From: an uncultured Ruminococcus sp.
GTDB lineage: Bacteria > Bacillota > Clostridia > Oscillospirales > Ruminococcaceae
Reading direction: 5' to 3'
DNA length: 64,000 nt
Assembly: GCA_949291125.1 (NCBI GenBank)
Contig: CASEUJ010000040.1
Span: 1 to 64,000 of the forward strand
Made by a program: the position numbers and the translations under genes
The notes under the pieces: model-generated
Told to the model about the DNA's origin: nothing
Databases searched by the model: none
The model's input: the letters and a program-made list of their open reading frames with translations, nothing else
Shown here: piece by piece, positions 1 through 64,000 of the stretch
Numbering within the stretch: position 1 is the first letter of the stretch
Layout of the letters: each line of letters begins with the position of its first letter

Positions 1-341
1 ATGAAGACAAAAGAAGAATTGATGCCCGAATGCCCGGTTGCAATCACAGTGCATCTGATCGGAAACAAATGGAAGCTTTTGATTATACGAAATCTGCTCA
101 TGCGTCCTTGGCGATTTAACGAACTGCGAAAAACTTAGATGAAATCAGTCAAAAAGTATTGACGGACTGCCTGCGTTCTATGGAAGAAGATGGAATCATT
201 ACACGCACGGTTTATCCGGAAGTTCCCCCCAGAGTGGAATATGCTTTATCTGCGCTTGGGGAATCCATGCGTCCCATCCTCGATTCGATGCAAGTATGGG
301 GAGAACACTACCAAGCGCGAAAGAAAGCGAATCATACGTAA
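1..341 (+). pseudogene. HxlR-type winged-helix regulator, frameshifted
   Basis: From the ATG at position 1 the frame reads like the start of an HxlR-family regulator (a CPV motif, then GNKWKLLIIRNLL), a DNA-binding winged helix usually near 105-110 residues. It hits TAG at 136-138. The rest of the domain ([14 protein letters not shown], then [18 protein letters not shown]) continues in another frame to a stop ending at 341. Adding one A to the five-A run near 129-133 restores one open frame of normal length. This is therefore a one-base deletion: a real pseudogene, a sequencing or assembly error, or less likely slippage. The gene lies at the window edge, so its upstream context is unknown. 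Confidence 0.75.
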
Positions 342-461
342 GCCAAAGCATCGATATTCTCCCTGCACAAAATCATTCCCAAGCCTATTTGCGCCTCTTT
401 GCTTCGGGCATGATGTAGAAAAATCTCATCAAATGTCACATTTTTTCTCATACCATTTCTA

Positions 462-490
462 TTGTCAAACAACTGAAAAGGTGCTATACT
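462..490 (+). promoter_or_regulatory. Sigma-A-type promoter of the ThrE-family exporter
   Basis: TTGTCA at 462-467 and TATACT at 485-490 are separated by exactly 17 bases. It lies about 165 bases before the exporter start, leaving a long leader. Confidence 0.7.
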
Positions 491-656
491 TAAAGATAGG
501 ACAATACTGCACAAAGATCGTGCATCTGATGTGTCCCAAAGGAAATGCCCGCAAGGTGGCACGTTAGCTTTTTATCAGATGAAATCATAGCAGTGCCGCC
601 TGTGGGAAAATTTCTGATTGAGTTACGGCATATGCCGCAAGGAGAGATGTGACAAT
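491..656 (+). other. Long structured leader of the exporter mRNA
   Basis: This 166-base leader has no convincing gene. CATCTGAT (523-530) pairs perfectly with ATCAGATG (574-581) and encloses smaller hairpins, such as TGCC/GGCA at 546-560. A competing CGTGC/GCACG pairing (519-523 with 559-563) is followed by a T-run at 569-573. Near the ribosome binding site is the palindrome CGGCATATGCCG. The exclusive pairings suggest conditional expression, but no known riboswitch class was recognised. Confidence 0.35.
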
Positions 657-1979
657 ATGAGTAAATTTCGAAAGCAACACATGACGATCGACTGGCATGA
701 AATTGTTGATCACGAGGGTGCGATCCCTGCCATAGATGCACCGCTTCCCGAAAAGGCAACCCTAGTAGGGCGTGTGGGTCTGATGCTGCTGGCATCTGGA
801 ACTGGTGCATGGCGTGTTCGCGCGTCCATGAACAAAATCTCGCGTGCCCTTGGGATCACTTGTCATGCAGATATCGGTCTTTTATCTATTGAATATACCT
901 GTGCAGAAGGCGGACAGACATATACCAATGCTTTTTCGCTCAACACTACCGGCGTAAATACCGATAAAATCTATTTATTAGAACGGTTTTCCGACGCATT
1001 TCACGAGCGTGCAAACAAAAATTCAGTAGAACATTTCCACAAAGTACTTGACAAGATTCAAGAGCGTAAGGGACACTATACTGCATGGAATCTAGGTCTT
1101 GCCGCCGCATCCGCATGCTGTGCATTTACATTCTTGCTTGGTGGTGGTCTGACCGAAATGATCTGCGCATTCTTTGGTGCAGGCGTGGGTAATTTTGTCC
1201 GAAAAAAATTATTAGAGCGTCATATTACGCTACTTGCAAATGTTGCGATCGGCGTTGCGGCGGCATGCAGTGTGTATGTCTTGTTAATCAAACTAGCAGA
1301 ATATGTCTTCGAACTTCCTGTCGTACACCAAGCCGGCTATATCTGTGCAATGCTCTTTATCATCCCTGGGTTTCCGCTGATCACAGGCGGATTTGACTTA
1401 TCAAAACTCGATCTTCGCTCCGGTCTGGAACGGATTACATATGCGCTTCTCATCATTGTCATGGCGACAATGACCGGCTGGCTATGTGCCATGGCATTCC
1501 GGTTTATGCCAGCAGAATTTGTCGAGCTAGAGATGAACCCACTGTTACATTTGGTATTGCGGCTTGCTGCAAGCCTGGTAGGCGTATACGGATTTTCTCT
1601 TATGTTCAACAGCCCTCGAAAAATGGCGTTTATCGCAGCGTTGATCGGCATGTTTGCCAATACGCTACGGTTGGAACTTGTGGATTTTTCTGTCCTACCA
1701 CCAAGTGTTTGCTCATTTATTGGTGCCTTTACCGCCGGACTTCTTGCGTCTGCGATCAAACCGCTTGTGGGATTCCCGCGTATCACCTTGACAGTTCCAT
1801 CCATTGTAATCATGGTTCCCGGCATGTATATGTACAAGGGCATTTACTTCACTGCGCTTGGGGACATCTCGCAAGGTGCGCTTTGGATCACTAATGCAAC
1901 GCTCATGGTACTGGCATTACCGCTTGGATTGATTTTTGCGCGGATTTTGACAGATAATAATTTCAGAAAAAGCAGCTAA
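657..1979 (+). CDS. Threonine/serine exporter (ThrE family), fused two-domain form
   Basis: A 440-residue membrane protein. The first about 130 residues form a cytoplasmic domain with LLASGTGAWRVRASMNKIS and a later LLSIEY, typical of the ThrE/DUF1212 family. About ten hydrophobic segments follow, made of the DUF1212 membrane half and a second ThrE_2/DUF3815-like half, as in the single-chain form. Related proteins export threonine and serine using the proton gradient. The start at 657 is chosen because AAGGAGAG lies ten bases upstream; an in-frame ATG at 618 lacks a site. The gene stands alone between its own promoter and a strong hairpin. The substrate is inferred from the family only. Confidence 0.8.
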   Translation: MSKFRKQHMTIDWHEIVDHEGAIPAIDAPLPEKATLVGRVGLMLLASGTGAWRVRASMNKISRALGITCHADIGLLSIEYTCAEGGQTYTNAFSLNTTGVNTDKIYLLERFSDAFHERANKNSVEHFHKVLDKIQERKGHYTAWNLGLAAASACCAFTFLLGGGLTEMICAFFGAGVGNFVRKKLLERHITLLANVAIGVAAACSVYVLLIKLAEYVFELPVVHQAGYICAMLFIIPGFPLITGGFDLSKLDLRSGLERITYALLIIVMATMTGWLCAMAFRFMPAEFVELEMNPLLHLVLRLAASLVGVYGFSLMFNSPRKMAFIAALIGMFANTLRLELVDFSVLPPSVCSFIGAFTAGLLASAIKPLVGFPRITLTVPSIVIMVPGMYMYKGIYFTALGDISQGALWITNATLMVLALPLGLIFARILTDNNFRKSS

Positions 1980-2006
1980 TTTTCCTTTTCTTTCTTACTC
2001 TCTATA

Positions 2007-2064
2007 AAACAGGCATTGTTTCAGTCCGAAATATCAGTGACTGAAACAATGCCTGTTTTTGTTT
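2007..2064. terminator. Bidirectional intrinsic terminator
   Basis: A near-perfect 19-bp stem (2007-2025 with 2040-2058) carries an A-run on one side and a T-run on the other. It can end both the exporter transcript and the convergent pyrimidine operon. Confidence 0.9.
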
Positions 2065-2082
2065 GATTTTTTCTAGCTATTC

Positions 2083-2508
2083 CTACATGGATGCCTTGTT
2101 TTTCCGATAACCGAGGTAACTTTCTAAAATCAGCGTTGCTGCCACGGCGTCGACCACTGCTTTACGTTTTTTACCCCGAGTATTAGTCACGTTCAGATAA
2201 TTGTGCGCCGAAACCGTCGTACAGCGCTCATCCCAAAGCACAACCGGAAGTCCTGTTTTCTCTTTGAGTCCATCGGCAAATTTCTGGCAAAGTTCTGCAC
2301 GTGCACCAATCGTACCATTCATATTTTTCGGATAACCAACGACAATCTCTTTGGCCCCATGTTCTTTTGCAGCGTCCGCCACTTTTTCCATGCATTTTTC
2401 AAAGTCTTTTTCTGCGATTACACCTGCCGGAGAAGCCATCCATTCGCTCTCTCCACAAACAGCAAGTCCGGTTCGTGCATCACCGAAATCCACTGCCAAG
2501 ATCACCAT
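2083..2508 (-). CDS. ruvX: RuvX/YqgF-family putative pre-16S rRNA nuclease
   Basis: A 141-residue RNase H-fold protein of usual size. It has the N-terminal VDFGDARTGLAV motif with the metal-binding Asp, then the DERCTT motif, and near the end DAVAATLILESYL. The family (YqgF, RuvX) is implicated in maturing the 5' end of 16S rRNA and was earlier called a Holliday junction resolvase. The start at 2508 has an AGGGGAG site eight bases upstream; a longer in-frame reading to 2592 overlaps pyrD and has no homologous residues. It is the last gene of the pyrimidine transcript, 16 bases after pyrD, probably only a passenger. Confidence 0.88.
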   Translation of the reverse strand: MVILAVDFGDARTGLAVCGESEWMASPAGVIAEKDFEKCMEKVADAAKEHGAKEIVVGYPKNMNGTIGARAELCQKFADGLKEKTGLPVVLWDERCTTVSAHNYLNVTNTRGKKRKAVVDAVAATLILESYLGYRKNKASM

Positions 2509-2524
2509 ATTCCGCACTCCCCTT

Positions 2525-3436
2525 TTACCAAAGCTCAACCGTGCCAATGATCTCACGAACATTTGCAATTCCATTCGAATCCAGCCACGCATTCATCTCT
2601 TCAATAATATGGAGCGGTGCATAGGGATCAGTAAAGATCGCCGCGCCGACTTGCACAGCACTTGCGCCTGCCATCATCATTTCAATGGCGTCTGTGCCGC
2701 TTGATACACCACCCATGCCGATAACCGGGATCTGCACAGCTTGTGCCACCTGATAGACCATTCGCACTGCAATCGGGAATACAGCAGGGCCAGACATACC
2801 GCCCATATTATTGCGCAGAACCGGTCGGCGATTTTCGATATTGATCCGCATGCCAAGAAGTGTGTTAATCAAGGACACCGCATCTGCACCGGCAGATTCC
2901 ACAGCTCTTGCAATCTCTGCAATATCTGTCACATTCGGCGAAAGCTTTACCACCAGAGGCTTAGTGGTCGCTTTGCGGACTGCACCTGTTACTTCCGCCG
3001 CACTCTCACAGTGTACACCAAAGGCTGCACCGCCATGCTTAACATTGGGGCATGAGATATTCAGTTCAATCATGTGCACATCTGTGGCATCCAATTTTGC
3101 CGCCACTTCCGCACACTCCTCTAACGTTGAACCGGCAATATTTGCAAGAATCACCGTGTTCTTTTGCATTAAATTCGGAAGTTCTTTTTCCAAAAACGTA
3201 TCAATCCCCGGATTCTGAAGTCCCACAGAATTCAACATGCCACCCGGCGTTTCCGCAATACGCGGAGAAGGATTTCCGGGACGCAGCGTGCCAGTTGTTC
3301 CCTTTGTTGCAATGCCGCCCAGCCGCGAAAGGTCAAACAGCTTTTCATATTCTCTTCCATAGCCAAACACGCCGGATGCCGGAATCATCGGATTTTTGAA
3401 TTCAACGCCCGCTACATTTACACTGAGATCTGCCAT
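2525..3436 (-). CDS. pyrD: Dihydroorotate dehydrogenase B, catalytic subunit
   Basis: A 303-residue TIM-barrel flavoprotein that oxidises dihydroorotate to orotate in UMP synthesis. The N-terminal NPMIPASGVFGYG stretch contacts FMN and substrate. The loop NISCPNVKHGG carries the active-site Cys typical of class 1 enzymes, and GMGGVSSGTDAIEM binds the FMN phosphate. The adjacent pyrK identifies it as the NAD-linked class 1B form. Start and pyrK stop share a base in TAATG, implying translational coupling. A TTG six bases upstream is not needed. Confidence 0.95.
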   Translation of the reverse strand: MADLSVNVAGVEFKNPMIPASGVFGYGREYEKLFDLSRLGGIATKGTTGTLRPGNPSPRIAETPGGMLNSVGLQNPGIDTFLEKELPNLMQKNTVILANIAGSTLEECAEVAAKLDATDVHMIELNISCPNVKHGGAAFGVHCESAAEVTGAVRKATTKPLVVKLSPNVTDIAEIARAVESAGADAVSLINTLLGMRINIENRRPVLRNNMGGMSGPAVFPIAVRMVYQVAQAVQIPVIGMGGVSSGTDAIEMMMAGASAVQVGAAIFTDPYAPLHIIEEMNAWLDSNGIANVREIIGTVELW

Positions 3437-4206
3437 TACCAAACAACCTCCTCTGCACGAAATACCGGACCATCCTTGCAGACGTGTCCCATGCGTTTTG
3501 CTCCATTTTGCTCTAGTTCACAGGCGCACACCAAACATGCACCAATGCCGCATCCCATGCGCTCTTCCATAGAAACTTCACATGCAATATCCGCTTCTTT
3601 TGCCACAGCTGCCACAAATTTCAGCATCGGTTTCGGGCCACATGCATAGACCATATCATAGTTGCCGGATGCCAGAAGTTCTTTTAGCGGCTCAGTTACC
3701 AAAGCATGTCGTCCGGCAGTGCCATCGTCAGTACAGAGAATCGTCGTCGCACCAGTCTTTCGAAAGTCCTCTTGCAGGGTTGCAATAGATGCAGTACGAA
3801 ATCCGCAGATTGCAGTTGCACGATGTCCATACACCTGCGCCAAAGACAACATCGGCGGATTCCCGATCCCACCGCCAACTAAGATCACACGACTGTTTTC
3901 AGGTAGGATCGTAAAACCATGCCCCAATGCGCCCAGCACATCCATTGTTGTACTCGGAGAAAGCTCAGAAAGTTCCCGTGTGCCCTCCCCTTTCACTTCA
4001 AACACAAGTGACAGAGTGCCATTTGTTTTATCGATTTCACAGATTGAAATTGGTCTGCGAAGTGTCTTTCCCGGCGGTAGAATGTGAACAAACTGTCCTG
4101 GAGCCGCTTCCGCCACGATCTCCGGGCAGGAAATCACAAACCGGTAAACATTCGCCGCCAGTGCCTCTTTTTTCAGAATCGGCGCAAAACATTGCGTATA
4201 TGCCAT
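3436..4206 (-). CDS. pyrK: Dihydroorotate dehydrogenase electron-transfer subunit
   Basis: A 256-residue FAD and 2Fe-2S protein that passes electrons from PyrD to NAD+. A ferredoxin-reductase FAD domain contains RRPISI, the NAD domain starts at VILVGGGIGNPPML, and YACGPKPML follows. The C-terminal cluster-binding cysteines lie in MGCGIGACLVCACEL and a later HVCKDGPVF. The start at 4206 (MAYTQCF) has GAAAGGGTG nine bases upstream; the longer frame to 4269 runs through a hairpin and is rejected. It follows carB by 85 bases and overlaps pyrD by one. Confidence 0.93.
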   Translation of the reverse strand: MAYTQCFAPILKKEALAANVYRFVISCPEIVAEAAPGQFVHILPPGKTLRRPISICEIDKTNGTLSLVFEVKGEGTRELSELSPSTTMDVLGALGHGFTILPENSRVILVGGGIGNPPMLSLAQVYGHRATAICGFRTASIATLQEDFRKTGATTILCTDDGTAGRHALVTEPLKELLASGNYDMVYACGPKPMLKFVAAVAKEADIACEVSMEERMGCGIGACLVCACELEQNGAKRMGHVCKDGPVFRAEEVVW

Positions 4207-4234
4207 ATCGATCACCCTTTCTTTCATAGAAAAT

Positions 4235-4259
4235 GCGAGCGGGAAACTTCCCCGCCCGC
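4235..4259 (-). other. Hairpin in the carB-pyrK gap
   Basis: On the minus strand a 9-bp GC-rich stem, with one G-U pair and a seven-base loop, pairs 4251-4259 with 4235-4243. A short ATTTTCT tract follows. It resembles a weak terminator or an RNA processing or stabilising hairpin inside the operon. Confidence 0.5.
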
Positions 4260-4291
4260 AGCTTTTCATCGTATTTTCAGTTTGATATAGG

Positions 4292-7200
4292 TCAAATTTT
4301 AGTAATATCGACCATTTCTACATCGTCAATACTTCTGCCGGATTCCAACACATTTGCCAGTGCAGAAGCTGTATCAATGGCCGTCAGGCAACAAATCGAG
4401 CGTTCTACCGACTTACGGCGCATTTTTACGCTATCTCTTGCAGGCAGACGCCCCTTTGCAGAGGTCGAGATCATATAGTGGATCTTACCACTCTCCAAGA
4501 GGGTGATCGTATTTGGCTCGCCGTCTGAGATCTTTTTCACCAGATTGGTGGCGATCATATTATGGTTCAGAACTGCTGCCGTACCAGCCGTACCATACAG
4601 TTCAAATCCCATGCGTGCAAACTTGTCAGCAATGCCAATGATCTCCTGCTTATCTGTATCCCGCACTGAAATTAACACGCCGCCCTCTTTTTTCAGATCA
4701 TAGCCGGCTGCGATCAAACCCTTAAGCAGAGCATCCTCCAAGTTTGTAGCAATACCAAGGCATTCACCAGTGGACTTCATTTCTGGTCCCAGCATCGTAT
4801 CCACATCCTGGAGCTTTTCAAAACTGAATACCGGCACTTTGACCGCAACATATTTTCCCTTCGGATACAGCCCCGGCTTGTATCCCAGGCTCTCGAGCGT
4901 TTCCCCGAGCATGATCTTCGTCGCCAAATCTACCATCGGTACACCGGTGACTTTACTAATATACGGCACAGTTCTGGACGAACGCGGGTTCACCTCGATC
5001 ACATAGACTTCATTATTATACACCACATACTGGATGTTGATCAGTCCTACGGCGTGAAGTTCCTTGGCAAGAAGACCTGTGTAACGCACGATCGTTTCAG
5101 TCACAGACTCACTGAGGTTTTGTGCCGGATAGATCGAAATCGAGTCGCCGGAATGCACACCGGCACGTTCCACATGTTCCATAATGCCCGGGATCAGATA
5201 GTTTTCGCCATCGCAGATCGCATCCACTTCTACTTCTGTACCCATCATATACTTGTCGATCAGAACCGGATTCTCGATCATATGGCTGGTAATGATCGCC
5301 ATGTATTCCATGATATCCTTATCCGAATGTGCAATAATCATATTCTGACCGCCGAGGACATAGGACGGACGCATCAGAACCGGATATCCCAGATCATTCG
5401 CCGCCTTCAGCGCCTCTTCTGTGGTCATAACCGTTTCGCCGGACGGACGCGGAATACCGCAGCGTCCTAAAAGTTCGTCAAAGCGTTCGCGATCCTCTGC
5501 TGCGTCAATATCATCTGCGGATGTTCCCAAGATATTCACGCCCATATCCGCAAGATATCTTGTCAGCTTAATTGCCGTCTGACCGCCAAACTGTACCACA
5601 ACACCATAGGGCTTTTCTGTGTTGATGATATTTGCCACGTCTTCTTGCGTGAGTGGATCGAAGTACAAGCGATCGCCAGTGTCAAAATCGGTCGAAACCG
5701 TTTCGGGGTTGTTGTTGCAGATGATTGCTTCACAGCCCATCTCCTTCAGCGTCCAGACACAGTGTACCGAGCAATAATCGAATTCAATCCCCTGGCCAAT
5801 ACGGATCGGGCCGGAACCGAATACGATCACCTTCTTCTTACCGCTGTTCTGTCGTTCAATGAATTCTTCCGCCTCATTTTCCTCGTCATAAGTAGAGTAG
5901 AAATACGGCGTTTCCGCCTTAAATTCACCTGCACAGGTATCAACCATCTTATATACCGCATGACGATGCATCGGACACTTCTGTCCAGAAATGCGTTCGA
6001 TTGTTGCATCAAGATAGCCATACTGTTTTGCCAACAAATACAGCTCTTTCGTCAGCGGCTGATCTGCCATTTCTCGTTCCAGTTCGATAAGGTTCATCAG
6101 CTTGTTCAGGAACCAACAATCTACCATAGTCATTTCATGAAGCTTTTCCACGGGCACGCCGCGCTTCATCGCTTCATAGAGCTGGAATGCGCGCTCATCA
6201 TCTACCACCTTGAGGTGTTCCATGATGTCCTCGAGCGACATCTGCTCATATTTTTTCATATTCATGGAATCGACACCCAGTTCTGTCGATCGTACCGCCT
6301 TCATGATCGCCTCTTCAAAAGAGATACCAATCGCCATAACTTCACCGGTGGCTTTCATCTGCGTGCCAAGTGTACGCTTTGCATAGACAAACTTATCGAA
6401 TGCCCACTTCGGATACTTCACAACTACATAGTCCAGCGCCGGCTCAAAGCAAGCGTAGGTCTTCCCGGTCACCTGATTGATGATCTCATCAAGCGTATAG
6501 CCAATGGCAATGCGTGCTGCAACCTTGGCAATCGGATATCCCGTCGCCTTAGAAGCAAGTGCCGATGAACGTGACACACGGGGATTGACCTCAATGACCG
6601 CATAGTCCATGCTGGTCGGATGAAGGGCAAACTGACAATTACAGCCACCCTCAACCTTCAGTTCGGAAATAATGTTGAGTGCTGCAGTACGTAGCATCTG
6701 ATATTCGCGGTCAGATAATGTAACTGCTGGAGCAATGACGATGCTATCTCCGGTATGTACTCCAACCGGGTCGAAATTTTCCATCGAGCAGACAGTGATC
6801 ACATTGCCCTTTCGGTCACGAATCACTTCAAATTCGATTTCCTTCCAGCCACTGATACACTTTTCAATGAGTACCTGCGTGATCGGAGAAAGACGCAAAC
6901 CATTCTTAGTGATGTCGCGAAGCATCTCTTCATTGTCCGCAATACCGCCGCCAGTGCCGCCCAAAGTAAATGCCGGGCGAACAATTACCGGATAACCGAT
7001 TTCTCCTGCAAAGTCCACGGCATCTTCAATCGTTTCCACGACCTTCGACGGAATACAGGGCTGACCGATTTTTTCCATAGTGTCCTTAAACGCCTGACGA
7101 TCCTCTGCCTTATGAATCGTCAGTGGATCTGCCCCCAATAGTTTTACGCCATTTTCTTCCAAAAAGCCTTCTTCTGCAAGCTGCATGGAAAGCGTTAGAC

Positions 7201-7483
7201 CAGTCTGACCGCCCATGGTGGAGAGCAGACTGTCCGGCTTTTCAATGCGAATGATGCGCTTTACGACCTCGAGGGTAAGCGGTTCAATGTACACCTTATC
7301 TGCCATCGCCTTATCGGTCATAATCGTTGCCGGATTGGAGTTGATCAGAACAACTTCAAGTCCTTCCTGTTTCAACGCACGGCATGCCTGTGTACCGGCA
7401 TAGTCGAATTCTGCGGCCTGTCCAATGATGATCGGACCAGAGCCAATCACAAGAACCTTATGAATATCTTCTCTCAATGGCAT
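4292..7483 (-). CDS. carB: Carbamoyl-phosphate synthase large subunit
   Basis: A full-length 1063-residue protein that makes carbamoyl phosphate from bicarbonate, ammonia and two ATP. Two homologous halves are visible: the first begins VLVIGSGPIIIGQAAEFDYAG, the second near residue 550 with VIVFGSGPIRIGQGIEFDY. Each has an ATP-grasp core (RPAFTLGGTGGG, then RPSYVLGGQNM). An MGS-like regulatory domain makes up the last about 130 residues. The start at 7483 overlaps the end of carA by ten bases and has GGAGAAGAG upstream. In this operon it supplies pyrimidine synthesis. Several large reading frames on the opposite strand are shadows. Confidence 0.97.
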   Translation of the reverse strand: MPLREDIHKVLVIGSGPIIIGQAAEFDYAGTQACRALKQEGLEVVLINSNPATIMTDKAMADKVYIEPLTLEVVKRIIRIEKPDSLLSTMGGQTGLTLSMQLAEEGFLEENGVKLLGADPLTIHKAEDRQAFKDTMEKIGQPCIPSKVVETIEDAVDFAGEIGYPVIVRPAFTLGGTGGGIADNEEMLRDITKNGLRLSPITQVLIEKCISGWKEIEFEVIRDRKGNVITVCSMENFDPVGVHTGDSIVIAPAVTLSDREYQMLRTAALNIISELKVEGGCNCQFALHPTSMDYAVIEVNPRVSRSSALASKATGYPIAKVAARIAIGYTLDEIINQVTGKTYACFEPALDYVVVKYPKWAFDKFVYAKRTLGTQMKATGEVMAIGISFEEAIMKAVRSTELGVDSMNMKKYEQMSLEDIMEHLKVVDDERAFQLYEAMKRGVPVEKLHEMTMVDCWFLNKLMNLIELEREMADQPLTKELYLLAKQYGYLDATIERISGQKCPMHRHAVYKMVDTCAGEFKAETPYFYSTYDEENEAEEFIERQNSGKKKVIVFGSGPIRIGQGIEFDYCSVHCVWTLKEMGCEAIICNNNPETVSTDFDTGDRLYFDPLTQEDVANIINTEKPYGVVVQFGGQTAIKLTRYLADMGVNILGTSADDIDAAEDRERFDELLGRCGIPRPSGETVMTTEEALKAANDLGYPVLMRPSYVLGGQNMIIAHSDKDIMEYMAIITSHMIENPVLIDKYMMGTEVEVDAICDGENYLIPGIMEHVERAGVHSGDSISIYPAQNLSESVTETIVRYTGLLAKELHAVGLINIQYVVYNNEVYVIEVNPRSSRTVPYISKVTGVPMVDLATKIMLGETLESLGYKPGLYPKGKYVAVKVPVFSFEKLQDVDTMLGPEMKSTGECLGIATNLEDALLKGLIAAGYDLKKEGGVLISVRDTDKQEIIGIADKFARMGFELYGTAGTAAVLNHNMIATNLVKKISDGEPNTITLLESGKIHYMISTSAKGRLPARDSVKMRRKSVERSICCLTAIDTASALANVLESGRSIDDVEMVDITKI

Positions 7484-8592
7484 AGCTTACTCTTCTCCTT
7501 TTCCATCACGCCTACAAATTCGTCGAACAAATACGCCGTATCCAACGGGCCGCCATGTGCCTCCGGGTGGAACTGTACTGTAAATGCGTTGATTTTATGA
7601 TAGCGGATGCCCTCACAGGTCTGATCATTGGCATTGATATGCGACACGCTGCCGATCGCCGGATCCAGGCTGTCGCCAATGACTGCATAGCCGTGGTTCT
7701 GACTGGTGACATAGGTGCGGTGACTTGCTAGATCAATTACCGGCTGGTTTGCACCGCGATGACCATATTTGAGCTTTTCTGTACGACATCCCTGAGAGAG
7801 CGCCAACAGCTGGTGTCCAAGGCAGATGCCAAAGATTGGGATGCCAAGCGATGCAATCTCACGAATATTCTGAATAACTTCCTGGTTTTCCATTGGATCT
7901 CCCGGTCCGTTCGAAAGCATAATGCCATCGGGTTTCAGCTCGGACAATTCCTTTGCTGTTGTTGTCGCCGGCAGAACAACGACCTCACATCCACGTGCCA
8001 CAAGTTCATTGCGAATGTTGCGCTTATATCCAAAGTCATACAATGCCACACGATATTTCGGGTTTGCATTGGAATACGCTCTCGGCTTTTTCCCGGTTAC
8101 GGTTGCAATCGCATCCTTAATCTGATATGCACGCACTTGTTCCAGCAATTCATCCACTCTGCCCTCGATATCTTCTGTGGTAATGACACCATTCATGACA
8201 CCAACTTCACGGATAATACGGGTCAGACGTCTGGTATCGATATTGTAGATGCCGACAATGTTCTGCTCCTTCAAAAATGTATCAATATCCCCTTCCATCC
8301 GGAAGTTCGAGGGCGTATTACACCACTCACGCACAATATAGCCACCGATATACGACTGTGCCGATTCGTTGTCCTCTTTGTTCACGCCATAGTTTCCGAT
8401 CAGCGGAAATGTCTGGGTGACAAGCTGACCATAATAACTCGGGTCAGTCAGCGTTTCCTGATACGCTGTCATACCCGTGGTAAATACGACTTCGCCAATC
8501 GCGGTTCCCTTTACTCCAAAATGCAGTCCTTCAAAAATGGTCCCGTCTGCCAAAAGCAGATGTGCCTTATCGCCACGTTCCAATAATGACAT
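7474..8592 (-). CDS. carA: Carbamoyl-phosphate synthase small (glutaminase) subunit
   Basis: A 372-residue class I glutamine amidotransferase that feeds ammonia to CarB. The N-terminal small-subunit domain has GTIFEG and TGMTAYQETLTDPSYYGQ. The glutaminase domain has the nucleophile Cys in FGICLGHQLLAL, and the catalytic His and Glu in VQFHPEAHGGP. The start at 8592 is preceded by AAAGGACTGG; the longer open frame to 8730 overlaps pyrF and lacks family residues. It is tightly linked to pyrF upstream and overlaps carB downstream. Confidence 0.96.
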   Translation of the reverse strand: MSLLERGDKAHLLLADGTIFEGLHFGVKGTAIGEVVFTTGMTAYQETLTDPSYYGQLVTQTFPLIGNYGVNKEDNESAQSYIGGYIVREWCNTPSNFRMEGDIDTFLKEQNIVGIYNIDTRRLTRIIREVGVMNGVITTEDIEGRVDELLEQVRAYQIKDAIATVTGKKPRAYSNANPKYRVALYDFGYKRNIRNELVARGCEVVVLPATTTAKELSELKPDGIMLSNGPGDPMENQEVIQNIREIASLGIPIFGICLGHQLLALSQGCRTEKLKYGHRGANQPVIDLASHRTYVTSQNHGYAVIGDSLDPAIGSVSHINANDQTCEGIRYHKINAFTVQFHPEAHGGPLDTAYLFDEFVGVMEKEKSKLCH

Positions 8593-8627
8593 GACACCAG
8601 TCCTTTCTCCAACTTCTTGATTTATTG

Positions 8628-9545
8628 TTACAGGTACGACGTAATATCGTCCCGCATGCGAATCGCTTCTCTTCTTGCCGCTTGTGCGAAATCCGCCTCC
8701 GAACAGCCAGCTTCTTTCTTCCATGCACACATAATGGCACGGGAAGAGTTGACGATCGCACCACGTCCGTTTCCGTCAAACGCAGCTGCGACGCCCTTTG
8801 CACCACCGCCTTGTGCACCATAGCCTGGCACTAAAAACATCGTATGCGGCAGTTTTTCCCGAAGCTCTTTGAGCTGTTCTGGGTATGTCGCACCGACTAC
8901 AGCACCAACAGTAGAATAACCATATGCACCGATCTGTGCGCTGCCCCATGTCTCACACATCTCGCCCATTACTTCATAGACGGGCTTATCCCCGATCTTC
9001 TGATCTTGCAGCTCACCGCTCGATGGATTCGAGGTTTTTGCCAGAACAAAGATGCCCTTATCTAACTTTTCGCAGATATCCAAAAGCGGCTGGATGCCGT
9101 CTGTGCCGAGATATCCATTCACTGTTAATGCATCTGCACCGAACGGCTCAGCTGTAACGCCACCAACATCTACAGTTCCCAGATGTGCCGCAGCGTATGC
9201 GGACATCGTCGCACCGATGTCATTGCGCTTGCCATCCGTGATAACAAACATTCCTTTTCCCTTGGCATAGCGAATCGTTTCCACCAGTGTCCTTACCCCC
9301 GCCCAGCCGTACATCTCATAATATGCCGCCTGTGGCTTGATCGCCGGGACAATGTCACAAAGTACATCAATCAGTGCCTTGTTGAATTCTAAAATTGCCG
9401 CAGCTGCCGCTTCAAGCGTGTGACCATATTTCACAAACGCCGCATCCTGTAAAAACCGCGGCACATATTCTAATTTTGGATCAAGTCCGGCAACTGATGG
9501 ATTATGCATCTCATCAATCCGTCCAAGTAATCTATCTAACGACAT
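8628..9545 (-). CDS. pyrF: Orotidine 5'-phosphate decarboxylase, type 2
   Basis: A 305-residue TIM-barrel enzyme making UMP from OMP, the final step of the pathway. The catalytic DxKxxD pattern is seen in DGKRNDIGATMSAYA. The N-terminus NPSVAGLDPKLEYVP and the longer chain match the type 2 subfamily rather than the 230-residue Bacillus type. FLVPGYGAQGGGAKGV forms the phosphate-binding region. AAAGGAA lies nine bases before the start. It lies six bases after pyrC. Confidence 0.95.
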   Translation of the reverse strand: MSLDRLLGRIDEMHNPSVAGLDPKLEYVPRFLQDAAFVKYGHTLEAAAAAILEFNKALIDVLCDIVPAIKPQAAYYEMYGWAGVRTLVETIRYAKGKGMFVITDGKRNDIGATMSAYAAAHLGTVDVGGVTAEPFGADALTVNGYLGTDGIQPLLDICEKLDKGIFVLAKTSNPSSGELQDQKIGDKPVYEVMGEMCETWGSAQIGAYGYSTVGAVVGATYPEQLKELREKLPHTMFLVPGYGAQGGGAKGVAAAFDGNGRGAIVNSSRAIMCAWKKEAGCSEADFAQAARREAIRMRDDITSYL

Positions 9546-9551
9546 CGTATC

Positions 9552-10850
9552 TCATTCCTTTCCTGTCTGGTCAAAATACGCCGCATCCCGATAGCGGATC
9601 ACGCCATCTGTAATGGTAACAATCGGTTTTCCCTTCAATGCCTGCCCTTTCCAGATGGCATTTTTTGCCTTAGAATGGAGCTTTTCAGGATCCACCGTCC
9701 ACACGTAATTTAGATCTGCCAGCATCAGGTTTGCCTTTTCGCCGGGTGCAATCTGAACGTTCGGCAATCCCAGAATACGCCGCGGATATTCTGCCATACG
9801 TTTTACCAATTCTGCAAGTGACATCAGCCCGGCATGTACCAGTTTCAATGAAGCCGCAAAGGACGTCTCCATCCCGATAACACCATTTGGCGCATGCAGA
9901 AAATCCGACTTTTCCTCAGGTGCGTGTGGTGCATGGTCGGTGACAATACAGTCGATCGTTCCATCGAGCACACCCTCCAACACTGCCCTGCGATCTTCTT
10001 CTGTGCGAAGTGGCGGATTCATGCGATAGTCCGCATCCCGCGACAGCACATAATCCTCTGTCATCAGAAAATAGTGCGGACAGGTTTCGCACGTCACCTG
10101 TACACCATGTGCTTTTGCCTGACGAATCATCTCAACGCTACCTTTCGTGCTGACATGAGCAATATGAATACGCGTATTGGTAGAAGCAGCGAGGATGATC
10201 TCACGTGCCGTAACAGAATCCTCCGATGCACGATCCATTCCCTTGACACCAAGAGTTTTCGACGCCTTGCCACGGTTCACAATGCCGCCGTCAATGATAG
10301 AAAGATCTTCACAGTGTGAGATCACCGGAATCTCCAGCTGATATGCCTCAATCAATGCCTGACGCATGGTTTCGGCACACTCCACCGGTCTGCCGTCATC
10401 TGAAACCGCACAGATTCCGGCTTCTTTCAGCGCCGCATAATCACAGCGTTCTCTGCCCTGCATGCCCTTTGTGATACAGCCCACCGGCAGCACTTCTACG
10501 CCGGTTTCTTTTGCCTTTTCACGGATATATCGTACCGTTTCCACGCTATCAATCGCAGGCGTTGTATTCGGCATACACGCCACACCAGTGACACCACCGG
10601 CGAGCGCCGCAGCAACCCCCGTCAGGATATCTTCTTTATGCGTCTGTCCCGGGTCACGAAGATGCACATGCATATCAAACAGTCCCGGCATTGCAGTAAA
10701 ATTTGTTCCATCGATCACCACATCCGCCGTTTTTTTGCAGCATATCGAAAAGGATTCAATCTTGCCATCCGCGATATAGAGATCACCGCGCATCAACGTG
10801 CCGCCCATAAGTGCCTGTACATTCCGGATCAAAATCGTCTGTTTCTTCAT
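9552..10850 (-). CDS. pyrC: Dihydroorotase
   Basis: A 432-residue class I amidohydrolase that closes carbamoyl aspartate to dihydroorotate. [16 protein letters not shown] carries the first zinc-binding His pair, IAHVST and ISHCED further metal ligands, and [13 protein letters not shown] the catalytic Asp region. The start overlaps the pyrR stop in ATGA and has GAGGTG upstream. Pathway partners carA, carB, pyrD and pyrF are in the same operon, but aspartate carbamoyltransferase (pyrB) is not in the window. Confidence 0.95.
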
Positions 10851-11401
10851 CGTTTCACCTCTTTAGCAGGCGTGTTCTGATAAATCACCGCACTATCCAC
10901 ACCATCTGTTTCACTTGTGTAAACGCGTATCGTCTCCGTTTGTGCCGTCGGCACGTTCTTTCCCACGTAATCCGGCCGGATCGGAAGCTCCCGATGTCCA
11001 CGGTCAATGAGCACCGCAAGCTGCATCGACTGCGGCCTACCGTTTTCCAGAATCGCATCGATCGCAGCACGACAGCTGCGCCCAGTATAGAGAACATCGT
11101 CCACAATAATGACACGCTTGTCCTGCACAGAAAAGGGAATTCGGCTTTTGACCGTGACTTCAGAATCCGGCGTGCGATCATCCCGATACGGCGTAATGTC
11201 CAGCGCGCCAAAATCTACCTTGACGTGTTCAAGCTCGTAAATTTTCTTCGCGATTCGCTCTGCCAACACAACACCCCGAGATAGAATCCCTACAATGCAA
11301 AGTAGGTCTGCACCACGATTGCGTTCTAAAATCTCATAGGTAATGCGCGTAATCGCACGGCGAATTGCACTTTCATCCATGATTACAGCTTTTTTTTCCA
11401 T
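10847..11401 (-). CDS. pyrR: PyrR: pyr mRNA-binding attenuation regulator / uracil phosphoribosyltransferase
   Basis: A 184-residue protein of the usual PyrR length. [13 protein letters not shown] is the PRPP-binding loop and IGILSRG-like [14 protein letters not shown] the early phosphate loop; [18 protein letters not shown] is a PyrR hallmark. With UMP bound, PyrR grips a conserved RNA loop in the leader and promotes termination; a matching loop lies at 11505-11518. Being first in the operon, it regulates itself. GAGG lies six bases before the start. Confidence 0.95.
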
Positions 11402-11412
11402 GTATACCTCGC

Positions 11413-11450
11413 AAAAAACGCCTACCCGTTTGTGACAGGTAAGCGCTTAC
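11413..11450 (-). terminator. PyrR-controlled attenuator terminator
   Basis: On the minus strand CGCTTACCT (11437-11445) pairs with GGGTAGGCG (11419-11427), followed by six Ts (11413-11418). The 5' arm overlaps the perfect palindrome GTAAGCGCTTAC (11439-11450), which could form part of an alternative antiterminator. Confidence 0.75.
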
Positions 11451-11504
11451 AACCATTGCATCATGCATAACTGAGGCTATGCCTCATTTTCGAAACGCCT
11501 TGTC

Positions 11505-11518
11505 AACCTCACGGGATC
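11505..11518 (-). promoter_or_regulatory. PyrR-binding RNA loop in the pyr leader
   Basis: The minus-strand sequence GATCCCGTGAGGTT matches the known PyrR binding-loop pattern (AR)UCCnGnGAGGYU. It is flanked by CCTT and AAGG, which can form the lower stem of the anti-antiterminator. It lies between promoter and attenuator, as expected for the Bacillus-type mechanism. Confidence 0.85.
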
Positions 11519-11542
11519 AACTTAAAGGATTCATTATAGAGT

Positions 11543-11571
11543 ATTATAACACATCCCCGCGAATTTGTCCA
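11543..11571 (-). promoter_or_regulatory. pyr operon promoter
   Basis: Minus-strand TGGACA (11566-11571) and TATAAT (11543-11548) with a 17-base spacer. A second TATAAT at 11532-11537 has no matching -35. Confidence 0.8.
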
Positions 11572-11606
11572 GCGATTTTTGATAATTTCAGAAATTTTTA
11601 CAACTT

Positions 11607-12473
11607 TTATGTCGGATCTGTTTCGCACAGCAGATTACTAAGTCCCACAAGTTGTTCCATCGACAGCTGTTCTATGCGCACTTTTTCTGATAATTCCAGC
11701 TCATGAAGTGCAGCGATCAACATTTCTTTGGAATAGCCCATTGTTGTGGAAATCACATTTACCAACATTTTGCGCCGCTGAGAAAAACCGTTTCGCACCA
11801 TCCTAAAAAAGTGTTTCGGATCCTTAGTTTGCTGTGCATATCGCCGTCCGACACGGATCTGGATCACAGCTGATTCCACATTTGGCGGCGGCAAAAAGCT
11901 TCTACTCGGTACTGAAAACAATAGTTCCACTGTTCCATAATACTGCACTGCCACTGTAATCGCACCGGCCTGACGCGTTCCGACTCTTGCTTGCAACTTT
12001 TCTGCCACTTCTTTTTGCACCATAACCGTTATGCTCTCAAAATCAACGCCGCTCTCGAGCAAGTGCATTAAAATCGGCGTTGTGATATAATATGGCAAAT
12101 TGGCGCAAACTGAAATCGACATATCTCCAAATTCCTGCTCGAGCAACTCCGGAATGGACTGTTCGAGAATATCACCGTGGAGAATATGAAGGTTTTCGAA
12201 TTCTCCCACAGTTTCCTCTAAGATCGGAAACAGCCGTTTATCCAGCTCCACCGCCGTCACACGTTCTGCGCGCAAAGCAAGCTGTTGCGTGAGCGTTCCA
12301 ATACCAGGTCCGATCTCTAAGATCGCATGTCCCGGTCTTGCGCCGCCCATTTCTGCAATGCGCGGACATACGGTCGGATCGACCAGAAAATTTTGCCCGA
12401 GCTTCTTAGAAAAATGAAACCCATATCGCATTAAGACTGATTTTACTGTACGAATATCAGTTAGATTCATCAT
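11607..12473 (-). CDS. rsmA: 16S rRNA adenine dimethyltransferase (KsgA/RsmA)
   Basis: A 288-residue SAM-dependent enzyme that dimethylates two adjacent adenines near the 3' end of 16S rRNA. HFSKKLGQNFLVD is the KsgA signature, ILEIGPGIGTLTQQL the SAM-binding loop, and CANLPYYITTPIL the catalytic NLPY motif. The C-terminal helical domain is intact. The start at 12473 (or 12470) overlaps the end of addA by about 16 bases; GGGAGG is 13 bases upstream, a loose spacing. It is the last gene of the addB-addA-rsmA group, just before the pyr promoter. Confidence 0.92.
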   Translation of the reverse strand: MMNLTDIRTVKSVLMRYGFHFSKKLGQNFLVDPTVCPRIAEMGGARPGHAILEIGPGIGTLTQQLALRAERVTAVELDKRLFPILEETVGEFENLHILHGDILEQSIPELLEQEFGDMSISVCANLPYYITTPILMHLLESGVDFESITVMVQKEVAEKLQARVGTRQAGAITVAVQYYGTVELLFSVPSRSFLPPPNVESAVIQIRVGRRYAQQTKDPKHFFRMVRNGFSQRRKMLVNVISTTMGYSKEMLIAALHELELSEKVRIEQLSMEQLVGLSNLLCETDPT

Positions 12474-15400
12474 AATCGCATTGAATCCTCCCTTCAACCG
12501 GAATACTCCGCTTCAAATATGTGCTATAAAGATAACAATCTGACACCGGCTTTTCCATCATACACGCCAGCGCTGCACGATAAAGCAAAAGCTGTTCCCG
12601 GTAATGTGCAACCAGTTTATGCGGATCGCCGATACGATCCGTTTTATAATCCACGATCACAAATCCATTCGGCTCTTCAAACGCCATGTCAATACAGCCG
12701 CGTATCATACTGTCCGAATTATGATACTGCCCCAAAATCTCTGCCATTTCATCCGATTGACACAGATCGCCGCACCGCACGAGAAACTTCTTTTCCCGCA
12801 GCACAAGATGCGATCTCTGAAGCCGATTATATATCGGATCATGTAGAAACGCCTCCACAATCTCCGGTGTCACTTCTGCCGCTTGTGCCGCAGATAAAAA
12901 GCCATTCTGCACCAGACGATCCAATTCCTGTTTCAAATTATGCGCAGCACGCCCAAAATCGGCATACTGAAAAAAAGCATGCACAGCCGTACCGCGTTCC
13001 GCACCTGTGAGATGAGCTTCTTTCTGCATGAATTTCGGACGTTTCCAGACCGGCGCACACCGGGATCTTGCCTCTTGAATTGACGAAACGCTGACTTGTG
13101 ATTCCCGGATGCTATCTTCTGACCGACAGGAAAACTGTATCAGGTGCTGTATTTCCTTCACAATAGATGGATTTGCGATAGCGCGTTTTTGATGTTCTGA
13201 AGATTCTGTTTTCTCCGGCGGCTCCAATTTATCCTCATAACAGATCTCCAACTGATCCGCCCACGCTGGTGTACCCCATGTTTTAGGTGGAAGCGAACAG
13301 ATTGTCCGAAACTCCTCGTCATAGCGCAATATCAGGCACATCCAGATCCAATGCGCCATACAACCGGCAGATTTCACCAATGAAATCGGCAATGTGCCAT
13401 TCGGAGAGATCATGCTGGCAAACGAGTGGATAAAATTCGTTTTTGTCCGTTTTTCAACAAATTGAAGCGGCAAAAAAAGCTGCTGTTTTGCACGCGTCAT
13501 CGCAACATACAAAAGGCGTAGTTCTTCGCTTCTGGACTGATCCTGCATTTCCTCTTCAATCACAATAAACGGCAGTGTTTTTGCACGAGTATAGGTGGCA
13601 GGATCCTTCAGACAGAACCCAACCATCCCTGTATCAGAAAATAAAGCATTTTTCCGCTTATCTTCAATAGAAAACCGCGTTTCCAGACTTCCCAAAAAGA
13701 CAAACGGATATTCAAGACCTTTTGAGCGGTGCATTGTCTTAACGACCACTGCATTCTCTTCTCCAAACGTCAAGGAAGTCTGTTGGAAATCATTACCGCT
13801 CTCTGTCAACCAATCGATATACGCCAAAAAGCCGGATAGCCCTCTGTGTGCCACATCCGCATTTTCTTCATACTGTTTGACATATTGCAGCAACAGCTGT
13901 AAATTCGCACGCTTTCGATCACCATTCTCCGTCAGCTGCATAACAGACAAAAAATCTGTCCTATCATAAATGCGTCGGATTAACGCTTCTAATGACATCA
14001 TACCAGCATTTTGACGCAGCTTCCGGATTGTTTCCAACAAATGCCGACTCTTCTCCTGAACCGCTGTGTCGATTCCTGCTGCCACAATTTGGTCAGGTGT
14101 ATCAGATTTGACGATCTGGCAAAGCGCCAGATACAAGCTGCTTTCAGGCGCATACATCCGAATCTGTAGCAATTCCTGTGCCGTAAACCAGAACATCGGC
14201 GAAAGCATGACCGCAGCCATTGCCGTATCGAAAAGCGGATTATCCAATACACGCAGCATATCCAGCAGGATACTAATCTCTCTGGCATGAATATACCCTT
14301 TTTCTTCCGGACTCTGAACTGGAATTCCGGCATCGGACAATGCATGGGCAAACTTCTGACATTGCGTATTATTGCGAAGCAGGATACAAAAATCACCATA
14401 TCGACAGGGGCGCAGCGTTCCATCTTTTTCCATGACTGCATTACCGTCATTGATCATCTTCTGAATTTTGCGGATGACATATTCCTGCTGCACCGGTGGC
14501 TCATCCTCCGATTGACGCAGAATCGCCACCTGTACCGCCTGTTGTTCTTTTGGAAGGATTTCGCCGATCGAAGAACCGGGGTTGAGGGCTTGTTCCACAT
14601 CATACTCCACTTCTCCGCATGAAACGCGCATCAAGTTACCACAAATAAAATTGACAAAGTGCAGTACAGACGGCGTACTCCGAAAATTACGGTTTAATGT
14701 AATATGCCGACAGACACTATCCGGTTTTGTTGATGTTCCGATCGCGCTCACAAAATTTTGTGGATTCGCCAAACGAAACCGATAGATCGCTTGTTTGACA
14801 TCACCGACCAAAAAAACATTATCACCATATCGAAGTGTTCCGGTATTCGGATCAATACAATTGTGCGATAACAGCTTAAAAATCACATCCTGTTTGTTAT
14901 TCGAATCCTGATATTCATCGATCATGATCAACTGGTAAAATTCCGACAATTCCCTTGCAAGCGGCGAAGGCATGATATTCCCATCCGATGTTTCAACCGC
15001 CAGAAGTTCAAGCGCTAATCGTTCTCCATCCTCAAAGCCAAGCGCATTTTTCTGCAATTTAACTTGCCAGATCTGTTCTGAAAGATCCTCTTCCATCTGA
15101 AGCAACAGCGGAACGATCTGACGATGATGCGCAAGATCTTCTTCCGCATAGGGCACAACGGTATGCAAAAGTGTCATGATCTGCTCCATTCGGTCTTTAT
15201 AGCATCCACGCAACTGTTTTACCATTTCGAAACTTTGAACATCAGTCATTGATTTTTTCATGCGTGGGAATTGCTTTTTCCCTCTATGTGCCTTTAGCGC
15301 ATCATAAGGCGCTGTACACGCTGCTACATCCATCTGTTCTTGTTCAAGCTGGTGCTGGACGGATGAAATGCAACTCTGATCTTCTTCTACCCACGGCAAA

Positions 15401-16134
15401 ACATTGTTATCTGCTACACTTTCATAGACATTTTCTGCATATTCCGCCGCCTCATCAACAAGTTCTTGTGCCTCTGCTGCAAGCTGTCGCAGTTGGTTTC
15501 TAATTTTCTGTTCATAAATCGACAGCCCTGATCGGCTTCCCAAAAGTTGTATCACGCGTGCCTGCCACTGGCTTCGAAATGGAACAGAGCTCAAAAATTG
15601 ATGCAATTCCAACACGATCTGCTCCAACGGCAAATCACTTTTTTCACAGAAAAAATCCCATAAAAGCTGCATGTCTGCCTTGCGATTCACGTGCCATTCA
15701 CTCAGAACCCGATCTGCTGCCTTAGCGGCGATCATACTGCTTTCTGTTTCATTGAGAATCCGAAAATCAGAAGTAACACCATTTTCTGATAAATTATCGC
15801 GGATCAATTCAAAACAGAACGAGCTGATAGTGGAAATATGTGCACTTTGCAGTAGCATCTGCTGTTGATACAGCCATTGGTTTTCCGGATCACGCTGCAA
15901 TTGTTGCTCCAGAGCCTGTGTAAGACGTGCTTTCATCTCTGAAGCGGCGTCATTTGTAAATGTTACCACGATCATGCGATCTGCTGGCACGCGATATTCC
16001 GACGATGGATCCATCAGAATTTGCAGCAGCCGTTCAACCAGAACCGAAGTCTTCCCGCTTCCGGCGGCAGCCGATACGATCAGACCGCAGCCACGCGTTT
16101 CTATGGCTGTCTGTTGAGACTGTGTCCATGCCAT
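12457..16134 (-). CDS. addA: ATP-dependent helicase/nuclease subunit A
   Basis: A 1225-residue UvrD-type helicase with a C-terminal RecB-family nuclease, the AddA half of the enzyme that resects double-strand breaks up to Chi. Walker A is SAAAGSGKT near residue 22, the Walker B region IDEYQDSN near 400, and motif VKTMHRSKGLEYP near 800. The nuclease motif is IDMAFEE followed by IVDYKTD near 1180. GGAGAGGAG lies before the start, which shares a base with the addB stop. Length is typical for Firmicutes. Confidence 0.95.
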   Translation of the reverse strand: MAWTQSQQTAIETRGCGLIVSAAAGSGKTSVLVERLLQILMDPSSEYRVPADRMIVVTFTNDAASEMKARLTQALEQQLQRDPENQWLYQQQMLLQSAHISTISSFCFELIRDNLSENGVTSDFRILNETESSMIAAKAADRVLSEWHVNRKADMQLLWDFFCEKSDLPLEQIVLELHQFLSSVPFRSQWQARVIQLLGSRSGLSIYEQKIRNQLRQLAAEAQELVDEAAEYAENVYESVADNNVLPWVEEDQSCISSVQHQLEQEQMDVAACTAPYDALKAHRGKKQFPRMKKSMTDVQSFEMVKQLRGCYKDRMEQIMTLLHTVVPYAEEDLAHHRQIVPLLLQMEEDLSEQIWQVKLQKNALGFEDGERLALELLAVETSDGNIMPSPLARELSEFYQLIMIDEYQDSNNKQDVIFKLLSHNCIDPNTGTLRYGDNVFLVGDVKQAIYRFRLANPQNFVSAIGTSTKPDSVCRHITLNRNFRSTPSVLHFVNFICGNLMRVSCGEVEYDVEQALNPGSSIGEILPKEQQAVQVAILRQSEDEPPVQQEYVIRKIQKMINDGNAVMEKDGTLRPCRYGDFCILLRNNTQCQKFAHALSDAGIPVQSPEEKGYIHAREISILLDMLRVLDNPLFDTAMAAVMLSPMFWFTAQELLQIRMYAPESSLYLALCQIVKSDTPDQIVAAGIDTAVQEKSRHLLETIRKLRQNAGMMSLEALIRRIYDRTDFLSVMQLTENGDRKRANLQLLLQYVKQYEENADVAHRGLSGFLAYIDWLTESGNDFQQTSLTFGEENAVVVKTMHRSKGLEYPFVFLGSLETRFSIEDKRKNALFSDTGMVGFCLKDPATYTRAKTLPFIVIEEEMQDQSRSEELRLLYVAMTRAKQQLFLPLQFVEKRTKTNFIHSFASMISPNGTLPISLVKSAGCMAHWIWMCLILRYDEEFRTICSLPPKTWGTPAWADQLEICYEDKLEPPEKTESSEHQKRAIANPSIVKEIQHLIQFSCRSEDSIRESQVSVSSIQEARSRCAPVWKRPKFMQKEAHLTGAERGTAVHAFFQYADFGRAAHNLKQELDRLVQNGFLSAAQAAEVTPEIVEAFLHDPIYNRLQRSHLVLREKKFLVRCGDLCQSDEMAEILGQYHNSDSMIRGCIDMAFEEPNGFVIVDYKTDRIGDPHKLVAHYREQLLLYRAALACMMEKPVSDCYLYSTYLKRSIPVEGRIQCDYDESN

Positions 16135-19100
16135 TAGTGCTCCTCTCCTTCCCGTTCCAATTGTTTCAGCATTTGTTTTTCCCGTGTACCCGGCGATCCC
16201 TCGGCACAGCGCTCATGGTGATGATCCGCATTACCGCAGATGTTTGCATACGCACAAAATGCACAGCTATCACGGCTTGAAATTACCAAAGGATTCGCAT
16301 CAATGACACCGCTATAGAGCTGATCGGACATCTGCTGGAGTACCGACAAGACATATTTCCGAAGCTGATTCATTTGTGTCTGACTTAAAAATAGCCCGGA
16401 TTTTTCATCGATCTTTTGTGAAGCATCCAATTTTCCCGGAATATATAATCCCTTGCCGTCTGCTTCCATCAATGTCAGCACATGCGGATCACGCAAAAGC
16501 ACACCCTTCATACGATAGGTATCGTAATATTGTTTTTTGGCCGATAGCACGTCACCGCGAGGACGATTACTCTGTATTTTTCCAGCCGGCATATAAAGCA
16601 CACCTGCCGGTTCCGCACCAGATAATGCCGTATGTGGCGAAATGATTGTAAAGAGATAGACCAGCATCTGCATATCCATCCCATAAAGCAGATCACCAAA
16701 AGCAAAGTCTTTACTTCCGGTTTTATAATCCACTACACGCACCCAAGTGTGATCTCCATCCTGACACAAATCAACACGATCTACTTTTCCGATCAGTGCA
16801 ATGGATTGCCCCAGTGTTCCTCTGAGCGTCAGCGGTGGAAACTCATGATTATCCGGCGTGATCATGAGCTCAAAATAATGCGGATAAAATGCTGACTGCT
16901 GCAATTCTTCCTGCAAATGTGCGATCATCTGACGCATGCCATCGACCGTATGGTCATATGCCGCAAGTTCTCTTCCGCTTTTAGAAAAATCGCCCCCCAT
17001 GAATTTCGCCCAGAACTGTTGCGCATAGCAGCATGCTTTCTGAAAAAGAGTATCGACCGACATTGCAAGAAATTCTTCACGAGTACTGCTGCGCAAAAGC
17101 TGTTCCAGACAATAATGAATCAGACTGCCTCTGTTAGCCCCAGCAAGGCAAATCCGGGTACGCGTTTTCAATCGCAGCACATCCTGGCAAAAATAGGAAA
17201 ACGGACAGAGCTGATAGCGCTCTAAGCCCGACGCCGAAAGATGCAATGTATCGCCAATATACTGTCGGAGAAGCTGTGTATTTTCGATCTGAAACAGCGG
17301 TGCATCTGCATCTACGGCATTTCGTCTGGAAATCTGCTCTAACGATCTCAGGCGTTCCCGATAGAACGAATCCGCCAGCAGCACTTGTTCTATGCTGCAT
17401 GTGTCTGCTGTATGCGCCGTATAGTCCCGGATAAAACGATAATATGCCGCCGGCATTGTTGTAGCATAATAGGCGCTGCCATAAGCCTCACAAGTTTGCG
17501 GCGCATTAGATCCTATCGGGAACATACGTCGGATTTGCGACACAACAGAAGACGGATAACACTTCTGATGCGTGATATCCACACACGGATAGAGCAGATA
17601 GAGCGCATCGGAAGCCGCCGATAACAGTTTGTACGCATTCAATCGCGCATCCGCAAGTAACGTTTCCTTCGGCTGTATCACCGGGAGTTCCATCTGCTCC
17701 AATGTTTTACAATCTCGTTCGGAAAAAATCGCACTACTGCTAGGAAAAGCCGGAAATACACCATCACATACGCCCAATAGAAAAACGATTTTTGGCGCAT
17801 TTAAGCGTGCTTTACTTCCCTCTGAGATCAGTACAGCATCCAATGTGCGTGGCGCTGTAGTACGTTCGACCCGCTGAAGCAGCGATGACAGGATCGAACA
17901 GAACTCAGTCAACTGCATTGGGAATGCATCATACAACTCCGACATGTGATCAAGAATTTCAATCCAGCTGTTCCATGCAAATGCCCATTCTTCTGTGATC
18001 TGTATTCGCACATTATCATCCTCAACGTTCAGCAGTTGTTGATTCAATTTTTCCTCGATTTTCTGCTCCTGCACAAACCGATACAAAATCTCACAGAATC
18101 TGGCACCAGTGTGCTCCCCACGGCATGTATGCCGAAGAGTTATGATCGGTGTGGTTAATTTCTGACGAATCAGTTCCGCAGAAGTAAAATCACCGCCTGT
18201 GAATGGAACATTCCAGGTATCACCATCAATTTGCCATGTATAGCAATATTCTTCCAATTGGGAAATTTCTGTCATTGTACAGGCTGTCAGTTCGCTCTTT
18301 CCAAGCCGAAGCAACAATTCTGTATCTGGCTTTCGCTGCCGAAGGATCTCTGACAATGTCTGTAAATAAACCATCAGCGGCGTATACGAGACTGTGCTCT
18401 TATCATCAAGGTGATATGGCAGATCATATCGTTCCATGGCCGTTTCTAGAACGCTTTGATATGCATCAAGCTGATTGGTCAAAATGGCAATATCCCGGCA
18501 GTGCAATGTCGGATGGTTGGCCAGAAGCCGGCGAATGGTTGTACATACAAAGTCGACTTCTTCATTCGGCGTTTCTGCCTCCAGAACATGCAGATGCTGC
18601 ATAGGATACGGAGAAGATACAGGTTGACGCAATATATGCCGGCTGAGCCATGTCAGGTCTTCCGCATGAAAGCGATAAGGCGTATCGCATCTTTCCACCT
18701 GAACAGCCAGATGCAGCTCTGACGCCATCCGACGAATCTGATACATAGTTTCATTCACAGTAGAAAAAATCGAGAACGGCATCTGTTCTGTGTCTTCTGT
18801 CTGCAGTGCAATATAGATCTCTTTACAAGAAGCAAGCAACACCTCCAGCATCTCATACTCATCCACAGTAAACATATCGAATTCATCCATGTACAGAATT
18901 TTTCCCAAAAATGCATCCTGTCCATTTGCGATGGCGGCGGCCTCTGTCAATTCTGTTTCAGTATCCTTCAGCTGATGTTCAATCAAAAGACGATCATAGA
19001 CATGGTAGATCTCAAACAGATCCAGTGTCTTTTCCAGCAGCCTTCCATGTAGCGATGCACAAGACGCATAAAGTCGATCTGGCGTGATCCCATTGCGTCG

Positions 19101-19499
19101 GAATTGTACAAACAAGGCTTCTAATTCCGACAAAAAAGAAACATGCCGGCACTGTTTTCCCAAGATACGGAGCAGATGTTCTCGTTCAGAAACTGTAATC
19201 ACAGCCTGATGAAGCAATGCATACTTTGTCAACTCATCGGCATATGTTGTTTCGCTGTGTATCGAACCTAAACGTTGAAAAATGGTACGTGACAAGGAAC
19301 GAAAACTATAGGTTTCTAATTGATTAAACGCAGACACGCCAAGCTGCTGATATAGTTTTTTTTCAAATTCGTATGAAAACTGCTCCGGCACAAGAGTCAT
19401 GATTGATTCTCCCTGCTGCACCTGACAACGTATGGATTCGATCAGTCGCGTTGATTTTCCCGTGCCAGCTCCACCAATAATGATATGTACGATTATCAT
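16134..19499 (-). CDS. addB: ATP-dependent helicase/nuclease subunit B
   Basis: A 1121-residue partner of AddA. The Walker A-like IIGGAGTGKST lies at the N-terminus. The nuclease core is IGKVDRVD with VVDYKTGSKDF and a later DMQMLVYL. Four cysteines expected to hold a 4Fe-4S cluster are present: one in YQLCPFSYF and three in CAFCAYANICG near the C-terminus. AddB recognises Chi and contributes the second nuclease. The start has GAGGTGT directly upstream. No clear promoter was found in the 161 bases before it. Confidence 0.94.
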   Translation of the reverse strand: MIIVHIIIGGAGTGKSTRLIESIRCQVQQGESIMTLVPEQFSYEFEKKLYQQLGVSAFNQLETYSFRSLSRTIFQRLGSIHSETTYADELTKYALLHQAVITVSEREHLLRILGKQCRHVSFLSELEALFVQFRRNGITPDRLYASCASLHGRLLEKTLDLFEIYHVYDRLLIEHQLKDTETELTEAAAIANGQDAFLGKILYMDEFDMFTVDEYEMLEVLLASCKEIYIALQTEDTEQMPFSIFSTVNETMYQIRRMASELHLAVQVERCDTPYRFHAEDLTWLSRHILRQPVSSPYPMQHLHVLEAETPNEEVDFVCTTIRRLLANHPTLHCRDIAILTNQLDAYQSVLETAMERYDLPYHLDDKSTVSYTPLMVYLQTLSEILRQRKPDTELLLRLGKSELTACTMTEISQLEEYCYTWQIDGDTWNVPFTGGDFTSAELIRQKLTTPIITLRHTCRGEHTGARFCEILYRFVQEQKIEEKLNQQLLNVEDDNVRIQITEEWAFAWNSWIEILDHMSELYDAFPMQLTEFCSILSSLLQRVERTTAPRTLDAVLISEGSKARLNAPKIVFLLGVCDGVFPAFPSSSAIFSERDCKTLEQMELPVIQPKETLLADARLNAYKLLSAASDALYLLYPCVDITHQKCYPSSVVSQIRRMFPIGSNAPQTCEAYGSAYYATTMPAAYYRFIRDYTAHTADTCSIEQVLLADSFYRERLRSLEQISRRNAVDADAPLFQIENTQLLRQYIGDTLHLSASGLERYQLCPFSYFCQDVLRLKTRTRICLAGANRGSLIHYCLEQLLRSSTREEFLAMSVDTLFQKACCYAQQFWAKFMGGDFSKSGRELAAYDHTVDGMRQMIAHLQEELQQSAFYPHYFELMITPDNHEFPPLTLRGTLGQSIALIGKVDRVDLCQDGDHTWVRVVDYKTGSKDFAFGDLLYGMDMQMLVYLFTIISPHTALSGAEPAGVLYMPAGKIQSNRPRGDVLSAKKQYYDTYRMKGVLLRDPHVLTLMEADGKGLYIPGKLDASQKIDEKSGLFLSQTQMNQLRKYVLSVLQQMSDQLYSGVIDANPLVISSRDSCAFCAYANICGNADHHHERCAEGSPGTREKQMLKQLEREGEEH

Positions 19500-19582
19500 A
19501 CACCTCGCTTTTCGAAAATATCAGACAACGCCGCATCAAAAACTTCTGATGCCGAGGATGATTGCAGTGATGCCATAAAGAA

Positions 19583-19610
19583 AGCCACAGCATAGCATCA
19601 GACTATGGCT
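19583..19610 (-). terminator. Weak terminator-like hairpin after the Lrp gene
   Basis: On the minus strand AGCCATAG can pair imperfectly with CTATGCTGTGGCT, followed by TTCTTT. It lies about 50 bases after the Lrp-type gene and before addB. The stem is interrupted, so confidence is low. Confidence 0.35.
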
Positions 19611-19660
19611 GCGGCGCAAATGATGAAATTCAGATCGATGTATTCCATCCTTATTTTTAC

Positions 19661-20107
19661 TCAAGAAACTGTTGGTTCAACAATGATTTCACGGTGCGGA
19701 ACCGGCGTAGAAAATACGATCTGCGTTGACGTGTTGCCAAACCGCTGGATCTTTCCGATAAATGTATCCAGCTCTTGTGTAGAGGGAAACGCAACTTTAA
19801 TCAGCATAGAATAGACACCTGTTACACAATTGCATTCCAATACATTCTGACAACTGCTGATAAACGGGTAAAACTCCGACTTTTTATCCGCCGCCAACTC
19901 AAGATTGATAAATGCTGTAATATGATATCCCAGCTTCTGCCTGTCAATAATGGTATTATACCCCAAAATAATCCCCTGCTTTTCCAGCTTGTCGATTCGC
20001 GATGAAACTGCTGGTGCAGATAAAAAAACCTTCGATGCCAAAAGCTTCAGCGGCGCTCTGGCATTCTCTTGAAGCAATGTAATTAGCATAGCATCAATTT
20101 TATCCAT
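19661..20107 (-). CDS. Lrp/AsnC-family transcriptional regulator
   Basis: A 148-residue protein. An N-terminal helix-turn-helix starts at MDKIDAMLITLLQENAR and includes SAPAVSSRIDKLEKQGII. It is followed by the RAM/ASNC ligand-binding domain (ITAFINLEL, then NVLECNCVTGVYSMLIKV). Such regulators sense amino acids and form dimers and octamers. The start at 20107 is chosen because the family begins with this residue and AAAGGA lies twelve bases upstream; the frame could extend to 20176 without a site. It stands alone with its own promoter. The target is unknown. Confidence 0.9.
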   Translation of the reverse strand: MDKIDAMLITLLQENARAPLKLLASKVFLSAPAVSSRIDKLEKQGIILGYNTIIDRQKLGYHITAFINLELAADKKSEFYPFISSCQNVLECNCVTGVYSMLIKVAFPSTQELDTFIGKIQRFGNTSTQIVFSTPVPHREIIVEPTVS

Positions 20108-20198
20108 ATCTGTATCGCATCCTTTCATGTATGATAACACATTTGCATCATTATGCATAACCAATTTTGAGATCACACAAAGAAATTCTCTCTATGTT

Positions 20199-20204
20199 AG
20201 TATA
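20199..20204 (-). promoter_or_regulatory. Extended -10 element for the Lrp gene
   Basis: Minus-strand TGCTATACT gives an extended -10 (TATACT at 20199-20204). No good -35 is seen. The location about 90 bases before the regulator start is suitable. Confidence 0.45.
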
Positions 20205-20265
20205 GCAAATAAATATGTCCAATTGTTTTTGAAAATATAAATTTTTCCATCGAAACTTTATTTTA

Positions 20266-20718
20266 TTATTTTTTCACGTTTGCAATGCTATTTTTTGTTT
20301 GCTCGATCTCTTGCAGAGCACCCTGAAAATAATTTTGTGCATCTGTGAGCAAATGATTCACATATCGTTCGGCAGCTTCTTTGACATCATTTGAGCCGTT
20401 CTGTGCTTTTGTCAGCATGTCGAGCGCCCGGCGCTTGGCTTCTTTCAACACCTCTTCTTCTGAGATCATGCGCTTTGCACGCGCCTCTGCCTCTTGAATG
20501 ATATTTTCTGCCTTAACGCGGGCTTCATTGATGATGCGATCGCAGTCGGCATCGATCAGCTTTGCACGTTTGATCTCCGCTGGGACATTCAGCTGCGCCT
20601 CATTGAGCAGTTCACGCATACGATCTGCATCGATTACTGCCCTATGTGCTGCAAAAGGGATCGGACGCGAGTGATCAAGCAGGTCATCCATTTCATCGAG
20701 CAATTCTTCTATATTCAT
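20266..20718 (-). CDS. Coiled-coil protein of unknown function
   Basis: A 150-residue, strongly charged, mostly helical protein. The opening MNIEELLDEMDDLLDHSRP is acidic. Residues about 55-140 form alanine- and glutamate-rich heptads, such as NIIQEAEARAKRMISEEEV, resembling the stalk subunits of ATPases and DivIVA-like proteins. There is no signal peptide or membrane segment. It overlaps the coaD stop by four bases (ATGA) and has AAGGAG upstream, so it is translated with coaD. Proteins of this shape are often annotated 'ATPase', which the sequence does not support. Confidence 0.75.
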   Translation of the reverse strand: MNIEELLDEMDDLLDHSRPIPFAAHRAVIDADRMRELLNEAQLNVPAEIKRAKLIDADCDRIINEARVKAENIIQEAEARAKRMISEEEVLKEAKRRALDMLTKAQNGSNDVKEAAERYVNHLLTDAQNYFQGALQEIEQTKNSIANVKK

Positions 20719-21212
20719 GATAGCTTCTCCTTCATCAATCTTTTTTCAACAACGCTTAAAATTTCCGGTGGGATTGAATGGCTGATATCACCGCCGAACG
20801 CTGCAATTTGTTTCACCACACTCGAACTCAGGTACATATTCTCCGCTGTAGTCGTTAAAAACACAGTTTCTGCACCAGAGTAAAGCTCTCGGTTAGCAAG
20901 CGCCATCTGAAATTCATATTCAAAATCACTGACTGCGCGTAATCCCTTGACAATGGCGATCGCACCGACACTGCGCACATAATTAGCAAGGAGTCCGTCG
21001 TAAACATCCACCACAACATTTGGCAGACTCTCTGTCACACGCAGGATCAGATCCTTGCGTTCCTGCGGTGTAAAACACTCATTTGTTTTCATCATATTTT
21101 TTGAAACCAGAACGATCACCCGATCAAATAAATTGGATGCACGTGTAATAATATCAAGATGCCCTTTTGTCACCGGGTCAAAGCTTCCCGGGCAAACAGC
21201 AATACGTTCCAA
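20715..21212 (-). CDS. coaD: Phosphopantetheine adenylyltransferase
   Basis: A 165-residue enzyme of coenzyme A synthesis, joining 4'-phosphopantetheine and ATP to dephospho-CoA. CPGSFDPVTKGHLDII holds the nucleotidyltransferase TxGH motif. GLRAVSDFEYEFQMALANREL is the family substrate-binding stretch, and YLSSSVVKQIA corresponds to the ISSTxVR motif. The best start is TTG at 21212, giving the usual MERIAVCPGSF beginning with GATGAGG six bases upstream. An ATG at 21224 sits on top of that ribosome site and overlaps rsmD. Two bases separate the TTG from the rsmD stop. Confidence 0.93.
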   Translation of the reverse strand: MERIAVCPGSFDPVTKGHLDIITRASNLFDRVIVLVSKNMMKTNECFTPQERKDLILRVTESLPNVVVDVYDGLLANYVRSVGAIAIVKGLRAVSDFEYEFQMALANRELYSGAETVFLTTTAENMYLSSSVVKQIAAFGGDISHSIPPEILSVVEKRLMKEKLS

Positions 21213-21213
21213 A

Positions 21214-21762
21214 TTATGCCTCATCCTTTCTGCATACATATGTTGATATTGTGATCGCGCCATACTTACGCTGTTTTTGCAAAGACAACGATACGATCTC
21301 TTTTGGCATATTTAATCCTGTTTCATGCTCGCATATGACAATGCCATTTTCACACATATGTGAAGCCAGAAGCGGCAAAATATGTTCTAATATTCCCTTT
21401 CGATAAGGTGGATCAAGAATTGCAATATCAAACATCAGTGCTGTCGACTGTAAAAATGCAGATGCTTCAGTCAGATGCAACTGTGCCTGCGGCAGAAAAC
21501 CAAGCGCTGTCAGATTTTCCCGTGTTACTGAAAGTGCACGCGACGCACGGTCAACAAACGTCACCTGTGATGCACCGCGGCTGAGCGCTTCGATCCCCAT
21601 TTGTCCGCTTCCGGAAAACAAATCGAGCACATTTGCATTTGGTACATCAAATTGAATCGAAGAAAAAACAGCTTCCTTGACTTTGTCTGTAGTTGGACGG
21701 ACATCCATCCCTTCCAATGTCTTCAGCTTTCTGCCTCTTGCGCTTCCAGCAATGACACGCAT
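21214..21762 (-). CDS. rsmD: 16S rRNA guanine-N2 methyltransferase RsmD
   Basis: A 182-residue SAM-dependent methyltransferase of normal length that modifies G966 in 16S rRNA. MRVIAGSARGRKL is the family start, RPTTDKVKEAVF follows, VLDLFSGSGQMGIEALSRGA binds SAM, and ILDPPY is the catalytic motif. AAGGAG lies ten bases before ATG 21762; the longer frame to 21849 would run into a large inverted repeat. The rsmD-coaD pairing is common in Firmicutes. Confidence 0.94.
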   Translation of the reverse strand: MRVIAGSARGRKLKTLEGMDVRPTTDKVKEAVFSSIQFDVPNANVLDLFSGSGQMGIEALSRGASQVTFVDRASRALSVTRENLTALGFLPQAQLHLTEASAFLQSTALMFDIAILDPPYRKGILEHILPLLASHMCENGIVICEHETGLNMPKEIVSLSLQKQRKYGAITISTYVCRKDEA

Positions 21763-21799
21763 AAATGCCAACTCCTTACGAATAATTCCCCGGAAAATG

Positions 21800-21870
21800 A
21801 GGTATATCTGAAAACTCAATATGCCCAGCTGTTGTACCATCTGGTACACATGGAGTTTTCAGATAGACCT
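21800..21870. repeat. Large imperfect inverted repeat between uvrC and rsmD
   Basis: Arms at 21800-21817 and 21853-21870 are complementary over 18 bases with one mismatch. The loop holds a second hairpin, GTACCA/TGGTAC (21834-21839 with 21842-21847). There is no T-run, so it is not a standard terminator. It may be an mRNA processing or stability element, or a protein-binding site. Confidence 0.7.
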
Positions 21871-21873
21871 CTG

Positions 21874-23718
21874 TCAGGTCTGATCTGTCTGGCTCGTCAT
21901 CTCCTGAATGTGTGCAAAAAGTGCCTGCGCCGTTTCAAGCGACACGCCGGCAACTTTTGCAAGTTCATCCGGAGATGCCAAGCTCATTTTATTTAAAGTT
22001 TTATAGTGCAGCAACAGCTTCTGTGCTTTTTTTTCGCCAATACCACGTACTTCAGTCAATGACAAATGATATGATGATTTTGCATGCAAAGAGTGCATAT
22101 ACGCCACGGAAAAGCGGTGCACCTCATCCTGAATCCGTGTCAGCAGATGAAATGCCGCACTATTAGCCGATAGAGAAATTTCGCCGCCGGAGCTTGAAAT
22201 CGCACGTGTCCGGTGTTTCTGATCCTTTACCATTCCAAAGACCGGGATCTCCAACCCAAATTCCTTGACAATGGGACGAATGGCATTCACATGCCCCTGT
22301 CCACCGTCCAGCAGGATTAGATCCGGCAATCGGGAAAATCCATCTTCATCCTGTGCCAGATAATGCTTTAGCCGCCGTGTCAGCGCTTCCTGCATACAAG
22401 CATAGTCATCCTGCGTAGTATGTTCTTTCATGCGAAACCGCTTATACGCTTTTTTGAGTGGTCTACCGTTTTCAAAGACAACCATGCCACAAACCATCGA
22501 CGTTGAAGACAAGTTTGAAATATCATATGCCTCTAGATAAGCCGGCGGCGCAGACAATCCCAGTGCTTTTCCCAGTTCTTCGAGCGCCTGCACTTCTTTA
22601 CCGGTTCTACCAAACCGCAGGGCAAGCTCTTCATTCGCATTATTGCGTGAAAGCTGAAGATACCGCATCATTGTGCCACGCTGAGGCACTAAGATATGAA
22701 TCTTTGTCCCGGCAAATTCCGAAAACAATTTCTCATAGATCTCCTGATTCGGCAGTGCTAATTCCAGCACGATCTGTTTTGGAATGCCGGATCGGCGATG
22801 CTCATAATACTGCGTCAGGAAGGAATCCATCAATTCCTGCTGCGATACGCTTTCATGAAAGAAAAATGTTTCCTTATCAAAGAGTTGGCTATTCCGATAA
22901 CAGAGCACAGAGATGCACTGCGTACCGCCATGTTCTGCCATAGCGATGACATCAGCTTCTTTGAGAGAAGCGTCTAAGATCTTTTGCGTTTCCCCTGCTT
23001 TGGAAACTGCCTGGATTCGGTCGCGCAGCATAGCCGCCCGTTCAAAGTCCAGCTGCTGTGCAGCTTTTTCCATTTCGTCCTGCATACGCTTGACTGAATC
23101 AACGCTTCCGACGCGGATATAATCTTTTGCCTGGCGGATAATCTCAGCATATTCCTCTCGGGAGATCTTGCCGCGGCAAACACCCATACACTGCTTGATA
23201 TAGTAATTCAGACACGGTCTGGTCTTTTGAAATTCCTGCGGAAAACGCTTGTGACAGGTTGGCAGTCGAAATACCCGATTGACCTCGCGTGCGGTTTCTC
23301 TGGTGACAAATCCACTCATATAAGGTCCCAAGTAGTCACCCGGCTTTTTCTTGTTCTTTTCTGCCGTCAGTCGAGGATAAGGCTCATCAGAGAAGCAGAG
23401 ATAGCTATAGCCCTTATCATCTTTTAACAGAATGTTATACTTCGGCTGATGCTGTTTGATCAGACTGCACTCCAACACCAAAGCCTCATACTCCGAATCG
23501 GTCACAATGAAATCATAATCATAGACATGCTCCACCATGCTTGCAACTTTCGGAGTATGATCCGCCGATTCACGGAAATAACTGGTTACACGATTTTTTA
23601 AATTTTTAGCTTTTCCAATGTAGATGATCTCATGCGTCTGATCTTTCATCAGATAAACACCCGGCGACGCCGTCAGCTTTGCCGTTTTTTCTCTCAACTC
23701 GGGCAAACGAGGATTCAT
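21874..23718 (-). CDS. uvrC: Excinuclease ABC subunit C
   Basis: A 614-residue nuclease that cuts both sides of lesions marked by UvrAB. The N-terminal GIY-YIG nuclease shows GVYLMKD and IIYIGKAKNLKNRV. A UVR domain lies near residue 205 (QLDFERAAMLRDRI). The RNase H-like nuclease has YDISNLSSTSMV and DLILLDGGQGHVNA, and a C-terminal helix-hairpin-helix tail has VRGIGEKKAQKLL. The start at 23718 has AAAGGAG six bases upstream; a longer frame to 23745 is unsupported. It follows purD by 36 bases and is probably read through from the purine genes. Confidence 0.95.
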   Translation of the reverse strand: MNPRLPELREKTAKLTASPGVYLMKDQTHEIIYIGKAKNLKNRVTSYFRESADHTPKVASMVEHVYDYDFIVTDSEYEALVLECSLIKQHQPKYNILLKDDKGYSYLCFSDEPYPRLTAEKNKKKPGDYLGPYMSGFVTRETAREVNRVFRLPTCHKRFPQEFQKTRPCLNYYIKQCMGVCRGKISREEYAEIIRQAKDYIRVGSVDSVKRMQDEMEKAAQQLDFERAAMLRDRIQAVSKAGETQKILDASLKEADVIAMAEHGGTQCISVLCYRNSQLFDKETFFFHESVSQQELMDSFLTQYYEHRRSGIPKQIVLELALPNQEIYEKLFSEFAGTKIHILVPQRGTMMRYLQLSRNNANEELALRFGRTGKEVQALEELGKALGLSAPPAYLEAYDISNLSSTSMVCGMVVFENGRPLKKAYKRFRMKEHTTQDDYACMQEALTRRLKHYLAQDEDGFSRLPDLILLDGGQGHVNAIRPIVKEFGLEIPVFGMVKDQKHRTRAISSSGGEISLSANSAAFHLLTRIQDEVHRFSVAYMHSLHAKSSYHLSLTEVRGIGEKKAQKLLLHYKTLNKMSLASPDELAKVAGVSLETAQALFAHIQEMTSQTDQT

Positions 23719-23754
23719 CTTTTCTCCTTTTCGATCATTTGTCAATGATGAGAT

Positions 23755-25035
23755 TCAGGACAACGCCTTAAGTGCGCGCTGTCCAATATCGTTGCGATAA
23801 TGGGCATTTTCAAACGTAATCTGTTTTACGCCTTGATATGCAGATGCAACTGCGTCCGCAAGGGTATCTCCGATTGCTGTAATGCCAAGTACACGACCGC
23901 CGGCAGTGTAGATGTGATTTCCATCAAGTTTTGTTCCTGCATGATATACCAGACAGCCCGGTACTTGTCCATTTTCATCCAGTCCAGAAATCGGCAATCC
24001 TGTTGCATATTTCTTCGGATAGCCGCCGCTTGCCATAACAACACACGCCGCACAGCCATCCTTCCACTGGATGTCCAGCTGATCTAACGTTTCACTTTCA
24101 ATTGCTTGTATAATATCGACTAAGTCTGTATCCAACAGCGGCAATACGACCTGCGTTTCGGGATCACCAAAACGGCAGTTGTATTCAATCACCTTCGGCC
24201 CCTTTTGCGTCAACATCAAACCAAAGTACAGACACCCCTGAAATGGTCTACCCTCGGTCTGCATGGCACGGATCGTCGGCAGAAAGATCGTATCCATACA
24301 GGTCTGTGCAATTTCTGGCGTGTAGTACGGATTCGGCGCAACGGTTCCCATACCGCCGGTGTTGGGACCTTCGTCGCCATCGTATGCACGCTTATGATCC
24401 ATAGAGGATACCATAGGCTTTACCGTCTTGCCATCCGTAAAGCACAATACGGATACTTCCGGACCGGTCAAAAATTCTTCAATGACAATACGCGAACCGC
24501 TGTCACCGAAGATGCGGTCTTTCATAATCGAAGAGATCGCCGCGAAAGCCTCTTCCTCATTCTGCGCAATCACAACACCCTTGCCAAGCGCTAAACCATC
24601 CGCCTTGATGACCGTCGGATAGTTGTTTGCCGTTTTGAGATAGCTTTCTGCTTCCTTCGGATCGCCAAACACATGATAGTCTGCCGTTGGGATATGATAC
24701 TTCTGCATCAGTTCTTTGGAAAAGACCTTACTTCCCTCTAAGATCGCCGCATTCTTCTTCGGACCGAATGTGCGCAGACCTGCCGCCTGGAGTGCATCCA
24801 CCATGCCCATTACCAATGGATCATCCGGCGCAACAAATACCATATCGACTGCAAGATCTTTGGCAAGAGCCACAATGCCATCAATATCTGTTGCCTTTAC
24901 CGAGTGGCACTGTGCATATTTGGAGATGCCGCCATTCCCCGGTGCACAGTGCAACTGTGTTACCTTAGGGCTTTCGGCAAGCTTCATAACAATGGCGTGC
25001 TCTCTGCCGCCGCCGCCAACTACTAAAATTTTCAT
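23755..25035 (-). CDS. purD: Phosphoribosylamine-glycine ligase (GAR synthetase)
   Basis: A 426-residue ATP-grasp ligase for the second purine step. MKILVVGGGGREHAIV is the typical N-terminus, FVAPDDPLVMGMVDALQ the amine-binding region, and GPNTGGMGTVAPNPYY a strong family motif. YNCRFGDPETQVVLP holds the metal ligands. Start 25035 has GGAGGG seven bases upstream. It is the last purine gene in the run, downstream of the AICAR transformylase. Confidence 0.95.
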   Translation of the reverse strand: MKILVVGGGGREHAIVMKLAESPKVTQLHCAPGNGGISKYAQCHSVKATDIDGIVALAKDLAVDMVFVAPDDPLVMGMVDALQAAGLRTFGPKKNAAILEGSKVFSKELMQKYHIPTADYHVFGDPKEAESYLKTANNYPTVIKADGLALGKGVVIAQNEEEAFAAISSIMKDRIFGDSGSRIVIEEFLTGPEVSVLCFTDGKTVKPMVSSMDHKRAYDGDEGPNTGGMGTVAPNPYYTPEIAQTCMDTIFLPTIRAMQTEGRPFQGCLYFGLMLTQKGPKVIEYNCRFGDPETQVVLPLLDTDLVDIIQAIESETLDQLDIQWKDGCAACVVMASGGYPKKYATGLPISGLDENGQVPGCLVYHAGTKLDGNHIYTAGGRVLGITAIGDTLADAVASAYQGVKQITFENAHYRNDIGQRALKALS

Positions 25036-25053
25036 GTTCCTGCCCTCCACAGA

Positions 25054-26235
25054 TTAGTGATGGAACAGACGAATGCCTGTAAACGCCATTGCGATTTGAT
25101 ACTTGTTGCAGGTTTCGATGACATGATCATCGCGGATCGATCCGCCCGGCTCTGCAATATACGAAACACCGCTCTTATGGGCACGCTCAATATTATCACC
25201 GAACGGGAAGAATGCATCAGAGCCCAAGCACACGTCGGTATTCTGGGAAAGCCATGCTTTTTGCTCCTCCTTGGTGAATATCTCAGGCTTTACCTTGAAG
25301 GTCTGTTCCCAGACACCGTCTGCCAAGACATCCATATATTCATCTGAAATATAAACGTCAATGGCATTGTCCCGATCCGGTCTGCGGATATTGTCCACAA
25401 ATTGTAGACCCATTACCTTTGGATGCTGCCGCAGCCACCAGATATCCGCCTTATTGCCGGCAAGACGCGTACAGTGGATTCTCGATTGCTGACCGGCACC
25501 AATACCGATCGCCTGACCATCCTTGACATAGCAAACAGAATTGGACTGGGTATATTTCAGCGTAATCAGAGAGATCAACAAATCCCGCTTGTAATTGTCC
25601 GGGATCACATTGTTTTCGGTCACAACATTGGACAACATATCCATATCAATTTTCAAAAAATTGTGCCCTTGTTCAAAGGTCACGCCAAATACTTCTTTGC
25701 GTTCGATCTCTGCCGGACGGTATGTCGGATCGATCTGGATGATATTATACGTGCCCTTACGCTTAGATTTTAAGATCTCAAGTGCCTCCGGCTCATAGCC
25801 TGGGGCAATGATACCATCAGAAACCTCACGCTGGATCATCTTTGCAGTCGACACATCACAGACATCCGATAGTGCAATAAAATCACCATAAGAAGACATA
25901 CGGTCTGCACCTCTTGCGCGGGCATACGCACAAGCCAGCGGAGAAAGTTCGCCCAGATCATCGACAAAATAGATCTTCTTCAATGTATCCGAAAGCGGTG
26001 TGCCCACTGCAGCACCGGCAGGTGAAACATGCTTGAACGAAGTCGCTGCACACAACCCAGTAGCTACTTTGAGCTCTGATACAAGCTGCCAACCATTGAA
26101 AGCATCTAGGAGATTGATATAGCCCGGTTTGCCGTTCAGGACAGTAATCGGCAGTTCTCCACCATTTGCCATATAGATCCGGGACGGTTTCTGGTTTGGA
26201 TTACAGCCATATTTTAATTGCATTTCATTGGACAT
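25054..26235 (-). CDS. Stand-alone AICAR transformylase
   Basis: A 393-residue protein corresponding only to the AICARFT half of PurH. It transfers a formyl group from 10-formyl-THF to AICAR. LKYGCNPNQKPSRI, the SFKHVSPAGAA motif with its Lys-His pair, QSNSVCYVKDGQAIGIGAGQQSR and GSDAFFPFGDNI match that domain. The N-terminal IMP cyclohydrolase (MGS-like) half of bifunctional PurH is absent. The next gene upstream encodes a different cyclohydrolase family and fills the gap. GAGGAGG precedes the start, and 12 bases separate the two genes. Some stand-alone versions have been called purV. Confidence 0.9.
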   Translation of the reverse strand: MSNEMQLKYGCNPNQKPSRIYMANGGELPITVLNGKPGYINLLDAFNGWQLVSELKVATGLCAATSFKHVSPAGAAVGTPLSDTLKKIYFVDDLGELSPLACAYARARGADRMSSYGDFIALSDVCDVSTAKMIQREVSDGIIAPGYEPEALEILKSKRKGTYNIIQIDPTYRPAEIERKEVFGVTFEQGHNFLKIDMDMLSNVVTENNVIPDNYKRDLLISLITLKYTQSNSVCYVKDGQAIGIGAGQQSRIHCTRLAGNKADIWWLRQHPKVMGLQFVDNIRRPDRDNAIDVYISDEYMDVLADGVWEQTFKVKPEIFTKEEQKAWLSQNTDVCLGSDAFFPFGDNIERAHKSGVSYIAEPGGSIRDDHVIETCNKYQIAMAFTGIRLFHH

Positions 26236-26247
26236 GAAAAAGCCTCC

Positions 26248-26961
26248 TCATTGGTTTTTGTTGATGATCCGTGTTTCGGTATGTTTGGTTTGCAGATGAA
26301 TATAGCGCACAAACAGCGAAACCTTGTTATCTTCATTCAGATTTGACCAAAGCATCTGTGTAAATGCGTCAATATCTCCTGAAATCGCCACCTTTTCTGG
26401 TTCTCCTTCAAAGCTGGGCAGCGGGTTGCCATCACCCTGATAGGTGTGAATAAAATGCCCTACACCGGCGATGGGATTGGAATAGGAGAATGTATAACGC
26501 TGGCAGGAAATCGGATCGCCATCTGCACTTTTCAGGATCGACATGGCATAAGAAAATCCGTGATTCGTCTGATCAATTAAACCGGAAATACGCGGCGTAT
26601 AATTCGGCGCATCCGGCTCAAACTCACGGGTGCGCAGAGATTCTTCAAAAGTCTTTCCTGCCTGCATCAACTCATAGACTGTATCGGTCTGATCTCCGTT
26701 TGTCACAATAGTATAGTCACCAAGCACGCGCACCGGTGCATAGATAATTAAGCTGGGATCTACCATTTTCGACGGATCAAACGCTTGGGTTCGGATCCCA
26801 GCACCATCCTCAACGAAGACACGGTTGCGGCTATTTTCACTTCTACCCATGATAAAATACGCAGATACCGCATATTTTCCATCTTCCGACCGACCAAGGA
26901 CAATGCCTCTGCCGGGGTAAGCATTCTGCTGTAGTTTCTGCGCCAATGATCCAATGTTCAT
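26248..26961 (-). CDS. purO: IMP cyclohydrolase, PurO-type
   Basis: A 237-residue protein resembling the IMP_cyclohyd (PurO) family first known from archaea. It closes FAICAR to IMP with an Ntn-hydrolase-like fold. Visible family features are NAYPGRGIVLGRS, YFIMGRSENSRNRVF and the later NPIAGVGHFIHTYQGDG. It is unrelated to the PurH cyclohydrolase domain. It overlaps purN by four bases and lies directly before the stand-alone transformylase, so the two together replace PurH. AGGAGG lies before the start. Confidence 0.85.
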   Translation of the reverse strand: MNIGSLAQKLQQNAYPGRGIVLGRSEDGKYAVSAYFIMGRSENSRNRVFVEDGAGIRTQAFDPSKMVDPSLIIYAPVRVLGDYTIVTNGDQTDTVYELMQAGKTFEESLRTREFEPDAPNYTPRISGLIDQTNHGFSYAMSILKSADGDPISCQRYTFSYSNPIAGVGHFIHTYQGDGNPLPSFEGEPEKVAISGDIDAFTQMLWSNLNEDNKVSLFVRYIHLQTKHTETRIINKNQ

Positions 26962-27611
26962 ATCGTTCCTCCTATATGTGTCGGTTCATTTACAATGCTG
27001 ACTTTTCGCCCCTTGACAACAAGCATATCTTCACAAAACAGACGAACAGCTTCCGGCAGAATCACCCATTCTGCCTCACGCATCACTCGCTTTTGCAGGG
27101 TTTCCGGTGTGTCATTCTGCTGGATCGCAACCGGCTTTTGCAGAATGATCGGACCGTCGTCTGCAATTTCGTTAACGAAATGTACGGTAGCACCAGTATA
27201 TTTCACACCGCGTTCTAATGCACATTCATGAACACGCAGCCCATAAAAACCGGGACCACAAAACGAAGGGATCAAAGACGGATGGACATTGATAATCCGA
27301 TTCTGATAAGCATGGATAATTTGTGCATCCAAAATTGTCATAAACCCAGCCAGCACAATCAGGTCGGCATATTCCTGAAACAACGCTTCAAGAAGCACAC
27401 GAGAATACTGTGCTTTGGATGAATAGTCCTTTGGTGAAATGACGCGCGTTGCAATTCCATGATCTCTTGCACGTATCAGCGCACGGGCATTTGGATTGGA
27501 GGAGATCACGCATGTGATTCTGCCATTCGGAAAATAGCCACTCTCCTGTGCATCGATCAATGCCTGTAAATTCGTTCCGCCCCCGGAAACCAGCACCACG
27601 ATGTTTTTCAT
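26958..27611 (-). CDS. purN: Phosphoribosylglycinamide formyltransferase
   Basis: A 217-residue 10-formyl-THF-dependent GAR transformylase. VVLVSGGGTNLQALIDA is the GAR phosphate loop, VLAGFMTIL is conserved, and the catalytic Asn-His and Asp lie in INVHPSLIPSF and GATVHFVNEIADDGPII. It is slightly longer than the usual 190-210 residues at its C-terminus. It follows purM by 40 bases. Confidence 0.94.
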   Translation of the reverse strand: MKNIVVLVSGGGTNLQALIDAQESGYFPNGRITCVISSNPNARALIRARDHGIATRVISPKDYSSKAQYSRVLLEALFQEYADLIVLAGFMTILDAQIIHAYQNRIINVHPSLIPSFCGPGFYGLRVHECALERGVKYTGATVHFVNEIADDGPIILQKPVAIQQNDTPETLQKRVMREAEWVILPEAVRLFCEDMLVVKGRKVSIVNEPTHIGGTI

Positions 27612-27651
27612 TGCTGTTATCGCCCCTTTCCTGATTCGTAAATATTGATTG

Positions 27652-28686
27652 TTATTTTAGGATCACGCCTTCATCAGATGCCACAAGCTCGCCAAGCACG
27701 TATGCAGTCTCGCCAACTTCCTGCAAGATCCGAATGGTGCGATCGGCATCCTCTGCACCAACACAAAGCACCATGCCGACGCCCATATTAAAGGTGTTAA
27801 ACATATCGTGTTCCGGGATCTTTCCTGTCTTTCTGATCAAATCAAAAATCGGAAGTACCTGTACATCGCTGCGATTGATCTTTGCTGTCATACCCTTTTT
27901 CAGTGCACGCGGAATATTCTCATAAAAACCGCCGCCGGTAATATGAGCAATGGACTTCACTGTCACTTCCTTCAGAACCGCATGTACCGCATTGACGTAA
28001 ATCTTTGTCGGCGTCAGCAGGCATTCGCCGAGGGTGCAACCCAGATCGGGGAAATAACGCGCCAGATTCTGACTATTTACAGTGAACACATTACGGATCA
28101 GTGAATAGCCATTAGAGTGTACACCGCTGGACTGAATTGCGATCAGCACATCGCCTGCCTTCTGGGTATCCATATTCAGGATTTTGCTACGATCGACAAC
28201 ACCCACAGCAAATCCGGCAACATCATATTCATCTTCTGGATAAAAGCCCGGCATCTCTGCCGTTTCACCGCCGACCAATGCACACCCTGCTTGTACACAT
28301 CCTTCCGCAACACCGGAAACAATCGAAGCAACCTTTTCTGGAATATTCTTGCCCAGTGCAATATAATCCAAGAAAAACTGTGGCTTTGCACCGCAGCAGA
28401 TGATATCATTGACACACATCGCCACACAGTCGATTCCGATCGTAGTATGCTTGTCCATCAAGAAGGCAATCTTCAGCTTTGTTCCGACGCCATCCGTACC
28501 GGAAACCAGAACAGGCTGTTCCATGCCTGCAACATCCAATGCGAATAACCCGCCAAAGCCGCCAATATCTGTCAGGACATGTTCCGTCATCGTTCTGGCA
28601 ATGTGAGATTTCATCAGAGCAACTGCCTGATAACCAGCCGTCACATCAACGCCTGCCTTTTTATAGCTTTCCGAATAGCTTTCCAT
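27652..28686 (-). CDS. purM: Phosphoribosylformylglycinamidine cyclo-ligase (AIR synthetase)
   Basis: A 344-residue enzyme of the fifth purine step, closing FGAM to AIR with [44 protein letters not shown] and [11 protein letters not shown] are PurM motifs in the expected order. GGAGG precedes the start. The preceding enzyme PurL (with PurQ and PurS) is not in the window. Confidence 0.95.
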
Positions 28687-28722
28687 GTTATCTTTTCCTC
28701 CGTAATTTCTATGACTTTGCCG

Positions 28723-30153
28723 TTATTCTTCGAGTTTCATCTCAAACTTATCCTTTGGCATTTCTTTTGGCACTTCGATCGGATAATCTCCAGTAAAGCA
28801 TGCCGTGCAAAAGCCTGGCTGCGGTTTTAGCTCCGGCGAAGTCAATGACTGCACACCATCGATACTGAGATAACCCAATGTGTCTGCCCCAATATGCTGA
28901 CAGATTTGCGAAATTGACATCTGACAAGCGATCAGCTTGTCTTTGCTGTCAATATCCACACCAAAATGACAAGGATTTGTGAACGGCGGGCATGAAATGC
29001 GCATATGAACCTCTTTTGCACCAGCCTCACGCAACAAGTTGACAATCCGACGGCATGTCGTACCGCGAACAATACTATCATCGACTAGGATCACACGCTT
29101 TCCCGCTACCACGCTCTTCACCACGTTCAGCTTGATCCGAACCGAATTGGTTCGCATCTTTTGTGACGGCTGAATAAACGTTCTACCAACATAACGATTC
29201 TTGACAAAACCAACTTCATACGGGATCCCCGATGCCTGGGAAAGTCCGAGCGCCGCATCGAGTCCGCTATCAGGCACGCCAACCACAACATCAGCTTCGA
29301 CCGGATGCTCTTTCCACAAAAGCTTTCCGGCACGGATTCTCGCCTCATGCACACAGCAGCCCTCGATCACCGAGTCCGGACGTGCAAAGTATACATATTC
29401 AAATACACAAAGCGATTTTTTCTGACCGCAATGGGTACGGATCGAACGAACCGACTCTTTATCTGCCACTACGATCTCTCCTGGATCCAAATCTCGATCA
29501 AACACTGCATCTACGCTGTCCAATGCACAGCTCTCAGATGCAAAGACAATGCTGCCGTCTTTGCAGTGCCCCATACAGAGCGGGCGGAATCCATTGGGGT
29601 CTCGTGCGGCGATCAGCTTTTGTGGTGACATCACTACAAGCGAATATGCGCCTTTAAGCTCATACATCGCATATTCGATTGCTTCTTCAATCGATGAGCG
29701 TTTCATTCTCTGTTCTGTGACGACATAGGAAATTACTTCTGTGTCATTAGTCGAGTGAAAAATCGCGCCTTTCAGTTCATAGCGCTTGCGCAGATCATAG
29801 GCGTTGACCAGGTTACCATTATGTGCAATGGACATCGGCCCTTTGATATGGCGAACCACGATCGGCTGAGCATTCGAACGGCTCGGCCTACCGGTGGTGG
29901 AATAACGAACATGTCCAATGGAAATATTCCCCTGCCCGAGCTTATCCATAACGCTTCGATGAAATACTTCCGGCACAAGACCAAGATCTTTATGCGATGA
30001 AAATACGCCCTTGTCATTTACGACAATACCGCAGCTCTCCTGACCGCGGTGCTGAAGCGCATAAAGCGCCGCATATGTCATTGCCGCCACATCCATTGTC
30101 TGCGGCGCACAGATACCAAATACACCACATTCTTCATGCAGTCCTGTATTCAA
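28723..30153 (-). CDS. purF: Amidophosphoribosyltransferase (catalytically complete copy)
   Basis: A 476-residue enzyme of the committed purine step, making phosphoribosylamine from PRPP and glutamine. The start is TTG at 30153, behind GGAAGGG. The short propeptide MNTGLHEE precedes the nucleophile Cys9 in ECGVFGI. The glutaminase domain also has LQHRGQESCGI, HVRYSTTG and HNGNLVN. The PRPP loop is VILVDDSIVRGTTCRRIV. Cysteines expected to bind 4Fe-4S lie in LCVFEYVYFARPDS, ISCPPFTNPC and FCTACFTGDYP. A divergent second copy lies immediately upstream. Confidence 0.95.
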   Translation of the reverse strand: MNTGLHEECGVFGICAPQTMDVAAMTYAALYALQHRGQESCGIVVNDKGVFSSHKDLGLVPEVFHRSVMDKLGQGNISIGHVRYSTTGRPSRSNAQPIVVRHIKGPMSIAHNGNLVNAYDLRKRYELKGAIFHSTNDTEVISYVVTEQRMKRSSIEEAIEYAMYELKGAYSLVVMSPQKLIAARDPNGFRPLCMGHCKDGSIVFASESCALDSVDAVFDRDLDPGEIVVADKESVRSIRTHCGQKKSLCVFEYVYFARPDSVIEGCCVHEARIRAGKLLWKEHPVEADVVVGVPDSGLDAALGLSQASGIPYEVGFVKNRYVGRTFIQPSQKMRTNSVRIKLNVVKSVVAGKRVILVDDSIVRGTTCRRIVNLLREAGAKEVHMRISCPPFTNPCHFGVDIDSKDKLIACQMSISQICQHIGADTLGYLSIDGVQSLTSPELKPQPGFCTACFTGDYPIEVPKEMPKDKFEMKLEE

Positions 30154-30159
30154 TGTGAA

Positions 30160-31581
30160 TCATTCCCTTCCAGTCCAACAATACGAACAAAGCTGGCACT
30201 CCGGCTTGCCGACAGCACTTACCGTTCCCGCAAAGGACTGGAATTCCAGAGATGTCAGCTTCAAACGGCGGCAGATCTCATCCCGCAGCAGCTTACCTCG
30301 TTCCGTATTGGAGTCGCTGTATTCTGCAATATATCTGATGCCGTCTGTTCCCTCGTGTTCATCAATGATCTGTCTTGCGATCAGCTCAAGCTCCGAGGTG
30401 CTCCGGGAGAAATTCAGATACTTACAGCCGTACATAATCGGTGGACAGGCAGAGCGCATATGCACTTCCTTCGCACCGTTTTCATACAGGAACTCTACCG
30501 TTTCCCGCATTTGTGTGCCCCTAACAATGCTGTCATCTACAAATAATAATTTTTTGCCTTCGATTAGTTCGTGCACCGGGATAAGCTTCATCTTTGCAAC
30601 TCGGTTTCGCATGGACTGGCTTGTCGGCATAAAACTACGCGGCCATGTCGGCGTGTATTTGATAAAAGGTCTTGCAAACGGGATGCCGCTTTTATTCGCA
30701 TAACCAATCGCATGTGGAATACCGGAATCTGGCACGCCACAGACATAGTCCACATCTGGAAGTCTGCCGTTTCTGATATCCGTCTCTGCCATGATCTCAC
30801 CGTTTCGCGTGCGCATCGCCTCCACGTTCACACCCTCATAACAGGCATTCGGATACCCATAGTATGTCCACAGAAACGTACAGATACGCATCTCGTCCAT
30901 ACCCTCCGACATGATCTCATAGCCGTCTTTGGTAAGACAAACGATCTCACCGGCTTTTAGTTCATGACATGTCGTATACCCGAGCTTCTGATAAGCAAAC
31001 GATTCAAACGAAAAACAGTAGCCATCAGAGCGCTTACCGATCAAAATCGGAAGCCGACCCATTTTATCTCTGGCGCAGATAATGCAATCCTGCGTCATAA
31101 GTACCAGCGACATCGTCCCCTGAATGCGGGACTGTGCATAGCGGATGCCATCCACAAAATTATCCTTTTGTGCGATCAGTGCGCCGATCAATCCGCCGGA
31201 ATTGATGCTACCACTGCTCATGGTCTCGAAATTTGCACAGCCATGCTCGAGCAGTTCATCGGATAATTCTTTTGCATTCGTGATGATACCGATCGAACAA
31301 ATCGCGTAAAGACCCATCTTCGAACGTACCATGATCGGCTGAGGATCCGTATCGCTGATACAGCCAATGCAGATCGTGCCGCGCATCTTTTCCACGTCTT
31401 TTTCAAATTTTGTCCGGAACGGTGAATTTTCAATACTATGAATGTTCCGCTGGAATCCGAGTTCCGGCGAAAACGATGTCATACCACCGCGCCGCGTTCC
31501 CAGATGGGAATGATAATCTGTCCCAAAAAATACGTCTGATATGCAGTCATTGGACGAAACTGCTCCAAAGAAACCGCCCAT
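30160..31581 (-). CDS. PurF paralogue lacking the glutaminase nucleophile
   Basis: A 473-residue homologue of PurF, six bases before purF and four after purC. The C-terminal phosphoribosyltransferase domain is well kept: VCGVPDSGIPHAIGYA and the PRPP loop LLFVDDSIVRGTQMRETV. Cysteines matching Fe-S ligands remain (MRICTFLW, SACPPIMYGC, CQLCSYCW). The N-terminus reads MGGFFGAVS: no propeptide, and Gly (GGC) where Cys (TGC) is needed. The HNGN-like stretch is also replaced (SIGIITN). It may use free ammonia, take ammonia from PurF, or regulate it. It is intact, not decaying. Confidence 0.85.
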   Translation of the reverse strand: MGGFFGAVSSNDCISDVFFGTDYHSHLGTRRGGMTSFSPELGFQRNIHSIENSPFRTKFEKDVEKMRGTICIGCISDTDPQPIMVRSKMGLYAICSIGIITNAKELSDELLEHGCANFETMSSGSINSGGLIGALIAQKDNFVDGIRYAQSRIQGTMSLVLMTQDCIICARDKMGRLPILIGKRSDGYCFSFESFAYQKLGYTTCHELKAGEIVCLTKDGYEIMSEGMDEMRICTFLWTYYGYPNACYEGVNVEAMRTRNGEIMAETDIRNGRLPDVDYVCGVPDSGIPHAIGYANKSGIPFARPFIKYTPTWPRSFMPTSQSMRNRVAKMKLIPVHELIEGKKLLFVDDSIVRGTQMRETVEFLYENGAKEVHMRSACPPIMYGCKYLNFSRSTSELELIARQIIDEHEGTDGIRYIAEYSDSNTERGKLLRDEICRRLKLTSLEFQSFAGTVSAVGKPECQLCSYCWTGRE

Positions 31582-31584
31582 CGA

Positions 31585-32304
31585 TCATTCACCAAAAATA
31601 CGCTTCATGACTTCCTGATAAGCCTCTTCTGTACCGCCCAGATCTCTGCGGAAACGGTCTTTATCCAACTTTTCATTGGTCTTTGCGTCCCACAGGCGGC
31701 AGGTATCCGGCGAGATCTCATCAGCAAGGATCACGGTGCCATCTGCCAATCGACCAAACTCAATCTTAAAGTCGATCAGACGAATACCGATGGTCAGGAA
31801 GAATGCCTTGAGTACTTCATTTACCTTGTGAGTATAGTTCTTGATCGTATCAATCTCTTCCTGTGTTGCAAGCCCCAGCGCCAGCGCATAATCATCATTA
31901 ATGAATGGGTCATTCAGTTCATCGCACTTATAACTGAATTCCAGAATCGGACAGAGCAGCTCTTTCCCCTCTTCTACGCCCATACGCTTGGAAAAGCTAC
32001 CAGCAGCCACATTGCGGACGATAACTTCGAGCGGCACAATCGAAACCTTCTTCACTGCGGTTTCGCGATCACTCAGTTCTTCTACCAAATGTGTTGGTAC
32101 CCCTTCCTTTTCAAGCTGCTTCATCAGATAATTCGACATGCGGTTATTGATCACGCCCTTACCAACGATTGTGCCCTTCTTTTCTCCGTTAAACGCAGTT
32201 GCATCATCTTTATAATCCACAATTACAACTTCCGGATTATCAGTCGCGTATACTTTCTTCGCCTTGCCCTCATAAAGCTGTTCTTTTTTTGTCCACTCTG
32301 CCAT
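31585..32304 (-). CDS. purC: SAICAR synthetase
   Basis: A 239-residue ATP-dependent ligase joining CAIR and aspartate. [12 protein letters not shown] at the N-terminus, [22 protein letters not shown] and the late [12 protein letters not shown] motif are all diagnostic. Length is normal for the bacterial form. GGAGG lies about eight bases before the start. It follows purE by 44 bases. Confidence 0.96.
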
Positions 32305-32348
32305 TTTTGATTTCCTCCATACAAAATGATAGTTTATAAAAATTTCTC

Positions 32349-32849
32349 TTAGCAGGTTTTGAATTCTGCCGAGATTTTCGCATCCTTTTCTTTTACGCCC
32401 TGTTCCATGTCGAGCTTCATCTGTTCGAGCTTTGCGTCGAGTTTTGGATCGGAAAGTGCAAGCATCTGTGCCGCCAGAATCGCTGCATTTGCCGCGCCAT
32501 CAATCGCAACGGTTGCCACCGGGACACCCTTAGGCATCTGCACAGTCGCTAGAAGTGCATCCAATCCATCCAATGTCGAAGATTTGATCGGAATACCGAT
32601 GATCGGCAGTGTAGTATGTGCCGCAAGGACACCCCCCAGGTGTGCCGCCTTTCCTGCCGCGGAGAGGATCACACCAAATCCGTTTGCCTTTGCATGCGAG
32701 GCAAAATCTGCTGCAAGCGCCGGTGTTCGGTGTGCGCTCATCACATGCACCTCGTAAGGGATCCCAAACCGATCCAATTCGGCCAACGCTCCTTTTACAA
32801 CGGGAAGATCGCTGTCACTACCCATAATTACTGCTACTTTCTTAGCCAT
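32349..32849 (-). CDS. purE: N5-carboxyaminoimidazole ribonucleotide mutase
   Basis: A 166-residue class I PurE that converts N5-CAIR to [27 protein letters not shown] and [15 protein letters not shown] are the substrate-binding motifs; the second includes the catalytic His. Start 32849 has AGGAGG close upstream. It is the first gene of the purine run. The palindrome GAGCATATGCTC (32867-32878) lies immediately before the ribosome site, and no clear purine riboswitch or promoter was found. Confidence 0.95.
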
Positions 32850-32959
32850 ACTTTCCTCCTGCATCCGAGCATATGCTCATAACTTATGATTTTTCAGCAT
32901 GCATCGACTTACTGCGCTCCGCATACCGTGTATCTATGAAACAAAACGCAATATCAGCT

Positions 32960-33916
32960 TTAACCGAACTGCAATTCTGTTATCATCCAAACTTCATACT
33001 CATTTTTTGTCATTGTCATTGTAATTGTCTGTTCCTGTGATGCTGTTTCTTCAGTGCGTACACTCGCATCGATCTGCCATACTACCGTCAGAGCATTGTC
33101 TTCTGATCCGGAAACTATTAGATAAGCTGTGCGATCCAATCGTCGGATTGACTGGCTGATCTGAGAAGCAGCGGTAAGAACAGATTCTTCATGACTCTGA
33201 TCCGTGACAGACAATAATGCTGTGAAATCATCTGATCTGATCATTTCCAGAAGTTGCTGTACCCGATCCGCAGTATACGACCACTCCGTGGCAGTAAGAA
33301 GCGCCACATCTGCATGTGCCAAATCTGTTTCAAATGTATTTCCGTCATCAAGCGTTCTCGTCAGCGAAATTTCTGTAAGAACAATCCCGTTATCTGCCAC
33401 CGCGAAATGATACACATCTTCCGCTTTCGTTAGAACGATCTGTGCATCCTCATAAAGGCAGCTGTCCCAAACCTCCGACTCCACTGCACAAAAGGCGCTG
33501 TCATAAAGCACGCATTGTTCAGAGTCCGCAAAATTTGCCCGGAAATAAGATGTCGACACTGGTTCAATTGTATCATAGACAAATGGCGCAGCAACATTTC
33601 CATCCAGATCAAGAACCCCCATCCGCAACCCGTCATCCGTTTCTGTGACAGCGGATAAATGATCCGTATTCAAAAACCGCAGCTGAATCCACTGTGCATC
33701 GATCAGTGTATTTCCGCTAGCATCCTCCACTCCATACAATCCATCTTCACTCTGAAAGATTTGTTTGCCATTGGCGTTTACAGAGACATCTGACGTCTCG
33801 ATACGGGAATCCTCAGAGCCATGGGAAATATCGAGCGAAAAGCTTACGGATGCGATTATCAACACCGCCAGAAGTGCAAACAAAAACACAACAAACAGTT
33901 TGGTATGCTTATTCAT
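32960..33916 (-). CDS. Membrane-anchored protein with WG-like repeats
   Basis: A 318-residue protein with an N-terminal hydrophobic anchor (LFVVFLFALLAVLIIASV) and an otherwise extracellular, acidic chain. Residues about 50-120 contain repeats of the form GLYGVEDASGNTLIDAQW and MGVLDLDGNVAAPFVYD, similar to WG beta-propeller-like repeats. The last about 110 residues (TADRVQQLL onward) may form a separate alpha/beta domain. No catalytic motif is recognised. It lies 24 bases after a glycosyltransferase gene on the same strand, suggesting cotranscription and an envelope role. GGAGACGG precedes the start. Confidence 0.7.
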   Translation of the reverse strand: MNKHTKLFVVFLFALLAVLIIASVSFSLDISHGSEDSRIETSDVSVNANGKQIFQSEDGLYGVEDASGNTLIDAQWIQLRFLNTDHLSAVTETDDGLRMGVLDLDGNVAAPFVYDTIEPVSTSYFRANFADSEQCVLYDSAFCAVESEVWDSCLYEDAQIVLTKAEDVYHFAVADNGIVLTEISLTRTLDDGNTFETDLAHADVALLTATEWSYTADRVQQLLEMIRSDDFTALLSVTDQSHEESVLTAASQISQSIRRLDRTAYLIVSGSEDNALTVVWQIDASVRTEETASQEQTITMTMTKNEYEVWMITELQFG

Positions 33917-33940
33917 GAAACCGTCTCCCGCGCCCCATCA

Positions 33941-34906
33941 TCAGGATTTCGATGCCTTTCTGACATCCGCTTCTGTTTCACTGACCAAGTAAATTGGACG
34001 GCGTTTTGTTTCCAGATATGTTTTCGCCAGATACTGCCCGGCGATCCCAACGCAAAACAGCTGTAAGCCGCTCATTAGAAAAATCACACACATCAATGTC
34101 GCAAAGCCCTGAACCGGATCGCCAAAACAGATTTTTTTAATAATGATCACAATAATCATGATAAATGCAACCAAACAGCTGATAATCCCCAGAACAGATG
34201 AGATCGTCAGTGGCGCAGTGGAAAACGCGAAGAATCCCTCCAGCGCATAGCGGAACAGTTTCCAAAAAGACCATGTACTCGTTCCGGCTGCACGTTCCAC
34301 ATTTTCGTAAGGAATATATTTGGTGCGAAATCCCACCCAACTGAAGATGCCTTTCGAAAACCGGTTATACTCCTTCATTGACAGAATGGAATCGACCATT
34401 TGTCTTGTCATAAAGCGAAAGTCCTGGGCACCGTCAACGATTTCCGTCTGAGAGATCTTATTCATGATCTTATAAAACTTCCGTGAAAACCAGGAGAGAA
34501 GTTTGGGTTCACCCTTACGGCTGACACGCCGGGTCGTGGCGCAATCATATTCGCCGCTCAACACAATTTCATACATCTGCGGCAAAAATGCCGGCGGATG
34601 CTGCAAGTCGGCATCCATGATGACAACATAATCTCCTGTTGCGTTCTCAAGGCCGGCATACATGCCAGCCTCTTTTCCAAAATTGCGGGAAAACGAAATA
34701 TAGCGTACGATCTCATCTTTCTTTGCCAATTCTCGGAGTTCCGACAGCGTTCCATCGCGCGACCCATCGTTAATAAATAACAATTCAAACGTTGTATCTG
34801 CATGTGCCTGTTGAATCTGCGTCATCACTTTCTTAATCTCTTCGTAAAAGAGCGGCAATACCTCCTGCTCATTATAGCATGGTACAACAATAGAAATTTT
34901 TTTCAT
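33941..34906 (-). CDS. Polyprenyl-phosphate glycosyltransferase, GT2 family (DPM1/GtrB-like)
   Basis: A 321-residue membrane enzyme. The GT-A domain shows ISIVVPCYNEQEVLPLF, FINDGSRDGT and VVIMDADLQHPP (the DxD motif), then CATTRRVSRKGE. Two hydrophobic segments at the C-terminus (about 230-250 and 265-290) anchor it. Relatives move glucose, mannose or other sugars from nucleotide sugars to undecaprenyl phosphate, for later use outside the cell. The sugar is unknown. It has its own promoter about 80-110 bases upstream. GGAAGGG precedes the start. Confidence 0.9.
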   Translation of the reverse strand: MKKISIVVPCYNEQEVLPLFYEEIKKVMTQIQQAHADTTFELLFINDGSRDGTLSELRELAKKDEIVRYISFSRNFGKEAGMYAGLENATGDYVVIMDADLQHPPAFLPQMYEIVLSGEYDCATTRRVSRKGEPKLLSWFSRKFYKIMNKISQTEIVDGAQDFRFMTRQMVDSILSMKEYNRFSKGIFSWVGFRTKYIPYENVERAAGTSTWSFWKLFRYALEGFFAFSTAPLTISSVLGIISCLVAFIMIIVIIIKKICFGDPVQGFATLMCVIFLMSGLQLFCVGIAGQYLAKTYLETKRRPIYLVSETEADVRKASKS

Positions 34907-34987
34907 AATGACCCTTCCTGTTCTGATATGCCAGCGCCATCTCCCCGCCGTTCAAATCGGTCAGAGAAAATTCGACGCGCTTTCTTT

Positions 34988-35016
34988 ATTATAGCACCTT
35001 TTTCTATATTTTACAA
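34988..35016 (-). promoter_or_regulatory. Promoter of the glycosyltransferase gene
   Basis: Minus-strand TTGTAA (35011-35016), 17-base spacer, TATAAT (34988-34993) with an extended TGC before it. Confidence 0.75.
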
Positions 35017-35076
35017 TACCTTCGCATAGATATTTTCTGACTTTTTCGCAAAAATCAAACAAATATCTTCCGGCAC

Positions 35077-35580
35077 TCAGAATCCATCTCGTTTTTGTAA
35101 AAAATATGCAATTTCCGCCTTGTAATGCTCCGAACGATGTGGCATTTTCAACACAAGTTCCAACAGTTCCCGTGCCGAAACCAATCGAAGCGCCTGTACT
35201 TCCGATTCCTGCATGGTACATTCTTCCAATGAAAATGAAAGCTGGATGTGATAAACATCATGAAAACAGTTGCGGCGGCAATCACGGAAAAGAAACCGCA
35301 TATGTTCACGCGGCAATTTCAAGCCAATCTCTTCATTCGCCTCACGAATAGCACCATCCAGACTCGTTTCCCCAGCGTCCACGGCACCGGCAGTAATATC
35401 CCACTGCCCCGGACGCGTTGGCTTCCGATCGGAACGCTTCTGAACTAAAAACAAGTGATTTATAGTCTCCACTAGAACATGGGCACAGAGAAAATATTCC
35501 CCCTGCGGCAAAAGTGTACCGCGCGGTGCAGTTCTGCCAGTTCGCATACCAGAGGCATCATAGATATCCAGCAGTTCCAT
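35077..35580 (-). CDS. Nudix hydrolase (isopentenyl-diphosphate isomerase-like subgroup)
   Basis: A 167-residue protein with a complete Nudix box, GAVDAGETSLDGAIREANEEIG in pattern (Gly at the start, REANEE in the middle). The opening LLDIYDASGMRTGRTAPRG resembles IPP isomerase-like Nudix proteins, which often have unknown substrates. It probably hydrolyses a nucleoside diphosphate derivative. GGAGGAG lies before the start. It is a single gene, with the next on this strand transcribed from its own promoter. Confidence 0.88.
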   Translation of the reverse strand: MELLDIYDASGMRTGRTAPRGTLLPQGEYFLCAHVLVETINHLFLVQKRSDRKPTRPGQWDITAGAVDAGETSLDGAIREANEEIGLKLPREHMRFLFRDCRRNCFHDVYHIQLSFSLEECTMQESEVQALRLVSARELLELVLKMPHRSEHYKAEIAYFLQKRDGF

Positions 35581-35911
35581 TCAATATCTCCTCCATTTCC
35601 ACGATTTGAATTGTCGCAGTCTAGCGGCAGCAGCATCGGGTCAGCTTTGCCCATATTTTTTGAAACAAAGGCAGAAAACAACACTGCCCTATGTTATTGT
35701 ACCATGAAATACATCACTGCGTCAAGCACAAATTTTCAATTTTTTCGTCTGAGGAAGGAAATCCGACTCACGCCGACACAAGCGCTTCATTTCTGAAAAT
35801 TGGGTGAAATTTTACATGAAACACTTTTTTTACGCAGAGAATTATGATATACTAAAAGTGAATACATATATTTCCTTGAACCATGAAATGAGAAAGTGAG
35901 TGTGAAGGCAT
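35581..35911. other. Divergent intergenic region
   Basis: These 331 bases separate the Nudix gene (minus) from the zinc-ribbon gene (plus). TGATATACT gives an extended -10 (TATACT at 35848-35853) for the plus-strand operon; the -35 is poor. No gene was recognised. Confidence 0.5.
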
Positions 35912-36316
35912 ATGTCAAATTGGAGAGAAAAGTTAGCACAGCTGATGCAGGGACGCTATGGTGGAAATGATACCCTAAACAAATGGCTGCTTGCTGCGTT
36001 CCTGATTCTCCTGATCTTGGCGATCATTCTGCAAAGCAATGTGTTGAACCTGTTATCGATTGCGCTGCTTGCTTATGCTTACTTTCGTATCTTCTCCAGG
36101 AATACAGCAAAACGCATGGAAGAAAACCGGAAATTTGTAGAAGGCAAGCAAAAGTTGTTTGACTTTTTCCCGGGCGGTAAAACTTCCAGCCGGGATCATA
36201 CACACCGTGTTTTCTGCTGCCCACAGTGTAAGCAGAAAGTACGTGTGCCAAAAGGGCACGGAAAAATCGCCATCACTTGTCCGAAGTGTCATCACAAATT
36301 TATCAGACGGAGCTAA
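35912..36316 (+). CDS. Small membrane protein with C-terminal zinc ribbon
   Basis: A 134-residue protein. Residues about 22-62 hold two hydrophobic helices (LLAAFLILLILAIIL and LLSIALLAYAYFRIF). The cytoplasmic tail ends in a zinc ribbon: CCPQC, then CPKC 19 residues later, flanked by lysines and arginines. Such ribbons bind nucleic acid or partner proteins. It is first in an apparent operon with the DUF5685 and DnaJ genes (9- and 3-base gaps), so a shared role at the membrane is possible. Function unknown. AAGG lies before the start. Confidence 0.75.
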   Translation: MSNWREKLAQLMQGRYGGNDTLNKWLLAAFLILLILAIILQSNVLNLLSIALLAYAYFRIFSRNTAKRMEENRKFVEGKQKLFDFFPGGKTSSRDHTHRVFCCPQCKQKVRVPKGHGKIAITCPKCHHKFIRRS

Positions 36317-36325
36317 CTACAAACA

Positions 36326-37171
36326 ATGTATGGATATATACGCCCTTATAAGTCAGAACTTCGCTTCCGGGAATTTGACTGTTACCAGGGAATCTACTGT
36401 GGTCTGTGCCAAGCGCTGCGAGATCGGTATGGGATAGCTGCAAGGTGGACGTTAAGTTATGACATGACATTTCTAATCCTGCTATTCATGGGATTGTATG
36501 AACCGGAGGAAATCAGGAAATCCGACCGCTGTCTGGCACACCCATTGCAAAAACGGCTGTTCATCCAGACTGCAGCAACAACATATGCAGCCGACATGAG
36601 TGTCCTGCTCTTTCATGAAAAATGTTTGGATGACTGGCACGACGAAAAAAATGTTTCCCATCGTGCCGCAGCTTCGTTATTCCACCGCAGCTATCAGAAT
36701 GCAAAAAATGAATATCCGGAAAAGGCAACTACAATCAAAATGGCGCTACAGGAATTGCATCAATATGAGCAATGCAAAGAACGCAACCCCGATCTCCCAG
36801 CAGGATGCTTCGGCAGACTGCTCGCCGAAATATTTGTTTGGAAAGATGATATATGGAAACATGATCTGTATGAAATGGGTTTTTTCTTAGGAAAATTCAT
36901 ATATCTGTTGGATGCATATGATGATTTCGAACATGACCAGAAAAAAGGATGCTATAACCCCTTATTGGCATCAGCGGAAAGTATATATAACTTCGATGCA
37001 TACTGTCAGAAAATGCTTGAAATGATGATCGCGCCATGTGCCGCAGCATTTGAGCGACTTCCCATCTTAAAATATGCGGATATTCTTCGCAATATCCTTT
37101 ATGCTGGCGTCTGGACACAGTTCCGGCAGATCACGCAACGCAAACAAAAGAAAAATCAAAAGGAGCAATAA
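36326..37171 (+). CDS. DUF5685-family protein
   Basis: A 281-residue protein with the family opening MYGYIRPYKSELR and the motif YQGIYCGLCQALRDRYG, where closely spaced cysteines could bind metal. It is largely alpha-helical: ARWTLSYDMTFLILLFMGLY could touch the membrane. Near residue 200, LDAYDDFEHDQKKGCYNPL has an Asp-rich pattern reminiscent of isoprenoid-synthase-like folds; that likeness is only suggestive. It lies between a zinc-ribbon membrane protein and a DnaJ protein. Function not known. Confidence 0.7.
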   Translation: MYGYIRPYKSELRFREFDCYQGIYCGLCQALRDRYGIAARWTLSYDMTFLILLFMGLYEPEEIRKSDRCLAHPLQKRLFIQTAATTYAADMSVLLFHEKCLDDWHDEKNVSHRAAASLFHRSYQNAKNEYPEKATTIKMALQELHQYEQCKERNPDLPAGCFGRLLAEIFVWKDDIWKHDLYEMGFFLGKFIYLLDAYDDFEHDQKKGCYNPLLASAESIYNFDAYCQKMLEMMIAPCAAAFERLPILKYADILRNILYAGVWTQFRQITQRKQKKNQKEQ

Positions 37172-37174
37172 ACT

Positions 37175-37795
37175 ATGGATCCATATGAAATCCTCGGTGT
37201 TTCCCATAATGCGACGGATCAGGAAATAAAAAAAGCATATCGAATCCTGAGCCGGAAATATCATCCGGATGCAAATGTCGGTAAACCGAACATCAAAGCG
37301 TATGAAGAAAAATTCAAACAGATCCAGCAGGCATACCAGACCATTATGGATGAGCGCAAAGGGAAAACCACAAATAATGGATTTGGTGGATTTTACTCCG
37401 GTACGCACAACACTGCTTCTTCCGGCAGTGAAGAAGACATGCACCTGCAGGCCGCAGTCAACTTTATCCGCAACGGCAGGTTTTCTGAGGCACTTCGCGT
37501 GCTGGATGATATCCAAAATCGCAACGCTGCATGGTATTATACCGCTGCAATTGCACATTCCGGATGCGGCAATAACGCGACCGCCATGCAATATGCCCAG
37601 AAAGCATCGGAAATGGAACCGAATAACTATGAATATCAGAACTTAGTTCGGCAGTTGGAATATCCCGGGTTTTCTTATCGCAATGTCCAGCAGCCATATA
37701 TGGGAAGCGGCTGGGATGACGCCGGCTGTATCCGATGCTGCGCGGCAAACCTGTTTTTGAATATGTGTTTTGATTGCCTTTGTAACTGCTATTAA
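37175..37795 (+). CDS. DnaJ-domain protein with TPR-like middle and Cys-rich tail
   Basis: A 206-residue protein. Residues 1-65 are a J domain ([20 protein letters not shown]) with the HPD tripeptide in YHPDAN, so it should recruit and stimulate an Hsp70. Residues about 90-165 form tetratricopeptide-like helices ([20 protein letters not shown]). The last 23 residues contain seven cysteines (GCIRCC, then CFDCLCNC). It is not the classical DnaJ, which has a G/F region and zinc fingers. It overlaps no neighbour but starts three bases after DUF5685, with AAGGAG upstream. A foldback repeat begins two bases after its stop. Confidence 0.85.
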
Positions 37796-37796
37796 T

Positions 37797-38007
37797 GCAA
37801 TACCGCACAGAGATTGTGCGGTAGATGTACTCTACGAGCATAAACTTCGTCAAATTTTTCATCAGATGAAATAAAAATGGAGTATATTTGTGTATTCGCA
37901 AATATTTTTTTGAAATATCACGAAAAATATGCGCTGCGAAGCAAGTCCCTGTGTGGGACAAGCAGATAGCGCACAAAGCCGTCAGGCGCTCTTTGCGTGG
38001 TATTGCC
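37797..38007. repeat. Foldback repeat, long copy (copy A)
   Basis: This element of 211 bases has inverted ends GCAATACC and GGTATTGC, extended by further pairs. Its outer parts (37797-37840 and 37961-38007) match the 88-base copy at 52365-52452 over almost their whole length, including CCGTCAGGCGCTCTTTG. About 120 extra bases lie between, with the hairpin GTCCC/GGGAC. It sits two bases after the DnaJ stop and has no open frame, consistent with a MITE-like element or a mobile structured RNA. Confidence 0.75.
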
Positions 38008-38144
38008 TTAAACCAATTTTCGGAAAACTCTGTCCTTTGTAATTGAATTGCAACCTTTTTTTCGCAATCTACCGGTGGATAAACAAATAAAACGTGACGA
38101 AATGAATAAATCTGACCCGCATCCGGAAAATTTCCGGAAAGGTG

Positions 38145-38173
38145 TTTACTTTTTTTGCGAAATATGCTATGAT
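38145..38173 (+). promoter_or_regulatory. Promoter of the PP2C phosphatase gene
   Basis: TTTACT (38145-38150), 17-base spacer, TATGAT (38168-38173), about 60 bases before the chosen start. Confidence 0.65.
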
Positions 38174-38233
38174 AGCATGGGTGTGTTTGACGCTGATCTA
38201 ATACACCAATTCGAAAGATGGGGAGATCCAGTA

Positions 38234-39172
38234 ATGTTCTTTCATCAGAATAACAACAATAACAGTACAGAACAAAGCCAAAATCCGTTTTTTTACTACG
38301 GCGGAAACTATCCGGGAGAAACAGCAGAGCCATTTTATCATTCCGGTCTGACTCACTATGCGCTGCGTGTTTCTGTTGCTACACATATCGGAAAAGTGCG
38401 CGGAAATCATGAGGATAATTTCTATCTTGAAGGACTTTATCTGAATGATATTTTTCGCAATGATTTTTCAGCAACGTACACAATCCATGCATCTGACGGC
38501 ATGACTTTTGCCGTATTTGACGGCATGGGCGGCGCAGCATATGGCGAAATCGCTTCAGAAATCGCAGTACAAACGCTGCGTGAATACGAAAAAAAATTAA
38601 AGAAAGCAGATGGGCTCCGCATGCTTGACCAATTGGTCAGTGCATACACAACGGACGCTAATGACGCGATCTGTGATATGCTAACACAAAAGCACTGTGC
38701 TGTCGGAGGGACAACTTTCTCCATGTTATATTTCATGGGAGATGCTGTAAAGATCTATTATCTTGGCGATAGCCGTATTTACAGCTATCAGGCAAACCAG
38801 CTAACACGACTCACTAGAGATCATACAGTCGCAAATCAAAAGGTAGATGCCGCAATTTACACAGAAGAAGAAGCACGCAGAAGTCCAGATCAGCATCGTC
38901 TGACACTATTCATCGGATCAGATCGAAAAAAGAACGGGCTCAATGCCGACAGCCGTCCACCGATTCCGATCGAATTCGGACATAAGTTTTTACTATGCAC
39001 CGATGGATTGACAAACATGTGTAGCGATGAAGAGATCCAAGAATTACTCTCACAAAACTATTTTAATGAAGCAGCAGTATTGATTCAGGCTGCTTTGCAA
39101 AATGGCGGCGTAGACAACGCCACCTGCATTGTTCTAGAAGTCTTACCCGATACAACAGAAAAAGATGTATAA
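38234..39172 (+). CDS. PP2C-family serine/threonine protein phosphatase
   Basis: A 312-residue enzyme. After an Asn/Gln-rich head (FFHQNNNNNSTEQ) the PP2C domain shows VRGNHEDNFY, VFDGMGGAAYGEIAS (metal-binding Asp and GMGG), YYLGDSRIYSY, LTRDHT, LLCTDGLTNM and a final NGGVDNATCIVLE. These are all metal and phosphate motifs of PPM phosphatases. Start 38234 has GGGGAG eight bases upstream; the frame is open to 38048, but that would cross the promoter. No partner kinase (PrkC/Stk1-like) is adjacent. It has no membrane segment, so it is cytosolic. Confidence 0.9.
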   Translation: MFFHQNNNNNSTEQSQNPFFYYGGNYPGETAEPFYHSGLTHYALRVSVATHIGKVRGNHEDNFYLEGLYLNDIFRNDFSATYTIHASDGMTFAVFDGMGGAAYGEIASEIAVQTLREYEKKLKKADGLRMLDQLVSAYTTDANDAICDMLTQKHCAVGGTTFSMLYFMGDAVKIYYLGDSRIYSYQANQLTRLTRDHTVANQKVDAAIYTEEEARRSPDQHRLTLFIGSDRKKNGLNADSRPPIPIEFGHKFLLCTDGLTNMCSDEEIQELLSQNYFNEAAVLIQAALQNGGVDNATCIVLEVLPDTTEKDV

Positions 39173-39242
39173 GACGCTGCCGCATGAGAATTCCTAAGTG
39201 GTCTATGCCATTGTCAGCCATATTATCTTAAAAAAAAGTGAG

Positions 39243-39292
39243 AAAAGCCTCGCATACAATTGCAGTTTATGCTCTGTATGCGAGGCTTTTAT
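39243..39292. terminator. Bidirectional intrinsic terminator
   Basis: A perfect 16-bp stem (39243-39258 with 39275-39290) has A-rich and T-rich flanks. It lies between the convergent PP2C and pyruvate kinase genes. Confidence 0.9.
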
Positions 39293-39320
39293 GGTCTCAA
39301 TTTAACTGATAATGTGTGAA

Positions 39321-40739
39321 TCAGACCCGAGTTACTTTCATCATATTGGTCGTATTGGATACACCGACTGGTGCGCCGGCGGTAATAACCACAATATCAC
39401 CGCGACTCACCAGATCCGTCTGAATCGCAGCATGTTGAGAAACTTCAAACAGTGCATCCGTATTCGACATTTCGTCCACCAGAACCGGATATACACCCCA
39501 ACTCAGATTCATCTGGCGGCAAACACGTTCACTTACTGTACAGCTGATGATCGGGCAACACGGGCGATACTTTGAAATCTCACGTGCCGTAACTCCGGAC
39601 ATGGTAACAGTCAGAATCGCCGCCGCATCCAAATCGTGCGCCGTTGTGACAGTGGCATGTGCAATGGCATTCGCAATATCTGCATTCTTCTTCGTGCGAC
39701 TTGCGGAATGCATACCCTTATAGTCAATATCATCCTCTGTCGTACGTGCGATCAGATCCATAGTCCGCACAACCTCTACCGGGAATGCACCTGCTGCGGT
39801 TTCGCCGGACAGCATAATCGCACTTGTGCCATCATAGATCGCATTTGCAACGTCTGTGATCTCTGCACGCGTCGGACGAGGATTGGTAATCATAGATTCC
39901 AGCATCTGCGTTGCAGTGATGACCTGCTTGCCAGCCTGATAGCCCTTGCGGATCAACTGCTTTTGCACAGACGGAATCTGCTCGAAGGGAATCTCAACGC
40001 CAAGATCACCGCGAGCCACCATAATGCCATCCGATGCCTCGAGAATCTCATCAATATTGCGCACGCCTTCAACATTCTCGATCTTTGCAATGATACGAAC
40101 ATCAAACCAACCCAAACTCTGTGTATATTTTCGCAGATAGTCAATATCGGCAGAAGTACGCACAAAGCTTGCTGCAATAAAATCGAATCCCAGCTTAGCC
40201 GCAAATTCCAAGTCGTTTTTATCTATTTCGCTCAGATAAGGCATCGAAAGCTGAACACCCGGCACATTGATGCCTTTATTATTCGACAGTACTCCACCGT
40301 GAATCACGTGACAAACGATCGTTGTTGTGGTCACTTTTTCTACGACCATTTCGATCACACCATCATTAACCAGAATGTGTACACCCGGCTTGACATCACG
40401 CGGCAGATTCTTAAAGGAAATGCTACCGACCTTATCATCGCACAACACATCATCTGTGGTCAGTGTATAGGTATCCCCTGTTTCAATAGTAACAGGCTTA
40501 TTATCCACAAATTTGCCTAAACGGATCTCCGGTCCTCTGGTATCCATAAGTGTTGCGATCGGCAATCCCAGCTCTTCCCGAAGCCGAGCGATTTGTTCAA
40601 AACGCTTCTGGTGTGTTTCATGTTCTCCATGAGAGAAATTAAAACGAGCCACATTCATGCCAGCAAGCATGACCTGACGCATAATGCTGTCATCATCCGT
40701 TGCTGGGCCGATCGTACAAACAATTTTGGTTTTTCTCAT
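39321..40739 (-). CDS. pyk: Pyruvate kinase
   Basis: A 472-residue glycolytic enzyme making pyruvate and ATP from PEP. RKTKIVCTIGPATDD, NFSHGEHETH, DTRGPEIRLG, IIAKIENVEGVRNIDEI (catalytic Lys) and MVARGDLGVEIPFEQI mark the barrel, and TATQMLESMITNPRPTRAE the active-site helix. The C-terminal allosteric domain is about 115 residues. It lacks the extra PEP-utiliser-like C-terminal domain of Bacillus enzymes. Start 40739 has AAGGA 12 bases upstream; a GTG at 40748 is an alternative but too close to that site. Confidence 0.96.
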   Translation of the reverse strand: MRKTKIVCTIGPATDDDSIMRQVMLAGMNVARFNFSHGEHETHQKRFEQIARLREELGLPIATLMDTRGPEIRLGKFVDNKPVTIETGDTYTLTTDDVLCDDKVGSISFKNLPRDVKPGVHILVNDGVIEMVVEKVTTTTIVCHVIHGGVLSNNKGINVPGVQLSMPYLSEIDKNDLEFAAKLGFDFIAASFVRTSADIDYLRKYTQSLGWFDVRIIAKIENVEGVRNIDEILEASDGIMVARGDLGVEIPFEQIPSVQKQLIRKGYQAGKQVITATQMLESMITNPRPTRAEITDVANAIYDGTSAIMLSGETAAGAFPVEVVRTMDLIARTTEDDIDYKGMHSASRTKKNADIANAIAHATVTTAHDLDAAAILTVTMSGVTAREISKYRPCCPIISCTVSERVCRQMNLSWGVYPVLVDEMSNTDALFEVSQHAAIQTDLVSRGDIVVITAGAPVGVSNTTNMMKVTRV

Positions 40740-40782
40740 AGTATTCACGCATCCTTTTTCTCATTCTTTGACTACCGTTATA

Positions 40783-40811
40783 AGTATACCACAAAATCCG
40801 CAAATTGAAAA
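40783..40811 (-). promoter_or_regulatory. Promoter of pyk
   Basis: Minus-strand TTTTCA (40806-40811), 17-base spacer, TATACT (40783-40788) with an extended TGG before it. Confidence 0.65.
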
Positions 40812-40903
40812 GTTATTTTTACAAAAAGAAATTGTAATCTTTCTTTACTTTTCTAATTTTTTAGGTGAAAAAAATATCACATCAAAATTATCTTAATTCT
40901 TTG

Positions 40904-41704
40904 CTAATCTGCCAGCCATTCCAGCAAATTTTCAGAGAGGATTCTGCGGTTCTCCTCCTGGGAAAATCCCAATCCAAAAAAGCGTTCTAACTCTTCTGCA
41001 TAGTCCCACATCGGATAATCCACGCCAAAAAAGCAATAATCTGTTCCAAAGTGCAAAATAAGCCTACGGGTTTCTTCTACTGGCAGAAACGGCAAACTGC
41101 TGCTGGTATCGAATCGCAGCCGTTTGTCAGGGGATAAATATTCATAAGCCTCTTTCCAGCGACCCCATCCACCCAGATGTGCTGCTATGATTCGTAGACG
41201 TGGAAACTGACGCAAAACCATTGCAAGCCGCAGTGGATGAGATAAATCAGAACGTGCGTCACCCATATGCATCAAGATCGGCAGCCCCGCACTTTGGATC
41301 ATTTCATACATCGGATATGCCGCAGGGTCATCAATCGGAAAATTCTGGAAATCTGGATGTAATTTCACACCGCGCAGTTTCAATGCCATAAGCTGTTCAA
41401 AATCCTGTTGAAGCGTTTCCGACTTCGGATGCAGTGTTCCAAAGGGAATGCACATCGGATACGCCGCAGCACAAGACGCCAGAAATGCATTGATCGAATG
41501 CACCTGCGATACAGTTGTCGCAGGCGAACAGATCAGAAATTGATCTACACCGGCAGCGACACCGTATTTGAGCATCTCAGAAACACGTCCATGATAGGAC
41601 ATCGGCAGATCATAAAAATTCGATATCCCATCTGTCGCCTTTTCCGCAATTTTATCGGGAAAGACATGGGCATGTGCGTCAATAATATGATAGCCGTTTT
41701 TCAA
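40904..41704 (-). CDS. Amidohydrolase-family metal-dependent hydrolase
   Basis: A 266-residue TIM-barrel protein of the amidohydrolase 2 family. IIDAHAHVFPDKIA gives the first metal-binding HxH, LRGVKLHPDFQ a second His, ILMHMGDAR a third, IIAAHLGGWG a fourth and FGVDYPMWDY the catalytic Asp. Relatives include decarboxylases (ACMSD-like) and lactonases; the substrate cannot be told. The start codon is TTG, with GGGGTGA eight bases before it. It lies 15 bases after pcrA on the same strand. Confidence 0.85.
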   Translation of the reverse strand: MKNGYHIIDAHAHVFPDKIAEKATDGISNFYDLPMSYHGRVSEMLKYGVAAGVDQFLICSPATTVSQVHSINAFLASCAAAYPMCIPFGTLHPKSETLQQDFEQLMALKLRGVKLHPDFQNFPIDDPAAYPMYEMIQSAGLPILMHMGDARSDLSHPLRLAMVLRQFPRLRIIAAHLGGWGRWKEAYEYLSPDKRLRFDTSSSLPFLPVEETRRLILHFGTDYCFFGVDYPMWDYAEELERFFGLGFSQEENRRILSENLLEWLAD

Positions 41705-41719
41705 CGAAAATCACCCCTG

Positions 41720-44080
41720 TCAAGAAAGTTTTTTTACTTTGGCATAATTCGCCATCAGCTTCTTTGTGCCGACCTTGTCGAATCCAACCTCTAACATGGC
41801 ATCGCCAGCCATTTTCTTTACTGACAAGACTGTGCCTTCGCCAAAGACCTTGTGCAGAATTCGTTCACCTACCTGATACTCAACCGAAGAAGAAGCCGGT
41901 TTTGATTTGCGATGTGCAAGCTGTTTTTGCAGAGAAATGGACTGCACTGACTCGGGCATGTCATCTCGCATGACTTTTCTCTGAGTGAGTGCCGTACTGG
42001 TCTTTTTGCGAATCAACGACGCATCGATTTCTTTCAGAAATTGTGACGGCAAATTGCGCATCGTCATACCAAACAGCATGCGGCTCGATGTGGAACTGAT
42101 TGTTAGATGTTTTTTCGCACGTGTCAGCGCCACATACACCAGTCGTCGCTCTTCTTCGAGGTCCTCCATACTATCCTGACTACGGGAACTCGGAAATACG
42201 CCCTGTTCCATGCCGACGAGATACACATGTTCAAACTCCAATCCCTTTGCAGAATGAATCGTCATCAACATCACAACATCCTGTGCCGGTTCATATTTAT
42301 CGACATCTGTATACAGCGAAATTTCTTCCAAGAATCCGCCAAGCGACGGCTCTTCTGTTTCCTTTTCGTAAGTAATCATAGAAGACTTCAATTCTTCGAT
42401 ATTCTCCAGACGGAATTGTCCTTCCTCTCCGAGCGCCGTCAATGCCGCGCGATAGCCGGTTTTATCAAGCAAAACATCCAAAAATTCCTCTAATGGCAGC
42501 TGTTCAGATGCTTCAATCAACGCATCCCACATTGCCGCAAACTTCTTAAGCGGAGCCGCACGCTTTGCAAGAATCGGAAAACGATCCACATCACGCATTA
42601 CTTCAAGCGGCGATAAATGCAGATCACGCGTGATATCCTGAATTAATGACACTGTTGCTGTCCCGATGCCGCGCTTGGGCTCATTGATAATACGTTCAAA
42701 CCGCACCATATCACTCGGATTTTCCACAATACTCATATACGCAGTTATATCACGGATCTCCTTGCGATCATAGAAACGCGTGCCGCCATAAATACGGTAT
42801 GGAATTCCTTTTCTCACCAATGTACGCTCAAGTATATTGGACTGTGCATTCATGCGATAGAGAATGGCATGATCGCCAAACGCGCCTCCCTTTTCCACAT
42901 CTTTCAGGATCGCATCTGCAACATATGATGCTTCATCCATTTCATCGGCCGCTTTATACCAAATGATCTGATCACCGTTTCCCGCATCAGTCCAAAGACG
43001 TTTTTCTTTTCTGCCTTCATTTTTGGCAATAACACCATTTGCCGCATCAAGGATCGTCTGAGTCGAACGATAATTTTGTTCAAGCCGGATCACGCGGCAT
43101 TCCGGAAATTCTTCCTCAAATCCGAGAATATTTTCAATTGTTGCGCCGCGAAAACGATAGATACTCTGATCATCATCTCCTACGACGCAAAGGTTCCGGC
43201 TGTTTTGTGTAAGCAGCGAGATCAGCTGATACTGTGCGCGATTGGTATCCTGATACTCATCCACCAGAACATAACGATAGCGCTTCTGATATTTCTCCAA
43301 TTCGTCCGGGAATTCACGAAACAGTTCTACTGTAAGATAGATAATATCATCAAAGTCAAGCGCATTTGACTCATGCAGACGTCTTTGATAAATGGCATAA
43401 AGTTTTGCAATTACAGTCTTGCGATAATCCCCTGCGGCATCCTCTAGCATCTGTTCTGGCGAGATCATTGCATCTTTCGCCATGCTGATCTCCTGCATTA
43501 CACTACGCGGCGTAAATTGTTTTTCAGACACATCACTTTCTGTGATGCATGATTTCATCAATCGCCGCGCATCATCTGCATCATAGATCGCAAAGTCGCT
43601 GTCAAAACCAAGTAGTGGAATACTTCGCCGCAGAATGCGCACACAAGCCGAGTGAAATGTAGAAGCGTGCACCTGAGATGCTTCCTCTTCCCCAAGCGTT
43701 TCTGCTAGGCGCGCACGCATTTCGCCGGCCGCTTTATTGGTAAAGGTAATGGCGAGAATATTCCATGGTCGGATCGGCGATACCGCTAAGATCTCGCGCA
43801 GACGATCCAGATCTTCTGGCATATCCCCGGAAACATACGCCGAAAGCCACTGCGCATCATCTTCAAACAAATGCGGATCCGCGCTGACATAACCATCACC
43901 GAAATAGATCATATTTACGATACGATGAATGATTGCAGTAGTCTTTCCGCTTCCAGCACCAGCAAGCACCAACACCGGTCCGCATACTGCAAATACAGCC
44001 TCCTTCTGACGGTCATTCAGAGAATGAAAATAAGTCTCAAGTGCTTTTCGCTTTAAGGCAATACTTTCGATATCTGTCAT
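41720..44080 (-). CDS. pcrA: ATP-dependent DNA helicase PcrA/UvrD
   Basis: A 786-residue superfamily 1A helicase. LNDRQKEAVFAVCGPVLVLA is the Q motif region, AGAGSGKTTAI Walker A, VDEYQDTNRAQYQL the Walker B motif, DDDQSIYRFRGA motif III, and TIHSAKGLEFEHVYLVGME motif V. ALTRAKKHL is motif VI. The C-terminal about 60 residues include the Tudor-like region (GERILHKVFGEGTV) that contacts RNA polymerase. It serves repair and replication-fork clearance. Start 44080 has TAGGAG nine bases upstream. It has its own promoter. Confidence 0.95.
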   Translation of the reverse strand: MTDIESIALKRKALETYFHSLNDRQKEAVFAVCGPVLVLAGAGSGKTTAIIHRIVNMIYFGDGYVSADPHLFEDDAQWLSAYVSGDMPEDLDRLREILAVSPIRPWNILAITFTNKAAGEMRARLAETLGEEEASQVHASTFHSACVRILRRSIPLLGFDSDFAIYDADDARRLMKSCITESDVSEKQFTPRSVMQEISMAKDAMISPEQMLEDAAGDYRKTVIAKLYAIYQRRLHESNALDFDDIIYLTVELFREFPDELEKYQKRYRYVLVDEYQDTNRAQYQLISLLTQNSRNLCVVGDDDQSIYRFRGATIENILGFEEEFPECRVIRLEQNYRSTQTILDAANGVIAKNEGRKEKRLWTDAGNGDQIIWYKAADEMDEASYVADAILKDVEKGGAFGDHAILYRMNAQSNILERTLVRKGIPYRIYGGTRFYDRKEIRDITAYMSIVENPSDMVRFERIINEPKRGIGTATVSLIQDITRDLHLSPLEVMRDVDRFPILAKRAAPLKKFAAMWDALIEASEQLPLEEFLDVLLDKTGYRAALTALGEEGQFRLENIEELKSSMITYEKETEEPSLGGFLEEISLYTDVDKYEPAQDVVMLMTIHSAKGLEFEHVYLVGMEQGVFPSSRSQDSMEDLEEERRLVYVALTRAKKHLTISSTSSRMLFGMTMRNLPSQFLKEIDASLIRKKTSTALTQRKVMRDDMPESVQSISLQKQLAHRKSKPASSSVEYQVGERILHKVFGEGTVLSVKKMAGDAMLEVGFDKVGTKKLMANYAKVKKLS

Positions 44081-44188
44081 ATTTTCGCTCCTATTCTTTT
44101 CAGAAGTTGTCTGCATCAAAAAGTGATGATGAAACAACTTTTAATCTGCTGAAGTGCCATCTGATCCGACACCTCTTTTGCATGTTAT

Positions 44189-44217
44189 ATTATAGCACAT
44201 CTTTCCAGCTTTGAAAA
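44189..44217 (-). promoter_or_regulatory. Promoter of pcrA
   Basis: Minus-strand TTTTCA (44212-44217), 17-base spacer, TATAAT (44189-44194) with an extended TGC. Confidence 0.7.
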
Positions 44218-44516
44218 GAGTCATTTTGAATTTTTCACATTCCAGAAAAATTCCGTTTAAGCTGTACTATGAATGCTGTTGGTTGCATATTATAATTAGA
44301 ATTAGAGCGTATTTACATAAAATGGATGTGTGGATTTTCGGAAAATTTTTGTCAAATATTCGAAATATATGTCAGAATTCACAGGTAGAGGTTTCGCTGT
44401 ACGAGAATTTTGAATAAGACAGACGCAGGCCGAAAAGACATACGAACCAATTCCCATTTATGAAAATGCGCTCCCAGAACATCCCAAACAAAACGCCTTG
44501 TACGCAGGAGGAAAAA
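44218..44516. other. Divergent intergenic region before the dockerin peptidase gene
   Basis: About 300 AT-rich bases. TATAAT at 44291-44296 could be a -10 for the plus-strand gene but lacks a good -35. A near-palindrome around ATATTCGAAATAT lies about 44350-44363. A GGTAGAGG stretch near 44384 resembles the start of a lysine riboswitch but the rest does not fit. No gene was recognised. Confidence 0.35.
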
Positions 44517-45485
44517 ATGCAGATCAACAGATGGATTTCTTCAGTATTCGCTATGGTAATCAGCTGCACAGCCGCCATGTATCAGACAGCATCCGCAAAT
44601 GAACTGGATCCTGGCGGCAGTGCAGCAAAAACCGCGATCGAAACCTATAAAACGTGGATGCAGTTTGCACAGCCGGATGACCAGACACCCGCGATCGATA
44701 CAGACGGCTGTCTGAACTATGCGCTTGCCAAAATGGCTGTGCGATATAACCTTCCGATCGATGGAGTATCTCTTCTGGATGATTCCTATACATACTACAC
44801 CGTTTTTTCTCAGATGCTTGATACAGCTTCCACCACAAAAATGCAGTATATGGCAGATACATTTTCTGACAATCTGACATATGAAGAACCCATCTTATTG
44901 TCTGGAGATATAGCGTCGCGTATTGATCAGACGTATGCCATTTGTTCCGCACATGCAGGTGATCCGACTTGGTGTTACATTCTACAGATGACGACATCAT
45001 CTGGAAGCGAGCACTATATCCTGACAGATTACGTCGATTCCAAAGAAGAGCGGCTTTACCTGCTCGACTCTGGCTCACGCTATGTGCAATATCTTGGAGA
45101 TGAAAAAACGCGTGAAAAAGGATACTACATCACCGCAGTACATCCATTTCACATCCGGCATCTCTATGGTGACTGCAACAATGATGGTGCATTAACGCAA
45201 GCAGACATCACAGCGCTGTTCAAAGCGATAGACTCCGAAAAAAGTAACCTTCCTTCTTTCTACGATGCCGATCATAATGAAACTATCAATGCATCAGATA
45301 TAGTTTATCTTGCCAGAATCGTACAGGCCGAATCCAACACAACTGTCGACTGCGCCATCCAGCTTGAAAATGATACGCCCCCAATCACAACACCAGTTAC
45401 AATACTGCAACAACAACAGCCGCCGGATTTTCTTCCGGGCGGCTGGAATGATCAGATATTTCAACGTCAGCTCATGCTGCCCTGA
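44517..45485 (+). CDS. Secreted dockerin protein with papain/C39-like peptidase domain
   Basis: A 322-residue secreted protein. Signal peptide is about residues 1-27. Residues about 35-205 look like a C39-like cysteine peptidase: Cys65 in DTDGCLNYALAKMAV, His166 in SEHYILTDYVD and Asp184 in YLLDSGSR could form the catalytic set; HAGDPTWCYILQM lies before the His. Residues about 213-268 are a type I dockerin with two calcium loops (GDCNNDGALTQADITAL and YDADHNETINASDIVYLARI). A Pro/Gln-rich tail follows. AGGAGG precedes the start at 44517. The dockerin implies docking to a cohesin. Whether it cleaves peptides is inferred. Confidence 0.75.
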   Translation: MQINRWISSVFAMVISCTAAMYQTASANELDPGGSAAKTAIETYKTWMQFAQPDDQTPAIDTDGCLNYALAKMAVRYNLPIDGVSLLDDSYTYYTVFSQMLDTASTTKMQYMADTFSDNLTYEEPILLSGDIASRIDQTYAICSAHAGDPTWCYILQMTTSSGSEHYILTDYVDSKEERLYLLDSGSRYVQYLGDEKTREKGYYITAVHPFHIRHLYGDCNNDGALTQADITALFKAIDSEKSNLPSFYDADHNETINASDIVYLARIVQAESNTTVDCAIQLENDTPPITTPVTILQQQQPPDFLPGGWNDQIFQRQLMLP

Positions 45486-45490
45486 GTCCA

Positions 45491-46954
45491 TTACGATTCT
45501 AATACATGGATCAAATGAATTCCCGCTGAAAATGTTTTGACATCGGCATCTGTTTCCCACTGTGTATACATTTCATCGTAATGATCCTGTTTCAGCGTTT
45601 CTGTTGCAATCAGTTCCCAACTGGTAATGTCACTCTGATCGACATAATAAACCAGAAATGATCCATAGGAATTATCCAGGATGGTTACATCACCGGTCTG
45701 ACGCTCCGGAGCTAAAAACCACTGTTTCCAACTGGTAATCATCTCGCTTGGAATCACGTCGGTATACAGACCACCTTCTGCAGAACTATCTTCTGAATAT
45801 GTATTTGCCAGTGCTGCAAAGCTCTCCTCTGTTTTATCGCTTGTCTCCCATTGTGCGAGTATTTCTTCTGCCTGACTATGTGCTGATTCCACCGAACCAT
45901 ACGTATTGGCAGTAAACATAATCTGACGCAAGTCGATCGGATGCGTTGTATCTCGTTCCGGCTCAGACAACAGAAGACAAACTGTTACAGTGCTTGTATC
46001 CGTATCATCGATCACCTGTGTACTGCCGACAGACGCCTCATCTGAAAATGCCCATTCACTGACTGCATCTCCTGCGATATAAGACATGTCTTCCGCATAC
46101 AGCGCCTGTGCATTCTCTCTGGCATCTTCTTCGCTGATTGAAGTGTTTTCCATATAATAGTTTACGACCCACTGTTCAAAGGCTTCACGCGTTGTGCATC
46201 GGCGCAATTCTAGTGCAAGATCCTTTGCTTCATCCTGTGTCAGATAACCTTCGCCGGAATCACTATACGAAAAGCCGAATGTCATATAACTGCAAACCTG
46301 CATCGACTCTGCATTCTCTTCATAGTATGCCTCAAGTTCGTCCTCGGGCAATGTGAAGTTGTCCTCAATATTCGTGTGATATTCCCATGCAAGCAGATAA
46401 AGCTCCATTGCCGTTAAGATATCCTCTTCTTTCACGAAATCCGGCACGGTCGAAATATCCAGTGTTGCAAGACCGTTTTCTGCTTCTTCCCGCAGATCGT
46501 AATCCGGTTCAAAGTCCACCGCATAAGCCGCTTCACAGAGGACAAGCACATTGTCAGCATAATCGCTACCTGCCTGCGCAAAATATTCTTCCCACGTTGT
46601 ATCCCCGTCATAATTCTGCTCTGAAAGCGGTGTATCTGCATTAGGCATCACACTAGAATCTGTCACATTCTGCATATACTGCTGATAAATCTGCCAGGAA
46701 TAAAACGACAGCTCCGCAGCATTCAGCGCATAATGTTCTGTTTTCTTCACGGGAATCAGATGTGTCAGCGGTGATGTACGCACTGCCCAGACAGAGATTC
46801 CGGCAATTACCGCTGCCGCAGCAGCAATCGATATCGTCGCTACTGCGATCTTTTTTTGTTTGGCTTTCTTTCGTTGCGCTTTTATCGCCTCTCGACGTTG
46901 TTCCTTACGCGCTTGTGCCATTTTTTCTTGTTTTTCTGAATATTTTTTTGCCAT
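45491..46954 (-). CDS. Membrane-anchored foldase of the PrsA/SurA type
   Basis: A 487-residue protein. A Lys/Arg-rich cytoplasmic coiled head (MAKKYSEKQEKMAQARKEQ) precedes one membrane helix near residues 36-58 (IAVATISIAAAAAVIAGI). The rest is outside the cell and acidic: a helical SurA_N/PrsA-like region, then a parvulin-like rotamase near 340-450 (IDLRQIMFTANTY, FAALANTYSEDSSAEGGLY). Such foldases help secreted proteins fold after translocation. The anchor is a helix, not a lipobox Cys, unlike Bacillus PrsA. AAGGA lies eight bases before the start at 46954. It could aid the secreted enzymes encoded nearby. Confidence 0.75.
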   Translation of the reverse strand: MAKKYSEKQEKMAQARKEQRREAIKAQRKKAKQKKIAVATISIAAAAAVIAGISVWAVRTSPLTHLIPVKKTEHYALNAAELSFYSWQIYQQYMQNVTDSSVMPNADTPLSEQNYDGDTTWEEYFAQAGSDYADNVLVLCEAAYAVDFEPDYDLREEAENGLATLDISTVPDFVKEEDILTAMELYLLAWEYHTNIEDNFTLPEDELEAYYEENAESMQVCSYMTFGFSYSDSGEGYLTQDEAKDLALELRRCTTREAFEQWVVNYYMENTSISEEDARENAQALYAEDMSYIAGDAVSEWAFSDEASVGSTQVIDDTDTSTVTVCLLLSEPERDTTHPIDLRQIMFTANTYGSVESAHSQAEEILAQWETSDKTEESFAALANTYSEDSSAEGGLYTDVIPSEMITSWKQWFLAPERQTGDVTILDNSYGSFLVYYVDQSDITSWELIATETLKQDHYDEMYTQWETDADVKTFSAGIHLIHVLES

Positions 46955-47120
46955 AATCATATTCCTTTTTATATGCACACATGATTTCCGGAATCGATCC
47001 GCCTGAATCGCATAATTCCGGTTTTGAAAATGCTGTAATATAGTATATCACATTTTTCGACACAGTGCAAGGCGTTTTGACAAAAATCATATGACTCCAA
47101 TTTATTCCAGGCATTCATAG

Positions 47121-47149
47121 GTTTATGCAGTCAAAAAGCGGGAAAGATA
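47121..47149 (+). promoter_or_regulatory. Sigma-F-like promoter of sigG
   Basis: GTTTA (47121-47125) and GGGAAAGATA (47140-47149), spaced 14 bases, fit the forespore sigma-F pattern GywTA/GGnrAnAnTw with one mismatch. In Bacillus, sigG is transcribed by sigma F. It ends 29 bases before the sigG start. Confidence 0.55.
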
Positions 47150-47178
47150 TACATAGCAATACAGGGGAGGACAGGCAT

Positions 47179-47955
47179 ATGGCATTTCAAAAGGTTGTCA
47201 TTTCAGGCGTAAATACATCAGATTTGACTGTGTTAAAAGAGGAAGAAAAAATAGCACTTTTGCGTGAAATTCGCGAAACAGGCAGCAAAGAAGCTCGTGA
47301 TAAGCTAATCCAAGGAAATTTGCGTTTGGTACTCAGTGTGATCCAACGATTCACCGGACGCGGCGAAGATATAGACGATTTATTTCAGATCGGCGTAGTC
47401 GGGCTCATCAAAGCAATCAATAACTTTGATCTATCAAAAGAGGTACGGTTTTCCACCTATTGCGTTCCCATGATCAGCGGTGAACTCCGACGATATCTGC
47501 GCGATTTTAATCAGATCAAAGTCAGCCGATCTCTGCGTGACCTTGCTTATCAGGCAATGCAGGCAAAAGAACGACTCACCGCAAAACTTCAAAAAGAACC
47601 CAGTATTACCGAAATCGCCAATGAACTTGGTGCAAAGCGAGAAGATGTCGTGATCGCACTGGAAAGTATCAGCGACCCGATCTCAATCTATGAACCGGTT
47701 TACTCCGATGCCGGTGATACGCTTTATGTTTTGGATCAGATCCGTGACAAAGACACGATGGAAAGCTGGCTTGGAGAGCTGTCGTTACGCGAAGCAATCC
47801 AAGAACTAGACAAGCGCGAACAAAACATCCTCTATCTGCGATTTTTTCAGGGAAAAACACAGACGGAAGTTGCCAAAGAGATCGGAATCTCACAGGCGCA
47901 AGTATCCCGATTGGAGAAAAGTGCGATCTCACAAATCCGTAGTGCCGCAAAATAG
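47179..47955 (+). CDS. sigG: RNA polymerase sporulation sigma factor sigma-G
   Basis: A 258-residue sigma-70 factor. The N-terminus KVVISGVNTSDLTVLKEEE has the GVNTS motif typical of sigma-G. Region 2 is GNLRLVLSVIQRF and DDLFQIGVVGLIKAINNFD with FSTYCVPMI, region 3 VSRSLRDLAYQAMQ, and region 4 the helix-turn-helix GKTQTEVAKEIGISQAQVSR. Sigma-G drives late forespore genes, so its presence suggests a spore-forming ancestor or capacity. GGGGAGG lies eight bases before ATG 47179. The usual spoIIG neighbours are absent here. Confidence 0.92.
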   Translation: MAFQKVVISGVNTSDLTVLKEEEKIALLREIRETGSKEARDKLIQGNLRLVLSVIQRFTGRGEDIDDLFQIGVVGLIKAINNFDLSKEVRFSTYCVPMISGELRRYLRDFNQIKVSRSLRDLAYQAMQAKERLTAKLQKEPSITEIANELGAKREDVVIALESISDPISIYEPVYSDAGDTLYVLDQIRDKDTMESWLGELSLREAIQELDKREQNILYLRFFQGKTQTEVAKEIGISQAQVSRLEKSAISQIRSAAK

Positions 47956-48046
47956 CAAAAGACGGCACTCCACGAATGACCTTACCATGTGCAGCGCCGT
48001 CCTATTACAATCTTTTATTTTCAACAGATTCTTTTATACAGCAATA

Positions 48047-48409
48047 TCATTCTGGCTGAATTGCATCATACCCTGTTTCCTTCGTTCGAATGCGCATTGC
48101 CTCACGCACGTCGTAACTGAAGATCTTGCCATCGCCAATATTGCCAGTGAATGCAGCCTTCTGGATCGCATCAATCGTCTTCTGCTCCCACTCTTCAGAA
48201 GACACGAGAACTTCGATCTTGATCTTCGGCAACATCTGAACCTCCACCTTCTGGTGACCACGCACGTAAGTATATTCTTTATATCCACGCTGCGTACCAC
48301 ATCCCATAACCTGATAGCAGGTCATACCATGTACGTCCAATGCTGCCAATGCATCCAGCACATCTTCCAGCTTTTCTTCTCGAATAATCGCTTCTACTTT
48401 GATAATCAT
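48047..48409 (-). CDS. glnB: P-II nitrogen regulatory protein
   Basis: A 120-residue trimeric signalling protein that senses 2-oxoglutarate, ATP and ADP. MIIKVEAIIREEKLEDVLDAL is the standard start, KIKIEVLVSSEE follows, and FTGNIGDGKIFSYDV is the P-II C-terminal signature. The T-loop reads RGYKEYTYVRGHQ, with Tyr residues but not the exact enterobacterial uridylylation context. It lies 21 bases after amtB, the usual pairing: it should block the AmtB channel when nitrogen is plentiful, and GlnK would be an equally fair name. GGAGG is upstream. Confidence 0.93.
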   Translation of the reverse strand: MIIKVEAIIREEKLEDVLDALAALDVHGMTCYQVMGCGTQRGYKEYTYVRGHQKVEVQMLPKIKIEVLVSSEEWEQKTIDAIQKAAFTGNIGDGKIFSYDVREAMRIRTKETGYDAIQPE

Positions 48410-48430
48410 TTTCTGTCAAGCCTCCTGTGA

Positions 48431-49678
48431 TTAGTCTAAGCCGTTGAATGACGGATATGAAGCTTCGCCATGTTCTGTTCGATCCAGACCAACGCGCTCT
48501 TCCTGTTCTGTAACACGAACTCTGCCGCCGCTGACGAGCTTTGCCAAGAAGTAGCAGATCAATGTGCCGACAACCGAAACGACAATTGTAATTCCGATAC
48601 TTGCCAGCTGCATCAGGAACAACTTTGTGTCGCCATAGAACAGACCGTTGCCCTGACCAATGTCATTGATCGACACTTCACAAAACAGACCAGTGCAGAT
48701 ACCACCCCAGATACCACCGATACCATGGCATCCAAATGCATCAAGTGCATCATCATAACCCAACTTTTTCTTCACAAAGGAGATCATAAAATAGCAAATC
48801 GGAGAGGTCGTCAGACCAATGATCAGCGCTGCCCAGATCGGCACAAAGCCTGCACCTGGTGTGATGCCAACCAGACCTGCAACCAGACCTGTGCTCGCAC
48901 CAACGAATGTCGGCTTCTTGTTTACGATCACGTCACAGATCATCCACGACAGCATTGCAGCAGCAGCGGATACAGCGGTTGTTACAAATGCGTGTGCAGC
49001 CAGACCATCTGCTGCGAGTGCAGAACCAGCGTTAAAGCCGAACCAACCGAACAACAGGATAAACGCGCCCATTGCCACAAACGGAATATTGTGGATCTTA
49101 TAATTTGCACGCGCCAAATCATAGCGTTTTCCAAGCAGGATGCACAGTACCAGTGCCGATACACCAGAGCTGATATGTACAACATTACCGCCGGCAAAGT
49201 CAACCGAACCGATCTTTGCGAGGAAACCGCCGTCAGCCCATACCATGTGTGCCATCGGATAATATACAATAATACTCCAGAATATTAGGAAGAATACCAG
49301 CGACTTAAAGCGCATTCTGCCTGCGATCGCACCAGTGATCAAAGCTGGTGTAATAACGGCAAACATCATCTGGAACAGGCAGAATACCATATTCGGAATC
49401 TGCTGTCCCTCTACATAAGGTGCATCTTTCGAAACACCGGAAAGCCCGAACCAGCTAAAATCGCCGATCACGCCGCCGTGATCTGGACCAAATGCCAGCG
49501 AATAACCAAACAACATCCACATAACAATGCCGATCGCAATCGTAACGACCGACGCGAACATCGTGTTGACTGCGTTTTTACGCCGTACCAGACCACCGTA
49601 GAAATACGACAGCCCCGGCGTCATAAAGAATACAAGCGCCGCACAAATAATGACAAAAGCAATACTTCCAGAATCCAT
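48431..49678 (-). CDS. amtB: Ammonium transporter AmtB
   Basis: A 415-residue channel with eleven expected membrane helices. MTPGLSYFYGGLVRRKN is the family signature near the N-terminus. WADGGFLAKIGSVDFAGGNVVHISSG includes the twin-His-associated stretch DFAGG.VVHI, and FGCHGIGGIWGGICTG carries the second pore His. It conducts ammonia into the cell. GGAGG lies nine bases before start 49678; the longer frame to 49693 is not needed. It is cotranscribed with glnB and has a long leader with a terminator. Confidence 0.95.
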   Translation of the reverse strand: MDSGSIAFVIICAALVFFMTPGLSYFYGGLVRRKNAVNTMFASVVTIAIGIVMWMLFGYSLAFGPDHGGVIGDFSWFGLSGVSKDAPYVEGQQIPNMVFCLFQMMFAVITPALITGAIAGRMRFKSLVFFLIFWSIIVYYPMAHMVWADGGFLAKIGSVDFAGGNVVHISSGVSALVLCILLGKRYDLARANYKIHNIPFVAMGAFILLFGWFGFNAGSALAADGLAAHAFVTTAVSAAAAMLSWMICDVIVNKKPTFVGASTGLVAGLVGITPGAGFVPIWAALIIGLTTSPICYFMISFVKKKLGYDDALDAFGCHGIGGIWGGICTGLFCEVSINDIGQGNGLFYGDTKLFLMQLASIGITIVVSVVGTLICYFLAKLVSGGRVRVTEQEERVGLDRTEHGEASYPSFNGLD

Positions 49679-49908
49679 AATTTTGTCCTCCAAACCAAAT
49701 GATATTTCGTGATGTTTTCACGTCAGGAAAGGGCATTGCAACCCACAGCAGGATCCTGGCGGTACGTCATTGTAGCCACCATCCGAAAGCAATGTCATGT
49801 GCAAAAGGCAAAAAAACGACGCCTCGTGCAGCCATTGCGCTGTACGGGACGCCGTTGTCCGTATTCAGATTGAATCATTTACTGATTGCAACTTTTCCTT
49901 GCATTATT
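49679..49908 (-). promoter_or_regulatory. Attenuator-like leader of amtB-glnB
   Basis: After the -10 element the minus strand holds small hairpins (TGCAA/TTGCA at 49899-49903 and 49887-49891), then a terminator, then about 130 bases before amtB. In that second part CATTGC (49789-49794) pairs with GCAATG (49734-49739), enclosing GGTGG/CCGCC (49776-49780 with 49758-49762, in part) and the palindrome CAGGATCCTG (49749-49758). This looks like a multi-stem RNA. Two short frames without strong ribosome sites also exist: 26 codons (49718-49798) and 19 codons (49723-49782). Confidence 0.45.
49810..49854 (-). terminator. Intrinsic terminator within the amtB leader
   Basis: On the minus strand 49854-49840 pairs with 49831-49817 over 15 positions with two mismatches, and seven Ts follow (49816-49810). 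It is about 130 bases before amtB, so it would stop transcripts after about 95 bases unless bypassed. Confidence 0.75.
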
Positions 49909-49914
49909 AGTATA
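49909..49914 (-). promoter_or_regulatory. Probable -10 element of amtB-glnB
   Basis: Minus-strand TATACT; no consensus -35. A direct repeat TCTAAAA-ATG-TCTAAAA on the plus strand at about 49940-49956 lies where an activator could bind. Confidence 0.4.
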
Positions 49915-49978
49915 CTATACAAATATGAAATTATCTCATTCTAAAAATGTCTAAAATATAAAAATTGAAGTAAAGCGA

Positions 49979-50713
49979 TCATTCTTTCTTTTTCTTCGCA
50001 TCATGAATTTCTGCACGCTTGTCGATATACCGCTTGATCCATAACCCGAGTATAGCCAATGCTACCATGACTAAGATCAAGATCGACGCAGCCTTAAAGT
50101 TTCCGTCCCAGATATTGCCGCCCACATAGACTGTAAGAATCGTAGCCGGCGTCCTGCCAAGTGTTGTCAGAATAAAAAGCCGCATAGGCTTTATTTTAGA
50201 ATTAAATGATACCAGATACGTCAGCGCATCTTTTGGAAGACCCGGCAAAAAAAATACCAGAAACACTAAAGCCTCCAGACGTTTGCCTTCCATCAAAAAA
50301 TCAAACTTCTGAAAATGTTTTTCCGTCACAAACCGGTCAACCAGTGGTCTGCCAAGCCACTGTACCAGATAATACACCAGTGCTGTTCCCAGGAAGAAAC
50401 CAACCAAACACAATATTAGCGCAGCAAACTCACCAAACAGCATGCCTCCAATTATCGGAACCGGTCCACCGGGAATAATGGCAATGACGACTTGAATCAC
50501 CTGAAGTGCCACAAAAACGACCGGCGCAAAAATCCCGAACTCCTCCATCTTTGCCGTCACAGACGCCTGACCCTCCGGCGTGATCAAAAAACGTGCAAGC
50601 GGCATCATCGCGATACACAATGCAATAAGCAGAATGATCGCCGCGCTAGCCAGAATGATCGATTTCCAATGAAATCGCCGTTTTTCACTTTTCTTTTTTT
50701 CTTTCATGAACAT
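49979..50713 (-). CDS. TVP38/TMEM64-family membrane protein (DedA-like fold)
   Basis: A 244-residue protein with about six hydrophobic segments. A basic head (KEKKKSEKRRFHWK) and a basic tail (IKRYIDKRAEIHDAKKKKE) are cytoplasmic. The SNARE-associated/VTT domain shows IIPGGPVPIIGGMLFG, with the following GFFLGTALVYYLVQWLGR, and FFLPGLPKDALTYLVS. Relatives scramble or flip lipids, including undecaprenyl phosphate carriers. The start at 50713 has AAGGAAG upstream; an ATG two codons later is possible. Single gene. Confidence 0.88.
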   Translation of the reverse strand: MFMKEKKKSEKRRFHWKSIILASAAIILLIALCIAMMPLARFLITPEGQASVTAKMEEFGIFAPVVFVALQVIQVVIAIIPGGPVPIIGGMLFGEFAALILCLVGFFLGTALVYYLVQWLGRPLVDRFVTEKHFQKFDFLMEGKRLEALVFLVFFLPGLPKDALTYLVSFNSKIKPMRLFILTTLGRTPATILTVYVGGNIWDGNFKAASILILVMVALAILGLWIKRYIDKRAEIHDAKKKKE

Positions 50714-50913
50714 TGCAACTTCCTTTTTTCACGATCCCTCATCATGATAAATAACCCTATTTTACAATATGACAGAATGGTGCAAGCAGACCTTGCCATA
50801 CATCAGTAAAAATATTTTTCTTATTATAACCGACTTTGGTGAAAAACACAAGATCATTTTGTGAAAATCATGGGTGTTAACACGATAGATTTATGACATT
50901 TTAACGAAAAGAC

Positions 50914-50942
50914 TTGACACCTTCCTGAAAAGCGTGTATAAT
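50914..50942 (+). promoter_or_regulatory. Consensus promoter of the cohesin-like lipoprotein gene
   Basis: Perfect TTGACA (50914-50919), 17-base spacer and perfect TATAAT (50937-50942), 39 bases before the start. Confidence 0.92.
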
Positions 50943-50981
50943 TATAGGCATATCAAACTTATATAGAAAGGAACTTGTTCT

Positions 50982-51941
50982 ATGAAATCAATTCGGGCAA
51001 GAATAATCGCAATTCTGCTGATCGGCGCAATGGGGATGGCATGCACCGCATGTGGGAGAAACTCGGATGAAAGCAGCTCGGGCGCAGAAAACAGTGCTGC
51101 TGAATCCGGCGCGGATATAGAAAATAGCGGAGATCTAACAATTGCTGAAGGCGAAATGCTCAAGCAGGATATGACCATTTCGGATTATGTTGTAGAGGAT
51201 TCGCAGTCTGATGTCCCTGTCAACCAGAATGTGAACCAGAATTCAGGCACTTCGGGAGAAAACAGCACATCGGAAGAGAACTATGTAGTCGTCACAGATG
51301 AAGCTGGGCAGGAAGTGACAGATGAAAACGGAAATGTTGTGACACAAGTCGTTACTGGTGGCAATTCCGGCGGCAGTGGCAATAACAATAATAGTTCTGA
51401 CGGCAACAGCGGAAATTCAAGCGGCAGCAGCGATAACAGCAATGGCGGCAACGACAATTCGTCGAATGGTAACAACGAAGGCAGTGACGGCAATACATAC
51501 ACACCAAGCATCGTCGGCAAACTGCTCTATTGGTTAGATATGTCCCAAAGCAGAGATTATGTCTTTAACGGCGACTTTGTGGATGTCACATTTCGCGTCA
51601 AGGATGATGCGCCGGACGGCAATTATACCATCGGCATTGGGGAATGTGACTTTGCAAACTGGGATGCTGAAACAGTTACATATACCACTGTAGACGGCGA
51701 TCTTGCAATCGGCAGCGCACAACAGAAGGAAACCGGGACGCCGGGCGATGACGGCACAATCAAGCTTGTCTGTGAATCTACTTCTGCACAACAGGGCGAA
51801 GAGGTTACTGTACGCTTTACAATTTCCGACAACCCCGGAATTGTAGGTCTTATCTTCCGCTTTACATTTGACCAAAACGCACTGGAATTTGTGGACTATA
51901 ATGTCGGAGAAGATTGTGCAGAATTCATTTCACTCGCTTAA
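50982..51941 (+). CDS. Lipoprotein with cohesin-like halves in reversed order
   Basis: A 319-residue surface lipoprotein. The signal ends at Cys21 or Cys24 (GMACTACG). A long Ser/Asn/Gly linker spans about 25-170 (SSGSSDNSNGGNDN). Residues about 172-247 resemble the C-terminal half of a cohesin-type domain (LLYWLDMSQ, VDVTFRVKDDAPDGNYTIGI, TTVDGDLAIG). Residues about 265-319 resemble the N-terminal half (STSAQQGEEVTVRFTISDNPG, FRFTFDQNALEFVDYNVG), then the protein stops. The order is thus swapped, as in a circular permutation. It may hold dockerin enzymes on the cell surface. Strong promoter and AAAGGAAC site; a terminator follows. Confidence 0.65.
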   Translation: MKSIRARIIAILLIGAMGMACTACGRNSDESSSGAENSAAESGADIENSGDLTIAEGEMLKQDMTISDYVVEDSQSDVPVNQNVNQNSGTSGENSTSEENYVVVTDEAGQEVTDENGNVVTQVVTGGNSGGSGNNNNSSDGNSGNSSGSSDNSNGGNDNSSNGNNEGSDGNTYTPSIVGKLLYWLDMSQSRDYVFNGDFVDVTFRVKDDAPDGNYTIGIGECDFANWDAETVTYTTVDGDLAIGSAQQKETGTPGDDGTIKLVCESTSAQQGEEVTVRFTISDNPGIVGLIFRFTFDQNALEFVDYNVGEDCAEFISLA

Positions 51942-51978
51942 ATACGTATCAAATATCAAATTTGATCCCGATTTATGA

Positions 51979-52030
51979 GCGATAAAAAGCGGCAGTCGCG
52001 CCCCACGCGTAACTGCCGCTTTTTTATCGC
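51979..52030. terminator. Bidirectional intrinsic terminator
   Basis: A long stem (GCGATA and AAAAGCGGCAGT with ACTGCCGCTTTT and TATCGC) has A- and T-runs on both sides. It ends the lipoprotein transcript and would also serve a minus-strand transcript. Confidence 0.9.
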
Positions 52031-52049
52031 CTTTTTTGTATTCTCCTTT

Positions 52050-52199
52050 CTACGAATCATAAAAAAGCGATCGCACTGACGCAGTACCGTTCGCCAGCTG
52101 CATATTTGTTTCTTTTAACTGATTTATTCTTTGTTTCTTTTGTTCTACCTGGTAATGCATTCGACGTTTACTATTTTTTTGTTTTTTATATCGATCCAT
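52050..52199 (-). CDS. Possible small basic coiled-coil protein
   Basis: A 49-codon frame, MDRYKKQKNSKRR then HYQVEQKKQRINQLKETN, that is Lys/Arg/Gln-rich and could form an amphipathic helix. The frame stays open for 18 further codons upstream without a start codon, so it may be the remnant of a longer gene. No convincing ribosome site is present (TTTGGA directly abuts the ATG). In favour, it converges on a hairpin with a T-run on its strand 20 bases after its stop. Confidence 0.25.
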   Translation of the reverse strand: MDRYKKQKNSKRRMHYQVEQKKQRINQLKETNMQLANGTASVRSLFYDS

Positions 52200-52364
52200 T
52201 CCAAAGGCGACAGTCGATCTCGAAGCAGGTATATAGAACTTTGATTTCTGTTTTTATGCTTCACAAGATCGCATGACAATTGCATGCATTATGTTTCTTT
52301 TAATCATACCAATTGCCACACTCGCCGCCATATCGGCGGATATTCCACTGTCATATGTACTTTA

Positions 52365-52452
52365 GGCAATACCACACAGAAATTGTGCGTCAAATGTACT
52401 CTGCAAGCAGATACCGCGCAAAGCCGTCAGGCGCTCTTTGTGCGGTATTGCC
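52365..52452. repeat. Foldback repeat, short copy (copy B)
   Basis: This 88-base element is bounded by GGCAATACC and GGTATTGCC, whose pairing extends to 12 of 13 bases. Its two halves match the outer parts of copy A at 37797-38007 and are directly fused here. The pairs beside the ends differ between copies in a fold-preserving way (ACCGCAC with GCGTGGT in A, ACCACAC with GTGCGGT in B). An internal stem CAAAG/CTTTG is shared. Confidence 0.75.
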
Positions 52453-52800
52453 TTTATATCCATCCGCACACTACAATGAAAACAGACAGCAAGATAAAAG
52501 CATTCATCTCAGCGTGAATCCATCTCTATTCATCAAACATATGATGAAAAAACTGTTCCCGGTACTATACACTATTCGATGTTATCTGCCTTCCAGAAGT
52601 TGCCTTATCTGTCCCGCGAAATATAGCATACCGCAAAACACACGCATTTGTCAAGTGTTTTTTTCCAAAATCGGAAATTTTTCTTTTTGCATTCGATCAT
52701 TATCTGCATAATATGACAACTTTCATCCTTTATCGTCAAAATATTATCATTTCTACCTGCAACATTACAGACAGCAATCCCTGTTTTTTTCAATTTCCTC

Positions 52801-52829
52801 TTGACTTTACACATATGATGTGCTATACT
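52801..52829 (+). promoter_or_regulatory. Promoter of the PIG-L/YfhO operon
   Basis: TTGACT (52801-52806), 17-base spacer, TATACT (52824-52829) with an extended TGC. Confidence 0.85.
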
Positions 52830-52888
52830 AATCTTAAACAGTTGTATGACATATACAACACTTAAAACAGCAAAGGGAGAACAGACAG

Positions 52889-53638
52889 ATGACACATGTA
52901 AAAAGTCACAGAACAATCAGATATATTATCGGCGCACTTTATGCGTTTTTTTTCATCGGCATTTCACTGTTCGGATTGTGGAAAGGGATGTCAATGGCGC
53001 GACGCTATGCAATCCCGCCTCTGACAAAAGAACAGCTTGATGAATTGGATCTATCCCACTCAAAACAGCTTATGATCGTCGCACATCCAGATGATGAAAC
53101 GCTCTGGGGCGGTGGACACCTGCAATCTGGCGGCTATTTTGTCGTGTGCCTGACCAATGGATATCAGGAAACGCGCGCGGCTGAGTTTGAGGCTGTTATG
53201 GAAGCATCCGGAAATACGGGGCTTATTTTATCCTACCCAGACAAAATTGCCGGGCAGCGGGATGATTGGACGCATGTACGCACACAGATCTATGAGGATC
53301 TTACGCTGATTTTACAATATGCACCGTGGGACAGTATTGTCACACATAACGCTGCTGGCGAATATGGACACATTCACCACAAGATGACACACGAGCTAGT
53401 CACACAATGTTACGATGATATGGCGCTCACAATGCCGCTTTACAATTTTGGCGCCTACTATCGTGTAGCAATTCTGCCAGAGGTGCAGGATCATCTGACG
53501 CCGCTTTCAGAGGATGCATTACAAGAAAAAGAGACACTTTTGTCGTATTATGCTTCACAAGCTTCGACCATAGAGGGGTTGTCACATATGAACCCCTATG
53601 AATTATGGACACAAATCCAAGGGAGTGACAACAGATGA
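52889..53638 (+). CDS. Membrane-anchored PIG-L-family deacetylase
   Basis: A 249-residue protein. An N-terminal membrane helix spans about residues 12-32 (IIGALYAFFFIGISLFGL). The LmbE/PIG-L domain has the zinc motif AHPDDETLWGGG, TNGYQETRAAEFEAVM, and the second motif EYGHIHHKMTHELV with the HxxH pair. Family members deacetylate N-acetylglucosamine-containing lipids or small thiol precursors. Here the active site would probably be outside the membrane, unlike cytosolic BshB. It overlaps the YfhO gene by four bases (ATGA), suggesting joint work on a cell-surface glycan. GGGAG precedes the start. Confidence 0.88.
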   Translation: MTHVKSHRTIRYIIGALYAFFFIGISLFGLWKGMSMARRYAIPPLTKEQLDELDLSHSKQLMIVAHPDDETLWGGGHLQSGGYFVVCLTNGYQETRAAEFEAVMEASGNTGLILSYPDKIAGQRDDWTHVRTQIYEDLTLILQYAPWDSIVTHNAAGEYGHIHHKMTHELVTQCYDDMALTMPLYNFGAYYRVAILPEVQDHLTPLSEDALQEKETLLSYYASQASTIEGLSHMNPYELWTQIQGSDNR

Positions 53639-56247
53639 AAATACAGAAAATTCTGAAAGGATTTCACCAACTGCCCACTACCATAAAACATTGCGGCATT
53701 CTGACACTTGTATTCGGCAGTGTACTCCTTGCGATTTTTCTCACCCACCCTAATGCCGTCTATGGTGCACAAACGGACTGGAGCAATCAACACTTTGCGA
53801 TTCCGGAGTATTTCCGGACAAGATTTTATGCAACTGGAAACTGGTTCCCAAATCTGGCTCTCCATCTTGGCGGCGGTCAAAATATCTATAATTTCGCATA
53901 CTACGGACTCTACAATCCTGTGATCCTGCTATCCTATGCGTTTCCACAGATTACCATGGCAACTTATCTTCAGATTGCAAGCATTCTCCTGACGCTGTGC
54001 AGCGCATATCTTTGCTATTTTTGGCTCAAAAAATGGTTTGTGCCACGGATTGCACTTTTTGCCGCGCTGCTCTTTTTATGCGCATCTCCGGTGATCTTTC
54101 ATAGTCATCATCACATCATGTTCTCAAATTATTTCCCGTTTTTATTCTGGGGATTCTGCAGCGTCCATCAAGCATTAGAGCGCCGATGCAGTATATCCCT
54201 TCTGATCGCCTCCATCGGCATTTTACTGTCGAGTTTCTTTTTTAGCGTCGGCGCTTTTTTTGCGCTGGTAATCTATGCAGTTTTTGTGGTGCTATATCAG
54301 CATCATGTACATGTTGCACGACAAGTTCTTCGCGCACTCATGATCATGGCAGTACATTTGGTTCTTGCCACCATAATCGCAGCTTTTTTCTTGTTCCCAG
54401 TCGCATATACGCTCTTACATGGTCGTGATGACACCACATCTACCATTTCGCTCTGGAAGATCTTGCTGCCGGGTATTCACCTGCGTTATTTTACCTACAG
54501 CCCATTCTCCATTGGCATGACATCGTTTGGCGTTTTTGTATTGCTTGTAATGTTCCGCAGTGGACTGCGTGCTTGTCGGTTTTTGTCCACAGTATTTTTG
54601 GCACTGTTGTGTCTTCCGCTCATCTTGTACCTAATGAATGGCACTATGTACCTCGATCCAAAGGCATATATTCCATTTCTGCCGCTTCTGGTACTGCTCT
54701 GTGGATTTTTTCTTCAGCGAATCCAATCAAATACGCTGACATGGATGCCCACAATGCCGCTTTTTCTTTTGGTACTGGTGGCAGGATACTGGATACACGA
54801 CGGAACACAAACGGAACGAATCGCCTTGCTCATCGACGGAAGCATCATGTGCATCGCACTTATGCTCTATTATCTGCGAAAAAACCGCCGGTTCCTCTGG
54901 ATCCCCACGCTTGTCATTAGCCTTGTACAGTGTTTTACCGTTAACATCGGCGACAGCTATATGTCCAAAGAAGCACTCGATGTGGTGTATTCGGAAGAGA
55001 TCGGGCAGCTTGTGGATACGATCACGGAAAACGACGACGGATTCTATCGCATCTCAAACGAATATCATGCCGGTGACACTGTCAACCGCGTCTGGAATGC
55101 CGATCATTACCGCAGCACGGTTTATTCTTCTATACACACACCCTCGTTTTCGGATTTTTATTTTCATCAGACATACAACGAAAACAGCATCCGCAATGCT
55201 GCCATGATCGTGCAGTCCAAAAACCCGATTTTCGGCATACTCATGGGGGAAAAATATATCATTTCACAAAAGCCCATTGATCGTTATGGCATGCAACTTA
55301 TCGAACAAAATGGCGACTATCTGCTCTATGAAAACACCCTTGCCTTTCCGATCGGATTTGCAACGCCGCATGTGATGGAAAAAGAAACACTAAAGAGCAT
55401 AGGATATCCGGCAAATCTTCCGGCACTTTTAGAAAATGCCATTGTTTCAGCTGACGATATCCCAGAAGAATACCGGAACACAGCAAAAGTACCGTACAAT
55501 TTCCGCAAGATCACAGTTCCATATCACGCCTCCGGCTACAGTGCACAGCAGGTGACCTATGTCAGCGATGGATACTACGTCCACAGTCAGGAAGAATTTA
55601 CTGTCACAGTCACATTCGAAAAACCGATCTCCGGTCTGCTCTTATTACAAATGCATGTCAACAACCGGCTTGGCGACGGCTCTACAACTGGTGACGTTGC
55701 GATCACGGTAAACGGTATCCGTAACAAGCTTACAGATCCTGACTGGAAATATCAGAATCTAAACAACGCATTTCGATATACACTTTCTTCCAACGAACCG
55801 ATCCGTGAACTAAAGGTGACGTTTTCCTCCGGAGATTATATCATCTCCGACGTCGCACTATATACAATCTCTTATCAGGCATTAGAAGATGCTGGTGACC
55901 AAATCACGCCCTTTCAAGTAAAACACGCAGATATTGGAGACGATACAATCTCCGGTTCAATCGATGTCACACAAGACAGCTGGTTCGTGCTTTCTGTTCC
56001 GTATGACGAAGGTTTCTCCTGCTTTGTCGATGGAAAAGAAGTGCCGATTGTAAAAACCGATATGGATTTTATCGGATTTCCAATCTCTGCCGGTTTTCAT
56101 CAGATCGCAATCACCTATCATGCGCCCGGTTCCTTCGCTGGCATTAGATGTTCTGCTTTGGGGATCGGTGCAGCAATCCTGTGGTTTGGTGGAAACACCG
56201 GATGGACGCTATGGGACAAGCACCACAAACGTAAACGAAATTTTTGA
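53635..56247 (+). CDS. YfhO-family multi-pass membrane protein
   Basis: An 870-residue protein. About twelve hydrophobic segments lie in residues 20-450, typical of a GT-C-like membrane fold. An early loop NAVYGAQTDWSNQHFAIPEYFR contains the acidic position expected to be catalytic. A large extracellular part follows, with beta-rich sequence such as VDGKEVPIVKTDMDFIGF near 790 and a last membrane helix near 840-860. YfhO proteins are linked to adding sugars to lipoteichoic acid or other surface polymers from lipid-linked donors. It overlaps the PIG-L gene; the two probably modify the same glycan. Confidence 0.85.
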   Translation: MKIQKILKGFHQLPTTIKHCGILTLVFGSVLLAIFLTHPNAVYGAQTDWSNQHFAIPEYFRTRFYATGNWFPNLALHLGGGQNIYNFAYYGLYNPVILLSYAFPQITMATYLQIASILLTLCSAYLCYFWLKKWFVPRIALFAALLFLCASPVIFHSHHHIMFSNYFPFLFWGFCSVHQALERRCSISLLIASIGILLSSFFFSVGAFFALVIYAVFVVLYQHHVHVARQVLRALMIMAVHLVLATIIAAFFLFPVAYTLLHGRDDTTSTISLWKILLPGIHLRYFTYSPFSIGMTSFGVFVLLVMFRSGLRACRFLSTVFLALLCLPLILYLMNGTMYLDPKAYIPFLPLLVLLCGFFLQRIQSNTLTWMPTMPLFLLVLVAGYWIHDGTQTERIALLIDGSIMCIALMLYYLRKNRRFLWIPTLVISLVQCFTVNIGDSYMSKEALDVVYSEEIGQLVDTITENDDGFYRISNEYHAGDTVNRVWNADHYRSTVYSSIHTPSFSDFYFHQTYNENSIRNAAMIVQSKNPIFGILMGEKYIISQKPIDRYGMQLIEQNGDYLLYENTLAFPIGFATPHVMEKETLKSIGYPANLPALLENAIVSADDIPEEYRNTAKVPYNFRKITVPYHASGYSAQQVTYVSDGYYVHSQEEFTVTVTFEKPISGLLLLQMHVNNRLGDGSTTGDVAITVNGIRNKLTDPDWKYQNLNNAFRYTLSSNEPIRELKVTFSSGDYIISDVALYTISYQALEDAGDQITPFQVKHADIGDDTISGSIDVTQDSWFVLSVPYDEGFSCFVDGKEVPIVKTDMDFIGFPISAGFHQIAITYHAPGSFAGIRCSALGIGAAILWFGGNTGWTLWDKHHKRKRNF

Positions 56248-56265
56248 AATCCTACCGCATTCCCC

Positions 56266-56294
56266 TTGCAATTTTCTCTCAAATATGCTATGAT
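56266..56294 (+). promoter_or_regulatory. Promoter of the tautomerase-maf-GNAT operon
   Basis: TTGCAA (56266-56271), 17-base spacer, TATGAT (56289-56294) with an extended TGC. Confidence 0.7.
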
Positions 56295-56377
56295 GAATAA
56301 GTAGCACACACGGCAGAAAAGAAGACCGCAGTGCGCTAAATCCCCAAATTTCGAAAAAGCATAGGAGGATCATGAAC

Positions 56378-56611
56378 ATGCCGCATATTACCATCAAAAT
56401 GCTAAAAGGAAGAACAGACGAACAGAAAAAAGTTGCAGCTGATAAAGTAGCACAGGCTCTTGTGGATGCGATCGGATGCAGCGCAGATCACATTTCCGTT
56501 GCTGTTGAGGATTTTACACCAATAGAGTGGCAAGATGTATTCCAGAAAGAAGTCACCGAAAGCGAGCATATCTACAGAGAACCACACTATGACCCGAAGG
56601 ATGTGTTGTAA
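56378..56611 (+). CDS. 4-oxalocrotonate tautomerase-family protein
   Basis: A 77-residue tautomerase. The family uses the N-terminal Pro as its base, so the start must give Met-Pro. The ATG at 56378 does (MPHITIKMLKGRTDEQKKV), with AGGAGG nine bases upstream. The ATG at 56372, which reads MNM, would bury the Pro and is only three bases from the site. The remaining sequence VEDFTPIEWQDVFQKEV fits the DUF1904/4-OT-like short group. The substrate is unknown. Its stop overlaps the maf start. Confidence 0.87.
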   Translation: MPHITIKMLKGRTDEQKKVAADKVAQALVDAIGCSADHISVAVEDFTPIEWQDVFQKEVTESEHIYREPHYDPKDVL

Positions 56612-57183
56612 TGCAGCTGATCCTTGCATCCGGTTCCCCGCGGCGACAAGAACTTCTGCGGCTTGTAACACCGGATTTTTTAGTACAACCTGTCAATATA
56701 GACGAATCTATTCCGGATACCATTGCACCCGAAGATGCATCTACATATTTAGCACGCAAAAAAGCACAGGCTGCGGCAAGACAATTTCCGGACAGCATTG
56801 CGCTGGGTGCAGATACGACAGTCCTGCTTGGAAATCAGATCTTAGGTAAGCCGCGTACGCCAGAACATGCTGCGGAAATGCTGCGTCTTTTATCTGGAAA
56901 GACGCATAAAGTCATCACCGGTGTAGCACTTGCAGAGCGTGAACACATGGAATCATTCTGTACAAAAACACTTGTCACATTTTATCCACTCAGTGAGGCA
57001 GAAATTCGGCAATACGTCGCAACCGGTGAGCCGCTCGATAAAGCCGGCAGCTATGGCATTCAGGGCTATGGTGCACTACTGGCAGAACGGATTGAAGGCG
57101 ACTATTACGGCATCGTAGGACTTCCTATCGCACCACTTGCTCGAATGCTTCGAACATGGAACGAAAAAGGAGGCTCAATATGA
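56611..57183 (+). CDS. maf: Maf-family nucleoside triphosphate pyrophosphatase
   Basis: A 190-residue house-cleaning enzyme that hydrolyses non-canonical or pyrimidine nucleotides such as dTTP and UTP. LILASGSPRRQELLRLV is the Maf signature, IALGADTTVLLG holds the catalytic Asp, LGKPRTPEHAAEML and KAGSYGIQGYGALLAERIEGDY follow. The start shares a base with the tautomerase stop (TAATG), and the GNAT gene overlaps its end by four bases. Bacterial overexpression phenotypes gave the name septum formation inhibitor. Confidence 0.93.
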   Translation: MQLILASGSPRRQELLRLVTPDFLVQPVNIDESIPDTIAPEDASTYLARKKAQAAARQFPDSIALGADTTVLLGNQILGKPRTPEHAAEMLRLLSGKTHKVITGVALAEREHMESFCTKTLVTFYPLSEAEIRQYVATGEPLDKAGSYGIQGYGALLAERIEGDYYGIVGLPIAPLARMLRTWNEKGGSI

Positions 57184-57629
57184 CCACGATCCGAAAAATG
57201 CAATCTCGCGATGAATCGGCGCTATTGCCGATGATGCGTGTCTTTTACGACTCCCCTGCCGTTTTGCACAAGGTATCTGATGATGTGCTAAAGCGCAATA
57301 TTCAGGACGCTTCCGGCGAGTGCCCCTATGTCAAAGGATATGTCTTTACCGAACCGGATGGCAAAATCATTGGTTATTCAATTGTTTCACTGGGGTATTC
57401 CACCGAATACGGCGGCGTTTGCCTTTGGATCGAAGATATCTATCTGTCGCCGGAGTGCCGCGGACGCGGTGTCGGATCGCAGTTTTTTGCCTTTCTGGAA
57501 GAGGAATACCGTGGCAAAGCGGTGCGGCTCAGACTGGAGGCAGAACCGTCGAACACAGGGGCGATCCGCATGTACCAGCGTCATGGCTTTGAAACGATCC
57601 CCTATCACGAAATGGCAAAAGAACTTTAA
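57180..57629 (+). CDS. GNAT-family N-acetyltransferase
   Basis: A 149-residue acetyltransferase. The acetyl-CoA loop is seen in RGRGVGSQFFAFLEEE, preceded by LWIEDIYLSPECRG, with AIRMYQRHGFETIPYHEM closing the fold. The substrate is unknown; relatives act on proteins, polyamines or antibiotics. AGGAGG lies six bases before ATG 57180; that start overlaps the maf stop in ATGA. A perfect hairpin follows the gene. Confidence 0.88.
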   Translation: MTTIRKMQSRDESALLPMMRVFYDSPAVLHKVSDDVLKRNIQDASGECPYVKGYVFTEPDGKIIGYSIVSLGYSTEYGGVCLWIEDIYLSPECRGRGVGSQFFAFLEEEYRGKAVRLRLEAEPSNTGAIRMYQRHGFETIPYHEMAKEL

Positions 57630-57636
57630 CGAACCT

Positions 57637-57663
57637 GTCCACATCCACATGCTGGATGTGGAC
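57637..57663 (+). terminator. Hairpin after the GNAT gene
   Basis: A perfect 11-bp stem (GTCCACATCCA with TGGATGTGGAC) has a five-base loop and is followed by AAATTTTCC. The T-run is short, so it may be a partial terminator before the DUF4317 gene. Confidence 0.6.
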
Positions 57664-57697
57664 AAATTTTCCAATCGAATAAAAAAGGAACAAACAT

Positions 57698-58993
57698 ATG
57701 AACAAAAAAGAATTATCTGAAATTCGAAAGAATTTTTCTGAGTCCAGCGATTTATTTGTCGTCAACCGTGCTGCAACCGCATTTGTCGATGCAGAAAAAC
57801 AGATCCGGTGTTTGAGCAACCGTGCCTATCACAACATTCCCACAGATGAAAATGAATGTCTGATCACGACACTTAAACGTGTTCTCTCTGGCACGCTTGG
57901 CAAGGGGCTTCTGGAATATGAGTTCCCGCAGGAAGCATATGAAGAAGGCGGCAGTCAGGCGATTTTGTATGAAGCACTGAATTGTAAACTAGAAGATGAC
58001 GCTTCGGTTTCTATGCTTATGGAACAGATTGTACAGAACATGGACTACGTTTCGACATATGCAATTATTGTAGCACATTGTACGTATACCGTTTTTCAAA
58101 AGTCCCGAAACGATGAGATCGACCCGTATCAGAGCTATGACTATTCATTTCTGATTACCGCAATCTGTCCGGTAGAAGTACGTGTAGACGGGCTGATCTA
58201 CAATGAAGATGATAATGCGATTGAAAAGAAAAGCGTCTATGACCGTATTGTGGCAGAAGTCCCAACTGATGGGTTTTTATATCCAACATTCACCGGTAGA
58301 GGTCCGGATGTGAACCACGTCCTCTACTCCGCACACAAGCCAAAACAAGTCAATATCAGCATCGTGGAACAAGTGCTGGGATGCAGCTTTACCCAGACGG
58401 CACAAGAGCAGAAAGAGACGTTCCAGATCATGATGCAGGAGATCGTGGCGGATGAGCTGAGTTATTCTGTCATCACCGGGGTCAACGAAAAAATCCGCGA
58501 TATTGCAGCTGAATATGCCAATGAACCGGAAATGCCGATCATTGACGATATTCATGTACGCGATGTACTGCTCGATTCTGGCGTCAGCCAGGAAAAAGCC
58601 GAAGAAATGCAAATGGCATATCGGGAGGCCACCAAGGACAAGCCCATTATGGTCAATAATCTAGTGGAGTCCAAAACTACCATCCGGATGGACGGCATAA
58701 CAATTTCTATCGGGAAGGATGCAACTGACAAAATCCGTACCCAATCCGTCGGTGGCAGGCGCTATCTGTTAATTGATCTGGATGATCCGGCGGTGGAGAT
58801 CAATGGTCTGATAGCACGCGTCGCGCCGGAAATTCCAGAATTGGTAGAACAAACAGATAACGCTTCTGATGAATTCTCACAAGAGATGATTGCATCCGAT
58901 CCGAATAATTCAATATCAGCAGGTATTTCTATATCAGATACGGTTACAAACACCGAAGAAACGAACAACGAAATTTCGGAACATGATACATAA
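57698..58993 (+). CDS. DUF4317-family protein
   Basis: A 431-residue cytosolic protein, recognised by MNKKELSEIRKNFSESSDLF and CYTYVFQ-like TYTVFQKSRNDE. It is acidic, has no membrane segment and no catalytic motif that I recognise. The middle (VNHVLYSAHKPKQVNI) and KPIMVNNLVESKTTIRMDGI are conserved-looking stretches; the last about 60 residues (SDEFSQEMIASDPNN onward) look disordered. Members occur across Clostridia with no known role. AGGAAC precedes the start. It is followed within 5 bases by the promoter of the GH5 gene. Confidence 0.8.
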   Translation: MNKKELSEIRKNFSESSDLFVVNRAATAFVDAEKQIRCLSNRAYHNIPTDENECLITTLKRVLSGTLGKGLLEYEFPQEAYEEGGSQAILYEALNCKLEDDASVSMLMEQIVQNMDYVSTYAIIVAHCTYTVFQKSRNDEIDPYQSYDYSFLITAICPVEVRVDGLIYNEDDNAIEKKSVYDRIVAEVPTDGFLYPTFTGRGPDVNHVLYSAHKPKQVNISIVEQVLGCSFTQTAQEQKETFQIMMQEIVADELSYSVITGVNEKIRDIAAEYANEPEMPIIDDIHVRDVLLDSGVSQEKAEEMQMAYREATKDKPIMVNNLVESKTTIRMDGITISIGKDATDKIRTQSVGGRRYLLIDLDDPAVEINGLIARVAPEIPELVEQTDNASDEFSQEMIASDPNNSISAGISISDTVTNTEETNNEISEHDT

Positions 58994-58997
58994 ATTC

Positions 58998-59025
58998 TTG
59001 ACATCACGAGATTTTATGTTATAAT
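58998..59025 (+). promoter_or_regulatory. Promoter of the GH5 endoglucanase gene
   Basis: Perfect TTGACA (58998-59003), 16-base spacer and perfect TATAAT (59020-59025). Confidence 0.9.
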
Positions 59026-59060
59026 AAAGACAGTATTTGTAATTTTGGAGGTATATCACT

Positions 59061-60857
59061 ATGTTTTCATGGAAAAAACTTCTGGCGCTAGCTTCGGCAG
59101 CAGTGATTGCAGGGCTTGCAACAGGCTGTGGCTCCGGCGGAGACAGCAGCTCTTCCGCAGATGGCGAATCAGAATCTATGGCATACGACAGCGATTTCAC
59201 TATTGGTGTAGATGAAGTAGCAAAAGCCATGGGCGCCGGCTGGAACTTGGGCAACCAGCTGGAGGCAAACAGCGGTGGTCATGTAGACGAAACCGTGTGG
59301 GGCAACCCCACCGTTACACAAGAGCTGATCTCTGCAGTTGCGGAAGCCGGCTTTACCACCGTCCGTGTACCGGTCTCTTACCTGGACTACATCGATGATG
59401 AAAATAATTATACGATCGACGCCACATGGCTCGATCGTGTAGAAGAAGTCGTACAGTATTGTTACAACGAAGGACTTTATGTCATCATTAACATCCACGG
59501 TGACGGCTATAACAGTATCAACGGCGGCTGGTTTTTGGTAAACGGTGAAGATCAGGATTATATCTGCGAAAAGTATGAGGCTGTATGGACACAGATCGCA
59601 GACCGTTTTAAGGACTATGACGAACATCTTATCTTTGAATCCATGAACGAAGAATCCGACGGCACCTACACCGACCCGAACCCGGATTACTACGCAAATC
59701 TCAATACCTACAATCAGATCTTTGTGGACACTGTTCGCGCAAGTGGCTCGAAGAACACCCATCGCTGGCTGTTAGTACCGGGCTGGAATACCGATATCAA
59801 CTATACCGTTGGTGATTATGGTTTTGAAATGCCCACCGACGAGAACTGCACTGCTGATGAAAGCCGCATGATGCTCTCAGTACACTATTACACCCCGTGG
59901 GATTATTGCGGCGAGGAAGACCTAAAGACCATCCTTTGGGGCGCATATGGCACAGAGATGAAGGATACTTACGGATTCCCGGCTATGAATCTGGCCAAGT
60001 GGGGGGACGAGGCATACTTAGACGATCTGTTCCAGCAACTATATGACAAATTTGTGTCAAATGATATCCCGGTGGTCATTGGCGAGTATGGCTGTATCGA
60101 TAAAACTTCGGCATACCCGGATTTCAGCGGTGAGATCCAGGGCAACCGCGCATACTTCAATGGCTATGTGGCTGGTAAGGCTGCATCCATGGGCATGATC
60201 CCAGTATACTGGGACAATGGATACAACGGTGTTTATGGTTTTGGACTGTTCGATAGAAACACACTGGAACAGACTCAACCGGAAATCATCAGTACAATCA
60301 TCGAAGCGGTGAAAAATCAGGATCCGCAGGCAGGTATGGATGTCCGAATTGAAACAACGGTTGAAACCATAGAAGAAGCGCACGCATATCTCGGAATCCA
60401 GACTGAGGTGTTCACCTTCCGCAATTCCTGCTCGGATGCAGAGTATGGCATTGATACAGAGTATTTCAACACCCTGATCAAGTGGGGCGAAAACGATGAG
60501 ATCATTGACACCGGTGCCACATTCACCGATGCAACGATCACAGAAGACGGCACATATTCCGTTGGCGTTTCCGGCTATGACTTCTCATCTGACAGCAGCT
60601 CACTAAATATGCTCTTTGTCAGCACAGACTTTGCGTTCACTAATGACATTGATGTAACAGATGTAGTTGTGAAATGCGACGATACAGAAATTCCTGTTGA
60701 CAATCCTCTCTTGATCGCAGATGAAAACGGCAATCTCTATATCGAACTTATCAACATTTACAACACTGACCTTGCAGCACTCGACTATCAGATGCCGACA
60801 GATAGCTTAACCATCACCTTTACCATTAGCGGCATGGAAAGCGTATTGTCTGCATAA
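59061..60857 (+). CDS. Lipoprotein GH5-family endo-beta-1,4-glucanase
   Basis: A 598-residue surface enzyme. The signal ends in LATGC with lipid-anchor Cys23, followed by a Ser-rich linker. Residues about 50-405 are a GH5 barrel, close to GH5_4 by AMGAGWNLGNQLEAN. Acid/base Glu197 lies in ESMNEES and nucleophile Glu342 in VVIGEYG; VRVPVSY and VHYYTPW line the cleft. Residues about 410-598 form a beta-rich module (AYLGIQTEVFTFRNS onward) that could bind carbohydrate; its family is not recognised. Substrates likely are cellulose, mixed-link glucan or xyloglucan. It carries a lipid anchor instead of a dockerin. GGAGG precedes the start. Confidence 0.9.
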   Translation: MFSWKKLLALASAAVIAGLATGCGSGGDSSSSADGESESMAYDSDFTIGVDEVAKAMGAGWNLGNQLEANSGGHVDETVWGNPTVTQELISAVAEAGFTTVRVPVSYLDYIDDENNYTIDATWLDRVEEVVQYCYNEGLYVIINIHGDGYNSINGGWFLVNGEDQDYICEKYEAVWTQIADRFKDYDEHLIFESMNEESDGTYTDPNPDYYANLNTYNQIFVDTVRASGSKNTHRWLLVPGWNTDINYTVGDYGFEMPTDENCTADESRMMLSVHYYTPWDYCGEEDLKTILWGAYGTEMKDTYGFPAMNLAKWGDEAYLDDLFQQLYDKFVSNDIPVVIGEYGCIDKTSAYPDFSGEIQGNRAYFNGYVAGKAASMGMIPVYWDNGYNGVYGFGLFDRNTLEQTQPEIISTIIEAVKNQDPQAGMDVRIETTVETIEEAHAYLGIQTEVFTFRNSCSDAEYGIDTEYFNTLIKWGENDEIIDTGATFTDATITEDGTYSVGVSGYDFSSDSSSLNMLFVSTDFAFTNDIDVTDVVVKCDDTEIPVDNPLLIADENGNLYIELINIYNTDLAALDYQMPTDSLTITFTISGMESVLSA

Positions 60858-60894
60858 ACGCTTACATACTTTCCAAATATCAGCATATCATCAC

Positions 60895-60939
60895 AACAGG
60901 CGATATCTTCCGGAATATCCGGTCGATATCGCCTGTTTT
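60895..60939. terminator. Bidirectional intrinsic terminator
   Basis: AACAGGCGATATC (60895-60907) pairs with GATATCGCCTGTT (60925-60937), with an inner CCGG/CCGG stem and Ts after. It separates the convergent GH5 and esterase genes. Confidence 0.9.
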
Positions 60940-60957
60940 CATGCTTGAAAAATATCC

Positions 60958-63915
60958 TTAGTTCAGAATCCGTATCAGTTCATTTGCCACAAGTTGTGCG
61001 ACTGCACTTGCACCGGTTTCGGTGAAGTGAGTCATGTCAGTATCAGACAATTCTGTAGAGATCAGATGATAAGTATACGCCGTATCGTAACCAATGGCGT
61101 TATAATGCGCTACCATCAATGCATTCAGATCGATATATGGAACCTGATAATATGCTGCAATCTGTTTTATAGCATCGCAGTAATTCTGATAGCTGCCCTC
61201 AAACTGTCCGGTGGCGGCATTATATGCCTTAAGTCCCAGAACCGTTGTCACTAGTACCGGCGTACCTCCTTTTTCAAGTGCTCCCTCAATATATTTGGCA
61301 ATGTAGAATTCAAAACTTCCCTCTGTTCCAGGTACACTGCCACAAACCGGTGCATAACGTTCCGCATTGTTATAAGCAGAGTCGTTGATGCCAAACTGAA
61401 CTAACAGATAATCTCCCGGCTGCATCTCATCGAGGATTGCATCGAGTCTGCCATTATCATAAAAGCTCTTGGAACTTCTACCAGCAATTGCATGATTGGA
61501 AACGGTATAGCCTTCCGGCAAATAATTTTCCAGATACGCACCCCATCCTTGCTGTGGTGCATAGCTTGCACGATAAGTCTGTACAGTTGAATCACCTGCA
61601 ATAAAGATCGTTGTATCTGACGAAGGCGTCGGATCCGGTATGGGATCTGACTGCGGTGGGATATAGGTCTCGGCGATTGGCTCTTCTGTCTGCTCGAGAT
61701 AGAGCGTATCAAAATTCGGAGCACCCTCCTCTACCATCGACGTCATACGGATCACATTTTCTCCGGCTTTCAGCGGAAGTACAATGCCGCGTTCGCTCCA
61801 TGTCGTCCAGCTGCCTGTAGTCAAAAAGTCCTGCATCCAATAGTCTTTTGCACCGTTGACTTCAATTTTCATGGCACGGTTTATATTACTGCCATTTGCT
61901 GTGCGGAAAGAACAGAGATAGTTGCCGTCCTCCGGCACATTCACATTCCATTCCAAAAAACTGCCAACACAATTATCAAGATTCACATATGCCTCATCGG
62001 TAAAGCCGGCATTGACTGATTCTGTTACTCCACGGCAGAAGGATGCATCAATCGCATAATACAATGCACTTTTTTTCTCATTTGCGGCAAATGACTTCTG
62101 ATTTAACAGATACTGCTGCATTGCCACGCAATCAGCAAGCCCAACTACACCGTCTGCGTTAGTATCTGCGAATCGACGCTCTGCACGTGTCAGATGCGGT
62201 ATGAATACCTGTTGACGCATTAAGGCGAAATCAATACCGTTTATTTGTCCATCCTGATTTAGATCCCCCAAAATACCACCTGGTTCCCCAGAAGCAAATG
62301 TCACCGGTTCTAGCGTCCATGCCTGGCACGCATGACCATTGCGTTCCCACTGCTGCACATTTGCACCGCTCTCTGTGTTAGCGTTCTTGACTTCCACGCA
62401 CCGTGCATCCTGAGAAGATTTTGTAACAATGCAATAAGAGCCATCCGAATTCTGAAGAAACTTAAACTTTTGTGCATCGGCATAAGTATTCGACCAGATG
62501 CCAATATTGGTGCCATTGTCCGGTGCACCATAAGCAAGATCAAGCAGATAAGTTTCACCCCCACTGAGGGCGTTGTAAACTTGATAATACCCATCAGGAT
62601 CTGCCTGAACGCGCCAGAGATACGCTTCATCAAGCCGATTACAAAGCTGTTGAGAAACATTTGCGCCATCTGCACCAACGCCACCCTCTACTGCCATGTA
62701 TAGCCCACTATTCTGATTGCGTAGCAAATACCATGTGTTTTCTGTAATTTCTGCACCGACCTCCGGCTCAGTCGCCCGATCCCATGCAATGGCATTTGCG
62801 GCAAGTTCTGCCAGTTTCATCGCGCCCTGGCGATTGGGATGCAGCGTGTCATTCTCCATATAAAGTGCAGTCGTTGCCTCCTGACCAATGGAAACACAGT
62901 AGTCAAAGAACAGGCGAAATAGATCCAGCACTTCAACGTCTTGTTCTGTGCCGATCTGATCCAGCGTACTGCCAAACCATCTGCCGGTGAGATTCGGATG
63001 CTCTGTGATGTCGTTGGCACGCCCTTGTTGTTTGATAAGAATCACGCGCATACCTTTTGCTTTTGCGCGCTGTACCATGTCTGTGACGACCGTATAATAT
63101 TCCTCTGCATTGGAATAGTTGGTGTCATTGATGCCGATCGAAATGATGTAAATATCTCCAGATTTCCCATATGTTTCAATGACATCGAACTGTCCTGCCT
63201 CGACAAAGCCCTTGGCATATTGCCCGCTTGCCGCCATGTTGCGTACCTGCCATTTGTTGGTATCGAGGAGCTGCGGCAAAACCTGTCCCCAGCCGGCCTG
63301 AACGCTGGTATCCAGCGGATAGTAATTGCAAACCGTAGAATCGCCGCACATCCAGATCGTCGGCGGCAGCTGCGTTTCATTCGAAACCCATGTGATTTCT
63401 AATGTGCTGATCGAAAAGGCATAGCCCTCTTTCCCGGCAGCAGCACGAATGTTCAGCTGTCCGTCAGTGATTGGCAAAAGAATCGAATCTTTCGCCAGAT
63501 CGCCGGTCATATTGACGATCTGAAGCATACCCTCCATGTAAATGCTGGTGCGGTTGGTGTTGCCAAGTGTGACTGTTATCTGATAAAGTCCGTTCGGCAA
63601 ATCCACATCAAACGTGTTGCTTGCGTTTTTCGTATCTGTGAACTGTACGGCATCGCTGTATACGCCGCTTCCGGAAGCCGCAACATCCCGGACACCTGCA
63701 GTGCTTCGAAAGCCATAGCCCAGCGTTGCATCATAGCCTTGTGCCGCACTGACGGAGGTATAACCGTTTTCTACCACCTCACCAAAGTCAAACATCCAAT
63801 TCGAGCTTGCTGCTGATACAGTCCCTGGTAGATACCCCGTCAGGTGAAATCCAAATAACACCATCATCAGACAGAGCAGCCATGCGAAAATCCGTTTACC
63901 CATTGTAAGTTTCAT
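60958..63915 (-). CDS. Secreted two-headed SGNH (CE12-like) esterase with ricin lectin, dockerin and CBM
   Basis: A 985-residue secreted protein. Signal peptide about 1-36. Residues 38-180: beta domain starting MFDFGEV, common before rhamnogalacturonan acetylesterases. Residues 185-380: first SGNH domain, Ser193 in GDST, SIGINDTNY, Asp356/His359 in NDTLHPN. Residues 392-545: ricin-type beta-trefoil (QQLCNRLDEAYLWRVQ). Residues 548-604: dockerin with loops GDLNQDGQINGID and ADTNADGVVGLAD. Residues 615-745: CBM35-like. After a Pro linker, 768-985: second SGNH domain, Ser776 in GDST, FGINDSAY, Asp960/His963 in DMTHF. It probably deacetylates pectin. AGGAGG lies seven bases before the start. Confidence 0.88.
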   Translation of the reverse strand: MKLTMGKRIFAWLLCLMMVLFGFHLTGYLPGTVSAASSNWMFDFGEVVENGYTSVSAAQGYDATLGYGFRSTAGVRDVAASGSGVYSDAVQFTDTKNASNTFDVDLPNGLYQITVTLGNTNRTSIYMEGMLQIVNMTGDLAKDSILLPITDGQLNIRAAAGKEGYAFSISTLEITWVSNETQLPPTIWMCGDSTVCNYYPLDTSVQAGWGQVLPQLLDTNKWQVRNMAASGQYAKGFVEAGQFDVIETYGKSGDIYIISIGINDTNYSNAEEYYTVVTDMVQRAKAKGMRVILIKQQGRANDITEHPNLTGRWFGSTLDQIGTEQDVEVLDLFRLFFDYCVSIGQEATTALYMENDTLHPNRQGAMKLAELAANAIAWDRATEPEVGAEITENTWYLLRNQNSGLYMAVEGGVGADGANVSQQLCNRLDEAYLWRVQADPDGYYQVYNALSGGETYLLDLAYGAPDNGTNIGIWSNTYADAQKFKFLQNSDGSYCIVTKSSQDARCVEVKNANTESGANVQQWERNGHACQAWTLEPVTFASGEPGGILGDLNQDGQINGIDFALMRQQVFIPHLTRAERRFADTNADGVVGLADCVAMQQYLLNQKSFAANEKKSALYYAIDASFCRGVTESVNAGFTDEAYVNLDNCVGSFLEWNVNVPEDGNYLCSFRTANGSNINRAMKIEVNGAKDYWMQDFLTTGSWTTWSERGIVLPLKAGENVIRMTSMVEEGAPNFDTLYLEQTEEPIAETYIPPQSDPIPDPTPSSDTTIFIAGDSTVQTYRASYAPQQGWGAYLENYLPEGYTVSNHAIAGRSSKSFYDNGRLDAILDEMQPGDYLLVQFGINDSAYNNAERYAPVCGSVPGTEGSFEFYIAKYIEGALEKGGTPVLVTTVLGLKAYNAATGQFEGSYQNYCDAIKQIAAYYQVPYIDLNALMVAHYNAIGYDTAYTYHLISTELSDTDMTHFTETGASAVAQLVANELIRILN

Positions 63916-64000
63916 CTCAGAACCTCCTGTTTAATTTCTTGCCACTGCAGCGTATACTTTTGGTATTTCCGGCAGTGCATAGTCTGTACCAAGGAAAAAG
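63916..64000. other. Upstream end of the window
   Basis: These 85 bases hold the AGGAGG ribosome site of the esterase gene (63922-63929 region) and otherwise nothing recognised; its promoter may lie outside the window. Confidence 0.5.

Follow-up and report, generated by a model that had tools for sequence, protein, structure and literature searches.

We analysed a stretch of 64,000 nucleotides (hereafter the window) from the draft genome of an uncultured Ruminococcus sp. (2.2 Mb in 47 contigs, 87% complete). Its forward strand carries a gene for a chain of 319 aa, in which a lipoprotein signal is followed by a low-complexity linker (about 150 residues) and, at the C-terminal end, by a domain of some 140 residues. 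The gene and the features in and around it are as follows.

50914..50942, + strand: promoter TTGACA-17-TATAAT, 12 of 12 consensus positions, from a sequence scan
50967..50973, + strand: ribosome-binding site AAAGGAA, read from the sequence
50982-51941, + strand: open reading frame of the permuted-cohesin lipoprotein, ATG start, 319 aa
50982..51053, + strand: lipoprotein signal peptide with probable lipidated Cys24 (TAC, followed by G), read from the sequence
51054..51518, + strand: Gly/Ser/Asn/Asp low-complexity linker containing VVVTDEAGQEVTDENGNVVTQVV, read from the sequence
51519..51713, + strand: first part of the domain, cohesin C-terminal half, strands 6-9 (PF00963 positions 91-135; AlphaFold2 strands)
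51714..51755, + strand: linker of about 14 residues from strand 9 to strand 1 (sequence and AlphaFold2 model)
51756..51908, + strand: second part of the domain, cohesin N-terminal half, strands 1-4 (PF00963 positions 2-54; AlphaFold2 strands)
51909..51941, + strand: short C-terminal tail and stop
51979..52030, + strand: likely terminator, an inverted repeat with a T-run, found by eye

A motif like GAAAGG also precedes most homologues of the gene. The N-terminus carries a lipobox, by which the predicted product is classed as a bacterial lipoprotein, and so do 37 of the 38 related reading frames whose N-termini are complete (33 recognised by pattern, 4 by eye; the exception is L060). A stretch of the type V-V-T-D-E-x-G-x-x-V-T-D-E-N-G was also seen near the ends of D-alanyl-D-alanine carboxypeptidase-like proteins (L019, L025, L027, L028 and L030; identity read from the sequence); as the lipoprotein has the same stretch, it appears to be a linker motif common to different surface proteins. 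The likely terminator has an 8-bp G+C-rich core that extends if a one-base bulge is allowed, and it falls outside the list of our automated hairpin scan, which took loops of 3-8 only. A second cohesin continuing downstream of the stop was considered and rejected, because the likely terminator lies there and no further cohesin match was found.

Half order in sequence profiles and the predicted fold

The chain was originally predicted to carry the C-terminal half of a cohesin, a short linker, the N-terminal half and then a stop, and the peptides cited for this occur in that order within 50982-51941. The Pfam family PF00963 matched the C-terminal 149-aa fragment in two stretches with a total of 42.4 bits, placing fragment residues 91-141 on profile positions 2-54. 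When the earlier half was searched alone, residues 26-69 of its 86 aa fell on positions 91-135 (E 0.008, 16.8 bits, under the cut-off of 24.1); the whole protein scored 32.6 bits, above that curated cut-off. The usual order of a cohesin, N-terminal half then C-terminal half, was absent and is reversed here, so we class the domain as a circular permutant of the cohesin and not as an ordinary member of PF00963. Exchanging the halves produced a single contiguous Pfam match over positions 2-135, with 46.8 bits against 42.4 in natural order, and two other family members gained likewise (44.1 against 38.7 bits, positions 2-137; 54.4 against 49.3 bits, positions 2-116). When a profile was built from 11 exchanged sequences and searched against the PDB, 25 sequences matched at E<=0.01, the best being 4ums (E 3.4e-11, positions 8-145 of 149). 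The profile aligned end to end in 15 of them; the other 10, including the R. flavefaciens chains 5m2o, 5m2s, 5aoz and 5lxv, span one half only. The names of 23 of these chains identify them as scaffoldin, anchoring or cohesin; the other two, 5nrk and 5nrm, bear the depositor name 'Endoglucanase' and are titled cohesin complexes in the Foldseek listing. In contrast, a natural-order profile of 39 unexchanged sequences gave 24 PDB matches, with every best stretch confined to one half. No NCBIfam family scored above its cut-off with the five family members searched.

AlphaFold2, run with 39 sequences, predicted one compact domain (pLDDT 95.5, pTM 0.88) with strands at fragment residues 7-15, 27-36, 43-49, 64-73, 90-99, 104-112, 119-127 and 131-138, short strands being merged or omitted in this list. 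By the sequence matches, these correspond to cohesin strands 6, 7, 8, 9, 1, 2, 3 and 4. The original prediction had expected a nine-strand jelly-roll, which has to be corrected, as strand 5 is absent from the model at the new chain ends; the comparison is one of strand order. The domain starts and ends in the model at the place of canonical strand 5. Foldseek aligns chains in sequence order. Searched against the PDB, the permuted model had no hit with E<=0.001, and the best 50 matches listed do not include a cohesin. As a control we used L073, a canonical-order relative modelled from three sequences (pLDDT 69.9); despite the poorer model, all 10 of its PDB matches at E<=0.001 were structures of cohesins, and the best 50 matches listed were titled cohesins, cohesin-dockerin complexes or scaffoldin pieces. 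Since the domain opens with one half and closes with the other across a short join, the halves might also be swapped between chains, the N-terminal half of one lipoprotein completing the C-terminal half of the next to build head-to-tail surface polymers. We consider this very unlikely given that a single chain, the one arrangement modelled, was confidently predicted as a compact domain. In the single-chain permutant, the chain would enter the fold at strand 6, run through strands 6-7-8-9, pass the linker of about 14 residues and then follow strands 1-2-3-4, so that the original ends would be joined and the new ends would lie at the position of canonical strand 5. Circular permutation, as first suggested, is supported by the contrast between exchanged and natural profiles, the confident model, the contrasting Foldseek results and conservation across many species; as judged from sequence and model, the cohesin fold and its swapped order are well supported.

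Conservation, promoter and origin of the permuted family

Among 60 relatives, 19 genomes matched the window protein at E<=0.001, part of these matches (to translated frames) being short linker-like stretches of other proteins. The domain itself is present in 12 of 15 same-genus genomes, the three without it (G005, G008 and G013) having completeness values of 56, 79 and 82%. Scanning a collection of species genomes with one pattern from the first half yielded 40 loci, which, coming from a single pattern, are not a census; two of the metagenome-assembled genomes in the set were deposited under the title Alistipes. A permuted gene is present at 39 of the 40 loci, 38 by the matched gene and one at L072, where one canonical-order and two permuted genes lie side by side. 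The remaining locus, L073, is canonical, its halves matching the permuted profile in the opposite order. A swapped order at 39 of 40 related loci is not due to chance. Carriers of the family include R. callidus ATCC 27760, R. flavefaciens XPD3002 and R. flavefaciens FD-1, and identity to the window domain ranges from 25 to 81% among 38 aligned members. In all 39 scored of the 40 permuted reading frames, the stop lies 12-31 residues past a D-x-x-A-L-like motif. Across the 40 stretches compared, and leaving the gene itself aside, no gene cluster is shared by more than 11, so the lipoprotein gene looks like a one-gene unit, and conserved neighbours were dropped as a clue to function.

The original prediction had also named the promoter of this gene the strongest in the window. 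The 12/12 site at 50914 stands, yet it nearly ties with a second 12/12 promoter at 58998-59025 (spacing 16) and leads it on spacing. The latter precedes the gene 59061-60857, which encodes a cellulase-like (GH5-like, read from the sequence) lipoprotein and is thus another lipid-anchored product of the region with a consensus promoter. In each of the 31 relatives examined, out of 40 reading frames, a site matching 11 or 12 of 12 positions with spacing 17 was found no more than 250 bases before the chosen start. With the search extended to 500 bases, 36 of the 37 permuted loci that have upstream DNA contain the pattern TTGACW-N17-TATAAT, L072 being the one without it; left out of this count were L049 and L069, at contig ends, and the canonical L073. 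For comparison, 30 of 550 other reading frames at the same loci (at least 150 codons, spurious ones included) have it within 250 bases upstream, half the window used for the family genes. The conserved near-consensus promoter suggests that the gene is probably expressed strongly and constitutively.

These data also bear on whether the domain is the decayed remnant of a gene that once held two tandem canonical cohesins. Such a deletion would leave exactly a C-terminal half followed by an N-terminal half, making it a plausible origin, and tandem canonical cohesins (G094 and G097) give the same pattern across their junction. However, the open frame, the boundaries, the strong promoter and the lipobox are conserved over 39 loci at the identities given above, and the AlphaFold2 fold is confident, which leaves present-day decay next to no likelihood; decay or frameshift was ruled out by the conserved frame, ends and promoter. 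At L116 (genome G134), as at L072, a canonical-order lipoprotein adjoins a permuted one, so that the permuted form may plausibly descend from a canonical lipoprotein cohesin; the adjacent pairs, L072:7586-10468 and L116, are possible relics of the rise of the permutation. We built trees that combine permuted domains, with their halves exchanged, and canonical ones, first from 35 + 35 rows, with 12 near-copies left out, and then from 35 + 25 rows, with ten long canonical branches left out; they required 4 and 3 label changes, respectively. One origin of the permutation was not rejected (AU p 0.473) and is compatible with the trees without being established by them.

Dockerins, cohesins and the proposed role of the lipoprotein

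Two dockerin proteins had been announced in the window, and Pfam located both.

45165..45317, + strand: dockerin of the protein 44460-45485, candidate partner (Pfam)
62104..62271, - strand: dockerin of the GDSL-domain protein 60958-63915, candidate partner (Pfam)

The N-terminal part of 44460-45485 reads as cysteine peptidase-like; Pfam finds in this protein the dockerin and EF-hands below cut-off. The same contig carries six dockerin matches above cut-off (G000:C40:45165-112807), four of them beyond the window. Across the genome there are 73 dockerin matches at E<=0.01, a few within one frame, and 66 of them exceed the cut-off. Pfam cohesin matches in this genome comprise the lipoprotein gene, C15:147226 (above cut-off) and C43:20300 (below). 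The latter two belong to proteins (L102 and L103) that carry a dockerin C-terminally and lack a clear anchor; L102 ends in LPYTGE without a hydrophobic sortase-type tail and L103 has a weak lipobox-like AVSC in its signal, so their freedom from an anchor is not certain. In the same genome, the exchanged profile found only the two halves of the lipoprotein gene and missed both Pfam-found cohesins, for which reason we abandoned the idea of using it to detect canonical cohesins with greater sensitivity. G001, G004 and G006, of the same genus and at least 97% complete, each have one canonical and one permuted cohesin by Pfam alongside 68, 79 and 49 dockerin matches; in G001, a further match of half length came up with the exchanged profile (C6:28747, E 2.3e-4). 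Other same-genus genomes are richer in cohesins, with up to 11 matches in G012. As Pfam is described as overlooking divergent ruminococcal cohesins in the available part of PMC11557425, our cohesin counts are a minimum.

We then related the domain to dockerin content across the bacterial family, in 197 genomes that include the window's own; 23 of them are dockerin-rich (at least 31 dockerin matches, about the level at which the count per genome is capped). Carriers were defined by a single A2 match over at least 110 positions in a frame of at most 361 aa, at E<=1e-6, weaker copies falling outside the count; G094 and G097, confirmed on checking to be tandem canonical cohesins, were left out, as was G190 (431 aa) on length alone. 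The permuted domain occurs in 18 of the 23 dockerin-rich genomes and in 0 of the 174 others (Fisher p 2.4e-21, which overstates independence because the genomes are related), or, by genus, in 10/15 versus 0/110. The dockerin-rich genomes without a detected copy are G074, G094, G141, G153 and G195. Within the family, L069 (FD-1) has a dockerin match on the same chain as the permuted cohesin at 27.0 bits, above the cut-off of 22.9, and L060 has one at 19.8 bits, below it. Both (L060:9416-10426 and L069:38-1021) place an N-terminal dockerin before the permuted cohesin, a possible new adaptor layout.

The co-occurrence with dockerin-rich genomes and the two dockerin-bearing relatives, one below cut-off, suggest a role in tethering dockerins. 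In our model, the long flexible linker of a membrane lipoprotein would present a naturally circularly permuted cohesin, which would bind the dockerins of secreted carbohydrate-active proteins and hold these proteins, one per receptor, at the cell membrane. Canonical cohesins dock through the sheet 8-3-6-5, strand 5 being part of the docking sheet. If the same sheet is used, the permutation moves the tether to the sheet edge and removes strand 5; with the tether shifted to the strand 5/6 edge, the docking face would be presented and pulled in another direction. We take Asn37 and Asp39 to be the type I contacts of the C. thermocellum cohesin; in an alignment with 1ohz their positions are Gly and Ile in the window domain, which is therefore expected to differ from type I in specificity. 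The new chain ends at the docking sheet and the loss of type I contact residues would also fit a cohesin fold that no longer docks and binds, for example, cell-wall glycan, plant polysaccharide or another surface protein, and genomes rich in ordinary cohesins, such as G155, carry a copy too. However, only dockerin-rich genomes among the 197 carry the domain, apart from an uncounted G210 copy (a contig-cut first half, L118, in a genome with 21 dockerin matches), two relatives are fused to a dockerin (that of L060 below cut-off), and, in 39 rows read by eye, the residue in strand 3 that corresponds to type I Asp39 is I, V, L, M, F or C, compatible with a protein-binding face. We therefore regard a non-docking fold as unlikely, and consider it likely that a naturally permuted cohesin holds dockerin proteins at the membrane, the docking part being what we infer. 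The permuted lipoprotein may be the missing dock for dozens of enzymes in Ruminococcus-related fibre degraders of the gut. More tentatively, in the R. callidus-like lineage it could be the main surface receptor for 40-120 otherwise orphan dockerins. If true, this would amount to scaffoldin-free display, with each enzyme held singly by a lipid-anchored permutant, and would give one answer to why some ruminococci keep dozens of dockerins yet hardly any cohesins.

Comparison with known cohesin systems

Pfam reads half a cohesin in this domain and Foldseek, with the AlphaFold2 model, none, so that counts of ruminococcal cohesins may be too low. According to the portion of PMC5301203 available, 19 cohesin modules of FD-1 were selected, putative ScaJ1-2 and ScaO were named, and the putative cohesins ScaK, ScaL, ScaM1, ScaM2, ScaN and ScaP were left unselected as too divergent. 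The available portion of PMC4081043 gives R. flavefaciens strains 1-3 single cohesins each, without a dockerin and fused to an unknown region, and describes R. albus as dockerin-rich yet cohesin-poor. The divergent FD-1 cohesins or these single R. flavefaciens cohesins may include members of the permuted family. The permuted lipoprotein is a candidate receptor for orphan dockerins in cohesin-poor species; the state of R. albus poses a related puzzle. The available portions of PMC5301203, PMC4081043, PMC11557425, PMC2930009, PMC2721979 and PMC5359413 make no mention of circular permutation in cohesins, and titles and abstract openings in the openly licensed literature showed nothing relevant on permuted cohesins; as far as that literature was searched, a cohesin circularly permuted in nature would be without precedent. 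Permutation changes the point at which the docking pair is held and pulled, and so bears on cellulosome mechanics and on designer scaffolds.

The window domain has strand motifs in common with canonical cohesins (PF00963; C. thermocellum CipA, R. flavefaciens Sca), and its exchanged halves match solved cohesins, but its halves are swapped and it has no predicted strand 5, the new ends lying there. With a single permuted cohesin and a lipid signal, the protein is not a scaffoldin, which has several cohesins, or a cohesin with a dockerin or carbohydrate-binding module. In ScaC-type adaptor scaffoldins, a cohesin and a dockerin share one chain, and L069 and L060 likewise combine the two; however, their dockerin is N-terminal and their cohesin permuted, whereas the window protein has no dockerin. 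Another system close to the window protein is R. flavefaciens ScaE, described in the available part of PMC4081043 as a sortase-anchored surface cohesin that fixes dockerin proteins to the cell. The window protein would do the same, but with a lipid anchor in place of the sortase signal and with its domain permuted.
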